Part shown: positions 1 through 64,000 of the stretch, piece by piece
Layout of the letters: each line of letters begins with the position of its first letter
Numbering within the stretch: position 1 is the stretch's first letter
DNA from: Romanomermis culicivorax
Taxonomy: Eukaryota > Nematoda > Enoplea > Mermithida > Mermithidae
Assembly (NCBI GenBank): GCA_963922205.1
Contig: CAWUHX010000224.1
Location: forward strand, 62,001 to 126,000
DNA: 64,000 nucleotides
Direction: 5' to 3'
Notes under the pieces: model-generated
The model's input: the letters and a program-made list of their open reading frames with translations, nothing else
Database searches by the model: none
Told to the model about the DNA's origin: nothing
Program-made: the position numbers and the translations under genes

Positions 1-144
1 GTGTCCTCGAGTAGTGTAAAAATTTGTTCAAACAAAATAAGTAAAATGCATCTTGACTTTTCCGATGAGGTGTAACTTGATTTGCTAATATTATTTAGCC
101 ATTTCATTTTTCCGTTCATTTTTTAATTAATAAATTATCCCATC

Positions 145-301
145 CAGGGCCGTGCGCAGGATTTTTTCATGGAGGGGCGGACCAAATTTTTTTACTAAAC
201 CCCAGAAAATGTTGATTTTACGCGATACACTGTTTGCATGCTGCCCCAATGGGGGGGGGGGGGGGCAGCCGCCCCCCGCTCCCACCACGTGCACGGCCCT
301 G
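145..301. mobile_element. hAT-like MITE in the Axin intron upstream of exon 336
   Basis: Inverted ends CAGGGCCGTGCGCAGG and CGTGCACGGCCCTG bound 157 bp with a long G run and a C run. The flanking 8-mers ATCCCATC and ATCCTATT agree at 6 of 8 positions, as in an aged hAT target duplication. There is no coding capacity. Confidence 0.55.
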
Positions 302-335
302 ATCCTATTTTATTATTATGTTTCGATTTTTTCAG

Positions 336-850
336 GTTATGCTGTTTTCGAAAAATTCCTCATTCACGAATTGGGTCACGCGAACGAATTGATGTTTTTT
401 TACGCTTGCGAAGGCATGAAAATCGCTTATCAGGATTCGCAGAAGTCTATCAAGGAAACGACGAATGATGCAGATAAGAAGATAAAAGAAAGTCAATGGG
501 CTCAATATATGAAGCATTTCTATCATGGTAATCAGTATGTGTTTATTTACTTTTTCTTGTATGGGTATGTAATGTGTATCAAGGTTATTTGCATTTTTCT
601 AACCATAAGAAATTATTTAGTGCTCATCGAGTGTTCTTATTAAAATTTTCTTTAAGAATACATAGTTCACAATTCGCGAATCGCTATGCCTTGTATCAGG
701 AGCGAAGTCCGTTTGGAAGTTCACAATTTGATTGGCAAAGTTGATCGTCATTTGGATTTGGTGATTCTTGTGCAAAAAGAAGTTGAAGAAGTTTTGAGGA
801 CTCGACATGCGCTATTTGTCGAAAGCGACGAATACATTAGTTATATTCAA
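336..850 (+). other. Axin RGS domain, exons 1 and 2
   Basis: Exon 336-527 reads through YAVFEKFLIHELGH and a LMFFYACEGMK core, the place where Axin has FWFACTGF. Exon 657-850 continues through YIVHNSRIAMP and ends near LFVESDEYISYIQ, matching the Axin RGS end (FLKSDIYLEYT). The split codon G|AA joins them in frame. In Axin this domain binds APC SAMP repeats (family knowledge). The first helix of the domain lies upstream of the window. Confidence 0.88.
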
Positions 851-3800
851 GTAATCAGGACCGTAGTCAGAAATATTTAAGGGGGTTTACTGAGCAAAAA
901 AACTTTTTCCGGCGTCCAGCACCGGGGAAATGTTATTGATTTTACATTCTAAAAAGCTGGAAAATCAATCTTCATAACAATGAACGTAAATTTAAATCAA
1001 GCTAGTCTTAGAATGACGATTTTATCGTTTTTCAATGCGTATCGCAAAGTTTCACGCTTCAAAACGTTTGGAAAACTAAAAGCGAGAGAATTAAATTTTA
1101 AGAAGTGATGAAAAATTTCAATTACCGTATTTATTTGAATAAACGCCGCGACGTTTATTCAAATAAATAAAAAAATTGCAACCTACTGCAAACTGTTACT
1201 TATTTTTTCACTTTATAAACTAAAGGATAGTAAATCCTCGAATAAACGCCGCGGCGTTTATTCTTTTTTTCGAACAGAAGTGCGGCGTTTATTCGAGAGC
1301 GGCGTTTATTTAAGGGCAGCGTTTATTCAAATGAATACGGTATCGGCAAAATATTGGCTCTTAACTAGTCAAAAAAGATGAGATAATTCAGTTAATTCAG
1401 ACTGTTGAAGGTTTATTAGTAAGTTGAAGTAGATATGCTAGTGGCCGCGCCTAATAGAAAACAATGACTGTTGTACTAATTGACCGGCGCGAAGCGCCTT
1501 AAGATTCTGGGACTTTTTTCAGTAATGGATACGAAATCGACAATATGTAAAGTCCCAAGTTCGCCCCCTAAATAAGGCTTTGCAAGTAATATTTTTCGTA
1601 AGACGGGAACACAACATAGGTTGAAATTATGCTCGGCGAACAGCCGAATGGAGCCGTTTTTTATAAAAAATGTTTTTTTTTTCAAGTGGAAACGATTGAA
1701 ATTATCAAAACTTTGATTTTCATACTGCACATTTTTATCATTATCAATCATATTTTGTTGGTTTTTCATAGGCCAAAGAAGGTCATATCGTTGCCGAAAA
1801 CCCGAATTCACAGGTAGGTGGCATGACCGGCATTGCCACTGCCGGCGACGCCATGGCGACGTCGACCGCTTCGATGGATGAAGCTAGGCCGCCATCGCGA
1901 CTTTTATCTACCGTTTTAGAAGAATCTGAGATCGATTCATTACCTGACAATGAACGTAAATTGTGTTTCTCACTTCATTTTTTGACTAACCATGAAGGTG
2001 CGTTTGACTATGGAACTTACATGGAAGGCCCTAAATTACTCGACCATTTTTTGTTGGAGACGGACCCGATATTCTTAAAATTTTGGACCCGTTCCCGAAC
2101 CTGATATGCTACCCGATATTAGAGATGTATCAGGCATCCGGACACGAGATTACCCAACCATTTTGTTGAACCCGGATCCGATATTATTAAAATTTTGGAT
2201 CTTTACCCGATATGTTCAAAAAATGCTACCCGATACATCTCTAATAATGTATAATAAATTCTATCGCATTGACATGCAGAATTCAGATTTCTGTAGAAGG
2301 TCTGTTTAGAAGAAATTATCAATTGGAGAATCGTAAAATCAGCAATTCTCGAAAATTTAATTATGATGGTGATGATTTTAGTCGACAACATTAAGCAGTG
2401 ATGGGATAATATAAAAAGAATGAACGAATAAGTTAGTAAATACGGGATAAACATGCAGTATATTAGCGAATATGCTGTGCATAGTCAAAAAGGCTCATAC
2501 AGTTGACCAAAATTGAATTTATCCATTTTAGAGCGAAAAACGTTTCGATTTCTAGATGTGATTATCGATTTAGGAAGTTTATTCCAGATAGGAATAACTC
2601 TATGCGTAAAAAAATATTTCTTAATATCAGTCCTCGGAATATCCGTTTGTAACTTCCGATTGTGGCTGGATTGGGTCTGAGATGTAAGAAATGGTGCAGA
2701 AATCGTTTAAATTTATGTCTACTTTATGGTTTATTATCTTACATAACCAAATCATTTAAACGTCTTCTACTTTCATGTGTCTCTAACTTTAGTAAAGTCA
2801 AACGCTCATTATGTTGAGAATCCTTTTTATGACGTATTTCTGTCCTTTTTAATGGCTCTGATGTTCTTAGTTCAGTGGAGTGACCGGATGGTAGCTGCAT
2901 ATTGCAGAATAACGCATTAGTCAGTAAGAATTTATCTTTGCCGTCGAATCGACGGAGTATAAGATATAATCTGTAGTAAGTATTCTTTATGACATGGCCT
3001 ATATGTTCATAAAATTTAAAGTTTTAGGTTAAAAAAATACCAAGATCTTTAACATAATTATCAGTATCCTCAATTATTTTGTCATCAATTTTGTACTTCT
3101 TCATTTTGTTATTAAATCCAAAATGCATTACCTTACTTTCAGAAGTAGAGAGTTAGTTGAGATCTTTTGGACCATCTGACAATAGATTCTAGAGAATTTT
3201 TGAAGGTCCCCACTGTTTTCAGTACGACTATAAATTTTTATATCATCAGCGAACAAAAACATGCTTACTTCAGGTGATCGTGGTAGGTTATCTATATCAT
3301 TGATATATAAAAGGAATAATGAAGGATACATAACACTGCCCTGTGGAACTCCACTTTTTGAGAGAAACCACTTCTATCATATAGTTATAATGCATCAAAC
3401 TCACATCATCATTTGGTACATTTGAACGGACGTAAATTTCTTTAGATAATCTATAAATCTTAAAAGATTTCTGTTAAAATTGGTAATAGAAGTACCAGAA
3501 ACATTCCTAAAACGATAAGTCAGACTTTGATTGCAAAATTACCGTTAGGCAAGATATAAGTATAGTATCTTGTGACGCGACTTGAAAATCGTATGTTTTC
3601 ATACATTGCATTACTTTTTGAGGAAAGATCACCCCAATTCCCTAAATCAGGTATGATAGTTGGTAGGACAAAACAGGTTAATCTCACATCTGCAGCTTGC
3701 TTATGTAAATGTATATATATCTATATATTGTTGAAACAGAAGTGCTTTATTCTGGTCTATGAAAAATGCAAAGTTAAGACATTCAGTATATTTAGCCCAA

Positions 3801-6800
3801 ATAACGCATTATCATACACTGCCGGGTAGACTTTCAAGCGCTGCAGCTTCTACGAGCGTTGATTCACCGTATAACTTCAAAGACAAGTCGGATCCGCGGT
3901 CTCAAGTTGCTTCGCAAATTAGTCTTGATTCAGCACCTAAATTGACCCAGAGTTTATTGAAAAAGACCTATCAAAATCGTATTCAAAATACCAACGGATT
4001 TTTATCCAGGTAAGCTCAGATAACTATGAGTTAGTGTTACTGTAGAAAATTTAGTTTACCCAAGTGCTGATGATCAAGAATTTTACGAAATTGAACAGTT
4101 GATGCTGTGGAATTTTCTGTTTTTAAAGCTTTCGTACTTTTCTGACCTCTTTTCCGATTTATGTGCACTTTCAGCCGACCAAACGAACCGCCAAATCCTT
4201 ATCACACTGCACGACCTTATAAACCTTATCTAACGACTAGCACTCAAGATTCAGAAAGACAGTCTATGTCAAGTGGCACGAATACAGAAAGTTTAAAAAT
4301 GTGTCGATCGGAACAGTCGCGAAATTCAAATTCGGAAAATCGTTTGAACGAGTAAAATTTGATCTTTTCTTGAAGCTCGGTAAAGCTATGGTGAACGATT
4401 ATTTTTAGCAGAAGATTTTTACATCATGTCGATTGTCAAGCTCAACGATTCCCTGCCAATCGAGACACCTTTAATCATATTCCCGTAATAGATTCCATAA
4501 ACCTTCATTATTTTAATCATTATTTAACATTTCTTATTCAGCGTACTGAACAACCGCGCTTTGCTGATCATCAATCGCAGAATATGTTGAACGAGTCTTA
4601 CAGGAAAGCTGTTATCTCAAAACTTGAAGAGCTAAAACATCAAATGGAACTAAGACGGAGTATCAAAGAAAATCCCAGGAAGGTAAACTAAATTTGTTCA
4701 ATTTGAAGCTTCTGTTATGCAGCTTAAATGATTTATTTCATTGTCTTTGTCTGATTATGATACACATTAATTGATTTATCGAATTCAGCTTCATCTTTTG
4801 CGGCTCACTTCGTGTATAAATTGCTCGCTTTTCGTTGAAAAATGTAGATGACAGCCGTTTTCAATTTTCTTTTTCAGTTATCTCATTCGATTACTGTCAG
4901 TTTTATAATTTTTCGTGCGCAAATTCGTTTTAAAAATGTTCTATTCTAGGCTATACAAGAATATTGCGCCAATATAAACAAAAACGTGAACAATAACAAC
5001 GAACCACCACATATTATTCTCGACGCTCACATGAGTATTTTGGGTGATCCCTGGGGTGATAGTTTAAAAAATTCGCCGTCAAGGTCACCGGGCGTCAATC
5101 ATCGTAGAGATAGGTCACCGCTCCGTAATAATGCTTAGTATTTATAAAATGAAATTGTTCGATTTTTCGCACTTCATCTTTAGCGCAAAATATCGCGCCC
5201 AACGTCATAAATCGTATGATGACGTCTTATCCGTTGCGCGGTGTGGCTTCATTTTTGTCCCCAAACAATGCTGCGTCGATTTGCTCGACAACGCCGCAAA
5301 GTTCTTGTTCGCGAGCGAAAATCGACGTAAGGATTTAATTTCTTTTTTTTCAATTTTTTTAGTGAAAAACATTGTTACGAATCTATCTTCTCCCTTTGAA
5401 AACCGACTTCTAGTTAAGCTAGTAGAAGAATGTTCTGTACATTATTTGTAGAGAATTTAATTCTGGACAGTAAAGCAGATCGCTCCACGTAAGAGTAGTG
5501 TATCGGCAGTGTGAGATGGGTAATAATGAACATTATCAACAAGTTTTTAAAGTCCAACTTGCATTGGTTTATTTCTAATGTTCACTGCTCAGTGATTATT
5601 GTGGATCATCAGAGATGAGGGTCGATCGTGGAATGAAAAATATTTTCCATGTAGGTGTCGTGTTGAGTCCGAACGTTATCCCATTCTTGAATGATCCAAA
5701 TAACATGCTTGTTGTTGGAGAAAGCACCTTCGTGTACAATAAATCACTGCGCATGAGAGCAAATGCGACCTAGCATCTAATGATTGAAACGTCATAAATC
5801 ATGAAAATTCTGTGAAATTGTAAAGGACAATGTTGAAAATCTTATTGTAGAACGAGGACCCGGGCGTGACCACCTTACAGGAAAATTTTCCAATTATGTT
5901 GTCATATTTAGAATTTAATCAAGATCATTTCAAGAGTCTGTTATCTTCCATCATGATCGCCGTGGACAAGTTTCGAAAGCTGCTGGTAAACATTAAGTTG
6001 ATGATTTTTTTTTAATTGAAAGTTAACTTCACTTTACGGTAATAAAGGTAATAATTCTATACGAAAAAGTACAAAAAATCTTTTTCTGTCTTACATAGAA
6101 TTGAGTTTTTAGAGGAATCAGATATATTTGAAACATCCTGTATTGTTTCACGCTCTCAAACAAGCAGTACAAGCTTAGATTTTATGATTCGAGTCAAGTC
6201 ATCGAATTTTCAGATGGAACATCATCTTTTCGATATTTAATTCCAAGAAAATTAGAAAATATAGTCGACGCTTTACGCGGAGAAATTTCGCATGCTCGTT
6301 GAGAATCAAATTGAAAATTTATAAAATGACTGGACCACTGTTTTCAGGAACGACCTCATTGTTTTCTGCCTCAACATTCTCAACTCGAGTCTCAAAATGC
6401 CAGAGCTTACTCATCCGAAACGTCTTTGCAGCAGCAACAGGCTCCTTCCTCTTCGGGAAATCAAGAGCCGAATCAGACCGGCATCTTCGTCACGCATCAT
6501 CAGCCATATTTGACGTCATTCGAAAGCGAAATGGGTCATCATCAGCCAACCACGTCGTTGGCGGCCAGTCAGCGATTCAGTGCAATCTCGAGGTTAGAAA
6601 TTGACGAAAAATTATTGTGCTTGCTTCAAATTCTATGCTACGTAATGCATACGCAACTCCTAAATGTAGACAGGCTGTGGTCATATTCAATCAAAATGTA
6701 GAAAACCTCTTTTTTTACGACTATAAATGTTCATACTTTTTGAAGCATTTTTTCTTTGCAGATAGAATCCGTATTTTTGTAGCAATAACTTCTCTCACTT

Positions 6801-9800
6801 ACAAAGCATTTTAAATCATGTGCCATTTCTTTACATCCGCCTTTCGGGTTGACACTTTCATTTACATATTTTCAAAATTATTTTCGCCCATATTTCAGAT
6901 ATACAAGTGATGGCACCAGCGGGTTCTGGAGCGGTTTTCAGTCTAACGAAAGTACTGCTTCGAAGACATTGTAAGTTATTGCTTTTCTTGGTAACAGTCG
7001 CTCGAAAATAGTAATGTTTCTAACTTGATAGACCGAAAGGAAAAGCCAAGACCATACACAACGTTGCAGCTTCTGGCTCGTCAACGATCAACAAATCTCA
7101 GATTTCGACAAATCCGAATAGGTATGTGAAGAAAGCTTTGATTTCAATTTCAATTCGGAAATTTAATTGTTGAAACTTTGGAGCATTCTTTAAAATTGGA
7201 TCGTGTTTCAATTTTTGAAAGATGTGAATTTTCTAAAAATCCATAGAAACTTGCGCAAGGTATTCTTTTAGGTCAGATTAGGTTTTCGACGTCAAAAACC
7301 CTTATCTTTGTGATCGTTCGAACTCTGTTGTTGTACATAGTTGTACACGTTAATTAGGGTTGTCCCAGGCCTCGGCACGGGGGAAGCTGCCCCGGCCCCG
7401 GATAAAATGTCTGCCTCGGGAAAACCCTAACGTTAATACATATATAACATACACCAACCGAAATCTGCTGAGGGTCAAAGTCCATGAGGGTTAGCGGACT
7501 TTTTCTAGTATGCCACTACTACAACTCATGAAGATGTATTATACAACTGTGGTTTTGTTCGGAAATGAACATTTTCTGCCGCTAATAAAAATTTTCAGGT
7601 TTTTTGACTAGAAGAAGGGTGATACCCAGGCCTGTAGGCAGGAGAGTTGGGGGCCATCATACCTGTACTTGGGGGGACCCCCCCCCCCAACTCGGCCAAC
7701 CCTATACCCAAAATCATTCCCCCCCCAACCCCCCTGTTTGGAAAAAATTAAAAAAATTTTCAAAAAAGTGTATGTTTTTTGGCCTTTTTTGGGAAAAATT
7801 TCGATTTTTTCCTACCCCCCCCCCAAAAAAAAATTTCGGATTTACCCCCCCCCAACTGGTCGGAGGTCTTACAGGTATGGGGGCCATGTCCCCACGAAAT
7901 GTTTGATGTGCTAAAGAAGGCAAAGGTGGACCTTTGTTTTTTTCAAATCAAGTCAGAAATGCCAATTTTACGGTAAATTGAGTCGGAAAATGTGTGCCCC
8001 CTCCGAAAAGAAGACCTGGCAATTCAATAAAAGCAAATTATCAGAATCGATCAACTCGCACCAAAATTTCAGACCAAAAAGTATCATTTGTCAACTGTGC
8101 TAAAGTGCAAATTCAAATTTGGACTCGTATTTCCAAATGAAATTACGAGTTTTACTCAGTGTAATATTAAATGAGGCAGCAGATGCATGCAAGCAAACAA
8201 AAATTATTGAGAAATGAATGAGTGTGTGGTTGCGTTTCTGTTTAATTACAGTGAACGTTAAAGGTTATAGTCTCGGCAAATGCTAAGATTTCGACCTTCT
8301 AAAACGCACCAAAATGCACTTTTTCGACCTAAAACCCCAAAATTTCGATTTTACTTTACTATTATCATTGAATTAGAGGTCAATCTCTAAATTCGGGTTT
8401 TACTTGTCAATTATTTAGAGTGCATTTAAATGCAAAGCAGTGATATGGTTTTCCTAAGCAGGGTTTTATTTCTCATTTTTTCTCCACAGGCCAGTTGGCT
8501 CCGAGGATCAAAATTTTAGAGGCCAATCCGTATTTCAAGGGGCCAAAACTAAAATGTTTGTAAACGAATGTGGTAGTAAAAAAACAGTTTTCTCAACAAA
8601 TTTATTGAAAAACTCGCTTCAAAATCACTGAAGAAGCCCATTTTTCCCCACGCAAAAATTTCACTTTTTCTTACAAAAGTCTGCTAAAGCTCGAAATACA
8701 AAAAAAATCTCTTAATAATAGATAATTTACGATATCTTCTACCTGCTGACAAATCACGAAAATTCATGTCTAGGGGGTCGCACGAGTTGGAGTTTGAATA
8801 CCCTCTTATAATTGCATTTTCTGACAATTACAACCTCCATTGTGGGAGAATCACGACATTATAAATTTAAAGAATGAGACATTTAAACAAATTTCGTATG
8901 CTGAATATTATAACCATTCCCATCTTGCATAAAAAATAGAGTTCGCATACCTGCAGCGTCTCAAATTTGTATATTTTCGCAATTTTAGCATTCCGTTGTC
9001 TATTTACGAGACTTGAAATGTATCGGCCAGGCATGAAGCAACATAATCGTTAACAATTTGGTATAAAAATAGTTTCCCTGTTTTTCGTTTTACACTTTTC
9101 AAAAACTTAAAATTTCAAAAATTAGTCCATAAAAAATGTAAAAAACATGTTTTTTGAGCAGAAATAACTGGATAATTAATAATGTCTCCTAATTGCCTAC
9201 AAAAATTGGCAAAACTTCTCGTAGTGGGAGTGGGCTAAATTTTAGTTGATAAATTTTCAATTTAAAGTCTTGATCAACAAAATTTGGCTTTTCTCGGAAT
9301 TATATGTTTCAGATTAGATGAGAGTAAAGTATTGGGAGTGGGCATAAATAGAAAAACGAATCGATTTCGGTTTGAAATAAATCACATTCAAACTGCAAAA
9401 TCGGTTCATATAGTTCGGGTTCGTTTATAGCTTCTGCTTCATCTTTTTCGCATTAATGGTCTGCTTCACCTAGATCGTAGTAAGTTCATCGGTCTTTACG
9501 ATGGTATTTTGTTTCCCTTGACCAGAAATTTGCAATTTTGTGCACCATCAGAAATTTTTCTTTGAAAAATTGCCCGTTTTTGGGCTGGATGTGACTTTAG
9601 CATCAAACTTTTGCTTCATTCATCAAATTTGCTCTGTAGAAAGTGCTTTTGCTTTGCTGCAAACGTTTTACATTTTTTTTTACTTTCGAGTGTACATCCC
9701 TCTTCTACAATATTAGTGCTCCCCGCAGTGTAGGATGCTTGTATTGTAGTGCTTCTTGAAGGTCGTCGAGCAGGCTACTTCAAGTTTTCTGCTATATTCT

Positions 9801-12800
9801 ATAGCACTAATACATGTAACGGGGTCCCGATTCCTGGGAGGAGGGGTGGCGCGACTTTTTTGGCCCGGAGGTCAGTGATTCCCAAAATTTTGGGGGATGG
9901 TCTTTGAAGTGAAAAAACCGATTTTTTCACAAAAAATAGTAATTTTTGCCTAAAAAGACCAAAAAAATGTATTCATCAGAGGCCCCCAAGGTCAAATTTT
10001 TCAGGTAGGGGTAAAATAGAAAATTTTCGGGAGTAGTGTAGCTAAATGTCCATTAAACGCGTCATTTTGTCTCAAAATTAGTGATCAATTTTAAGGCAAC
10101 CAGTGATCAATTTTAAGGACTTTAGGTGGGGGTAATACCCCCCTCATACCCCTTCCCATGGGGTTGCCTGGTATTCATGGCGCAAAGCGCCGAGAAAATT
10201 GACGTTTTTGACCATTTTTTATTCAAAAATTGACATTTTTCAGTATTTTTCGACCAAAAGTATGGGGTCCCTACGACTACCGTATGGCTAGCCATAGGAT
10301 TGGATTCACTGACTGATACGCAAAAATGAACAGTGTTTCGAAGATGAATTTCTGACAGTGCAACAAGTTGCAAGTTTCTGATCATGGGAAGCAAGTTACC
10401 GTCGTGGAGACGAAACAACCGAGCACGATACCCTCCTACGGACAATTTATGCGAAGAAGATGAAGCAGAAGCTACGATGAGCGACCTGGCACTATATGAC
10501 CAAAATTTGCAGATGGAATGTGATGTCTCCCCAACCGATTGATTCAAAAGCTTGCGGAGCTTTGCTTATCTATTTACGTCCACTCCCAACATTTTTTCTC
10601 ATTTTTCACATTTAAAACTTCCTGGGAGGTGTAAAATATAGAGCAGGGAAAACATTTTTATACCACATTATAGAGCATTGTATTCCGCATCTAGAGTGCT
10701 CAACGATCAAGTTGCTTCATTCAAGTCTCGTTAATAGACAACAAATGCTAAAAATTGCGAAAATTCCCAAGTTTGAGGCGCTGCAGGCACTGTTTTTTTT
10801 TTTAGCACGACGTCTTTAGCCAAATGGCTAAAACGACTAAAATTTTTTTAGCCAAAGGCTAAAGTTTTCATTTCGCCCAAACGTGATACACTGATTGTTT
10901 TTTAAATATTAAACAGGTTATGTAAGGTGTTTTCAAGAGTTATGTTATCACTTCAGGAACAAAACGATTATTTTTGTTCGAAATTTTGAAATGCTGATAT
11001 AAATATCTGATAACAAGCTAACTTTTTACAGAAAGCTGTGATAACGGCAAACAAAAAGGCTTCAGAACAAACCGTTGGTCTTAGGATAAATGTGTTGGCA
11101 TCTCTACAGAAAGAAATGAGTATAAATAAAGTGGACTTTATTCATTTGTTGTGTGATATTCACATTGACCATTCCTTGAGTAGCTGCAAAATGGATGGAA
11201 ATATGTCTGGAGAAGGAGGAGAAAAAGTTTAAAGCTACCAGGCAAGCATCGATCTTTGTATTCGACCTAAAAAATCATTTTGGCTTTGAACCAGTCCGTA
11301 AAAAACGAACAATTTGAAATTTTTAAACGATCCTCCGCTGTTTGTATTCACATTGATGAGTCAACCCAACCAATGTCAGTAGTTCTAAGTTACTATTGAT
11401 TTACCTGAATGTGTGCAATGTTGAGTGTCTGATGGATGGAGAAAAATTTGGAACATGAAATAGAAAAGTGTGATGCGTCCTCAATCGCCGAAGCGATCGA
11501 CAAATGGGTTACAATGGTTGGCATTGATAAAAAAAAATTTTCATGTTCACCTCTGATGGAGCAGCTGTTATGACAGGCAAATATAATGGAGTTTTCTTGT
11601 CATTGATACAATATGTTTTCTTGTCATTGATACAATTTTCACGAACAAAGAGTACTCGAATTTTTTTTAGCCATTTGTCTAAAACCTCTAAAAATTTTTT
11701 AGCCAAACCAAAATTTTTTTAGCCAAAATAGGCCATTTGGCTAAAAAAAAACACTGGCTGCAGGTATGCGAACTCTATTTTTTATGCAAGATGGGAATTA
11801 TTTTAATATTCGGCATACGAGATTTGTTTAACTGTCTCATCCTTTAAATTTATAATGTTGTGATTCTCCATAATAGATATTGTAACTGTCAGAAAATGCA
11901 ATAATAAGATGACATTCAAACTCCAACTCGTGCGACCCCCTAGCAATACATGAATTTTCGTAATTTTTGTCAGCAGGTAAAGGATTCGTAAGTTATCTAT
12001 AGTATAGGAATATTTTTGGTGCTTCTGAGCTTTAGCAGTAGATAGGGTGACTTTTGTGGAAAAAAAATTGAAATTTTCGCTCTAAAAATTTGATGTTTTT
12101 AGGAGCGTTGTACTCGCCTTACACTAATAAATCCTACAGTAAATTGTATCCCATTCATTTTTCTAATACGAGGTGAATTTACTGAACCCGATGCCTGACG
12201 CACCTAGACCTGCAAGAGTCGAAACAAGTATATATATGTTAAAATCGAAAAAATCAAAAATGTTCAGTTTTTGCGAGTTTTGACTTACAGACGAAATGAA
12301 TATCGTTCTCCTTCCTAGCGCATAAGGTTATATCAAACTTGTGATTTTCAAGTGGCGCTAATTTTTTACCTATGGTAGCTCTCCGTATAAGAAGCTAAAT
12401 TTTCTCAGAAAGTGTGTCTTAAACCACTGTGACTGTTTTGGTCTAAATGGTATTTAACGGATTTCTGTCTCTGCACTAATAATCTACAGTTGTAGCGATA
12501 ATCTCTCGGCTCCCCCACAATGCTCAAGTGTGGCTGAGGATTTCAAGGAAGCCGTTTATTTATTGGTCATATCATTCTTTGCTTGATTGTCTTGTCTCAA
12601 TTTGCAGGCATGTTCCTGCACAGGATGATATCAAACAACGTTTCAATCAACTTTCTAGCCCTATTTACAATGGATCGCACTCTGCGTTAAATATTGACAA
12701 CGCTCAGAAGACGATTTGTATTATTTATTTCTTGCCGAACGAACGTACGCCGTTTCGAACGAAGTTCACTTGCAGCGAATCCTATAAAATTCGTTTGAAA

Positions 12801-13219
12801 GATTTTAAAAAGTTAATCCCCAGAAAATATTCGTCAGCGAAGTAAGCTGCTAGGGTTTTACTCTACTTTATGTCGTGTTCTTTGTATAGTCTACATTTTT
12901 TTCGATAATCAGGGCTCGCAGCATTATTTTTCGAAAATCATTTTTGTGTTCTTTTTTTATACCAACCTCCATGTTGTAAACAAACACAGTGGAGTTACTC
13001 TCAAGAGCTCAAACATTCTAATTTCGGGTTTGCTTGTTTTTTGAACAATCACCTGTTCATTGCGTAGTTAAGCTACAAATGATAATTTTAAATTTTTGCA
13101 GGTTTTTCTTCAAGTCCGAGGACGAATCGGGTAATGCATTCTTCGAAGATATTTCTAATGAAGACGAAGAATTACCGTTGATCAAGGTGAATGAAATAAC
13201 TGCTCGAATCGATTGTTAA
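336..13219 (+). CDS. axin (pry-1/axl-1 class): Axin homologue, Wnt scaffold protein (5' end missing; 15 exons seen)
   Basis: Axin scaffolds the cytoplasmic beta-catenin destruction complex. Exons by my GT-AG reading: 336-527, 657-850, 1772-1997, 3796-4009 (or from 3787), 4175-4351, 4409-4484, 4542-4682, 4950-5124, 5184-5326, 5851-5985, 6348-6592, 6899-6970, 7032-7121, 12608-12841, 13102-13219. All phases agree and give about 809 residues ending in TAA. Visible parts are an RGS domain (exons 1-2), a segment with HIPRT followed by a charged helix as in the Axin beta-catenin site (exons 6-7), an ILDAHMS block resembling the Axin ILDEHVQ stretch (exon 8), a Ser/Gln-rich middle, and a C-terminal DIX domain (exons 14-15). 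The first exon starts inside the RGS domain with two bases of a split codon, so coding exons lie upstream. The 5.5-kb intron before DIX is full of transposons. Middle exon edges are less certain than the domain exons. Confidence 0.9.
1123..1342. repeat. Inverted-repeat MITE with TA ends (Tc1/mariner-like)
   Basis: TACCGTATTTATTTGAATAA at the left faces TTATTCAAATGAATACGGTA at the right. Between them are several more inverted GCCGCGGCGTTTATTC blocks, so the unit could fold into a cruciform. The TA at each edge suits a TA target duplication, but I see no transposase. Confidence 0.5.
2030..2247. repeat. Short inverted and tandem repeat in an Axin intron
   Basis: TAGAGATGTATC near 2121 and GATACATCTCTA near 2235 form an inverted pair. 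ACCCGATATT..TTAAAATTTTGGA recurs around them as degenerate direct copies. It is probably a MITE relic; no clean target duplication is visible. Confidence 0.4.
2450..3560 (-). pseudogene. LINE reverse transcriptase fragment, copy 1
   Basis: Read on the minus strand, 3331-3128 gives SLFLLYINDID and MFLFADDIKIYS, the non-LTR reverse transcriptase palm motif with FADD. Downstream is KVMHFGFNNKMKKYKI, then YVKDLGIF, then ERLTLLKLE..RRRLNDLV, which is the usual order after the RT core in Jockey/CR1-like LINEs. The frame is broken and the 5' part is missing. It lies antisense in the Axin intron between exons 1772-1997 and 3796-4009. Similar copies are at 28560-29330 and 58560-59520. Confidence 0.75.
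4409..5124 (+). other. Axin beta-catenin-binding segment and following conserved block
   Basis: Exons 4409-4484 and 4542-4682 join in phase 0 to read NHIPRTEQPRF and then the helix SYRKAVISKLEELKHQ. Vertebrate Axin has the same order: HIPRT, then a helix that packs on beta-catenin. Exon 4950-5124 contains HIILDAHMSIL followed by SPSRSPG, which resembles the Axin ESILDEHVQ...SPGPG stretch. The match is by eye. HIPRT is the strongest part. Confidence 0.75.
7658..7879. mobile_element. hAT MITE with perfect 8-bp target duplication
   Basis: The ends CATACCTGTA and TACAGGTATG are inverted repeats. The flanks carry GGGGCCAT on both sides (7650-7657 and 7880-7887). The body alternates C runs with T- and A-rich stretches and codes for nothing credible. 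A sister copy lies at 32161-32366. Confidence 0.85.
9985..10150 (+). repeat. Dispersed repeat, copy of 41705-41872
   Basis: The stretch TTTTTCAGGTAGGGGTAAA, then GTAGTGTAGCTAAAT, then AGTGATCAATTTT, then GGGGTAATACCCC is repeated in the same order and orientation at 41705-41872 in an NCoR intron. It codes for nothing obvious, and element boundaries are not clear. Confidence 0.7.
10788..11756 (+). mobile_element. hAT element with decayed transposase
   Basis: The ends CACTGTTTTTTT and AAAAAAACACTG are flanked by a perfect 8-bp duplication GCTGCAGG (10780-10787 and 11757-11764). Inside, around 11541, one frame reads FTSDGAAVMTGKYNGVF, the TDGAxxMTGKxxGV block of ZBED-type hAT transposases. IDESTQPMSVVLSYY is visible around 11350 and fits the upstream IDEST block. 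Frame breaks and stops make it dead. AGCCAAATGGCT motifs repeat near both ends and may be subterminal binding sites. Confidence 0.85.
12683..13216 (+). other. DIX domain at the Axin C terminus
   Basis: Exon 12608-12841 from about 12683 and exon 13102-13219 read KTICIIYFLPNERTPFRTKF, then RLKDFKKLIPRK, then FFFKSEDESGNAFFEDI and end in ITARIDC-stop. This follows the Axin/Dishevelled DIX pattern: VVAYYFCGEPIPYRT, LGQFKELL, YRYYFKK..DEF..GVVFEEV. DIX domains polymerise head to tail and recruit Dishevelled. The codon is split AA|G across the 260-bp intron. Confidence 0.92.
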
Positions 13220-13835
13220 ACGAAAATTTTGTTGCACTAGTGCCTGCTTGCGTTGTTTTCCTACGTTTTTATGTAGAAAAATTACTAGGAAAGCTAGTTC
13301 AGCCCTTTTTCGATTTTGGATTTTGTTATTTTTGTAAAAAAGGCGCTCTGTTATGCGGAAGTTTTTATTTTATCATTTTTTATAATGTTATAGCCAAAAA
13401 TTGTACTTGCGAAGCGTATTGTGCTTTTAGTCTTGTTCGTTTTTGATGTAAACGTATGTTGATATGCGGATATTAAGTTTTTTGGATTAAATATTGTTAT
13501 TTGACCCCGCTTAGTTGACATTGGACATCGGTTTGAAATCTTGACTTTTTTTCATTTCGCATACGTTACGTCGTTATGATGAAAAAGGGCATTAATTGTA
13601 TGGTAATTACAGTATGATTGTTTACGGAGAATCGAAGCCCCTGAATGAACAGCACACAATATATCCTGCAGCTCAGAGCAAAACGTCGGTGATAGTATGC
13701 ACAATGTTGTTTTCAAAAACATCGTGATGAATTGTGGGTCCCATTGGGCAAAAATAAATGAAGTCGAAGAACAAAAAATTAAATTTTGCGAATTAGAGTG
13801 AAACGGAGAAAACAGAAAAGTACAAAATATAGCAG
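13220..13835 (+). other. Axin 3' flank, probable 3' UTR and intergenic DNA
   Basis: This AT-rich stretch follows the Axin stop. ATTAAATATTG near 13486 could serve as a variant polyadenylation signal, but no canonical AATAAA lies close to the stop. No other gene is visible before the LTR element. Confidence 0.45.
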
Positions 13836-13839
13836 AGAA

Positions 13840-14464
13840 TGTGAGAGCGCTCTAAACCAATCGATAATCAAGAAACCTACAATAAACAGCGACTCTCCCC
13901 CAATCGCACACACACCAGGCAAACCTACGTTATCCGATCCCACTGTAGACAATGCGTCAAGATTTTCGCCCTAGGTCATGCAACTCTTTTTGCGACTACA
14001 CCCACTTAGATTATGATCTAATATTACGTGACTTTATGACGTTATTACCTAGTTTTTATGTCATTTCTTTATGTCTTTTTAGTTATATAAATATGTTGGT
14101 TTTGTATGTAAAAATTACTTCACCTCTTTTCTAATAAATCTAGCTTACCTGCTTTTCTTCTCTGCTCCCTAATTTCGTCATAGGGTCGCTGGTAAAACGT
14201 CGTTTTTCCGTCTGGCTTTTGCGTCCATTGGAACCTGGAAAGAAATATATTTTCGTTACGAGACTAAGATTTTCCTTTCGAATTACTTTGGCGTTTTTCT
14301 TGATCCTTGTCGCTGGCGTTCGCCCCTTGACGTTTTCGTTTTCGTTGACGATTCTAAAGAAGAAAGAATAAATCAAGAACATTTTAGCATTCAGTCCGAT
14401 CTGCAGGTTATTCAGCTACAGTAACCTGTATTTTCCATTGACCCAAACATTGATAAACCTTACA
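13840..14464 (+). repeat. 5' LTR (625 bp)
   Basis: It starts TGTGAGAGCGCTCTAAACC, ends CCTTACA, and matches 20818-21442 at the same length. TTATATAAATATG near 14080 could be a TATA element, and AATAAA occurs near 14132 and 14363. Those two roles are inferred. Confidence 0.95.
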
Positions 14465-14466
14465 AG

Positions 14467-14484
14467 TGGCGATTCGTGGCAGGA
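14467..14484 (+). other. Primer-binding site of the LTR element
   Basis: TGGCGATTCGTGGCAGGA begins two bases after the 5' LTR. TGG pairs with the CCA end of a tRNA, as expected for minus-strand priming. The tRNA identity was not determined. Confidence 0.75.
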
Positions 14485-14649
14485 CGTCGACTACAATCTT
14501 CGGATCCGATTTGACGTTGGAGAAGCCTGAAAATAAAGAAGCACGAAGGTTAACGATTTTTGGCAACTTACTCGACGTTTTCAGAACTCGACGTTGACGT
14601 TTTTCTCGAACTTGACGACTTTTTCTTGAACGTCTGAAGAAGAAAATTT

Positions 14650-15199
14650 AGGAGAAGATTTACGAATTTTGGCAAATCAAGAAGATTACGTTTTAATTGA
14701 AAATAGAGAAGTAATGGCACGACAAGAAAATCATTTTTGGCTTAGGAATAACACGAGAGATTCTCAAATTCAATTGAACGGTCCCCAAGAGCCCAACAGG
14801 ATGGGAGGTCGCCCAACTAGCATGCTAAATACCAACTTTAGTCGTGGCCGCTCATCAGGAAGGTCCTCAGATGGCACCATTTCTAGTTTTAGATGTGGTA
14901 GAAGTGGGCATTATTCTTCTACTTGCCCTATGCTCGAACGAAATCAAGATTCCAGATTTTCGAGTTCCCCGCGTAGCACGTGGTGTGAGGGACCGCCCCG
15001 AGTACAAATGCCAGCCCGAGGCATTTCGAACCTAGGAGTCCAGGAGATGCCCTTTCTGGAACCCGAGGAGTCAATGGTCAGCTTTGTCTTGCCGAGGCTA
15101 ATGGGCCCAACGTGTCAGAATTTAATCCTGACACCATCGCAGAACAGTCTGATCCCTGGAATTGCGATGATCTCGATCTGTTTGGAAATTCCAATGTGA
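14650..15199 (+). pseudogene. gag remnant with a damaged CCHC zinc knuckle
   Basis: The open frame, usable from about 14669, is rich in Gln, Arg and Ser. It contains SFRCGRSGHYSSTC at about 14887-14930, a retroviral-type CX2CX4HX4C knuckle whose first Cys is Ser (AGT for TGT). Normally the knuckle ends a nucleocapsid and helps package RNA. There is room for only about 70 residues before it, so most of a gag is absent. It overlaps the pol frame, which is in another phase (open from about 14989), so a frameshift or mutation separates them. Confidence 0.7.
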
Positions 15200-18156
15200 G
15201 GCCTCAGGCACATGTTTTTATGGCCCGATATAATGAATTATATTTTGGAACCGGACACTCCACATTGGTGAGTAGTGGGACAGGATCTGAAGAAATTAGC
15301 GATAATCCCACTATTGCCTCCCACGGGTATACTGGCAATTATTTAGATATTGAAGACCCAGAACATTTAGAAAATAGTCATTTAGAAAATGGTTCAGACA
15401 GAACCTCTGATTTTGATGAAACTTCTGATTTCGACCATTATGAAGAGGGACGACGTCGTCCACGTTTTGAAAATTCTGGGCAGGCTGAATCAGCTAATGT
15501 TTTCATGAATACGGCTCAGACTGGAGGTTATAATTCCGACCGTCCCTTTGGAATCCACCCCGTGGGTGAAGTTTATTTTAGAATTTTGAATGGGCCCGCT
15601 GCAGCTAGTATTTGTAATTTATGTAAAATTTCGAATTGTATGCATATGCAAGGATTTGGAAGCCAGTCACAACGAGGAGTGATCGCTAGACAAGGACCCT
15701 TGGAATTTACGACAGAAGGATGGACCAATGAGTCGGCACCATGGATTGCTTGGAGGCCCGAAGTCACCTCCCCAGAAGATCCCATGCGACACCAGTCAAC
15801 TCAAACTGACTCAAGAATGGATCCAAGAAGGCTAGAAAACTCATACTTTCGATTCAGAGCAGAAGCAGTTCAAAGAAGCAGAAGTCGCAACAGAAGAAGA
15901 ATTCCTCAACAAAATTTTCAGCGAATTTTTAGAAATTTAGTCTCACTTACTTCTTCTTATTTTTTGTTCGCCGTTATCCTGTTGCTTTCTTTTCTCGTCG
16001 GCTATTCGTTCGGCGACCCTTTCTTCCAATGTGGCGTTTCGCAAGGCAGTCGTGCCTTGATGGTCCCGATAACAACGCGATATCAATTTTCGCCACTGAT
16101 CGTAGCTGAAAAACGTGAAATAAAATTGCACATTTGGTCCACGAAGGGACATTTGAATCAAATTATAGCCAGTCAATGCATTTTACGAAACCGAACCATT
16201 TATACGAACACAGAAGTTCTATTTCAAAAAGCAGAAAATGGAGAAAAATCTATCACTTATGCCAGTAGAAGTTTAACGAAAGTGGAAAGAAACTACGTAA
16301 TCATGGGACAGGAAGCTTTGGCCATAGATCGGGCCATGAGATATTTTCGTCACTATTTGTATCGGCAGCGTGTCACCGTTCCTATGAATCATTTAGTCTT
16401 ACAAAGTGTTTTTTCAAAACCAAAACCTTCCAGTCATATAGCTAGATGGAGACTAGTAGTGCAAGAATCTCAAGAACTCAACATTAAACATCGCACGGGA
16501 AAAGTCGACAAAAACACAGATGCTTTCTCAAGAAACCCAGCACGTGAAGAAAACGGCAAGAAAGGAGTAGAATTTCACATAAATGCTGTTACACGCTCAC
16601 CAACTTGTAAAAATAGGCTGAATGACTCAATTTTCGATAGCGCAGAAGCAGGTTCCGAAAAAACATTGACTATAGCAAGAACTAGACTAGATGAAATTCA
16701 ACCTACACGCTCAAAAACGCCTGATAACCTCTTTTCAACTCAAGAAGATGCGAATTTTGAAGAATCTCTAACTATAGAAAGAACTACTCTCAGGAAAACT
16801 CGAGTTATAGTTACAGAAAGAGAAGAAAACACGTTCGACGCGAGCAAGATAGAAAATTTTCGCAAGGCGCGAAGAAGTGATCAATTTTGTGATCAACTAT
16901 TGGTTTATTCACAGTCTGATTACCTGCCTGAAGATCTTAAGCAAGCCGAGAAAATTGTTTCACTAGCATCTCAATTTACGATAAAAGACGAAATTTTATA
17001 TTATTTGGGCGACGCGGACGAAAACGAATTGAAATTAGAAGTTCCAGTTTCGAAAAAAGAAGAAATTTTAGAAGCCTGCCACGATGACATTTTTTCTGAA
17101 CATTTTGGTTTTACGAAAACATTAGGAAAAACTCGCTTAGGCCACCACAGGCCTACAGTATACCGCGATGTACGAGAACATTGCTTAAATTATATCGTTT
17201 GCAATATAAGAAAAACAGGCCTAAAAAGAAACCCCGCCGCTCTCATGCCTATACTAGTCGCAAGTCCATTTGACAGAGTGGCTATGGACATTCTCGGTCC
17301 TCTGCCTATGAGCGAAAATAGAAACGAACACGTTATTGTGCTCAGAGAATATTTAAAGAAGAATGTGATGGCAGCAGCACTACTAGAAACTACGATAGAA
17401 AAAGTTGCAGAAATAATGCTACAATTTGGTGCGCCACTAACAGATGGAGAAATAAATTTCTTATCTGATCCAACGTTATGCCTTTGTGAATTACGTACAA
17501 CAAGAAAAACAAACATGAATTTCTACCATCCACAAACAAACAGATTAGTGGAAAAATTCAATAAAACATTGGCTACAATTATCTCAATGAACATCAATGA
17601 AAAACAAAACGACTGGGATTCCTGTTTGCCCTACGCGTGTTTTGCATGTAATACGGCCACCCAAAAGTCAACAAAGTGCTTACCGTTTTCTCCTTTTTCT
17701 GGCCGCCGTCCAAATTTCTCGATTGACGTCGTTTTTCGTTTTTTGCCGGCTTTTTGTCGAATCGATGTTGATCTTGGCGACGACGTCCAACGACTTTTGT
17801 CCGACACCTGGCAGTCTGCCAAAGAGAATATAAAAATTATACAGCATGCTCAGAAAATTGCATATGATGAAAAAGAACACGAAGGAGAACTCACAGAAGG
17901 AAAAGAAATTTCTAAGTATAGTTCTGTGGTGAAGCCCAAATATTCACCTAAACCTACTTTTTCATGGATAGGACTTTACGTCATTATTAAAAAGAAACAT
18001 TCGATGAACTTATCGCGATTAAAAGAAAATTCGAGTTGCCCGCACGAAGAAATACATTCCGATGTATCAAGAATGAAAAAGATGGACGTAAATTTGTCCA
18101 TGACGCAAATTTTGATCGTATCATCGGAGCAACTTTCGAAACATTCATTTGCATGA
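15112..18156 (+). CDS. Retroelement pol-like polyprotein: RNase H and integrase, no RT seen
   Basis: This frame stays open for about 1014 codons; the first triplet is GTG and the true start is unknown. The first ~270 residues are acidic and unrecognised. A hydrophobic stretch lies near 15950-16010 (FLFAVILLLSFLVGYSF). RNase H follows at about 16090-16550, with ITYASRSLTKVERNY and MRYFRHYLYRQ; the usual TDH is MNH, so one acidic residue is lost. Integrase covers about 17050-17720: HFGFTKTL, AMDILGPLP (first Asp), TDGEINF (second Asp) and YHPQTNRLVEKFNKTL (Glu). The zinc-binding CXXC is broken because only one Cys remains in YIVCNIRKT. No protease DTG or RT YXDD box is visible between gag and RNase H. 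The protein is therefore unlikely to drive its own copying. Confidence 0.88.
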   Translation: MSEFNPDTIAEQSDPWNCDDLDLFGNSNVRPQAHVFMARYNELYFGTGHSTLVSSGTGSEEISDNPTIASHGYTGNYLDIEDPEHLENSHLENGSDRTSDFDETSDFDHYEEGRRRPRFENSGQAESANVFMNTAQTGGYNSDRPFGIHPVGEVYFRILNGPAAASICNLCKISNCMHMQGFGSQSQRGVIARQGPLEFTTEGWTNESAPWIAWRPEVTSPEDPMRHQSTQTDSRMDPRRLENSYFRFRAEAVQRSRSRNRRRIPQQNFQRIFRNLVSLTSSYFLFAVILLLSFLVGYSFGDPFFQCGVSQGSRALMVPITTRYQFSPLIVAEKREIKLHIWSTKGHLNQIIASQCILRNRTIYTNTEVLFQKAENGEKSITYASRSLTKVERNYVIMGQEALAIDRAMRYFRHYLYRQRVTVPMNHLVLQSVFSKPKPSSHIARWRLVVQESQELNIKHRTGKVDKNTDAFSRNPAREENGKKGVEFHINAVTRSPTCKNRLNDSIFDSAEAGSEKTLTIARTRLDEIQPTRSKTPDNLFSTQEDANFEESLTIERTTLRKTRVIVTEREENTFDASKIENFRKARRSDQFCDQLLVYSQSDYLPEDLKQAEKIVSLASQFTIKDEILYYLGDADENELKLEVPVSKKEEILEACHDDIFSEHFGFTKTLGKTRLGHHRPTVYRDVREHCLNYIVCNIRKTGLKRNPAALMPILVASPFDRVAMDILGPLPMSENRNEHVIVLREYLKKNVMAAALLETTIEKVAEIMLQFGAPLTDGEINFLSDPTLCLCELRTTRKTNMNFYHPQTNRLVEKFNKTLATIISMNINEKQNDWDSCLPYACFACNTATQKSTKCLPFSPFSGRRPNFSIDVVFRFLPAFCRIDVDLGDDVQRLLSDTWQSAKENIKIIQHAQKIAYDEKEHEGELTEGKEISKYSSVVKPKYSPKPTFSWIGLYVIIKKKHSMNLSRLKENSSCPHEEIHSDVSRMKKMDVNLSMTQILIVSSEQLSKHSFA

Positions 18157-18411
18157 TTCGTCCATGTGAAAAAAAGAAAGAAAAAAAAGGAAGAAAAAAT
18201 GCCTAAATGTTTGTATAAAATGCATAATATTTTTCTGTATAAGTCATTAGGAAGATTTATCGCTCCTCCTAACGTGCGTTCTCTTCAATATTTTTACATT
18301 TATTCGGCTAAATATTTTCTTTTATTTTTTTTTATTATTCTTTTTCGGGTAAATTATTATTTTGTGTACTTATTTATACCCTGTCCTTAATTTATTTTTA
18401 CACCTAAAGAC

Positions 18412-19644
18412 ATGGCTTTCGCGAAGATCCCACCCATAATAGCAGCCGATCGCTGGCGTCTTTGCCAAATATCGCCGCCCTTGATCAAGCACGAGGCCAT
18501 CGTTACATTTGGCCAAGAACTTGGGCGATTGCTGTTAAATGGTCGTTATGCCGTGTGTACGACCATCGAAGAAAGTCAACTTATGTCTGACTTTCTAGCC
18601 AGCGACCCGGGTCACCCTGGCGTTTACGGGCTCGACGCCAAATTTATGAATTACCATATGGATTGGGTCGACTGGGGGAAGAAGGAGGCTGACCCGCTAG
18701 CCAATTTGGCCAAGACAAAACTTGACATCGCTTTGCATGGCCAGCGATACTCAAAAGGGCCTTTCGCCGTCATCATTCAAGTTTGCCGTGCCGACGGCCA
18801 CACCATCGTCTTTGATCTTTTGGAGATGGGAATCGTTCCCATCTCCTTGATCAAACTTTTGCAAAACGCCCGCGGCATCGTCGGCTTCGCCTCCAACTGC
18901 AACCTAACTGCCCTGGCTAACGTGGACGTACGGTTCGCGGACATTAAGATACGGGCTGACACTAGCCAGATACAACGATTTCTGAAGAGCAATCGTAGCC
19001 TCGACTACGTTAGCAACAGGAACCCCGACCTGTACAAGCATTTAGTCGAAGGGACGGCCGATTTTTATCGTACAGGAAACAGTCTGGCGGCCATAGCACA
19101 ACATTTTTTTGGCATTCATCTCAATAAAGGCTTCCAAGGTCGGGAATTGGCATGGGCCAAGCGTCCCTTGCCCTCCGACACCCTAGAATATGCCGCCTTG
19201 GATGCCATCGCCCATTTCGACGTTTACTATAGCCTGAACGAATTTTACCCCCTTTTTGACGAAATTAGAACCATGACATCGAAGGAGCGAATAATGATGT
19301 CAAAACGAGCTTCGAAATGCGAACCATTATCCCTCGCCATTCTTGATTTTCCCCTTCGAGAAGTAAAACTAAGATCTATAATTTTAGATAGGTTAGGCAA
19401 AGACCCCGTACCACGAAATTTGACCAGCCAAAGTTCAACTGAAGACGAAGAAGAAAGAGAAAAATCCGAAGAAAAGGCAGAAATTTCAGGAAACAATCTA
19501 TTTGTTTCCCTGAAATCAGAAGAACGAAAAGAAACAGTTTTCTACACCCTGAAAATAATTCTAAAAGAAGCTGTTAAATACACCTTTAGCTTGATAAATA
19601 AGAAGGATAAACAAACTGGTGTAAAGAATCCACCTAATCTTTAA
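18412..19644 (+). CDS. DEDD 3'-5' exonuclease-like protein (RNase D/WRN type) in env position
   Basis: A 410-residue frame with start context AAGACATGG lies 255 bp after pol, where an envelope gene would be. Residues about 70-285 fit the DEDDy exonuclease fold of RNase D, WRN and MUT-7-like proteins. They show GLDAKF (motif I, residues 73-78), AVIIQVCR, the motif II region IVGFASNCNLTAL, SLAAIAQHFFGIHLNK, and motif III EYAALDAIAHFDVYYSL with Tyr260 and Asp264. In family members these acidic residues bind two metals and hydrolyse nucleic acid from the 3' end. Here the Glu of motif I is Lys77 and the motif II Asp appears as Asn164, so activity is doubtful. The region to about 19330 is clearly more GC-rich than its surroundings; the tail after residue 310 is AT-rich and Glu/Lys-rich. 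TTTTTACACCTAAAG just before the ATG could be a splice acceptor. Confidence 0.82.
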   Translation: MAFAKIPPIIAADRWRLCQISPPLIKHEAIVTFGQELGRLLLNGRYAVCTTIEESQLMSDFLASDPGHPGVYGLDAKFMNYHMDWVDWGKKEADPLANLAKTKLDIALHGQRYSKGPFAVIIQVCRADGHTIVFDLLEMGIVPISLIKLLQNARGIVGFASNCNLTALANVDVRFADIKIRADTSQIQRFLKSNRSLDYVSNRNPDLYKHLVEGTADFYRTGNSLAAIAQHFFGIHLNKGFQGRELAWAKRPLPSDTLEYAALDAIAHFDVYYSLNEFYPLFDEIRTMTSKERIMMSKRASKCEPLSLAILDFPLREVKLRSIILDRLGKDPVPRNLTSQSSTEDEEEREKSEEKAEISGNNLFVSLKSEERKETVFYTLKIILKEAVKYTFSLINKKDKQTGVKNPPNL

Positions 19645-20223
19645 CAGGGAAAACCATTACCGACGTCTTCAACCGAGTCGACCAAAAGAACAAGGGAGGA
19701 AAAATCGTCAGCCAAATCGTCGAAGTCTCCACCTAAAAAGTCCAAAGTGGGAACCAAATCAAACTCCCCTCAGGCCAGTAGCAGCCGCCGCGTAATCGAA
19801 AAGAAGCGAAGCTTCGTTGAAATCGTTTTCGAAATGCCAACCGTTTTCAAACCGAAGCCGCCCCCACCAGACTGCCATTTTTCGGCTTTTAATTATTTCC
19901 GCCGACGCTTTGATACACCAGTCACCAACCGCGAAGCGATCGATTTACGGGCACAGGCAGAACGAGAGGCCTATCGCCATTTGGACGATAACCTAGCTGC
20001 CTTTATCGTTTGCTTTATGCCCCCCTATCACTCGGAAATGCCGCCCACTGCCAGAGAATTCGCCGAACTACGCAGCGTCCATCTAAGAAATCAACGTCGA
20101 CGGGACCCCCGGCTGCTCCTGGAACAAATCGAAGCCCTAGTGGCTAAATTTTTTAATATTCTTACCAAATATTACACCAGCCGCGTCATTCGACTCGCCG
20201 CCGACCGTCAACACTGCTCGTAA
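19645..20223 (+). CDS. In-frame continuation after the exonuclease stop, unknown domain
   Basis: The reading frame of the exonuclease gene continues open for 193 codons after the single TAA at 19642-19644. It has a Ser/Lys/Pro-rich basic linker (to about 19790), then an Arg-rich, probably helical region with FNYFRRRFDTP, DLRAQAEREAYRHLDD and LEQIEALVAKFF. I do not recognise a family. The first internal ATG-like start is the GTG/ATG region near 19747. The segment may have been one protein with the exonuclease, or be expressed by readthrough or splicing. GC content matches the exonuclease core, not the AT-rich piece between them. Confidence 0.6.
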   Translation, partial: QGKPLPTSSTESTKRTREEKSSAKSSKSPPKKSKVGTKSNSPQASSSRRVIEKKRSFVEIVFEMPTVFKPKPPPPDCHFSAFNYFRRRFDTPVTNREAIDLRAQAEREAYRHLDDNLAAFIVCFMPPYHSEMPPTAREFAELRSVHLRNQRRRDPRLLLEQIEALVAKFFNILTKYYTSRVIRLAADRQHCS

Positions 20224-20817
20224 CTCCTCATCCTCAAATTTTGCCGTTGTAAATATTTTTGTCCATTATTTTCGTCCAATTCGTCAAATTAATCATCGTC
20301 GTCGCCGTCAATAACTTTTGTCGTCCAATATTTTCGTCGTTCGTCCTTAATTCGTCGTCGTTTTGTCGCCGAATAATTTATCATCGCCGTCCTATTGTCC
20401 AATTATCGTTTCGTCGCCGCCGTATTCGTCGAAATCTTGTCACTTTTCCGTTGTATATTTCGTATTGTGTATATATGGAAAAAAGAAAAAAACCACCGAA
20501 AAACCATTTTAATTTTTAATTCTTTACAAATTTGTACAATTTAAATTCATGTGAAACAGGAAAATTATAAAACAGAACAGGAAAAATGATAAAGAAAAAA
20601 ACGGAAAACAAAATTGGAGAAAATGGAAGACAAAAAAAAGAACGAAGAAAATTATAAAGAAGAAAATTTGAGAGTTGGAGAAAAACACGAGGAGAAATTT
20701 TTGTTTACCGTTATGAAAACACTTACCCTCAATTTCGCCATCCATTTCGCCGTCAATTCGCTGTCCGATTTTGCCAAAATGAGGCTGGGGGCAGCCTTTT
20801 CGCCAGCGTCGGAAGAA
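20224..20817 (+). other. Non-coding 3' region of the LTR element
   Basis: The first 230 bases are dense in TCGTC/CGTCG repeats. The rest is AAGAAAAAA-rich. Short open frames here look compositional. It holds the weak polypurine-tract candidates next to the 3' LTR. Confidence 0.6.
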
Positions 20818-21442
20818 TGTGAGAGCGCTCTAAACCAATCGATAATTAAGAAACCTACAGTAAACAGCGACTCTCGCCCAATCGCACACACACCAGGCAA
20901 ACCTACGTTATCCCATCCCACTGTAGACAATGCGTCAAGATTTTCGCCCTACATCATGCAACTCTTTTTGCGACTAGGCCTACTTAGATTATGATCTATT
21001 ATTACGTGACTTTATGACGTTATTACCTAGTTTTTATGTCATTTTTTTATGTCTTTTTATTTATATAAATATGTTGGTTTTGTATGTAAAAATTACTTCA
21101 CCTCTTTTCTAATAAATCTAGCTTACCTGCTTTTCTTCTCTGCTCCCTAATTTCGTCGTAGGGTCGCTGGTAAAACGTCGTTTTTCCGTCCGGCTTTTGC
21201 ATCCATTGGAACCTGGAAAGAAATATATTTTCGTTACGAGACTAAGATTTTCCTTTCGAATTACCTTGGCGTTTTTCTTGATCGTTGTCGCTGCCGTTCG
21301 CCCCTTGACCTTTTCGTTTTTGTTGACGATTCTAAAGAAGAAAGAATAAATCAAGAACATTTTAGCATTCAGTCCGATCTGCAGGTTATTCAGCTACAGT
21401 AACCTGTATTTTCCATTGACCCAAACATTGATAAACCTTACA
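20818..21442 (+). repeat. 3' LTR (625 bp)
   Basis: It has the same length and ends as the 5' LTR, with about 20 substitutions and no indels seen by eye. The base after it begins the right AGAA target duplication. The purines just upstream (GGAAGAA, and GAGGCTGGGGGCAG at about 20781) are weak polypurine-tract candidates. Confidence 0.95.
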
Positions 21443-21446
21443 AGAA

Positions 21447-21915
21447 TGCAGCGAGGATGAAAAAAAGTATGTTCAGCTTTATACGTAGTTATGACTCAGT
21501 CGAAAATTTTGCACTGTAGAAAAATGCTAAATTTCTTTGTGAGAATGGAAAGGCCAATGTCATTGAAATACATCATGCCTGAAAGGGATGTTCCGGTGCC
21601 CAGAAAAAGCGCTGGCCATTTCGGCGCTAAACAATCTTCCTTTTTGCTTGATTTTTCTTCCGTTTTTTACGTTCTTTCCGCAGCAATTGGAGTTTTCGGT
21701 AAACAAAAACTTTGATGATCCTGAAAGGGTTGCAAAGAGTGATCATCAAGATGTCTGTATAATGAAGGGAAAATTTATTGAATAGAGCCCATTTTATTGA
21801 ATGGAAATTGAATTTATTGAATAGGGCCCTCCATAATTTTGAATAAAAGTTCGGCCGATGCCATCTCGTTGCATCGATCATTTCAAAATGAATGGAGTAA
21901 GAAACAAAAAGGAGG
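21447..21915. other. Unrecognised spacer after the LTR element
   Basis: No gene or known element is visible. TTTATTGAATAGAGCCC and TTTATTGAATAGGGCCC near 21774-21830 are short direct repeats. Confidence 0.4.
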
Positions 21916-22840
21916 GTATGACTAATCGGCGGAATCCGGATGCGGAATCAGCTCTTTTTTGCGGATAAGGATGCGAAATCCACCCTTGGTTTTCCGTTGA
22001 CTAGATTATGGTCAAATGCGATAAACCTCTCTTTCAGAGTGAAGCTAAATTCAGAAGTGAAAAATACTGGGATTCTTGTCAGCGACAATCGCCAGCTGTC
22101 GCCGATTCCTATAGTATGTTTTTATTGAAATGCCTCTAAATAATGGAAGTGAAAAGCAAGTTGTATTTCACATTTTAACGATTTGCTGATGAACAATATA
22201 TCGTATTGGACTGGAAACCTGTCAGCATACTGACCTAAGCTTCAACAATTTTTCGTATAAAGGATTTCACAGAAACAGCTCTATGTAAACGATTTTGACG
22301 ACAGTACTGATTTGTGTCACTTTTCTATTCATAATCATTTTATAAAAAACAGACCATAGGATTCAATCGGCGACTGCACTTCTGAATTCGGCTTAAGATC
22401 ATCCGACATGTTAAATAATATAACTTTTGTGCCTATTAATGGGAGGATTATTTTTAATATGTTATTAACTTATATATCTAATTTTTTTAATTTTTTTGTA
22501 TTTTAATATTTTCGTAGTTAAATTAAATTTATAGTTCAATTAAAATTTATTTATTATAATTTTTCAAAATCCAATTTAAAATTTAATTTGAAATTGTAAT
22601 CTTGTTGCAAAATGAAAAAACTAACCCTGCCCCATCTAATACGCTGCGTCCGCGCAGTTCTTCCGCCCTTTTGCTACATGGCGGATAGCAAATGCGGATC
22701 TGCCGTTTCTTCTGAAATCCGCCTCTCAGAAGTGTACATATCCGCCAAAAAAATTTTGGATTCGGGCAAATAATCAATGAAAAATTTGGAAAAAAATATC
22801 GCCATCATTTTTCGCATCCGCCGATTAGACCTCAGTATGT
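21916..22840. repeat. Inverted-repeat element, left copy flanking the nested transposons
   Basis: It begins with GACTAATCGGCGGAATCCG. The right side shows CGCATCCGCCGATTAGAC near 22812, giving imperfect inverted ends. The internal stretch 22120-22365 is the reverse complement of 30330-30595. No transposase frame is visible. The same family is at about 30330-31413 in the opposite orientation. Confidence 0.55.
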
Positions 22841-23539
22841 GCCTAAAGAGTGTGGATTGCGCCATTTTAGTCCGCCGATTAAGGCGTATTTATACTTCGC
22901 TCAAGGACAGCTCCTCGAGGATGATTTAGAGCAAAGAGGAGAGCATGTGCTTCTTGAGGATGCTCTCCGCTTTCGGCAAATAGAACAGCGCCGAGAGCAA
23001 AAAAATTGTTCGTTCGTTTCTGGAAATTTTTTCGCGTGGCTATTTCTGCTTCCACATTTCAGTAGTATATCTGAACCTTTCCAGTCATATTTGAAGTGAA
23101 AATTTCACCGCATTTGATACAAGAACTATGAAAAGGTATGATTCGAAAAGGCAGGGCGGTTCTTAGGGGGCGAACTGGGCGGCCGCCCAGGGGCCGATTC
23201 GTATGTACTTGGAATTTCAAGTTCCAAGTTCCCAAGGGCTTGGAATTCCAAGTCTTCAAGTTTCGGTTCGTATGCTGGATTGAAAATTCCTAGTCATTTT
23301 CTTTTTCCGACTTGGAAAATGACTAAAAATTTCCCAGGTCTCCATGTCTTTTTTCCAAGTTTCCAAGTATTGGTTCGTATGCTCTTTCCAAAGGACTTGA
23401 AATTTTCAAGTCCCATTTTGCATAAGGCTATTTTTAGTGCACCAAATTATGAAATTTATAAGGTGTGTAAGTAATGGGTTATTTCATTTCCTGTTTATTC
23501 GGTCTTAGAATGAGTCATTGTTATTAATTGTATCAAAAT

Positions 23540-23900
23540 CAATTAACCTTGTTTTTTGGCAGAATGTCTTGTCAAAAATTTGCCAAAGTAAATGACAAAA
23601 TTCGCAAAAAAAATTGTGTTTTTGAATGCGATAGAGGAACGAAGAGGCATCATGTTTGGAGATTTTTCTGGGCAACTATTTTGTAAAGAAGTTCCGAGCA
23701 ATGTTAAATGTTTACCATGAGCATCACCAATGACATAATAAAACGAACTCGACATCAAACATTTCAGTCCAATGAAGATTCTTTGATCGATAGACAAATC
23801 AACATTTCGTTTACCACATAGGTCGAAATAAGGTGAAATCCTATCAACCAGTAAACGAGTGTGAGCTGGACTTAATCAATACCATTCCTTTAATGGTTGG
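23540..23900 (-). pseudogene. Harbinger transposase N-terminal fragment, left copy
   Basis: Minus-strand reading gives SIDQRIFIGLKCLMSSSFYYV and then GDAHG, the counterpart of TIDQKILLGLQCLASSAFYYV with ADSHG on the plus strand at about 25800. Just upstream PAHTRLLVDRISPYFDLCGK aligns with the same region. The rest of the transposase is absent. Confidence 0.75.
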
Positions 23901-24495
23901 GGGTTCAGTAAAAATTAATTCGAGATGAATATTGCCTTGTTTGTTGCTGAAGCGCTTCATCAAACATTTAATCCATGATAATAAAACAAAGACAATGAAC
24001 TGTCAAAGATGCAACTGGCACACTTGGAAACAAATTTCCAACTGAAATTTGACCGGGAGAAAATTTCAATATTTTCCAAGTAAATTTTCCAAGTCTTGGA
24101 ATTCTAGTTGAAAATATTCAGAGCATACGAACCGACGCTTGGAAATATGCAGTTTTACTGGGTAGAATCACTTGGAAATTCCAAGTCTTGGAAATTGGAA
24201 ATTTTTTGAGCAGACGAACTGAAACCTGGAAAATTGCCGATTTTCCAAGACTTGGGACTTGGAAATTGGTGGACCTGGAAAGTAAAAAATCATACAAACC
24301 GAAATTTGGAAAAATCACTAATTCGTTTGCACTTGGAATTCCAAGTCCCAAGTCTTGGAAAAAATCGAAATTTTCCAAGTTTCAATTCGTTTGCTCTTAA
24401 GTTTTCCAATTTCCAAGACTTGGAATTTCCAAGTCCCAAGTCTTGGAAAACCACATTTCTCCAAGTTTTGATTCATTTGCTCCCAAAATTTCGTG

Positions 24496-24748
24496 ACCCG
24501 ACAATTGAGCGCCGGACAATTGAGCGCCGACAATTGAGCGCCGACAACTGAGCGCCAGACAACTGAGCGCTGTGACAACTGAGCACTGACAACTGAGCGC
24601 CGACAACTGAGCGCCGACAACTGAGCGCCGACAACTGAGCGCCGACAACTGAGCGCCGACAACTGAGCGCCAACAACTGAGCGCCGACAACTGAGCGCGG
24701 ACAACTGAGCGCCGAGACAACTGAGCGCCAGATAACTGACCGCCGACT
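24496..24748. repeat. Minisatellite, unit GACAACTGAGCGCC, left array
   Basis: About 17 units of 13-16 bp with small variants (ACAATTGAGCGCC, GACAACTGAGCGCTGT). The array reappears in reverse complement at 25127-25365. Open frames across it (ALSCRRSVVGAQ repeats) are products of the periodicity. Confidence 0.95.
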
Positions 24749-24798
24749 ATTTAATGTCAGATAAATAACCCAATCAGTTTGAAGTTACTATTTTGCAT

Positions 24799-24960
24799 TT
24801 AGGCTTAGGCTTAGGCTTAGGCTTAGGCTTAGGCTTAGGCTTAGGCTTAAGCTTAGGCTTAGGCTTGGGCTTAGGCTTAGGCTTAGGCTTAGGCTTAGGC
24901 TTGGGCTTAGGCTTAGGGGCTTAAGCTTAGGGGCTTAGGCTTAGGCTTAGGCTTAGGCTT
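24799..24960 (+). repeat. Interstitial telomere-type tract (TTAGGC)n
   Basis: About 27 units of TTAGGC with a few variants (TTGGGC, TTAAGC, TTAGGGGC). TTAGGC is the nematode telomere repeat. The tract runs in one orientation only, so it is not a simple head-to-head telomere fusion. It sits between inverted minisatellites inside Harbinger DNA. Confidence 0.97.
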
Positions 24961-25126
24961 CGTCATACGAATCAAAAATGATCATATTTGTTTGATTCAT
25001 AATATTAGATGTATGGACATATATACATTACGGTAGATAATCATTACGGTAGATAATCACTGAAATGCTAGTATTCCGTAGCGCTCAGTAAATGAAAAAA
25101 ACGCTCAATTATAATGCATTAAATAG

Positions 25127-25365
25127 TCGGCGCTCAGTTGTCGGCACTCAAATGTCTGGCGCTCAGTTGTCGGCACTCAAATGTCTGGCGCTCAGTTGTC
25201 ATGGCGCTCAATTGTCACGGCGCTCAGTTGTCTGGCGCTCAGTTGTTGGCGCTCAATTGTCAGCGCTCAATTGTCCGGCGCTCAGTTGTCAGCGCTCAGT
25301 TTTCGGCGCTCAATTGTCCGGCGCTCAGTTGTCGGCGCTCAATTGTCCGGTGCTCAATTGTCGGT
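25127..25365. repeat. Minisatellite, unit GGCGCTCAGTTGTC, right array
   Basis: This is the reverse complement of the left array with the same unit and similar variants (CAATTGTC, CAAATGTC). It directly abuts the CTTGGAATTTCCAAG motif block of the right Harbinger part. Confidence 0.95.
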
Positions 25366-25608
25366 GCACCCAAAATTTCCAAGTTCCAAGACTTGGAATT
25401 TCCAAGTGGTTTTCCTAGTATTTTGCAGGTTTTCCAAGTTTCGGTTCGTTTGCTTCGAATTTTTTGACTTGGAAATCTTGGACTTGGAAAAAAGATTTGG
25501 AAATTTAGACATTTTCTACCTTGTCAAAATTCAGTTGGAAATTTTTTTCCAAGTGTATGGTTTGGTCATTTTACTGCATGTCATTTTATTTACTTCATAT
25601 TCTAGAAA

Positions 25609-26813
25609 ATGAATGAGACTTTTGAAACTGACAATGAAGATGATCTTGATCTTGTTCGACATTACTCAAAACGTATCAACTTTTATCTGCCTCCACAACC
25701 CTTCAAAGAGAGATATCGTGTTTCACATGAGCAAGCCAGATAATTGATACAAAAAATGTTGCCCTATTATGAAGTAAAGGGAAATAGAAACAGTAATATC
25801 ACGATTGATCAGAAAATTTTACTTGGTCTTCAATGCCTGGCATCAAGTGCCTTTTACTACGTCATCGCTGATTCTCATGGTAATTTATAAACTATTGGCA
25901 ATACCATTGTATTTATTTTTCACCAAACATTCTTTTTTCACAGTTCTTCACCTAGTCATCTTTTTTAAGGAATTTCTAAAGCGACTGCATGCCACATTTT
26001 CCATGAATTTGTTCGGATAATTGTCACAAAGTTGTTTCACAGTATTGTAAAGTTTCCTGAAACTGCGGAGGATTGTCAGAAATTGTGCAGTGAGTTTTTC
26101 AAAATGAAAAACATTGGCATGCTGTTTGTTTGTGGTGCTATTGACGGAGCTTTAATCGGCATTAAAGCTCCCAAAGAAAAAGAACGTGATTTGGTTGATC
26201 GCCATGGCAATCATACAATAAATGTCACTGCTGTTTGTGATTCTAAAATGTGATTCCAGTTTGTGTCAGCTAATTGGCCAGGCTCTGTGAGTGATGCACG
26301 CGTGTTGAGGAAAAGCAGTTTGTTCAAACGATTCGAAGTTGAACAGTATCGTCCATTTCCTAATGCAGTACTTTTGGGAGATTCAATATATCCAGCCCTT
26401 GATTGGTTAATACTGATGCAACCATCAGCTCCCGACGATTTGTCCGATTTCTTTCGGTGAATTTGTGTATTGATTTAGAGCCATATAAATTGAAGTAATA
26501 TTTTATTTCTAGAGCACATGCTAGAACTTGACGAATAATTGAATGTGCTTTCGGCGTCTTGAAGAATAGATGGCAATGTCTAAAAGAAAGATTGCGCGTC
26601 AAAGAAGTGATTTTCGCCAGCAACGTAATCAAATGTTGTTTCGCGCTCCACAACTTTATCCTCGACACTGCTGAAAACAGTGAAGACGACTTTGAAGAAA
26701 CTGACGTCGAGTTCCCTGAAAACGACGAGAACAACGAAAATGATGAGAGCCCCACAGATAGCGGACGACAGAGGCTGAACTTCATGGTCAGAAATTTTCG
26801 TCCTGATGTGTAA
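25609..26813 (+). pseudogene. PIF/Harbinger (HARBI1-like) transposase, broken
   Basis: Pieces in order: an acidic N terminus from ATG 25609, stopped at TAA near 25741; TIDQKILLGLQCLASSAFYY; GAIDGALIGIKAP and HTINVTAVCDSKM (to about 26252, then TGA); NWPGSVSDARVLRKSSLF; LLGDSIYPALDWLI (to 26459); then KNRWQCLKERLRV and CCFALHNFIL with an acidic C terminus to 26813. These are the DDE_Tnp_4 blocks, with the Asp of AIDG and of LGDS present. At least two stops and frame changes make this a pseudogene, though some gaps could be introns. Confidence 0.88.
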
Positions 26814-26912
26814 ACTTGCTGTAAAATTATGTTTTGATGAATAAAAAACCACAAATTACAAAATTTTCATCAGGTTTAATTATAAACATAATCCAACAGT
26901 CAACGACACTTT

Positions 26913-28017
26913 TCACATTTGGTAATACAACGGAATTTCATCGCTGTTGGATATTCCTGCTTTACATTTCTGCTCAAAATACATCGCAATAGCCAAATCT
27001 TTCTTCTCTTTGGCTGCTAAACCACTGATGTTCTGGCGAATTTCAATACTTTGAAGCTTCTCGTTTTCTATTTGTTGTGCCAGCAGAGTTTGCTTCAAAA
27101 TTTGTAGCTCATTTACTTCGTACTCATCAATTCGTCGGCGCTTAGGTTTTGGAATTGTCGACAGGGGAGTGACGCGACCTTGAAGAATCGATTGTACCTG
27201 TAAAACTTAATAGTTGTAGATAATGGATAATTATTGGAACCGTTTTTCTGCTCATTTCTAAGTGCCCTATGTCATATTTGCCGAATTATTTCTAAACTAC
27301 AAACTTTCTTGCACAGTGAACAAAATTTTGCATGTTAGTTTATATTTAGAATGTTTTAAGCGAAATCTAGCATAAATAAAAAGTGCACTATTTGTTACCG
27401 ACCTTTTTAGCTTCTATATCAATTTCCTCTTGATCATCACCATCGCCATTTATCATTGTATCATCAACATCAAGCTGATCTGGTTCTTGTTCGCTGCTTT
27501 CGGCCGAACCGATTCCTCGCAGAACAGCAGATTCTTTGCCAAGGATCGATAATACCAGTGCATCTACCTAGAGAAATATTATATTGGATCAAAGTGATAA
27601 TTACCCTCAAATGAATTTAGTATCTCCTTAACTAGCCAAGACACAGACTTTCAGAACAAAATAATCTACTAATCAATTTAATCAATTTTCTACATATTAC
27701 AAATTATTTACTTCAGTGTACGACTCGCCACCGGATCTGGATTGCTGATTTTTGTCGTATTTTCAGAGCCTGGCTTTTCGTAAATCTTGCCAGCATTCAT
27801 CCCTCAATTTCGACCATGGTTTCATAGAATATTTCATGAAACCTTCTGAGGAAGTGTCTTTTTGAACTTCTTTCCACGCTTCTTCCTTGTCTTTGTTTGT
27901 CAAGGATGGCGAAAAAGCTCCAAATATGACATCTCGTCTTTTCTCCATGGCTTTCAAAAATGCCACTTTCTCACGTATCTTATCATTTGTAAGAGATTTT
28001 TTCTTGTTGCAAGACAT
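26913..28017 (-). pseudogene. Harbinger Myb-like DNA-binding protein, three exons, one internal stop
   Basis: Reading minus, exons are 28017-27712, 27567-27403 and 27197-26913, all in phase 0 with GT-AG borders, about 252 codons. Exon 1 has a Myb/SANT-like DNA-binding domain (KIREKVAFLKAMEKRRDVIF, then AWKEVQ and WSKLRDECWQDLRK), then KYDKNQQSRSGGES. Exon 2 is acidic. Exon 3 has a basic KPKRRRIDEYE stretch and a coiled-coil-like C terminus. In PIF/Harbinger elements this second protein carries transposase to the nucleus and the DNA ends. A single TGA after KARL in exon 1 breaks the frame. Otherwise it looks well preserved. Confidence 0.8.
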
Positions 28018-28559
28018 TACAAGTAAGATATCAAACTGAAAAATAAATAATGAATTTATAAAAAATATAATTCAACACATGCAGAATAACAAGAGCACAT
28101 AATGGGCATAATTTAATCGATTGAGACGTTACATTGTTATATAACATAAATGAACTTTGGACTTGGAAAACCAAATTTGCTCGACTTGGAAATTCCAAGT
28201 GCTTGGAAACAGCAAATGAATCAAAACTTGGAAACTTGGAAAACAAACCTGGAGATTTGGAAAAAATGCAACGATTTTCCAAGTCAAATAAATAAAATTA
28301 CTTGGAAAATTTATTTGTGCAAACGAATCGAAACTTGGAAACTTGGAGACTTGGAACTTGGAATTCCACGTACAAACGAATCGGCCCCAAGGCCGCTAAA
28401 AATTTTTTAGTGTATGCTTGAAGAATGCCTTTTTAATAAAATTGCCTATTTTTGTATGCAAACATTACAAAATTTCTGCAAATATTCTTTGTACATGTTG
28501 AAATTAAAACGAATTTCAGAAAATTATATTTTCTTTGGTTTTAAGAATCTTCCATGTTA

Positions 28560-29330
28560 CTTACAGTGCATTGAAAAAATAAGTTTAAAATAAGAATCAT
28601 ATCATTACAAAAAAGAACAAAACTAAATGAAGAAAGCCAATAGTGGGGGGTTTACAACTAAGTCACACATTTCATATCAGAATTTCGTATTTTGCTGTGC
28701 ATGGTCAAAAAGGCTAACGAATTTATTTGTCCGGAATCAATTTTTTTATAAGGCTTTATATACCCGATCATTACAGACGAAAACTGTATCTTATGAGAAG
28801 GGTTTGTTTCAAATGTTGTCTTTCCTGCTTATAAAACATAATTTTTTCGGCATCGCTTTTAGTTTCAAGTTGTTTCCGGATCTGGTTGTCGACTGCATGA
28901 TGACAAGATAGTTTCAGAATATAGTTATTCTCTCAGGCTAACAATAATTGGGGAAGTGACACGCTTTGTGAAATATTTTTGTACTTTGTCAACCGCTTAT
29001 TAGTGGCAGATTTATAGTTGAAATTTTTATGACTATTTAATCACTAGATTCGGATTACATTACATTTTAGATACATTAAATTTATTTAGAGTAGAAACAA
29101 AACAGGTACTAAAACCTTCCTTGAGGTACATATGAGCACACCACTCAAAACGCTAATGTCACTAATGAGTATTAATCATTCTAACTTGTACGCAAACAAC
29201 AGCTATATAAGCTTCTTCGAGCAGAAACGTGTTTTAAAAATAACTTTCCCATTTGGGAAAAACTTTGAGTGCCTTACAGCTTACACAATTATGGAATCTG
29301 TATCCGAGAACACACATTCCATAATTCTGT
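28560..29330 (-). pseudogene. LINE fragment, copy 2, very decayed
   Basis: The sequence parallels 58560-59520 through shared blocks such as TCAAAACGCTAATGTCACTA and TTTGCTGTG.ATGGT.AAAAAGGCT. Minus-strand reading gives only traces of the RT motif region. It lies in the right part of the hAT element. Confidence 0.6.
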
Positions 29331-29929
29331 AAAGCATCTGTTTTTTGTACACTGCACTTTTTTGTGCCAATAGTGGCAAAAAAGGGTTGATTTCTAGTTG
29401 ATGTTTTTAGTTTTGTAGTTTGTTGACAGCATTATCTAGCTGATAGAAAATATCAGCACATTGCTCAGGTCTCTGTATGGTACACACATTTTACTATTTT
29501 AGTAACAATTATTGAATTTTTCTCCGGAAAAAAACAGTAAATTCTGGAAAAAAGACCTGAAAAACCAGGTAAAGTCAGAATTTCATTTGGAAAAACCTTT
29601 GGACACCTTGCCTCAGGCGTTTTATTAAAGTGTTATGTGCAGATGTTGCATTATATACAAGTCGTCTATTATGACAACACCAGAGTTGTTGTCATTCAAC
29701 CGGTTCATAAGCGTTATTTTTAATGAATAAAATCTTGTAATAATGGGATTCTGCGTCGTTTTTAGATATTCTAACGTATGTAAAGTAGTGAATCATCTGT
29801 ATTACCTAAAAATGGCGAATTAAAAAAAATAAAAAAAAATTACTGAAAAGAATTTAGGGCCGCTAAACTTGAGTTCGCCCAGGGCCGCTAAGACCCTAAG
29901 AACGGCCCCTGCGAAAAGGCATTTGTATG

Positions 29930-31413
29930 CCGAAAAATTTCAGCTGTTGAACGCATGTTTTCAGCTCCCGCAAGCAAAAAAAATTGTCATTTTTTGGGCA
30001 AGTCAATGATTTTGGCGAAAATTGGGTTTTTTGATGGATTTTTGAAGATTTTTAAAATTGTGCTCAAATAAATTTAAAATAAAAAAATTTAAATTTAAAA
30101 AAATTTAAAAAAAATTTTATGGTTTAAAAAAATATTTTTTGAATAAATTTTTTTAATTAATTTTTTTTAATTTTTAAAATTAAATTAAATTTTTAAATTT
30201 TTTCAAATTTATTAATTAAAACTAAATTATTTTAAAAACAAAATTTGTGAATTGTGCAACTAAATCTTTATATTATTAATTTTAAAAAATTTAAATTAAT
30301 TTTTTAAAATTAATAAAATAAAGATTGAAAAATTAAGCTGACCTATAGTCTGTTTTTTATAAAATGCTTCCAAATAGAAAAGTGACACAAATCAGTACTG
30401 TCGTCAAAATCGTTTACATAAAATTGTTTTTGTAAAATTTTTCACTCGAAAAATTGCTAAAGGTTAGGTCAGTATGCTCACAAATTTCCAGTCCTACATG
30501 GTATTTTGTTTGTCAGAAAACCGCAAAAATCTGAAATACTACTTGCTTTCCACTTCCATTATTTGGAAGCATTTTAAGAAAAACAGACCATAAATTCAGG
30601 GGGTCCTCGAGTGTTGAGTTTCTTGGTCTTTTTAATTATCCACCATAATTCTAAAAACTGGGTTTAAAAGCCCTTTAAGCTGACCAAATTTGAGGGAGTC
30701 CTCGAGTGTTTACTCGTAAAAATTGCTGATTCTAGCGCGAAGTGCCGAAAAATTTCGACATTTTTAGTAATTTTAACGAAAAACGGACAATTTTTGGCCT
30801 GTAGTTTTGGCCTCATGCGTTTATGTTCCTGCAATGAAAAGGATATGAATACATACTATACTTTTCGGCTGCGGATAACGCTGCTAATGTGCAGTAGACT
30901 GCTGTGCAGTAGGCTGCGGATCTGCATCCCAATCAACATTTTTACCATTTTATTGAAATTTTCGATGCGATGGGGGAAGGGATAGCGCTGGGAGCCGCCG
31001 GAGTAGCACCAAATAAGCTAGAAATACGATGGGGTAGAGAGCTGACGGTTTTTAGGGCACTTCCCCTCAACTTAGTATACAAAATATACCAAGCGCACGC
31101 TAGCAGAGGCCAGAAAAATAGAACATGTTCTATTTTTCCTTTTCTTATCCGGATCGAACTCTAGTATCCTCGAGCAGCCAAGGGTACGTTCATACTTCGT
31201 TCATACTCCAGGATGCTCGCCAGAGTTGCATTCATACTCTGCTCGAGGAACGAAGCCATGAAACGTAGTACTCCAGCATTCTGATTGGCTGCTTTTCAGT
31301 TATTTTCCTCGAGGAGGCCTCCTCGAGCAAAGTAATAAATACGCCTTTAGACAGCAGATGTGCAGATAATTTCGCATCCGCCATTTGTTGCGGATTCCGC
31401 CGATTAGTCATAC
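29930..31413. repeat. AT-rich spacer and right copy of the inverted-repeat element
   Basis: 30000-30330 is an A/T-only low-complexity stretch. 30330-30595 is the reverse complement of 22120-22365. The right end CGGATTCCGCCGATTAGTC at 31391-31409 mirrors the start at about 21919. CCTCGAG-rich sequence lies at 31160-31330. No gene is visible. Confidence 0.5.
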
Positions 31414-31850
31414 GGATTATAAATCTTTCAACTTTCGGATTATTTCCAATTCTTCATGACACGAACAAATCACTTGTTTACATTTCTTAAATATATGATC
31501 CCGATTTAGGATCGATTATCTTCTTGTTTTTTGATTGGAGTCGTTGTTTCAATCAACAACATACAAGTTGTGCGTGAAGCGCCTATAAAATAGAATAGTC
31601 GATATGTTACGGTAGCTCGAAAAGTCTGTTTTTTTTTGTGCCGAAACTTTTTTTTCGGCTCAAAAAATTTGGAAAAATGGCACAAAAAATTTTTATCGTT
31701 TGTGCCAATTGGCACAAAATTTTTAGCTGTTCAAACATTAAATTTCCTTGATGTTTCGACGATTTAAAGGTCGAAAACGCAAAAAATTTTCGGCGCTTTG
31801 CGCCGAGTCGAGAAATATAATATTATCTACTCCCTCGTATTTGACCTGAA
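31414..31850. other. Unassigned repeat-like DNA
   Basis: Contains the palindrome GTGCCAATTGGCAC near 31703 and the hairpin CGGCGCTTTGCGCCG at about 31791. Both recur elsewhere in the window. No gene is visible. Confidence 0.4.
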
Positions 31851-32160
31851 CACTGTTTTTTTCCACGAACTTCTTTCCACAAACGTGGAAAGGGGTCAAA
31901 TTTTTTTCCACATGTGGAAAATTTTTTTCGTCTTAAAATTCTCGTTTTTCGCTTAAAAATGCTCACAGACGCGTTATCGCGCTGTTTTTGAGCCTTTTCA
32001 AGCCTTCCGGTGTTTTTAGAGAAGTTAATTCATTAAAATTGAAGAAAAAATTGAAATGTTCGACTTTAAAGCCTAACCTTAATCTACAAGCATTGTTGGT
32101 ATGGTCAGGTCCTCTATGATGACAAGTGATAGCTATTTTTTGGGTATATTGACATTCTAG

Positions 32161-32366
32161 CATACCTGTACATACCTGTACCGACCCTGTACCCAAAATC
32201 ATTTACCCCCCCCCCCCCAGTTGGGAAAAAATTGAAAAAATTTGGCAAAAAGTGTATGTTTTTTGGCCTTTTTTGTAAAAAAATTTGACTTTTTTCTACC
32301 CCCCCCCCCTCCAAAATTTCGGATTTACCCCCCCCCCCCCAACTGGTCGGAGGTCTTACAGGTATG
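32161..32366. mobile_element. hAT MITE, sister of 7658-7879
   Basis: The ends CATACCTGTA and TACAGGTATG lie between perfect 8-bp duplications CATTCTAG (32153-32160 and 32367-32374). The body of C runs separated by AAAATTTT stretches matches the copy at 7658-7879. Confidence 0.9.
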
Positions 32367-32740
32367 CATTCTAGGATGCTGGAAAATCAATTTTCCGAAC
32401 ATTCGCAATTTCTAGAATTTTACATGAGAAATTTTAAAATCTAATTTATTTGTAAAATCTCATGAACTTGGTCGAAAATATATGAGTAAGAGGAGTATAA
32501 ATTTCCGAAAGATATTTCCATGAAGCTTTTGAATTGATTTTACGTTAGCAAAGAAATAATCGCATAAAAAAAGCATAGAAACTTGACGTATACGTATGGA
32601 TCTCTCTCAAAAGGAAAAAATGCGAATTTTCATTAAATATTATGATATAAATATTGAAGATTACCAATTTAAACATGAGGTAATACGTTTAAGACGATGA
32701 AAACTATTATAAATTAAGTTGAGCTACTTAATAAATAATG

Positions 32741-33170
32741 TTTTTTTTTAAATTTTTGCGGGTATACACCTACCCATTTTTCCTATAGCCGGAAAGGCAG
32801 GCTTATACGGTCATACAAGTGCCCACCTTGTATGAGAGGCGCTCTTCGGGTGTTCTTTACCGCCTAGTGGAGGCCACATTCTACAGGCTGGCGTCTGCCT
32901 GATAAGCAGGACTTGATCGGCCACCTACCTCATAATGGGATAGGCCCACCTCCTCATTCGCCGCAGTATCGCCAACATGCTAACTGGGCTGAGTGGACCC
33001 CGGCAAGCAGCGTTCCAAGCTCGCCTACGCAATTTATCTACCTTGAGAGGATGAAAGGCTGTGTCTGCCTGGGCCAGCTACCAGAAATTCAATTTCGGGT
33101 TACACCCGGAATCAAACCTGGTTCTTGAGACTAGCAGTCAGAGGCGATAACCACTAGACCAAGACGGCCC
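32741..33170 (-). mobile_element. tRNA-derived SINE, minus strand
   Basis: On the minus strand it opens with GGGCCGTCTTGGTCTAGTGG (pol III A-box-like) and 45 bases later GGTTTGATTCC (B box), as in a tRNA head. An unrelated body of about 350 bp follows, then an A-rich tail (T run at 32741). The flanks carry a 13-14-bp duplication TTAATAAATAATG (32728-32740 and 33171-33183). The related copy near 35760 keeps the empty site. No anticodon arm good enough for a working tRNA was found. Confidence 0.85.
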
Positions 33171-33380
33171 TTAATAAATAATGATGATTATTAAAGTTAT
33201 AACCGGCATGAAGCGCCGGAAAATTTTGAGATTTGGACCTCCTAAAATGCACCAAAATGCATCTTTTCAATATGAAAACCCCCAATTTTTCTTCCATATT
33301 TGTGGAAAGACCTCAAAAATTTTTTCCACATTCCAGAATTTTTTTTCCACATTATAGTGCAAATGTGGAAAAAAACAGTG

Positions 33381-35574
33381 GACCTGAACGCGGACGAGTT
33401 CTCTTCGAACAGTGTATCAGCATCGTTGCAGCAAAGTTGGCTAAATTTTATAAGTCGGTTCCCGGCCTTCAGCCTTATTATTTTATGTGACTTGTTTGTT
33501 AATTTTGAGCATGGACTGTGACTAGTGGGTAGACATTTATTTTTCCTTTAAATTTTTCTTAGGCTTAGGGCACAGTAGCTGCGCTGTTGAGGCTCTCCCA
33601 AATGAAGTTGTTAGTTAAAATAGTATCAAGGGTCTTAATGGAATATAGTATTCATACTTTCTGATGAAATTGTGTAGTAGTAAACGCATTAAGTCCATGG
33701 GCTGGTGGACCAGGTTCGATTCTTGAACTTGAAGTAGATAGGATTTTTCTGTAGTGACAAGGATTATGTGAGATGTGTGCAGATTTTATGCAAGTGAGTT
33801 CCTGAATGGCATGAGCGCCTGGATTTTCGAACTGATCTAGATAGCTGCCATCTTAAGTAGTCCGAAAATGCCAGTTTAGGCCATAATTGGGAAGGGAACC
33901 GACTTGTAAAAAAATTCCGCAAAGTTTATAGACTGCCAATAAATGATGAATATAAATAAATTCTGAATTTTCTCTGGTCTTTCAGTCACATTCGGATTTA
34001 AAACTGAAATTCTTACTTTTTGTGATTTGTGATTGTGTTTGATTTATTCAAATAAAAAAATTCGATATGGTAAAATGTTACGACCGAAAATTTACGCTAT
34101 TTTCGACTTTATTTCCATTAGTCTTCCATTGTTGTTAAATAAAATATAAGATGCGTTAGCGAAAATTGAATCAATTTGAACTTCCTGAACAATTCTAAAG
34201 TCATTTAAATTTTCTCAGCATTCCACTTCTTTTCGAATCGTCGTGAACTACTTGCACAGTTTTTTCTTATCTCACTGACTGACATGTTTAGCTGAAAAAT
34301 AGGTTAGCGTTAAACGTTAACTTCTTTGTCAAAATTTCGGCCCAAAACCTTTCTGCGGTTTTGAGTATTTCTAGTAGGAAAAAAAATTTTGTGCCATTGG
34401 CATAAATTTTTTTGGCCTCTCGTTCCAATTGGCACAAATGTCCGTGCACAAAAAAACGCTGGTAGTGTTTTATTAAATTTAGAATGGCACGAAAGATTTC
34501 AAGCACTTCTGCATTGGCAGGCCCGTGTTCAGAGGGGAAGAGGGTAATTCCCCCCTAAATTTTTTTACATTTAAATTTTTCAGCAATATCATTGTGCTCA
34601 CACATCACAATTCCCAAATTAAATTTGCGATCTGCGTTATAAAATGGAAAATGGTGAAAATTTTTCGGCGCTTTGCGCCGGATTTTAATCATCTAATAAT
34701 TTTTTTATATTATTCTAGTGCGCGGTTAGAAAATGTCATTTTAGCTATTACTTATAGCTTTTAATTATCAACATATTATGGATAGAGGTATGATTGGCGA
34801 ATTTAACGAAAAGAAAGATTTTTCTCGGTTGTTTTCCCCATACTTTTTTTGCGATCTTTAAAAAATTTTAACACTTGTGTGATTAAAACATTTCTACAGT
34901 TCAAGTCGAAGTTCTTGGTGGTTGAAGAATTAAAATTTTGGTTGCTTTCCTAGTTTTTAAATTGTAGTTTGCCCGACTGAAAATTCATCGAACTTTACTG
35001 ACAAATTAAACCTTCTGTCGAGGAAATAAAAATTGAAAAGATTTCCAGCGCTCAAAAAAAATTCCGGATCTACGCGCCGAACAAGTTGATTTATATCAAC
35101 CTTTTTCATTTTCTTTTCAAAATTCATGAAATTGGGTTTTGAAAGTTGGAAACCAACGTGAATCGAATGAAATACAAGAAAGTTAGCTTCTGATATTTTT
35201 TTCCGATAAACATGAGATAATTTATTGATTTTAAAGCGAGCAACCAAAAATCCGTCTGTGCAACCAAAATTTTTCCCGAAGTTGCACATTACTACCTGGC
35301 CTGTGCAAAAAAACGGTGATCCAAGCACACATAAACTAACTGAAAATATAAGTCGTCTTTACTGCAAAAATGATTTTCTTTTTATTCAGTAAATTCTAAA
35401 AAAATTTTGGAAACCCCCCTTTTTGGAAATCCTGGATACGGGTACGCCTATTGGCACAAATTTTTGACTCGTCTAAGTCTAGATTTCTTTGATTTTTAGA
35501 TTTTTAGGCATTTTAGGGGACGCAAAATTTGTTACTCAACATAGTTGACTATTTTAATTTAGCCTGAACTCTGG
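33381..35574. other. Degenerate repeat DNA between hAT copies
   Basis: It contains GGCGCTTTGCGCC at about 34668, GTGCCAATTGGCAC variants near 34390-34440, and CCCCCCT tracts near 34550 and 35410. Open frames are short and AT-driven. No gene is visible. Confidence 0.4.
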
Positions 35575-36467
35575 ACACTCCGCATTTGCACTATAATGTG
35601 GGAAAAAATTTGGAATGTGGAAAAAATTTGTGGGGTCTTTCCACAAATGTGGAAGAAAAATTTGGGGCTTTCATATTGAAAAGATGCATTTTGGTGCATT
35701 TTAGAATGTCCGAATCTCAAAATGTTCCGACGCTTCGCGCTGGTTATAACTTTATAATCATTATTATTTATTACCAAGCTAAGGTATGACTTTTAGTGTG
35801 TCTACCTTCACTTACCATTTAATCTTTAACAGTTTTCATCATCTTAAACGTATTATTTCATGTTTAAATGGCAATCTTCAATATTATATCTTTATATTTA
35901 ATGAAGATCCGCATTTTTTCCTTCGTAGATTTTTTGAAAAAGATCAACACGTCAACTTTCTAAACTCTTTGAAGGGTTTGTTCCTTTCTTAACGTAATTC
36001 AAAAGCTTTATGGAAGTATTTTTGAAAATTTCCTACACTTCTGACTCATAGCTTTTCGACCAAATTTGTGAAAGGTTACGAACAAATTACTGGTTTTAAA
36101 TTGTTTCAAATGATAATTTTCTAGAAATTACGATTTATAAACACAAAATTAAATCTGATTTTTGACATATATGTTCAAAAACTAATTGCTTTAAATAGCT
36201 CAAAAACATTTAAATAAAGCGCCTATGAGCATTTTAAAGCGAAAAAACGAATTCTGCAAAATGGAGAAAATTTTTTTGACCCTATTCCCTATTTGGAGAG
36301 AAAGCTGGACAAAAAAACAGTGGGATGAGGCATTTCGTTGTGATTTCCAGTCATATATTTACATGTTTCCTTAGTAATTCATAGGATTTTAAGACGAAAA
36401 CTTGTCAAAAAATTTTTCACATGTGGAAAAAAAATTTGACTTCTTTCCACATTTGTGGGAAAAACAG
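35575..36467 (-). repeat. Second copy of the 31851-33380 hAT element, reversed and truncated
   Basis: GATGCATTTTGGTGCATTTTAG and the flanking GTGGAAAGA blocks are the reverse complement of 33230-33370. 35810-36000 mirrors 32520-32720. The end TTGTGGGAAAAACAGTG near 36467 mirrors the start of the first copy. This copy lacks the SINE at the matching place. Confidence 0.65.
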
Positions 36468-38667
36468 TGGCGCCAGGCACTGTTTTTTTCGCCAAGTAGC
36501 GGAAAAAATGTGGGGTTTTTGAGTCGAAAAGATGCTTTCTGGTGCATTTTAGAAGGTCAAAACATATGTAAATCGTCCGACGGGGGTGGGCGAAAAAAGT
36601 CGAAAATTATCCCAAAAAGAGTATCCCCAATTTTCCCGAGTTTGGGGGGGGGGGCGTTGGGCATAGGATATATACTTTACTTACTAGTTAGCATTCGATA
36701 GTTATTACCACTTAGAATGTCTCATCTCATGGTTTCATCACTTTATCTTTGACATTTCGTCTTTAGTTTGACGAAATGAAGATTTTTTTCGGTCTTAACA
36801 AATTTTTGAACTCTGAACATACTTTTGTTTGCATTCGGCAAACGATTGAAACACTATCAATTTGGGACAGTGACAGGTATTGCTAGTTGAATAATCCAAG
36901 TTTTTGGTTGCTTTTCTAATTTTTTCAAATTAAGTGCATGCTTCAATAGAATATTTTGCATTTTGCCGACTATGAAAAATGATTGAATTGAATGAAAAAT
37001 TAAACCATTTATCAAGGAATGAGGCTGATAAAATTAGTAGGCTTGATAAACCCGTGATTAATTTGTGAATTGAGAACTTTATTTTCCTTGTTAATAGTAT
37101 TTTTAGTTAGCATAAAATGTGTTATATTTTCTGTTTGTTCTTCATGATTTAAAAGTCAAGTCGCGTTTATGTAATTGTATAATTTGGTGCCCGGCGTAAA
37201 TTATTTTTTATCGTCGTCTTACAGTTGATTTTTGTGCATGCTTAATTTTTTTCTATTTCAGAATAAAAGTTACATTTAATAAAAAATTCTTACTATGAGA
37301 TAAATTCTTTATCGTAATCTGATCTAAAAATCAAAATTTTTTCGTTTTTTCTTAATTTTTGATTAATTACCGACTGCAGAAGGATGATGAATGTGCTCAA
37401 AAATGCATATAAATAAAGCATGCAGTGGCATTTAAGCGAAAAAGTACATGGCGAAAATGGCGAAAAAAATTAAATTATAAGTTGTAAATAATGACTGATA
37501 AATAGACGAAAATTTTGAACTTCCTCTGTTAGTTTATCGAGTGGGATCTGAGATTGAGAACAAAATTTTCGTTTTGTTGTTTGATTCAAATAGAAAAACT
37601 GAAGTTGTTGGCACAATTTTTCGACCGGATGCAACCTTTGAATTCATTTTCTTCCCAAGCACTGTTTTTCCTCACCAGAATTTTCTCAAACCGGAAAAGA
37701 TGCCAAATGTTTTCCCCTATTTTTTCGCTAGTCGTTTTTGCGTGTAAAAATGCTCACAGACGCCTTATTTAGCCATTTCAAAACTTATTCTAACATTCTT
37801 AAGTCGTTAGAGCCGTTGATTCGTCAAAAATTGAAAAAAATGAAAATTTTCGAGTTTAATATAATTAAAATATTTGGATTTTTATTCAAACTATCCAAGA
37901 GCATACCGTGTCCTTAAATTACAGAAGAGATCAACATTTAAAGTCGGCAATGACTATTAGACATTTTCTTAAATTGTTGACCGTTTTCTTGGACAGTATT
38001 TCTTACCGTTCAGATAGATATTTGATGGCATTGTTAAATTTTTGGTCATAATCCTTCTCATAGTTTTCCGTATGTTTTTAACGAAAAAATTTTTTTTGTG
38101 CCATCGGCACAATTTTTTTTGGCCGCTTGCGCTGTACGAGACACCGATTTTTCAAATGCTAGATACTGTTTTTCCCACCAAATCGGTATTTTTGGCAAAC
38201 AAATTTGGAAAGGCGAAAAAATTTTAGGGGTTGTTTTTTCCGCGACGATTTTTTCCGCATGACAACCGAGCCTAACTCAAAATTTTTTCTTTAATTTCCA
38301 AAAATTTTCCACATTTTTAAAAACGTTTATAATGTGGCCGCAGATCAGTGTTTTTATAGCACGGACATGTGTGCCAATTGGCACAAAAGGCCAACAAATT
38401 GTGCCAATAGCACAAAAAAATTTTCTTCATATGACACACTCAAAACTTAAAAATTTTTATGCCAAAAGTTCAACAAAAACATAATTAAAGATACTTTCAC
38501 CGCTCTAATTTACATAAATATCGTGTCTACACTATTTTTATCTATTTTATTGAACAGAGGAAGTTCATTCATTGCTCATTGACAAGCTATAAGTTTGCTG
38601 CGGTGATACAAATATACAATTCGAAGAGAATTCGCTCGCTGACATGCACGTACAAAAAACTTGTTAA
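36468..38667. other. Unassigned intergenic repeat DNA
   Basis: It holds another CACTGTTTTTTTCGCC hAT-like end (36479), a G10 run at about 36645, and GTGCCAATTGGCAC near 38371-38384. No credible gene is visible. Confidence 0.4.
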
Positions 38668-39096
38668 AGCACAAAAAAATTTTTTATTGGAATGAATATT
38701 AAAAAAATTGACTTTCATCAGCTCTGACAAAAAAATTTTCGTGTGAACTTATGTGCTACTTTATTAAAATGGATCACAAAAACCGAAACCAACATTTTTC
38801 ATTCGAATTCGGTAAGAGTTACTATATCTCATTACTTTCAATGCGCTATATCTGATTTCAAATCATCGCACTACTAATTCCATTAAAAGCGTAAAACCTT
38901 TGGACTGTGAAACATTAGCTCCTAAGAGTGTCGCAACTTTCGAGAAACTGATACTTATATGATAGCACAAAAAAATTTTTTATTGGAATGAATATTAAAA
39001 AAATTGACTTTCATCAGCTCTGACAAAAAAATTTTCGTGTGAACTTATGTGCTACTTTATTAAAATGAATCACAAAAACCGAAACCAACATTTTTC
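38668..39096 (+). repeat. 133-bp direct repeat split by a copied NCoR exon-intron piece
   Basis: The 133-bp unit 38668-38800 is repeated at 38964-39096 with one mismatch. Between them 38801-38959 copies 40983-41141, the end of NCoR exon 5 (ATTCGAATTCG), its GTAAGAG donor and about 148 intron bases, with two mismatches. Four extra bases (TGAT) join it to the second unit. Confidence 0.95.
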
Positions 39097-39332
39097 AAAT
39101 TTAGAAACCGAAACCGAGAACTCGAAAGCAATAAAACCGAAACCGGAAAAGCCAAAAATGTTAAACTGGCCTATCTGTAGATATTAACCCTGCAGTACCC
39201 AAAACCCTATTGATTAATCAATCGGTACATGATTCTGGGGAAAAGGGACATATTTAGTGAATATTTTAGGTACCCCGTCCCTGATTTGTACCAGAATATA
39301 CTTTTTGTTAAAATTTTTTTTCTATTTTTTCA

Positions 39333-39410
39333 GATTCCCTTCTAAAATTACCCCAAACAAGGAAAACAGTATGCCAATGTTTGTGTTGAAAATCGTGCAA
39401 ATCGCCCGAT
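39333..39410 (+). promoter_or_regulatory. Candidate 5' UTR after a splice (or trans-splice) acceptor
   Basis: TTTTTTCAG ends at about 39333, 78 bp before the NCoR ATG. An in-frame TGA at 39387-39389 shows translation does not begin upstream in this frame. The acceptor may join a 5' UTR exon or a spliced leader; the sequence cannot decide which. Confidence 0.4.
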
Positions 39411-42400
39411 ATGCCTAATCAAACGCCTTCAACATCCGGATCTTCGCGATCAGCTTTCGATCCGATCTCCTCAGTCACTTTTGCAAATTTCAATATCAAC
39501 GAAGCAACTGCTCCACCCATTATTCCAAATGTACAACAGAGCGTTTCGGCGGGTGTTCTGCACACCAGACCCATGGATATGCCTTTGAAATTTGTAAAAT
39601 AAATGTTAGCCCATTTATTTAGGTGTGTGTGTTTTGATTTTTGCCATGTTTAGGTCGAAGCTGATTTTTCTCATCGTGAGATCGACGGTGGGAAAATGAA
39701 AAGACGTTCATTGATGTCCGATTTTCACCTCAGTCACCACAATCCGGTTATACCACAAATGCCACATTCAAGTACGTCGAGTTCTGACTTTATTCACACT
39801 TTATTGCCAAGCTTTCTTTATGAACTATGAAAGCTTTATATTTAGCAGTGAAGGAGAAACATACATGCACATTGATGTGTCAGAGAGGAGTAAACCTTCT
39901 TTCCTGAGACCCTGGACACCCCTTACCCGAAAAAATCGTCAAACGCCCCCTCTGAACTTTTTCGAGGACAGTTTTTTGATGATTTTTATGCATATTTTGC
40001 ATGAAAAACGTGCTTGCGGAGCTTTTTTTGTTTTTCTCTGTTCACCCACCCTACTCTTCTCGATGAAGACCCTCCCCCTGGAAAATTCTTGCCGTTCATG
40101 TTTGAGCAGAAAATTCTCGACACTTAATTTTTTTCCAATCGATGTTTTTATTTTGTGAAATTTTAGAAAATCACTGTCGTGAATTCATTGCTTCTATCCT
40201 TCATTTTTTGCATTTTTGAATAAGTAACATTTGTGATGTCATTCAGTATTCTATCATTTCTTGTTTAAATACTTCGTCTTATAGATTGTATCTATTTTAT
40301 TTTTAGGTCCTTCATCGGCCCTTTTAAAAGACATTGGCTTGAGAAGGAGTAGCGTAGAAGTATAATCTCTCTAACTTCTTATTTTCAGTTTTGAGTTTTC
40401 TGTATACCAAATTTTCAGCCACACTTGCCTCCTTATACGCCACAAGTCGAAAACATTTCGCCTACACCCGAAGATGTGGGCGATTTAGCAAACACGGACA
40501 AAGACGAAATTTTGGATACTATCAAAAAAGTTGATCACGAAATAACATTCGTCGAAGAAAAAATTAGAAAGCTGCACAAGAAAAAAGTAATTTTTGTTTG
40601 GATGCATACTATTATGAAGTAACGGCAGATGTTATTTATTAATTAACCACCAAAAGCTCCAGAATCATTAATTCACAAATTGTTGTATTTTTGTGCCAAA
40701 TCTAATTGTGCTACTGGTGAGAAATGATAATCAGCTTCTCGTAATTCTAATTATGCTTGTCACTGTTCTTCGGAATTTGATGAAAAATTTAGCAAGAGCT
40801 TGAGGAAGCTACTACAAAACGATTCAATCAGGCGAGCGTTGCTGAAATTGCTCAAACTGTATCTTCGGAGTCGAAAACCGCTGGTATTACACCAAGTCTA
40901 TTCGAAACCATCTATGCGGAAAATAGAAACAAAGCTCAACTCGCGCATAATAAATTGTTGCATCTAGATCCACCTGGTGGCTATTCGAATTCGGTAAGAG
41001 TTACTATATCTCATTACTTTCAGTGCGCTATATCTGATTTCAAATCATCGCACTACTAATTCCATCAAAAGCGTAAAACCTTTGGACTGTGAAACATTAG
41101 CTCCTAAGAGTGTCGCAACTTTCGAGAAACTGATACTTATAAATTTTTTCTGTTTTTCCATTCTCTTGCATTACGAAGCCTTACTGATTAGAATTATCAC
41201 TTGCACTTTTTTTAATAGTTATAATGGTTTAAAAACAACATGCATCGCCGGAAACTTTCAATTTTTCAACATTACGATCTGACATAGAATTTGCTGTTTA
41301 GTACGAAAATGAAAACATGTAGTACGATTATATAGATTATTGATGAGTTTAGCCTAAATTTTGGATTGGATTGTAGAGTCATTTTATCCGCATCACCAGC
41401 TTTGAGTAACAATACAAAAGCAATATTTTTGTTTAACTCAATTAATAACTGATGCATTGACGTTTTTCATTAAATCGTAATTCAAAAATACAAAAGAGAA
41501 GTTCAGTGAGCCGATTTCATTTGAAGAAATTGAGAATTTTGAAAAAGTTAAGCACTGGATAAAACCCATCGCTTCGACTGGTATCAGCCAGCAGAAATTT
41601 GGCTAGTTCCCGAATCGTTTTTAGAATCTCCAATCCAATTAGAGTGATTTTCAAGCTTAGCACTTATTCAGTGAAGTTTGCCCTGATACAAAGTTTGATC
41701 TGATCAGAGGTCCCTAAGGTTATATTTTTCAGGTAGGGGTAAAGTTAAAAATTTGTGGGGGGTAGTGTAGCTAAATTTCCACTGAACACTTCATTTTGTC
41801 CTAAAATTAGAAACCCAGTGATCAATTTTTAGGACTTTATGTAGGGGTAATACCCCTCATACCCCTCCCAGTCTGGATCTGATAGTGGAAATCAGTTCAT
41901 CTTGTATCGAAATCACGTCATTGACTACCGAATTGCATTAAATTGATAGAAACAATAGATCACATCGTTGTCTGTAATGTTTAGCTTGTCGTTTCGGCCT
42001 CTAGAGATTGGGAAACACATTTCTTCAGTACTAAACAGCTAAGATATCGTTTGTATTTTATACCATTTTAACGTGGAGTACAAAAAAACTGGTCAGAATG
42101 TCATTCTCAATTCAATTAAGTAGTCACATGTTTCTTCATTAATATTTTAGTTATTCGTTTTTCAGTTCGTATGTCGACAACCTTGGGAAATTGAATCCTT
42201 ACAAGAAGTTAAACGAAAGTAATTCAAAATAAATAGTGTATTATTATGTATCATCGTACGCTAATTTTGAAACTTTTCAGGAATGAAGAATTCAAACCAA
42301 AATTGTTGGCCTACATGAAAAACATGCGCCAGCTAAAGATTGCCAGAGTATGTAACACACGGACATGTAACAGGGCATTGCAGGGATAACTCCACCCAAG

Positions 42401-45400
42401 GTTCAGCTTCGCCAACCCAACACCAATGCGTTTACTTGCTCTCTCTCCTCTGAGACAACTGTCATGTCACTGAAATGGCCTCTTTATCATAAATGATTCA
42501 ATCCTACAATTGACCCCTGAAGACACGATTACCACCTCCCCCCATTTCCGGAATCGTTACATGTCTTTGGTACACAATAACAGTTTTGAATTCTGATTAC
42601 TGTGCCTATATCCTGGGAGCATTTTCGAAAATTCGTTGGAATATTTTCCAATGTTGCTCATAAATGTCTCATATAATAATTCACTCACATTATAATTCCT
42701 TTTTGTTTCACTTGTATACAAAATAATTCTGTATGTGGTGATTTTTTGCTATTTCTGAGAATGTTAAAATTTCCTAACGCGCAGCCCGCCTCTTACTCGC
42801 ATTAAATGACTGAAAGGCTTTCACCGTTGCTTCACTTGATAATTTCACATGTTTCCACTTTAAGGAGAAATTATTTGCCCAGACGTATGATGAGTTGATG
42901 AACGAATGGAAAAAGAAGATGGAAAGATTCGAAAGAAATCCTAAACGAATGTAAATATTCGAGCGCTAATTGAGGATATAAATGTTCATTATTTAAACCT
43001 TCGAAGCTTTCGCTTTTTCTTGTTTTTTTTCAGTGCTAAAGAGGCCAAGTATCGGGAAATATTCGAAAAAACATTTCCCGAATTGAAAAAACAGCGCGAG
43101 GAACGAGAGAGGTTGATGAGGTACATATACGATGAACTTTACATGATTTATCCTAAGTCGTTTTTCGAATTTATATTTAGATTGGATGCTAAAGGGAATA
43201 ATACGCCATTAAAACAAGAGTATGAGCCGTTATTTTCTTACGATTATTATTACGCAAATGACGTAAATTTTTAAAATTTCATTTTCACGATTTTTCTTTC
43301 ATCATCTTTCTGCAGCCCGATGAACGAATGAAGATGCGTCAGAACGCTATTTTACCGCCCTTGATGCTAGACGAATGGTCGAAAAAACATTTCGGCTATA
43401 TAAATAATAATAATTACGTTAGAGACGTGGCCGGAGATCATAAAACATTGTAATTTTCTAAATTTCTTTTGAGCATATAACGAAAGTCTCTGATTGTAGT
43501 ACATACATTCGAGGAACCAGTTCATTCTAGATTGTCTGTCACTTTTTCGCTGAAAAATGTGACGGATTTGAATAAGTGATCTTATTTATATATTTTTAAT
43601 CAAAATTTTGTTGACTGCTGCTCATGAATGAGCCTCATCGTTTTTCAGCGTTTTTGATCATCTTCATGCTTAATATACTTGTTTTTATATTAAGGTTACA
43701 CAATTTTCGAGTGGCTTGGTCCGACGAAGAAAAACTTTTATTCAAACAAAAATTTATACAATACGGAAAAAATTTTGCCGCCATCGCAATGTTTTTTACT
43801 AAAAAAGTCAGTTCGAATATTTTGTTTGTAAATATATTCATTTTTTAGATTACTTTTCTAGGTATATTTTATTATTTTATGTAGACTACGCAAGATTGCG
43901 TTCAGTATTATTATCTCACGAAAAAAAGGGAAAGTTATAAACGAATAATGCGACGACCTTATCGCCGCCGCGGCAAGCCGTACAAACCGCCTCAAGTAAG
44001 TTTGTTTGCCAAGAAATATGGGATATAACGTGATTTTCGTGAACGTTTCTACCCAGAGGGCATAAGTTTTGTCCCGAAAGATTTTGAAAGATTTAGTCAT
44101 TTGCGTTATCATCTGATTATGATAATTTTCAGATGCCAAAGAAGGAAGATAGTACAAAACAATCAAATGATCAAGAAGCGGATATCTCTCAGACGTAACG
44201 ATAGTGTGGTTCTGTTCATGATTCTTTTCTACTACGATCTGTTTTTTAGGGCTGTCGTCGAAGAACCAAAACCTGGTAACAATATGTTTTAAAAGGCGGG
44301 AATAAATTATAGGGTATTATGCGACATGTAGCAAACGACATTGTTATTGACATGACTTTTTTTAGTTCTCTTAAGTACGAATTTTTTGCCCTGAAAATCT
44401 GAATAAGACTTGCGCGATTATCTTCCATCTAGCTACCAACAGATTTAGCCTACTTTTGGATCCCCGGATTGTAGGAGAAGTAAAAATCGTCCAGAAGAGA
44501 GTAAAAACCAGCAGGAAGCCGCAGATTTCAATGTCAAGTTGAGCAAATAACTGTTGTTTTCTCAGTCAAAAATATCTCTCAGAAGATGGCATCAGGCTTG
44601 AACTTGATATTAGTAGCCTGACTAGCTAGAATGTTTATGTTGAAAATCTTGACCACGCATCCAGTGAACTAGATTAGACCAGGCCTTTTTGGTTCGAAAA
44701 TAATGAGCTAAATGGTTTCTAGGCCAAATCCTTAGGAGGCAAATTTAAATTTTGGGAGCCAAAAATTTTTAATCCGAAAAATAGGCTTGTTTGTTCACAA
44801 AAATACGATATTTCGTGTTCGTGTATTTTTGCACGAACCCTCTTCCAGTATAACACTTGAGTTCATATCCCTCTGAAAAAAAATTTAGGGCCTGAAAAAT
44901 GCAGCTTATCCCTGCAGCGCCGAAAATTTTTTCAGATTCTGATATTCTAAAATGCTAGGAAATCAAGTTGGATAACTTATTCAATAAACATATGATTCAA
45001 ATTTTCTGTTACAAATTAGAAAATATAGTCGCTTTCATGCGTTTGAAAGAATTTAAATTAAACTTGAAATTTTTGAAAATCACTTCCATGATGCTTAATA
45101 ATTCAAACTCGGCTTCATATTCAAAACTATAGTGACAAAAAAGTTGAAAAATATTGAGATTTGACCTCTAAAATTCACAAAAATTTACTTTTCCACATCA
45201 AACCTCCCACATTTTTTCTCCTCTTCAAAAATTTGTTTCCCCAAAAAGTTTGATTTGCGGAAAAATAGTGAACAGACAATTCAAAGAATAAAAAAATAGA
45301 ATCCGGCGCGGATCGCCCGAAAATTTTTGGTGTTTCCTTATTTTAGAGCCTTCAGAACACTTACTTTGATCTGAAATTGACTAGGAATAACCATAGTTCA

Positions 45401-48400
45401 TTGAATTATAATACATAAATAAAAATTTTTGGAGTCAAAATGGCGGCTAGATCCAAAATTTTAGGAGCCATTTCCGAATTTTAGGGCCCAGGCCTCTAAA
45501 ATGACCGAAAAAGCCTCTGTCGGACTGACAATTCTCAATAATAATAATCTCTCGGTATCATTTTTTGATGAATGTAGCAAGTGTTGTTCAGCTATATACT
45601 CATTTCAAAAGAATTCTGTTTAATTTTCTGTGCGTTTCCTGATTTATTTGGGGTTTCTCATCAAATTTTATAAAAAGCTCAATTAACGAGTTTGAGTTTT
45701 TAAGTGGTTGTGATAATTCTTGTCCAACCTGGAAAATTTGTTGATATTTTCAGCTTGCTAAGTATTGTCAGCCAGCTAGAAAATCAAAACATTAGCTAGA
45801 AATCAGTTATTCTTGATAGATTTGAACAAAATCGCAAAGTTCCACCAATTTCGAGTGAAAAAAATATCACAAAGAATGTAGTCTGGTCTATTGGGCCGTA
45901 GGCTAGCGATGAGCTAGACTACTTTAGGCTAGCGATAGTGCCCATTTACAGGGTGTCACGAAATGATAATTCGAAAAGCTTTAGAACAATTTCGTATCAT
46001 ATTCCAGTTCATTTAATACCGTTTTTAATTTTTTTGATAATGTTTCCCAAGAATAACGGCCAACTCCAGATTCCATGTGCATGAGCCTTACAACTTTGCC
46101 TTTCAGAATATCAAAGCGATTTCAGTCGGGTTCAAATCTAGACTATTTCCAGGCCAAAGATCGATGCCTCAGGAAAACGCTTTTTCATCTTTTGTATTTT
46201 TTTCATCTTTTCCAGAGCCAGAATACTTTTGCATCGAGTGTCGATTGAAGATCGACGTTGGCAATCCCGGTCGTGTTTTGACGCGATCGTGCTACGAGCA
46301 ATATGGTCTTGATCCGTTAGATCCTAGCGCCCAGGATGCTCGAATTTGCGCTCGATGCCGCCTGAATGATGTTCGAAAGCATAAATCAAGCTATGCAATG
46401 TGAGGCGAATCATCATACTGCAACGAATCGCTAATATTTTTCAGTTTTCATATAGTAGGTACTGTTATTTAGTTCCATACTTTTTTTATTTTTCAGATGC
46501 ACGATAGGAATCTGTTCTGGCGTCAAACGTCGCATAAAACCGAGAATTTTTCCCGTGCGATGGACAGAGTTGTCCAGTGAACAAAAGGTTTCTTTGACGA
46601 CCGAATTTCGTAAAAAACAATCTCACATTTTTCTATTTTGGCGTACTCATCAATTGACTTTTTCAGAAATTCCTGAAAATACTAACAAGTGCTGTCATAG
46701 CTGTTACAAAAGGCTACAGCGTCGTATAGAAATAATCCTGTCAAAGACGGAATCTTCGCAAAGTGTCATTGTTTCGGAAACGGTATCCATCAAGCAGGAA
46801 ATATGGACAGAAGAAGAGATTAATATTTTAAAAGAAGGTATGAATTCGATACGCTATCTACTTCGGGGGTTTACTTTCCTCAAAAGTTATTTTGAATTTG
46901 AACTAGGTGTTTAAAGTTACTCTTTCCTTCCTATTTTTTGCATTTAAATAATTTTTCATCGAATTTTCGTGTCATTTTTTGACATTCATCATTGTTAAAA
47001 ACCACATAGCCACGCAAAATGAAAACCGTGATTGGTCACAAATCGCTACTTTATTGTCTGGCAAGAGTGCTGAAGATTGTTCGTCATATTTCAATTCACT
47101 GACGTCGAATCAACAATTGTCGCCTACAGATTCCGAGAGCAAAGCGAAAATTAAACCTGGACAAGTATTTTTTCTTGTTATATTTGACTTGCTTGTATCT
47201 GAGTTCAACTGAAGCATTCTATACCTGGTGTACATTATGTTCTCATATCCATGCATTTCTTCGGTTTTCCCTCAGAGTGGTAACTAATGCTGCGGATCTT
47301 ATGAATTTTTCAAGTTTTTGGATAAAACTCTTTTCAGGTCCCTGGAATCGAAGAAGAGGAAGAGGAAGAAGAGCAAATTAATTCGGATGAAGATACCGTT
47401 CAAAGTAGCATAGATCATAGTTGTAACGTCAGTCCGAAAAATTCAGCGTCGAATGAAGGAACAGGTACTCATGATATATTTTGTGTTGGCAATGTTTATA
47501 ATTCGAATTCGGCTATCCGTTGTCAACTGTTTTCTTTAAAGGTTTGTATTCTTTGAAACTTGGAAATTTTTTTATTTGCCTCATTTGTGTGCTTCTCTTT
47601 CGATAAGATGTTCTGTTTTGTTCTATATTCTCTTTTCTTCTTTGTTTCTTTTGATATAACGTTTCCAGTTTGTATGAAAATTGGGGGTATATACGGTCTT
47701 GAAAAGGTTTTACGTTCAATGACTGACTCGTTTAAAGATACCGACTTTAGAGTTTGTCTCATTGCGACCAGTGATCGGCCAGGCCCACATTTTCCACCCG
47801 GGTCAGGCAAACAACAACGGGCTCGGGTCGATCTTGCCGGACTTGTATAAGCTATTGACTATACCTGCATGATGAGTACGATTAGCAAAAACTTTCCAGG
47901 AGACGAATATATTCAGGCTTTAAATCAAATACGAAAAGTATTAACTGTTCACCTGGCGAGTTTTTATTGGAATAGCGACCTCATGATTATCAGCTGACTA
48001 GCTTCTTGGATTTTTTCCTTCATTCAATGAGATGAATAGCTTTCCATATTTACTGAATATCAGTGCATTGAGATTTCGGTAATCTTTCGTTTTCCATGTG
48101 CGACTTAATCAGATTAGTAGTCAAATCAATGTTCCATATCAGCAAGATACTATATCTCAGCTGCGCAGTAGAAAAAAATGCAGTGCAGTCAATTAAACCC
48201 TGAATATTAGTTTTAAAATCGTCCCACATTGAAACATGCACTATGCATCTTTTAATCGCAAGATGTGTCTCACTTATGACTATAGTATTGAACTGATCCT
48301 GCTGAAGTGACTGCTAGAAAAATGGAAGCTACGAAGAATCATAAAGATGAAGACAGTGAACCGACTTATTCCAAAACCAATGCCATTCTATATTTTAGGA

Positions 48401-51400
48401 CAACTGACTTGCTGCAGCTTCAAATTGTCTCGCGAAACTAACTAGCATAATTTATTGGCATTACCTTTAATACGAAGTATTATCGTAAATACATTCTGAC
48501 TGTGTGAAGCACTAATAAGAAATACGTGGATCTCTCTGTCTTTTTCGTTCTTATCGGGAATCATAGGATTTTTTCTTCTCGAAGACTTGACATGCAGCTG
48601 TTGATATTTACTTTTAAACAGATTCCATCTATATGTGTGAATTTGAGCTACCTATAATCACGGTGAATGATTAGTAGTTCTGTTGAATACATATCTACTC
48701 TTTTGGACTATCTTTGAATGCTTAGGAAAGGATTTTGATCAAAGCAAGAACTTTGAGTTGTTTCTCGCACCAAGTACAAAAAATATGCATACATAATATA
48801 CATATAATATATAAATTGCAAAACATGCTAGAATAAGGCTGAATTGACGTTTTTTAATCAGCTCCTTCGTAACAGTTTTTTATGCAAAGAAGAACAGTAA
48901 AGATTTCAGTTCAACGATACCAGTGTGTACAAACTTTTAGCATTACTGGTTGTTAAAAAAATAGAATAGAATTTCCTATTGGCTTCGTATTGCTGCATCT
49001 AAGAAGAGAGTATTGTACTGTTTGAAGTGATACATCTTTCCACAGGAACAAAGGGCCCGGATCAGAGCCGCCCGGTTGGTCACTGACTGCAACCCAGTGT
49101 TTTACCAAGATATATGAATAATAATACCCTACAAAATGAGTTAGTTTTTGGCAGATGTGTAATAACTATATGATTTTTCATTGTTTCTAGCTTTTGTATG
49201 AATGTTTTTATTTCAGAGCAAGAGGAAAAGAAAGCTTCCAAATCAGACGACATTTCAACTACTGACTCACTATCAATATGCTCGCCATCAGCGAATATAA
49301 CTGCCAAACAAGAGCAAAAAACGTACTTCGCCGATGCCGCTAAATGGACTGACACCACGAAGGAAACCGTGTCGACGGCCGTTATGACCGTCGCCAGTGG
49401 TGTTGGCGACCAAACGGCCAAGGAAAGCGACAACGAAAGTTGTGCGACGTTGAGCGCTGATGAATCATCATCGCGCGGCGGAGATGCAGCTGTAGATTCT
49501 CAACGGCAAAAATCGCATTACAAAAAGCCGTCGACTACTTCCAACATGTGTGTGAAAGACGAGAAAGCCATAGAATTTATGAAAGTTAGTGAGCAACAGA
49601 CGATTAAAAAAGAAACGTTGGCTTACTCGAGTGCTATTCCACCGACGGAATTGCCTGTGTGTCGGTCACCGATTTTGTCCATGGCAGGTTGGTAATATAA
49701 TCGGTTTCAGTTAAATACCAGGTGTCTAATAGTTTATGCGTAAGGGTGTAGGGAAAAGCCTGTTTATTTTCACAAGACATGCTATACGTCATTTAGAAGA
49801 GCGTATTAGAAATTTGAAAGACTATTGTGACACATAAATTACCATGGGGTGTAAGGAGTGTATATTGCGCCTTCTTTCCCATTATGAAAGCAAAATACCA
49901 TATGAAAAAATAATTTTTTACTGTAGTTATATCGTCTCACTTTGAAAAATATGACTTTAATGAGACTCGAGACTTCTTAAATTTTACGAATCCTGATCTA
50001 TGACCAAGATAATGAGTGCATGCCTTATAATCTTCTATAGTAGCCGAAATTTCTATTATAGATGTCAGATCAGACTTGGCTTCAACTCAAAAACAACTGG
50101 AGGAATCTTCAAAACAAAAAAACGATATGTCATCCGGCGCTTGTGATCGTATTGACTCGATTATACAACACACCGTTCAGCAAGTTGCATCGGGCCAATT
50201 GTTCGCCAAACCGAACGTTGTCACGGATTTTAGTTTGTCGAAAATTGTGAAAGAAGAAAATTTCGACAGTCAACCGCCGGAAACCAATATCGAAAATAAA
50301 AGTCAAACAGTGCTTCAGTTGTCGGTTGCACACGAAAATCGGTGCGAATCGCCTCTTATAGTCGGCGAAGTACACAGGTCGACAAACAATATTGTCCAGG
50401 CTACAGTAGCCACGCCGGTTAGTTATAAATAGTATTTGTGTACTATCTTTCATAGATTTTGAGAAATATCTCGTTTTTACTGTTAATGTTTTGGGAAAAC
50501 TTCATGTTAGCCATGTACTTAGTTGTCACAAAAGTAAATTTTTCAATTTTAGGGTGAGCAACATACCTGTAAATTCAAACTTTCCAAATTCAGGTCGCCC
50601 CAAATCCAAAACCTACCAAATTAATAACAACTAGTCCCAACGGGACTTTCGGCGTTTCCAACCGGAGCAGTCCCGCCACATCGTTACCATTATCGGCTCC
50701 TGTGCGCGGTTCGTTGACCACCGGAAGGCCGGTCGTTCCTCCCGCAAGCAGCACGCCCATGGGACGAATATCCACAAGTCAAGCCCCGACACCGACGAAT
50801 AGAAAGTCATGCTCTTCGGCCGATGCTATAGTTCGAGGACAATCAAGCAGCTTGTTAGCCAAGGGACAAGTAGAAAATATAATCAAATTTTTGATATTTC
50901 ACAAAATTTGCTGAATGTTAGAAAATAAATCGCACATGTTTAATGTCAAAAGGACCTTTTTATAATTTTCTGGGCCAAAAGTCTATTTCAGTTTTTTTAT
51001 TTTTTAGTCTTTCCGTCCTGAAAAACCATCCGATTTTCTAACGCCAAATCCGCAATCTTCTTCACAACAAAATTTCGAAGCGCAGCAGCAACAGCAGCAG
51101 CTGGCTGCCTACGAAGTTTTGCGCCAGAACATGGAGCATCAGGCGTTATCTTCGCTCTACGGTCTCAATTTGCCGGCCGTTCAATTGATGAACGATTATC
51201 ATACCGCCTTGCAAATGCACCAACGTAGCCGCAATGCATCACCCAGCGCTCTTGAATTGTTGAATACACAAGCGCAGATGTTGGCGGCGAAGCAGGCTCA
51301 AGCCTTGGCATTAGGCGGTTCGAGGTGACTTATTGTTTGTTTACGATACGAATTACCCAGAAATTAAGTTAATACATTTGAGCTTTCCACATCTACGTTA

Positions 51401-54400
51401 TAAATGTCTTCAGTCGTACGATTTTCTCTTCGCGACAATTATTATACATTTATTTGAAATCGTAAGTCAAACGGATTGATGAGTTTTTATTTCAGTAATC
51501 CGTCTCGCGAGTCCCAATTTCAAAATATCGGTCGCCAATCAATGACCCCTATCGTCGGCAACCTATTGGATCCGTCATCGTTGATGCTGTGTCAATCGCC
51601 CCACTTTAGTCAATCCGCAGCTCATAGTCCTCTGACGCCACAGCATCGTCGACCATTAACGCCTTCAACGTCGAGCAGTCCCGCTACGCCCAACGTCGCC
51701 ATGTTGAACTTCGAAGCCGCGACGCAGAAGATTTTAGAGGCCCAACAGAAAGTGGTCGCGGCTGCCGCTGCGCAACAACAACAACAACAACAACAAATGA
51801 TGGTCGACGCTCAAAAGTCGGCGGCTATGACTTTAGAAGCGCAGAAAGTAGCTTATGAAAGACAGCTTGTAGAACAACATTTTCAGCAATCGAGATTGGA
51901 GCAGCAGCAACAGCAAAGAATGGCTGAGCATCAAAGGATGGTGGGAGGTACATAAATGGTCAATTCTAACTTCTCGTCCTCTGCTTTTCATTGTTTTTTC
52001 CTTATTTTACTAAATCAGTATTTATTATCCATAATGATTATCGGTTCGCGAATGTTTTTAAGTTATTTCATTGTAGTTGGGAGCATTTGGCCATCTCCGA
52101 CACCTTCATAACATGAGGGGGATCGACGGATTAGGCGAGGGTCAGAACCGATAGAAAAATACACATTTTAGCTTCAAAATGTATGAGAATATTTCAAATA
52201 GTATATACGATTAAGTTCCAAAACGCCTCTATATGGAGCGTAAAGCCAAAAAAGTCTTTCTTTTCACATTCTTTCGATCAAAATTGACGATATTTAGCCT
52301 AAAAATCGACATTTTACAATGTTTCGGTTTCATATGATAATGATGATATTTCAAACAGCTTCACTGCTTGAAACTGTTCGATCAGCTTGGACATTTTGTT
52401 ACTAATTTTTTCGCTCAATTACATTTAGGGACTAGGTCTATGGCCCCCAACTTTTGAGCATACATCTAATTTAAGTCAATGTTATTGGAACCATCTCCTT
52501 AAAAAAATCTTCACCCAAATAGTGATTTTCTCCCAAGATTTCTCTTTGCCGACAAAAATTCTAAAAATGTCAATTTTTTGGTAGAAAATAGTAATTTTAA
52601 CGAAAATGATCGGAAACGTTTTTTTCTGTGTTTCTTGCTATAAATACAACTTTTTTTGTTTTCTTCGTCAACAATTACTATTTTTCATATTATTTTTCGG
52701 ACGTTACACGAAAAATTCGAAATTTTTCTCTTCATCCATTGATTCAAAATTTTGAGTAGTAATTGATGCGCCCACTCATAAGAAACCGTCTGAAGTCCTC
52801 GGACCTCGAAGCTCTGTTTCATGTATGCTTTTTATTTATCTCACAAACGCTCGTCCCCATCTATCGGCCGAAAATCAGTCAAAACCTTAATTTTTTGTTC
52901 ATAAGTGACTCTTTTGAAACAAAAACCGATTAAAGAATTTGGGCTACGCATCGAAGTAGGCGAAAAAAATTCCCGCACAAGTTAGCCCCTCCAAAATTTG
53001 AGAAAATTAGTCACCCTACCCCAATTCCCCCAAAATCGATTTTCTCCAGTACTCAACTGGTCAGACTCCTTGCTTGCAAGTGTGATTCATTTCCATTTTC
53101 CTACCTTCCTCTACTAATCACTTGTTCTCTATTTGGATAATAATTTTTTTCTGCCTAGTTATATATTTCCTCTTGCTGCTTTATACCGTTTATTGGTGTT
53201 GAGTTTCTACCTTTTCTAGTTTGTTGTTTCCTATCTTTTGGCCAATCCTGCAGTAGTCTCTTTGTATTTTAAAGCACACAAACTTATTTTCTCAACTTGT
53301 GTTTTACTTCGCTTCTTTTTCTCGCTTTCCAAATTTTTCTTTCCTCATTTTCTCCTTTCTTTCTCGTGTAAGTTTCTTCACTTTCTGTTCTCTTTTGTTT
53401 TATATATAGGATATCTTTTTCCCCTAAAATTGGTATACACCTCACATTGTTCTCTTCTAGTGGCTAACGATTTGGAAAAAATACGCGCCTACGAGCAATA
53501 TTGCCTGGCCCAGCAAATGAATGCTCAAAAAATGGGTCAGCTTGGTCAATCGGACGCTATATTAGATCATATTCGTATGATGATGCAGCAACAAAATCGA
53601 TCGCAGCCGCAAATCGCCAACATAGTAAATTTGGCTGCAGCGCAGCAACACTTGTTGCAGCAACAGCAGCAGCAACCCACGCAGCAACACTTGTTGCAGC
53701 AACAGCAGCAGCAACCCGCGCAGCAACACTTGTTGCAGCAACAGCAGCAGCAACCGGCGCAGCAACACTTGTTGCAGCAACAGCAGCAGCAACCCTCGCA
53801 GCAAAATTTGCCGTTCACCGTGCAGCAATTGAGCATTCCTCACGTTCAGCAGAGTAAATTTCAATGGGTTGTTTCGGAATGTAACTATTCCACTATTGTG
53901 GCACTTGTTCTAAAAAGCTCTAAACCTTTCAAACCTGACAATGTGTTTGAGGCGTTTTAACAAGTAACCAAAATTTCTAATGCAAACCGTTGGAAAGAAC
54001 GAACATCTGCCTTAAATTGGAATTTCTTTGTATAGTGCTCAGACCTGTAACTTACTGCGATCGAGCAGTTTTTTTATTGAATTCTTTGTATTGTAATTCC
54101 ATTAAAGATTTTGCTGTTCATTTTCTTTTCAGAAAAATATAATTTAAATCTTTAATTTCATACAAATTTCATTTTTTTCTAGTAACTTTAAAAAATTTCA
54201 TTTTATCTTAATAACAGCCCTTGAAAGTATTTTGTAAAAAAAGTTCCCTAACGATGCGGTAGGATGCAGTATATTTCTTAGCATTTTGAGTCATATTCAA
54301 TGATGTGAAAGAGTCGCCAATTTTCGTAATATAGTTGCCATTTTTTCAGTGCAAAAGTGCAAAAGTTTTCTCGCGAAGGTTTCTTAAAGCTTTTTTGTAC

Positions 54401-57400
54401 AGTACGGATGCATCTCGTGCAGAAAAATACCAATTCTTCTAGTCGAACCTGAATACTTGAAAGCTCCTTCTGTAGTTTATTTTACATCAAAATTAATTAA
54501 GTAACGACTCCAATTTAAGCGACCGGCCAGCACGTGCACGGTGCCCAAACGTCGAACGTCAGTCTTCATCAAGCACAAAAAAACGCTAGCTTACCTGCCA
54601 CCATGGCTCCAAAATTCGATCAAGCCGCCGGATTGAGGCCGCAAATTGCGCCGCCGCCGCAACAATCGCCAGCACTTATAGCGCAAAAGCAACAAGGCGC
54701 GCAAATGAAATTGCTCGATCAGTTGCACGCCACGATTGCTAGCGGTCTACAATTCAATAGCGGCCGTCAATCTTCGATCATACATTCAGGTTCGGCGCCT
54801 GTCAAAGTTACGGCTGCTTCGGAAATGGCCTCGTCAAAGAATAATCCTTTTTTAGCCGTTGTAGAAACATCAAAAGTAAGTTGCTTATTCGTTCACTGTA
54901 TGCTAGAAGAATATATTAGTAATTAGAGGAAGCGAAATTTTTTAATATTTTTCATCAAACATCGCACTCATCGCTAAAATGTATAATCATAATTTCGACG
55001 AGGTTTGAAATGTCACGCCAAAATAAATCTAGGTTTTGGAAACATGCCGCAAAATTTAAAAAAAACAACATATTCTCGTAAAAAAGTCGCAATGATGTCT
55101 CAGTTTCCTCCAAAATATCTAGTTTTCCATCCATCTCTTAATTTCTTCTAATAAATTTTGTCATCTTCGAAATTCGGAACTTACCGTCAATGGTAAAACT
55201 GCTCCTAGACAATAATTACATGTTAGCGGGAATTAATGATAGTTATACTTCTTATCGTAAAATTTTGTCATTTTGTTTGGTGTAACTCAATACAGCATAG
55301 ATTCTTCTAATCACTGTTTTTCAGCGCGGCGCTAATAAAGTTGGACCTGTACTAATGGAAATTTTAGTCATGCTAGGAAAAATTAAAACAAATTAAGGGA
55401 AATAACCGGCTGCGCCAATAGGTATGGCGCTAAAAAACAGTGCTCCTAAGAATGCTGCTGCAGTTCTTACTTTCATGTTTTAGGTTTCGACATTCGAAAA
55501 TGCTGGGAAATTAATTTCCCGATAATTATTAGTAAAAAAGCTTGTCTTTATAATTTCATAAATTAAAAGATATAACTCACACACACTTTCATAAATTTTA
55601 AAAATTTAAATTCAAAATTCAAATTTCTGAAAATTTCCATGATATTTCCGAACTCGGCTTCGTATTTAAAAGTACAGCGACAAAAAAGTTGGACAAATTG
55701 ATATTTCGGCTTTCTAAAATGCACCAAAGTTGACTTTTTTAATGTCGAACCCCCAAAATTTTTCTTTTTTGCGAAAATTTTACCCCTAAAAACACGATTT
55801 GGGGAAAACAGTGGATAAACCAATCCGAAGAATTATTAAATAGAATTCGACGCGAGGCGGCGGAAAGTTTTTCGGTATTTCTGATTTTAAAGTTTCAAAA
55901 ATCGATTTTTGACCAGGTAATGTCGACAAAATCTCTTTGTACTTTGTATAAAAATATTGAAAAAATGTTTGTGTTGCACAAAAAACAGTGACTAAAATAG
56001 ATTTTTTCCGTACCGTACGAAAAACTCGGTGAAATTTTATTGTGCTAGCCGAAAAAAAGTTCGTCAGATACGTAAAAACATTGTTTCTGATACTTGGGTT
56101 ACTATATCAAATTATATTAACACAAAATGATGAAATTTTGAAAAGTTTTCAAATTTATCGTAACATGTGTAAATTGACGCATCTTATTAGAAAAATATTA
56201 ATGCTTTAACGCATTACTCTAAACCGATCAGCTTAGGTAAGCATAATGTATGCTTATTGTCTTAAGGTTTCGATGGGTGATAGTCAGTTAACGGCTCAAG
56301 CTCCTCCGACAAAGGCTGCTATGAAAGAATTTCCGAATCCGTCGTTAAAGAAAACTACATCGATCAGCGATTTGATAACGCAGAATGTCATACAACCGGT
56401 TTCGAAGTCCTTGATAACAGTAAGTACTCTACCGAGTTTCACGACTCTAGGTCACAAACTTACATTTCGAAAACTGTGAGAACTCCGTGCACGTGTTACT
56501 CACCAGTCTGCAAGAGAATATGTGTACATCTTTTTGTATTCTGCTCTATGTCATTTCAGAAGAACTTAAAGTGTTTATTTATCGCCTGCAAGAATAGTAT
56601 CTTATAGAAAAATTGATTTTGAAGCACTTGAACAAAAAAATTTGTGACAGTCAATTTTGAATTCAACGCTGCAAGAAAAAATGGCGGAAATGAATTTTTG
56701 CTGCAAGTACATATAATATTTTAGCAGCAGGCTAGTCGCTCCCAAATCGCATTCCAAAACGCTCCGATTCCGCAGTCGCATCAAAAACCTGCGGCACCGC
56801 CGGCTATTGTTCAAAGTCACATTGTGACCGCGCCGCGTCAGGACGTCGTCTCGCAACCTGAACTCCACCATCATCATCATCGCCGTCACCATAATCAAGA
56901 GCAGGCTAAATTCGGTTGCGTCGTTTCATCGACAACGGCGTTAAATCTGGCGTCGCATCAAAAAGATAGACCCCAAACGTTAGAATTGAAAGAATTACAA
57001 CAGCAACTGCCGCAGCAGCAGCAACGTGTCGCGTCCAATCCTATGGAAAAAGTTACGGCTCAGAGTTTGATCGATTCGATGATCACAAAACATCACAAAG
57101 AACTTAGTAGTAAGCAAAAATCTTGCATCTAATGGTTATATTTTAACAATTAGAACGAATTATCACGTTTCCTGTGATTCTAGCTGATATACGATTAACA
57201 TTGGTCTGACAAAAATTTTATTGATAACTTGGATATCGTGCGCCATCCGATCACGGATTGTTTCCGAATAAACTGAAAAATTTTCTTCTACCTGGCGCTA
57301 CGCAGAGATCAACCGATGCGGCATGTGTTGGGGTGGATCGGAAGCGGTGCCAAACCCAAATTTCGACCTCAAAAATTGCTGAATATGTCTCGGAAAGGCG

Positions 57401-60400
57401 TGTTTGAGGTCCAAAAAGTCTATAAAAACTCTATGACGCGACGGTGCATAACGATTTTTTGTCTTTTGAGGGTGGAGGTCAGAACACTCACCCCGATTTA
57501 TCGTTCTGGTTTACTGTGGCCCATACTAGAGAATTTCACCTATACCATTATATGTGATGACTCATGACTTAAGGAAAATCAACTCATAGCACTTCACACC
57601 ACAATTATATGCATTTTGTGTAGGTATGCATACAATTATCTCACATAGAAAGTGGAACTAATGGCAACCTTGATAAAACTGCCTGTCTTGAATTTCGGCT
57701 TTCTATTACAGATATCGAATGGGAATAGGAACATTAGTTCATTCAGAATGACAGCATTCCTGTATCAGTTGACGAAAATATGTTTGGAAGAAAAAACTGT
57801 GGAATTTTCAATGAAGTATAGCGAAAATAGTATAACTTAGAAGAAAATTCATTCGCCAAGTATTAATTGAATTTCTTGCTCACGAAAATGAAATATCTAC
57901 AACCCAAAAGTATCGGTCTTGGTTTTACGATTTTCAGTTCCTCAGGAAAAAATGAAAAATTCGGTTTACTGGAACGTACCTAACCTCATCTTTTCTTTTG
58001 TTTCGTGACATCAAGCGCCAATGTCTTTTCGAAACTTCTGTGAATTATTCAAAACGAATGGTGCGGTTAAATTATCAGAAGAATGACTGTATTTTCGACG
58101 GGCAACTCAGAGAAACTGTCCAGACAAAAAAAGTGTCCAGCCAACCTGAAAAACCTGAAAAATTTAGGCAAGGAAATCAGAAAAGATCGGGAAAAAATAT
58201 TCGGGAAATTCCGAACAGGATTTTTATAATGTAGCTGTTTTTATTGCAAGATAAGCTTAAATTATTGTAAGATGATACTAATTTGCATTCTAGAAGTTCA
58301 AGATCACAAAATTTTGCGGCGGTTCGCGCCGGTTTTAAACATTAGTATCATCTGAATTTGGCTAAAGAGCGGTTTTCAGCCGTTACTCATTCTAATTGCT
58401 TTAGTGTATCTGTATTTTGTAATATTCTATTCTCTCTTTAACTATTATAACGTTTTTTGAAGAGTAATTAGTATTTCAACTTTTCTGTTGAGATTATGAT
58501 TGCTAACTTGATGATTGTTATAACGTCATCATTCATGAACATTAAGAAATATCAAGAAATAAGAAGCAACTTTTGATTACCTGGTAATACAATTTGATTT
58601 ATTGTTGTGATAGAAGAGCAGCTAAAGCATAATACTTTCAGGAGAGATGTTTTGCATAACATTTTCCTTGGTTTTGAAAATTTTCTACGTGTGTAACAGC
58701 GCATTGCAAAAATCTGTTTAAAAATAAGGATAATAATATTTATTGCTGCGACATTATAAAAAATAAAACAGTGTACGTTAGTAAAAGACAAGAAAAAAGG
58801 AAAAAATTGAGTGGTTTACGAATAAATAAGGATAACAAATCAGAAACTATTAAAATTTCGTATCAAAATTTAATATTTTGCTGTGTATGGTAAAAAAGGC
58901 TAGTGAATTTACATTTATCTAAAATCAAATTTATCTAATAAAGCTTTAAATACCCTGTTATTAATGACGAAAACTACGTGTTGAGGGTGCCTGTTCCAAA
59001 TGTTGACTGTTCTGTTCATAAAGGATATTTTTTCGTAAGTTTCAAATTGTTTTGTGATCTAATATTCTGCTGCCTGATTGCGTAGAAATCTTCCATTTTC
59101 AAACGTATCTAGTTTCTGAATGGCATGTCCCTCGGAATAAGAATAATCGGGGAAATTTTTAACATACTTTGAGAAATATTTTTGTGCTTATGCAACAGTT
59201 CTATTATTAGCTAGTGAGTGGGCTGACCAGTCAGTGACATCTGAATCTTTGACTAGAATTCTCTGTTTTAATCAGAAATTTATCATCATCAAATTATTCT
59301 CCTGTATATTGATTTTAACATCATCAGCAAAAATAGTATTTTGATTGAATGAATGACAAATGTTGTTTATTGTAAATAGGAATAAACCATGTCCTGAAAC
59401 GCTTCCTTGTAGTACGAGTACATCAGTCAAAACGCTAATGTCACTATAATTAGTATTCATTATTCTAACTTGCACACTAGCATAAAACTATGTTATCTTT
59501 TTCAAGCAGAAAGTGTTTATAAATAATCTTTCATACATGGTAAAAAAATTGGGTTCTTGACAGAATTGTGGATATACGTTCGTGCGAAAAAAAGCCATTC
59601 CCGATTTCCGACACGAAATAGCCGTTAGAGAGTTGAAACAGAATTACTCAAAGTTAAATAGATAGCTATTGAAACGAAAAAACGCAGCGGCTAATATTAA
59701 ATTGTTGGAAAACAAAGATTAATGAATGTAAAATTAAAGAAAATTTATTTTCAGTAAAAAATGTGTTGAGCTTTCAAACCACAGAAAGAAAATCAATTCA
59801 ATAAAATTTGTATGTCTGCGTTATAATGTTATAGGTGTTTACAACTCTTGGTCGGCAATGACAAGTTCTTGCTAGTCGAAGAATCTCGGTTTTTGGTTGG
59901 TTGCATAATTTCTAAATTTTAGTTGCCTTTTTAGACTTGATTTTTGCTGTTTTGACTGATTTTATGAAAAATGGTTTATTTCTAGCTGATTTTTTTGGTT
60001 TTCTTGTTGGTTATCAGCATTATGTAGCTGGCTGGTACATTGCTTAGATATTTCTTTGAACATTTCTACTATTTTATGTTGGAATTATTGATGATTTTTA
60101 TGCGAAAAAACCGGGAAAATTATGGAACAATGACCTGAACAACTTGGGGAAGGCAAGAAAGTTTATTTTAGAAAGCCGCTGGACACCCTGTTGATTATAT
60201 ATTAGCGGTTTTTTATTAACATAGTCCATTAGGTTTTTAAGCCCCCTCCCCATTTGTTTGAATTGATATTGAGCCGTATCACCTTAAAGAAAATGTTGTT
60301 GCTCTAGGCGAGAGCGGATCTTTGTTCCCTGAAGCGGTAGTCAATCCGCCGATTCAGCACGCACCGTCGCTGCAGCAAGCCGTGAAACAACCCGCGTCAT

Positions 60401-62529
60401 TGACAACCGCTCAAGCAACACCACCCATGCCATCGCAGCAACAAAAGCAGACAAATCCGTCGTCACAAAAGCCGTCCAGATCGTCAAGCCCGAATTTGAT
60501 ACAACAAATTGACGACATAATTTTAGGCGCCTACAATTTAAAACCTACAGCGATGCTTGACAGTGCGGAGAAAGCGTCGCCGCAAACAATTGTCGTTCCA
60601 TCGGTCGCGGCAGTTATTGAACCGGTGACGCCTGAAGGAACGCCGCCGTCTTTTCCCTCGTTTAGCGCGCAGGTTGGTGTTTAATGATTTAAAACGTGGC
60701 TCCCTTTGTTTTTCCGTTTTGCGTGTTTTTTTGTTTCCACTAGATCAGGAATTACTGAAAACATGTGTTTTTAGCCCATAAAATGTTCATAATTTATGGT
60801 TTTTACTTTAAAAGTGCCAAAAAGTCACTTTAAGCAAAAGATTTGATTTTCGGTTCCATTAATTTTCGATTGCTGGGGGTAAACACGGCGGACTAAAAAT
60901 TTGGAAAAGTGTCATCGATAACTGCCTATACGATTAAATTATTCGGTTGAAGCCCTTCCCTCTGCAGGTATTTTTTTATGTTTCTTTTTACTTATATTCA
61001 TGGCCGTAGCCAGGAATTTTTTCGGTGGGGGGGCACATGTTTAGTTTTGACCTAAGTAAATTCAGTTGCAAAACGGTTGTCTTATCTGGAAAATTAGGCC
61101 ATAGTAGATGAGATAACAGCATTTATTCTTGAATTTGACTTGAACCAGAGCTGCTTCGACACAGAAAATGAAGGGAATAAACCAAAACTTCCTTCTATCC
61201 TCACTTTAAGATGGTTAACATCAGCAAATTTTATTTTGCACGACATCCATGATTTATATAATATTCAACATGAAGCAATCAAAACATCTTGCACCAACGA
61301 ATGCTTCTCTGCAAGGTACACATGAATGAACTTTTCATAACGATCGAATGCCAAACTAATTTTCAAGCTGAAAACGTCGGGTTTTTCAAAGGTAGGGTAC
61401 TTAGGAAAATTTCGTCTTCTTTCCCATTTCGGGGGGGGGGCAGTGCCCCCCCCCCCGCCCCCCCCCTGGCTACGGGCCTGCTTATATTCCTTTCTCATTC
61501 TAGCTTCGCTTTTTTTTTTATTCCTCTATTTTTGTCTTTTTCGTTTCCTCTAAGGCACTGAGGACTTTTTTATTACTATCGTTGACGCTTGCTGTGAATC
61601 TGTTTTATGCTATTTTTCCTGTCATTCTTGTTTTCTCCATGTCTCGTCATCGTGTCACGTTTCTCTATTTCCATCATAAATTTGATTAGAGCGGGAGAAC
61701 CATATGAATTCCAATGAATTTTCCAATCATAGGGCTAGTGTCTGGGACCTTGTCATTAATGATGAAAAACATGGCAAATTTATTTTTTATCGAAAATGCC
61801 AGTTTTCATACGTTTTGCGAAACAGACATAATTTTTTATGGATTTCTCGACCTCAATAATCGTTTTTTGAACCATTTTGGCCTCTGAGGCAAAATTCAGA
61901 ACTTTTTGCATTCTACAAGCCTTTTCTAAGGTTTTGGTACCCTGTAATATACTCGTTAAAGGCAAAGGGACCTCAGAGTCAGATCTCGAGCTCCGGTCAC
62001 AAGTGTTTTTTCTTACGCTTTTCTCCTGAATTACCTTCTGCCTATTATTAAATTTTTGATTCTTGTTTTTTCGCTGTCATTACAATCATGTGACATTTTC
62101 TATTCATAATTTAGCATTGGTTTAAATTTTGTGCAAAAAAAAATTCTCAACTCTGTTCATGGAGATCAAAATCTTTTACACATTAGGTGCAAAATCCAAT
62201 GCTAACTAACGCGACTAAACTCGGCGTCACCTCTTCGTTCGAATACAACTTGGAGCCCGTATCACCGCCCGATTCTCGTCAACACGATCAGCGCGAACGC
62301 AGAACGCCCGAGGCGCCGCCGCCTCCGACGACGACGACGCGTCCATTGCCGACGCCGCAAACGCTTAACCTTCCGCCGGCGACGGCTCAACAACGCAGCG
62401 CTAACGCGTCACCGGCCACGATGGGAATGATGCGGACGACGCCGGCAGCTGCATCAGCGGTAAATCAAGCACAGCCGCAACCGTTCGTGGCGTTCAATGT
62501 CTTCACGTTGCCGAATACGGCGCCGCAGG
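39411..62529 (+). CDS. gei-8 (NCoR/SMRTER class): NCoR/SMRT-type nuclear receptor corepressor (30 exons, 3' end missing)
   Basis: NCoR proteins bridge unliganded nuclear receptors to HDAC3 complexes. Exons: 39411-39593, 39654-39771, 40307-40359, 40419-40586, 40793-40993, 42166-42218, 42281-42347, 42865-42950, 43034-43262, 43316-43449, 43695-43806, 43885-43995, 44133-44194, 44250-44275, 46216-46399, 46497-46609, 46667-46837, 47010-47164, 47338-47464, 49217-49687, 50062-50417, 50594-50869, 51008-51324, 51496-51947, 53461-53853, 54520-54875, 56267-56419, 56725-57109, 60308-60672, 62187-62529. Phases agree throughout, giving at least 2073 residues. Order: coiled coil (KKVDHEITFVEEKIRKLHKK), IYAENRNKAQLAH, a basic helical run, SANT1, Cys-rich block, SANT2, VRGSLTTGRPV (vertebrate GSITQG motif), Gln-rich repeats and CoRNR-like motifs. 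No exon after 62529 was recognised. Exon 14 (26 nt), the end of exon 9 and the weak GTTGGT donor at 60673 are least certain. Confidence 0.92.
41705..41872 (+). repeat. Dispersed repeat, copy of 9985-10150
   Basis: Same blocks in the same order as in the Axin intron copy, ending GGGGTAATACCCCTCATACCCC. It lies in the NCoR intron between exons 5 and 6. Confidence 0.7.
42348..42864 (+). other. NCoR intron, nothing recognised
   Basis: A 517-bp intron between exons 7 and 8. No repeat or gene identified. Confidence 0.6.
43695..43995 (+). other. SANT1 domain (HDAC3-activating domain in NCoR)
   Basis: Exons 11-12 read VAWSDEEKLLFKQKFIQYGK, NFAAIAMFFTKK, then TTQDCVQYYYLTKKRESYKR. Vertebrate NCoR has WTDHEKEIFKDKFIQHPKNF and CVLYYYLTKKNENYK at this place. 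In that family the domain binds inositol phosphate and HDAC3. A basic tail RRPYRRRGKPYKPP follows. Confidence 0.95.
44890..45350. repeat. Dispersed repeat, direct copy of about 55430-55910
   Basis: Shared blocks include TTCTAAAATGCTAGGAAAT, GTGACAAAAAAGTTGAAAA and TAGAATCCGGCGCG (in the other copy TAGAATTCGACGCG). Both copies lie in NCoR introns in the same orientation. No coding sequence. Confidence 0.65.
45945..46175 (-). pseudogene. Tc1/mariner transposase C-terminal remnant
   Basis: Minus-strand reading gives GIDLWPGNSLDLNPTEIAL, the DWPAQSPDLNPIE block that carries the last catalytic region of Tc1/mariner transposases. After a frame change FDILKGKVVRL and LNELEYDTKLF follow. It ends about 40 bp before NCoR exon 15. 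Confidence 0.75.
46216..46740 (+). other. Cys-rich block between the SANT domains
   Basis: Exons 15-17 carry evenly placed Cys pairs: FCIEC, TRSCYEQYGLDP, ICARCRLNDVRK, CTIGIC, and after the FPVRWTEL stretch NKCCHSCYKRL. The spacing suggests two or more zinc-binding sites. Insect SMRTER-type corepressors have a comparable block here (from memory); I do not know of it in vertebrate NCoR. Function unknown. Confidence 0.75.
46790..47110 (+). other. SANT2 domain (histone-interaction domain in NCoR)
   Basis: Exon 17 ends with EIWTEEEINILKE. Exon 18 continues NRDWSQIATLLSGKSAEDCS and YFNSL, the three-helix Myb/SANT pattern with Trp at the expected places. The helices are split by the 172-bp intron. 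Confidence 0.85.
47465..49216 (+). other. 1.75-kb NCoR intron, no recognisable element
   Basis: AT-rich with only chance open frames. A GC-rich patch near 47770-47840 contains CCCGGGTCAGG and GGCTCGGGTCG, slightly like the CCCGGGTA repeats at 63600, but no element boundaries are seen. Confidence 0.5.
51948..53460 (+). other. 1.5-kb NCoR intron, no recognisable element
   Basis: The 3' part (53100-53460) is pyrimidine-rich and stays open in the frame of exon 25, giving a false hydrophobic N-terminal extension. The TCTCTTCTAG acceptor at 53460 restores the phase. Confidence 0.6.
53643..53798 (+). repeat. Coding minisatellite, four 39-bp units
   Basis: Exon 25 contains four tandem copies of the 13-codon unit QQHLLQQQQQQPx (x-Gln joins the next). 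CAG and CAA alternate in the same pattern in every unit, and the units are nearly identical. The antisense frame reads as poly-Cys and Leu and is not a gene. Confidence 0.95.
54876..56266 (+). other. 1.4-kb NCoR intron with repeat copies
   Basis: Holds the MITE 55312-55442 and the dispersed repeat at about 55430-55910. The remainder is AT-rich and unassigned. Confidence 0.6.
55312..55442. mobile_element. Short hAT-like MITE
   Basis: Ends CACTGTTTTTCAGCGC and GGCGCTAAAAAACAGTG are inverted. The flanking 8-mers CTTCTAAT and CTCCTAAG match at 6 of 8 positions. Confidence 0.6.
57110..60307 (+). other. 3.2-kb NCoR intron, largest in the gene
   Basis: Contains LINE copy 3 (58560-59520) and the hairpin GGCGGTTCGCGCCGG at about 58317. 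Other open frames are short and unconvincing. Confidence 0.6.
58560..59520 (-). pseudogene. LINE reverse transcriptase fragment, copy 3
   Basis: Minus-strand reading around 59272-59475 gives VLQGSVSGHGLFLFTINNIC and then TIFADDVKINIQ, a decayed VPQGSVLGPLLFLLYINDI..FADD motif. It lies antisense in the NCoR intron before exon 29, in the same strand sense as the other two copies. Confidence 0.75.
60673..62186 (+). other. 1.5-kb NCoR intron with a hAT MITE
   Basis: Holds the MITE 60999-61480. Apart from that, AT-rich sequence without recognised features. Confidence 0.6.
60999..61480. mobile_element. hAT MITE with perfect 8-bp target duplication
   Basis: Ends CATGGCCGTAGCCAGG and CCTGGCTACGGGCCTG are inverted repeats. 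The flanks CTTATATT (60991-60998 and 61481-61488) match exactly. Long G and C runs lie inside both ends. Related in style to 145-301. Confidence 0.9.
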
Positions 62530-63602
62530 GTAAGAGACATGCAATTGTTATCCTTCTTAACAATTTTGCGAAAAAATCAGTCTACAGACAAAACAAAAAA
62601 CGTAGATAAATAAATAAATAAATAATAAATAAATAATTAGCATTCTGACGGGCAGGGACAGATAACCAAGGAATGAAGTATAGTTGAGAGTATTTAGGGT
62701 TAGTGAAAACAGAAAAGAACAACATGAAGAAAGGAAGTTGAAATACGAAAGCACTAATAATTCCGAAAATACGAAAAAGCTACTGCTAAAATAAAAGATG
62801 CAAAAGTGGGATTAGAAAATAAACTCCAATAAGAAAAAAGAAAGCAAGAGAATATTTTAAAAGTTTCCTGTGCTTCATGACGGTTATGAGTCAAATTATC
62901 ATGAGTTATTGTAATTTCACTCAACCGCGAACGTTAGCGAATCATTTTGTTCTTCAAAGTTAACCTCGATTATCTTCATGCCCCTGCAATGCGTTCCTTT
63001 TTAAACCGATATCTGCATCATTTTTCAAAAGCGAAAATAGAATTTTTTGAATGAACAGGCTTAGAAAATGTAAACATGGTATATTAACATGGTAAACCTT
63101 AATATAATTATTTTCTGTCTTCCTGGTCATTCATGTGCTCTGAAATCGAGCAACAAACTGATGCATTTCGCACATTCTGATGATTCTCTTTCTATAGCTG
63201 GTTAGATTTCTCATTTCTCACTATCCCGAATCACCAAAATCTTGCACTCTTATTGCTATTTTTTGAAAAAGTGAGCGAGTAAACGGATAAATGTCAGGCA
63301 TGAGATGAGCTAATTCTTCCAGAAAAATTAAGACTGGTCCATTTACCAGCAGTTAAGAAGCTTCAAATCCAGATAAACGTCGAGATGATAACAGGGTAAG
63401 GCTTGAATCGGGCTTGGAATTTCATGCCCGGCCCGAAAATTTTTTTCAGAAGCTCGAACCCGGCCCGAAATCGGGCTTTAACCTTGAGGCCCGGCCCAAT
63501 AAAAAAAACAAGGCCCAAGGCCCGACCCGAAGGTCCGAGTTTAAGACACACTTTCTGAGAAAATTCACCTTCTCATATAGAGAGTTGTGATTAGAGCTTC
63601 AC

Positions 63603-63692
63603 ACCGGGTACCCGAATTACCCGGGTACAAAATGAAAACCATTACCCGGGTACCCGGGTATACCCGGGTACACGGGTAATTCGGGTACCCGT
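63603..63692. repeat. Compact inverted repeat of CCCGGGTA units
   Basis: CGGGTACCCGAATTACCCG on the left faces CGGGTAATTCGGGTACCCG on the right, with CCCGGGTA repeats between. The 90 bases could fold into one hairpin. A MITE origin is likely; no clean target duplication is seen. Confidence 0.8.
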
Positions 63693-63849
63693 TTTGTATC
63701 ACGTATAATATGTAGACTTGAGAGTAGAGGTGTATGCATAGTTTTTTTAGCCTTTTACAAGCCATGGCTTGTTGGACTGACAAAATGGCTTGTAGAATTT
63801 TAGTCCAACAAGCAAAAATGGCTTGTCAGAATTTTTTGAGTCATGTGTT

Positions 63850-63960
63850 TGATCATATCGGATACAGAAAAGATGCATTTTGGTGCATTTTAAAAGGTCA
63901 TAATCTCAAAATTTTCCGGCGCTTCGCGCCGGTTATAACTTAAATAAGCATTATTATTTA
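63850..63960. repeat. End of a dispersed element with GGCGC hairpin
   Basis: GATGCATTTTGGTGCATTTTA, CATAATCTCAAAATTTTCCGG, GCGCTTCGCGCC and TTATAACTT..ATTATTATTTATT follow one another, as at 35685-35775 and, reversed, at 33175-33260. Confidence 0.75.
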
Positions 63961-64000
63961 TTTCCTAGCTCAGGCGCTGCTTCTAACATGTCTACCTTCA

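What the first reader, a model, noticed from the sequence alone, without database searches (positions are those of the whole stretch)
13840..21442. LTR retroelement with an RNase D/WRN-type exonuclease gene in the envelope position
The element has matching LTRs, a primer site and a target duplication, so 18412-19644 is truly inside it. That gene encodes a DEDD exonuclease-like domain, which is not a standard part of gypsy elements. It is GC-richer than its surroundings, suggesting capture from a host gene. A retroelement-borne 3'-5' exonuclease could trim cDNA or RNA, or act against small-RNA silencing (MUT-7 is a host relative of this fold). These roles are inference.
Basis: partly seen in the sequence, partly recalled or inferred. 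Interest (0 to 1): 0.88.

Follow-up and report, generated by a model that had tools for sequence, protein, structure and literature searches.

The report
Worm retroelement carrying an exonuclease gene
A virus-like jumping element in a parasitic roundworm carries an exonuclease gene that selection has preserved; one group of these elements keeps that gene but has lost reverse transcriptase, and a sister group has the opposite loss, which raises the question whether the two depend on each other.

Summary
13840-21442 is an LTR element with 625-nt LTRs (20 differences), a primer-like site and a 4-bp duplication; 18412-19644 encodes a DEDDy-type exonuclease domain (PF01612, 1.2e-8). The gene recurs at 39 other scored places; of 20 fetched, 12 have two full LTRs, each with its own 4-bp duplication. 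It is an element gene, not a stray host fragment. Shared codon variants in it are mostly synonymous (79 to 26), those in the pol remnant are not (40 to 96). The host is Romanomermis culicivorax or very near it.

The window copy is decayed: two catalytic residues changed, frame cut by a stop. Its family lacks reverse transcriptase, yet keeps the exonuclease. A sister group with similar LTRs has reverse transcriptase but a deleted exonuclease: of 46 close RT hits, 33 have the exonuclease-less 3' end, 12 an exonuclease, none both. RT-bearing relatives carry a fusion glycoprotein ahead of the protease.

DEDDy genes in LTR elements are known from bdelloid rotifers (PMC5408684), so this is a new variant of a known kind. 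Function is inferred, not shown.

The parts
13836..13839 (.). target site duplication AGAA, left
   Evidence: identical to 21443-21446; 12 other copies each have their own perfect 4-bp duplication
13840..14464 (+). 5' LTR, 625 nt, TGTGAG...CTTACA
   Evidence: 20 of 625 differ from the 3' LTR, K2P 0.033
14467..14484 (+). primer-binding-site-like stretch TGGCGATTCGTGGCAGGA
   Evidence: starts 2 nt after the LTR in the window and, with small changes, in 12 other copies; tRNA not sought
14630..15199 (+). gag frame with a CCHC zinc knuckle
   Evidence: zf-CCHC 0.0066, below the cut-off, in the window frame; 9.2e-5, above it, in copy L024; the window has one base fewer than the other 15 copies in this stretch, so the frame is broken here
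15925..16212 (+). N-terminal stub of a fusion-glycoprotein region (membrane-helix-like stretch, by eye), about 96 residues
   Evidence: tblastn 70% identity to that region of L033
16212..16216 (+). deletion junction: most of the glycoprotein, protease, reverse transcriptase and the start of RNase H are missing (about 3.6 kb relative to L033)
   Evidence: same place within about 15 residues in WIN, L024, L023 and L013, the 4 tested; no RVT_1 match in the frame
16216..16467 (+). truncated RNase H domain
   Evidence: PF17917 1.2e-18, match starts at profile position 20
17041..18154 (+). integrase remnant (H2C2 and degenerate core)
   Evidence: PF17921 6.6e-10; in-frame deletions beside the second catalytic Asp in every copy whose alignment spans that site
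18412..19644 (+). DEDDy-type 3'-5' exonuclease gene; stop at 19642-19644 cuts it in this copy; PF01612 match about 18745-19239
   Evidence: PF01612 1.2e-8; 40 genomic places; shared variants 79 synonymous to 26 non-synonymous
19645..20223 (+). C-terminal part of the same gene in other copies (no Pfam family; basic, PPKKSKV stretch)
   Evidence: same frame; one frame of 609-614 codons in L017, L023, L024 and of 608-610 in further copies; shared variants 30 synonymous to 6 non-synonymous
20818..21442 (+). 3' LTR, 625 nt
21443..21446 (.). target site duplication AGAA, right

Best explanation
This is a decayed copy of an internally deleted, non-autonomous Ty3/gypsy-type LTR element of the mermithid nematode Romanomermis culicivorax. 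The family lost most of a fusion glycoprotein, the protease, the reverse transcriptase and part of RNase H, by the look of the junction in one deletion, and must be copied by an RT-bearing relative (inferred). It kept a 3' gene of about 609 codons: a DEDDy 3'-5' exonuclease domain plus a basic tail. Shown: the gene is element-borne, multi-copy and mainly under purifying selection, and 16 of 20 compared copies keep the catalytic residues. Inferred: the protein enters the nucleus, binds the element's own RNA or cDNA, and trims 3' ends (or removes small RNAs aimed at the element), working mainly for the transcript that encodes it. That cis-preference would explain why a family without reverse transcriptase still keeps this gene.
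For: Own target duplications in 13 of 13 copies with two full LTRs, window included. An RT from the list lies within 4.5 kb upstream of 0 of 38 window-like exonuclease places (66-71% to R. culicivorax protein P0001), against 12 of 39 closer to P0001 (75-88%) and 23 of 59 more distant ones (the list is the 87 best of 150 scored of 7236 candidates, so remoter RTs would be missed; in 15 of 20 fetched copies the colinear structure itself has no room for RT). Shared codon variants, synonymous to non-synonymous: exonuclease 79:26, tail 30:6, RNase H-integrase remnant 40:96, gag-glycoprotein stub 18:32; exonuclease plus tail against the remnant, Fisher p 5.9e-16, and against the remnant in its best frame p 1e-9. 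In the young pair L023-L024, with like dS (0.081 and 0.084), dN/dS is 0.09 in the exonuclease and 0.46 in the remnant; exonuclease plus tail against all the rest p 0.0018. Catalytic residues intact in 16 of 20 rows. Model of the L024 domain pLDDT 81.7, pTM 0.83, matching Nibbler and WRN exonucleases. LTR divergence down to 4 of 627 in L023, so insertion was recent. The tail holds PPKKSKV, which resembles a nuclear localisation signal as I recall it.
Against: In deeper pairs exonuclease dS (0.32-0.75) is far above that of the remnant (0.16-0.30), though one-copy synonymous variants per site and copy are alike (24 on 272 sites in 20 rows, 31 on 422 in 16), so the gene has a deeper history and exchange with complete relatives could have supplied part of the constraint. 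Other young pairs differ less: L024-L026 0.30 against 0.47, L024-L028 0.21 against 0.49; in L023-L024 the tail is at 0.28 and gag at 0.17 on 8 changes. Only 3 of 21 copies, window included, keep 600 codons or more open, so most are decaying. The RT-less first frame is itself open for 1154 and 1164 codons in L023 and L024, which plain neutral decay does not explain well. No activity, expression or localisation data. Motif I is missing in the single loci L035 and L036 of other lineages. A sister RT-bearing group has multiplied with the exonuclease domain deleted.
Confidence: 0.62

Rival explanations
1. The 3' protein is mainly a nucleic-acid-binding factor, not a nuclease: an exonuclease fold used to bind genomic RNA for export or transport, like CERV of Cer1 in position, or EXD1, Maelstrom and Egalitarian in fold.
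For: Loci L035 and L036 keep long frames in the same place but lack the DxE motif. Egalitarian and EXD1 are among the structural matches. CERV, the 3' gene of the nematode element Cer1, is needed for nuclear export of its genomic RNA (PMC10309623, passages).
Against: 16 of 20 rows of the window family and L033 keep the catalytic residues. The L036 model is poor (pLDDT 54.5), so its fold is not confirmed, and each of the two exceptions is one locus.
Confidence: 0.3
2. The RT-less family is a simple parasite, and the exonuclease looks constrained only because it is often re-acquired by template switching from complete relatives in which it is selected.
For: Deeper synonymous divergence in the exonuclease than in the pol remnant; the gag-side tree differs from the other two; RT copies with an exonuclease exist (12 of 46 close RT hits).
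Against: Exonuclease and pol-remnant trees are largely congruent by eye, and the young pair L023-L024 shows the difference at like dS.
Confidence: 0.25
3. Two-component system: the RT-bearing, exonuclease-less group and the RT-less, exonuclease-bearing group supply each other with the missing product.
For: 0 of 38 window-like places have an RT from the list; 33 of 46 close RT hits have the exonuclease-less 3' end, 12 have an exonuclease, none both, one neither; the LTR of one such copy (L038) is 78-85% identical to LTRs of the RT-less family.
Against: Copies with both exist, so mutual need is not forced. Nothing shows that the exonuclease-less group needs the enzyme. Only one of its LTRs was compared. 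Among the 41 RT hits at 66-86%, none has the exonuclease-less end, 23 have an exonuclease and 18 neither.
Confidence: 0.15
4. The gene is a host gene fragment inserted in one copy, or an assembly artefact.
For: It is GC-richer than its surroundings.
Against: 40 genomic places, colinear structure with both LTRs at least partly present in 15 of 20 fetched copies, own target duplications, R. culicivorax proteins of the same family in public data.
Confidence: 0.01

Closest known systems
DEDDy ORF3 of bdelloid rotifer LTR elements Juno and Vesta, and of Athena/Terminons (PMC5408684; part 1 of 5 of the text and passages seen)
   Same: LTR element with a DEDDy exonuclease gene after pol; gene present in several element lineages; function unknown
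   Different: Different phylum; here a fusion glycoprotein sits ahead of the protease in RT-bearing relatives, and one family keeps the exonuclease while lacking RT and a sister group the reverse. The paper reports DEDD changed to DEED and, for the ORF3s it resequenced (section titled Env-like and GDSL-like), mostly neutral variation within the genome; here motif II ends in D and the exonuclease shows strong constraint. No sequence comparison with the rotifer genes was possible
Nibbler / MUT-7 exonuclease domain (7jw2, 7jw6) and WRN exonuclease (2fbt)
   Same: Best profile matches (8.1e-9 and 1.5e-6) and best Foldseek matches
   Different: Low identity; no other domain found by Pfam; basic tail without known family
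CERV, 3' gene of the C. elegans gypsy element Cer1 (PMC10309623, passages)
   Same: Nematode gypsy element with a non-envelope gene in the envelope position that acts on genomic RNA
   Different: No exonuclease domain is mentioned in the passages seen; made from a spliced mRNA
Anakin, BEL-Pao elements with a chuvirus glycoprotein (PMC7642597, passages)
   Same: LTR element that took up a fusion glycoprotein, there from a chuvirus
   Different: BEL-Pao, not gypsy; no exonuclease in the passages seen; here the glycoprotein is inside the polyprotein frame ahead of the protease
Non-autonomous LTR elements such as Tos17 and BARE2 (search listing only; BARE2 otherwise recalled)
   Same: Defective LTR family moved with help from relatives
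   Different: The retained, constrained gene here is an accessory exonuclease

Membership tests
Ty3/gypsy LTR retroelement | Two LTRs with TG...CA ends, short target duplication | tested here: met
Ty3/gypsy LTR retroelement | Primer binding site next to the 5' LTR | tested here: inconclusive
   conserved TGG-starting stretch 2 nt after the LTR; matching tRNA not sought
Ty3/gypsy LTR retroelement | Protease and reverse transcriptase in the window copy | tested here: not met
   no match; relatives L033 and L036 have RT, RNase H and integrase in that order above cut-off and an aspartic protease ahead of them only below Pfam's cut-off
DEDDy 3'-5' exonuclease (PF01612) | Pfam match above the curated cut-off | tested here: met
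   35.4 bits against 23.6; L023 40.7 and L024 38.9
DEDDy 3'-5' exonuclease (PF01612) | D-x-E, D, Y-x3-D catalytic residues | tested here: met
   present in 16 of 20 rows of the family, some of them with stops elsewhere; not in the window copy (DxK, and N for D)
DEDDy 3'-5' exonuclease (PF01612) | Fold | tested here: met
DEDDy 3'-5' exonuclease (PF01612) | Nuclease activity | not testable with these tools
   needs a biochemical assay
Bdelloid Juno/Vesta DEDDy ORF3 lineage | Common descent of the exonuclease gene | tested here: inconclusive
   searches returned only Romanomermis proteins at their limited sensitivity; rotifer sequences were not at hand
Envelope-bearing retrovirus-like element | Fusion glycoprotein gene | tested here: not met
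   window keeps only about 96 residues of that region; relatives L033, L034, L036 have PF24664 at 1.5e-15, 1.7e-18, 1.6e-16

The most novel reading that the evidence does not exclude
A split retroelement: two element populations that share LTR ends carry complementary halves of the gene set, one reverse transcriptase and glycoprotein without exonuclease, the other exonuclease without reverse transcriptase, and they spread together much as the segments of a multipartite virus do.
Probability: 0.15. Interest if true: 0.9.

Novelty: new variant of a known kind. Interest (0 to 1): 0.7.

Why it matters
It shows that DEDDy exonuclease genes in LTR elements are not a rotifer oddity, and it gives evidence that such a gene is kept by selection. 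A family that discarded reverse transcriptase but kept an exonuclease makes the question 'what does this enzyme do for the element' directly testable by comparing natural groups with and without it. Beside it, this one nematode genome holds many fusion-glycoprotein-bearing gypsy elements (68 scored places, all above cut-off; 2320 loose first-look candidates); in the three looked at, the glycoprotein lies in the polyprotein ahead of the protease, an arrangement that my searches did not turn up.

Tried and rejected
Host gene fragment and artefact: rejected on copies, duplications and public proteins. Recent capture from a host WRN/MUT-7 gene: no support, but the tree against the host's own genes was not made, because the PF01612 search of the genome did not complete and no letters were left. 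My own first reading, that the low N/S ratio across all copies proves selection after loss of RT, was weakened when deeper synonymous divergence appeared in the exonuclease; I rest that point on the young pair L023-L024, and the two other young pairs looked at show a smaller difference. The idea that the pol remnant is plain neutral debris was also weakened: its frame is still open in L023 and L024. L036 as a confirmed catalytically dead exonuclease fold: not claimed, model poor. Homology searches outside the species: (6 hits; 1 hit), all R. culicivorax, plasmids, none. with the RNase H-integrase frame gave 64 gypsy-type polyproteins, none named Romanomermis in the listing. Pfam on eight other window frames gave nothing above cut-off. 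NCBIfam gave nothing above cut-off for three exonuclease genes. In one search no family is taken as excluded by absence.

Codon counts used the rows that span each stretch, window included: 16, 16, 20 and 21. A first pairing of RT and exonuclease places used partial lists, and 116 left out two RT rows at 87%; one search redoes it with the 87 best of 150 RT rows, 136 exonuclease places (pieces of one copy merged, some short fragments left out; both listings are capped) and all 40 places. The odds did not need changing.
Full report
What is there. The window lies in a 359-Mb genome of 595 contigs. Element 13840-21442 has two 625-nt LTRs that differ at 20 sites, TGT...ACA ends, an AGAA duplication and a primer-site-like stretch. 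Between them lie a gag frame with a zinc knuckle, a frame that joins a stub of a glycoprotein region to truncated RNase H and integrase, and then 18412-19644, whose product matches the 3'-5' exonuclease family PF01612. A second frame, 19645-20223, follows in the same reading frame; in some other copies both parts are one frame of about 609 codons. In the window copy a stop splits them, motif I reads DxK and motif II has N for D, so this copy is damaged.

Whose genome. The six closest proteins are all from Romanomermis culicivorax. One of them, P0006, merges a PF00929-type exonuclease with part of this gene; locus L027 holds both pieces about 3.3 kb apart at 96-100% identity, so the genome is R. 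culicivorax or very near it, and P0006 itself looks like a gene-prediction merger. A TTAGGC array in the window fits a nematode (telomere repeat, recalled).

The gene belongs to the element. Of 20 further copies fetched, 15 are colinear with the window element from one LTR to the other, some with a truncated LTR or an insertion; 12 have two full LTRs, and all 12, like the window, have a perfect 4-bp duplication of their own. LTR divergence runs from 4 of 627 to 27 of 623. The other five are fragments or sit in other surroundings (L010, L012, L021, L025, L027). Of the 21 copies, window included, 3 keep 600 codons or more open over the gene and 8 keep 400 or more.

Selection. Among two-state codons with variants in two or more copies, the exonuclease has 79 synonymous and 26 non-synonymous, the tail 30 and 6, the RNase H-integrase remnant 40 and 96, the gag-glycoprotein stub 18 and 32; exonuclease plus tail against the remnant gives Fisher p 5.9e-16. 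Variants in one copy only are less skewed in the exonuclease, 24 and 33, as expected of dead copies. Tiled in all three frames, the exonuclease ratio is 0.03 and 0.20 and the tail 0.06, while the six tiles from the leader to the end of integrase have best-frame values of 0.23 to 0.53; two neighbours with few variants, 18155-18411 and 20224-20816, have 0.25 and 0.12 on 12 and 13. A caution: in deep pairs dS is much higher in the exonuclease than in the remnant (0.32 against 0.16 for L013-L024) although one-copy rates are alike, so the gene's history is deeper, probably through exchange with relatives. In the young pair L023-L024 dS is alike and dN/dS still differs, 0.09 against 0.46 (p 0.0018 with the tail against all the rest). 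Two other young pairs differ less (0.30 against 0.47, 0.21 against 0.49).

What the protein is. A profile of the family finds the MUT-7 homologue Nibbler (8.1e-9) and WRN (1.5e-6) in the Protein Data Bank. The L024 domain folds with pLDDT 81.7 and matches Nibbler, WRN, RRP6, RNase D and Pol I, and the relatives Egalitarian and EXD1, the last two known as RNA binders (recalled; EXD1 also in a passage). Catalytic residues are present in 16 of 20 rows. Other lineages in the genome carry diverged versions, 25-41% to P0001; read off the alignment, L033 has the set, L034 and L037 have Ser at the motif III tyrosine, L037 also lacks the motif II Asp, and L035 and L036 lack DxE (single loci).

Relatives. 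L033 and L034 have one long frame, L036 two in a row, with a fusion glycoprotein (PF24664: 1.5e-15, 1.7e-18, 1.6e-16), then an aspartic protease (below Pfam's cut-off), RT, RNase H and integrase (domains checked in L033 and L036), followed by the exonuclease-like gene. A gag knuckle ahead of the glycoprotein is seen by eye at the cut start of L034 and by Pfam in L024 of the window family. The window family has lost the stretch from inside the glycoprotein to inside RNase H; the junction is in the same place in the four copies tested. L037 holds an exonuclease-like frame beside gypsy-type pieces, arrangement unclear.

Complementary groups. None of 38 window-like exonuclease places has an RT from the list within 4.5 kb upstream, against 12 of 39 closer to P0001 and 23 of 59 more distant (the list holds the 87 best RT rows, so remote RTs would be missed). 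Conversely the 3' end of an RT copy on contig C1 (L038) has the exonuclease domain deleted (about 1.27 kb, with a remnant of the tail) and an LTR 78-85% identical to those of seven elements of the window family. That 3' end recurs, in whole or part, at the 40 places scored (of 122 candidates), and four more copies read across it, one with 66 extra bases. Of 46 RT hits at 87% or more to L033, 33 have it, 12 have an exonuclease, none both, one neither; of the 41 at 66-86%, none has it, 23 have an exonuclease, 18 neither. So three groups exist: RT with exonuclease, RT without, exonuclease without RT.

How it probably works. The RT-less group must borrow RT. That it keeps the exonuclease suggests that the protein helps the RNA that encodes it. 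A basic tail with a nuclear-signal-like stretch suggests the nucleus. Trimming 3' ends of element RNA or cDNA, or acting on small RNAs as Nibbler and MUT-7 do in hosts (recalled), are the likeliest uses. CERV of Cer1 shows that a 3' gene of a nematode gypsy element can serve genomic RNA (PMC10309623, passages). All of this is inference.

Known work. Rodriguez et al. 2017 describe DEDDy ORF3 genes in bdelloid LTR elements and Athena elements, probably exchanged between element kinds (PMC5408684). My searches aimed at nematodes (listings) and at a glycoprotein between gag and pol (listings) turned up no such report in the library, which lacks most subscription papers and bioRxiv preprints; only a few of the listed papers were opened.

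Verdict. The exonuclease is a constrained element gene of known kind in a new host phylum, in a family without RT whose sister group shows the opposite loss. That pattern is the surprising part; its meaning is open.

Noticed in passing
L033:851-2800, L034:903-2702, L036:401-2911; 68 scored places in the genome: Fusion glycoprotein of the Monjiviricetes kind (PF24664) lies in the polyprotein frame ahead of the protease, not after pol (frames of up to 2578 codons among the places). Possibly a large radiation of glycoprotein-bearing gypsy elements in one nematode.
   Followed up: partly
L037:2118-3428 (-): An exonuclease-like frame lies beside pieces of a different-looking gypsy element (RT, RNase H and integrase by eye) with a repeat spaced about 5.9 kb; the arrangement is unclear, perhaps nested elements.
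   Followed up: partly
L027 and protein P0006: R. culicivorax protein P0006 merges a PF00929-type exonuclease with a piece of this element; it looks like a gene-prediction merger caused by a truncated copy next to a host gene.
   Followed up: yes
L035 and L036 3' genes: Exonuclease-like frames that lack the DxE motif: the fold may be reused without catalysis (one locus each).
   Followed up: partly
window 24498-25364: Interstitial TTAGGC array (about 26 units) between two arrays of a 14-nt unit in opposite orientation.
   Followed up: no
L023 2491-5955, L024 2445-5939: The RT-less first frame (gag, glycoprotein stub, RNase H and integrase remnants) is open for 1154 and 1164 codons in two young copies although RNase H is truncated and the integrase core degenerate; relative to the window there are frame-shifting indels of opposite sense.
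   Followed up: partly
window 53640-53804: 39-nt tandem repeat coding for glutamine-rich stretches in an open frame, perhaps of a host gene.
   Followed up: no
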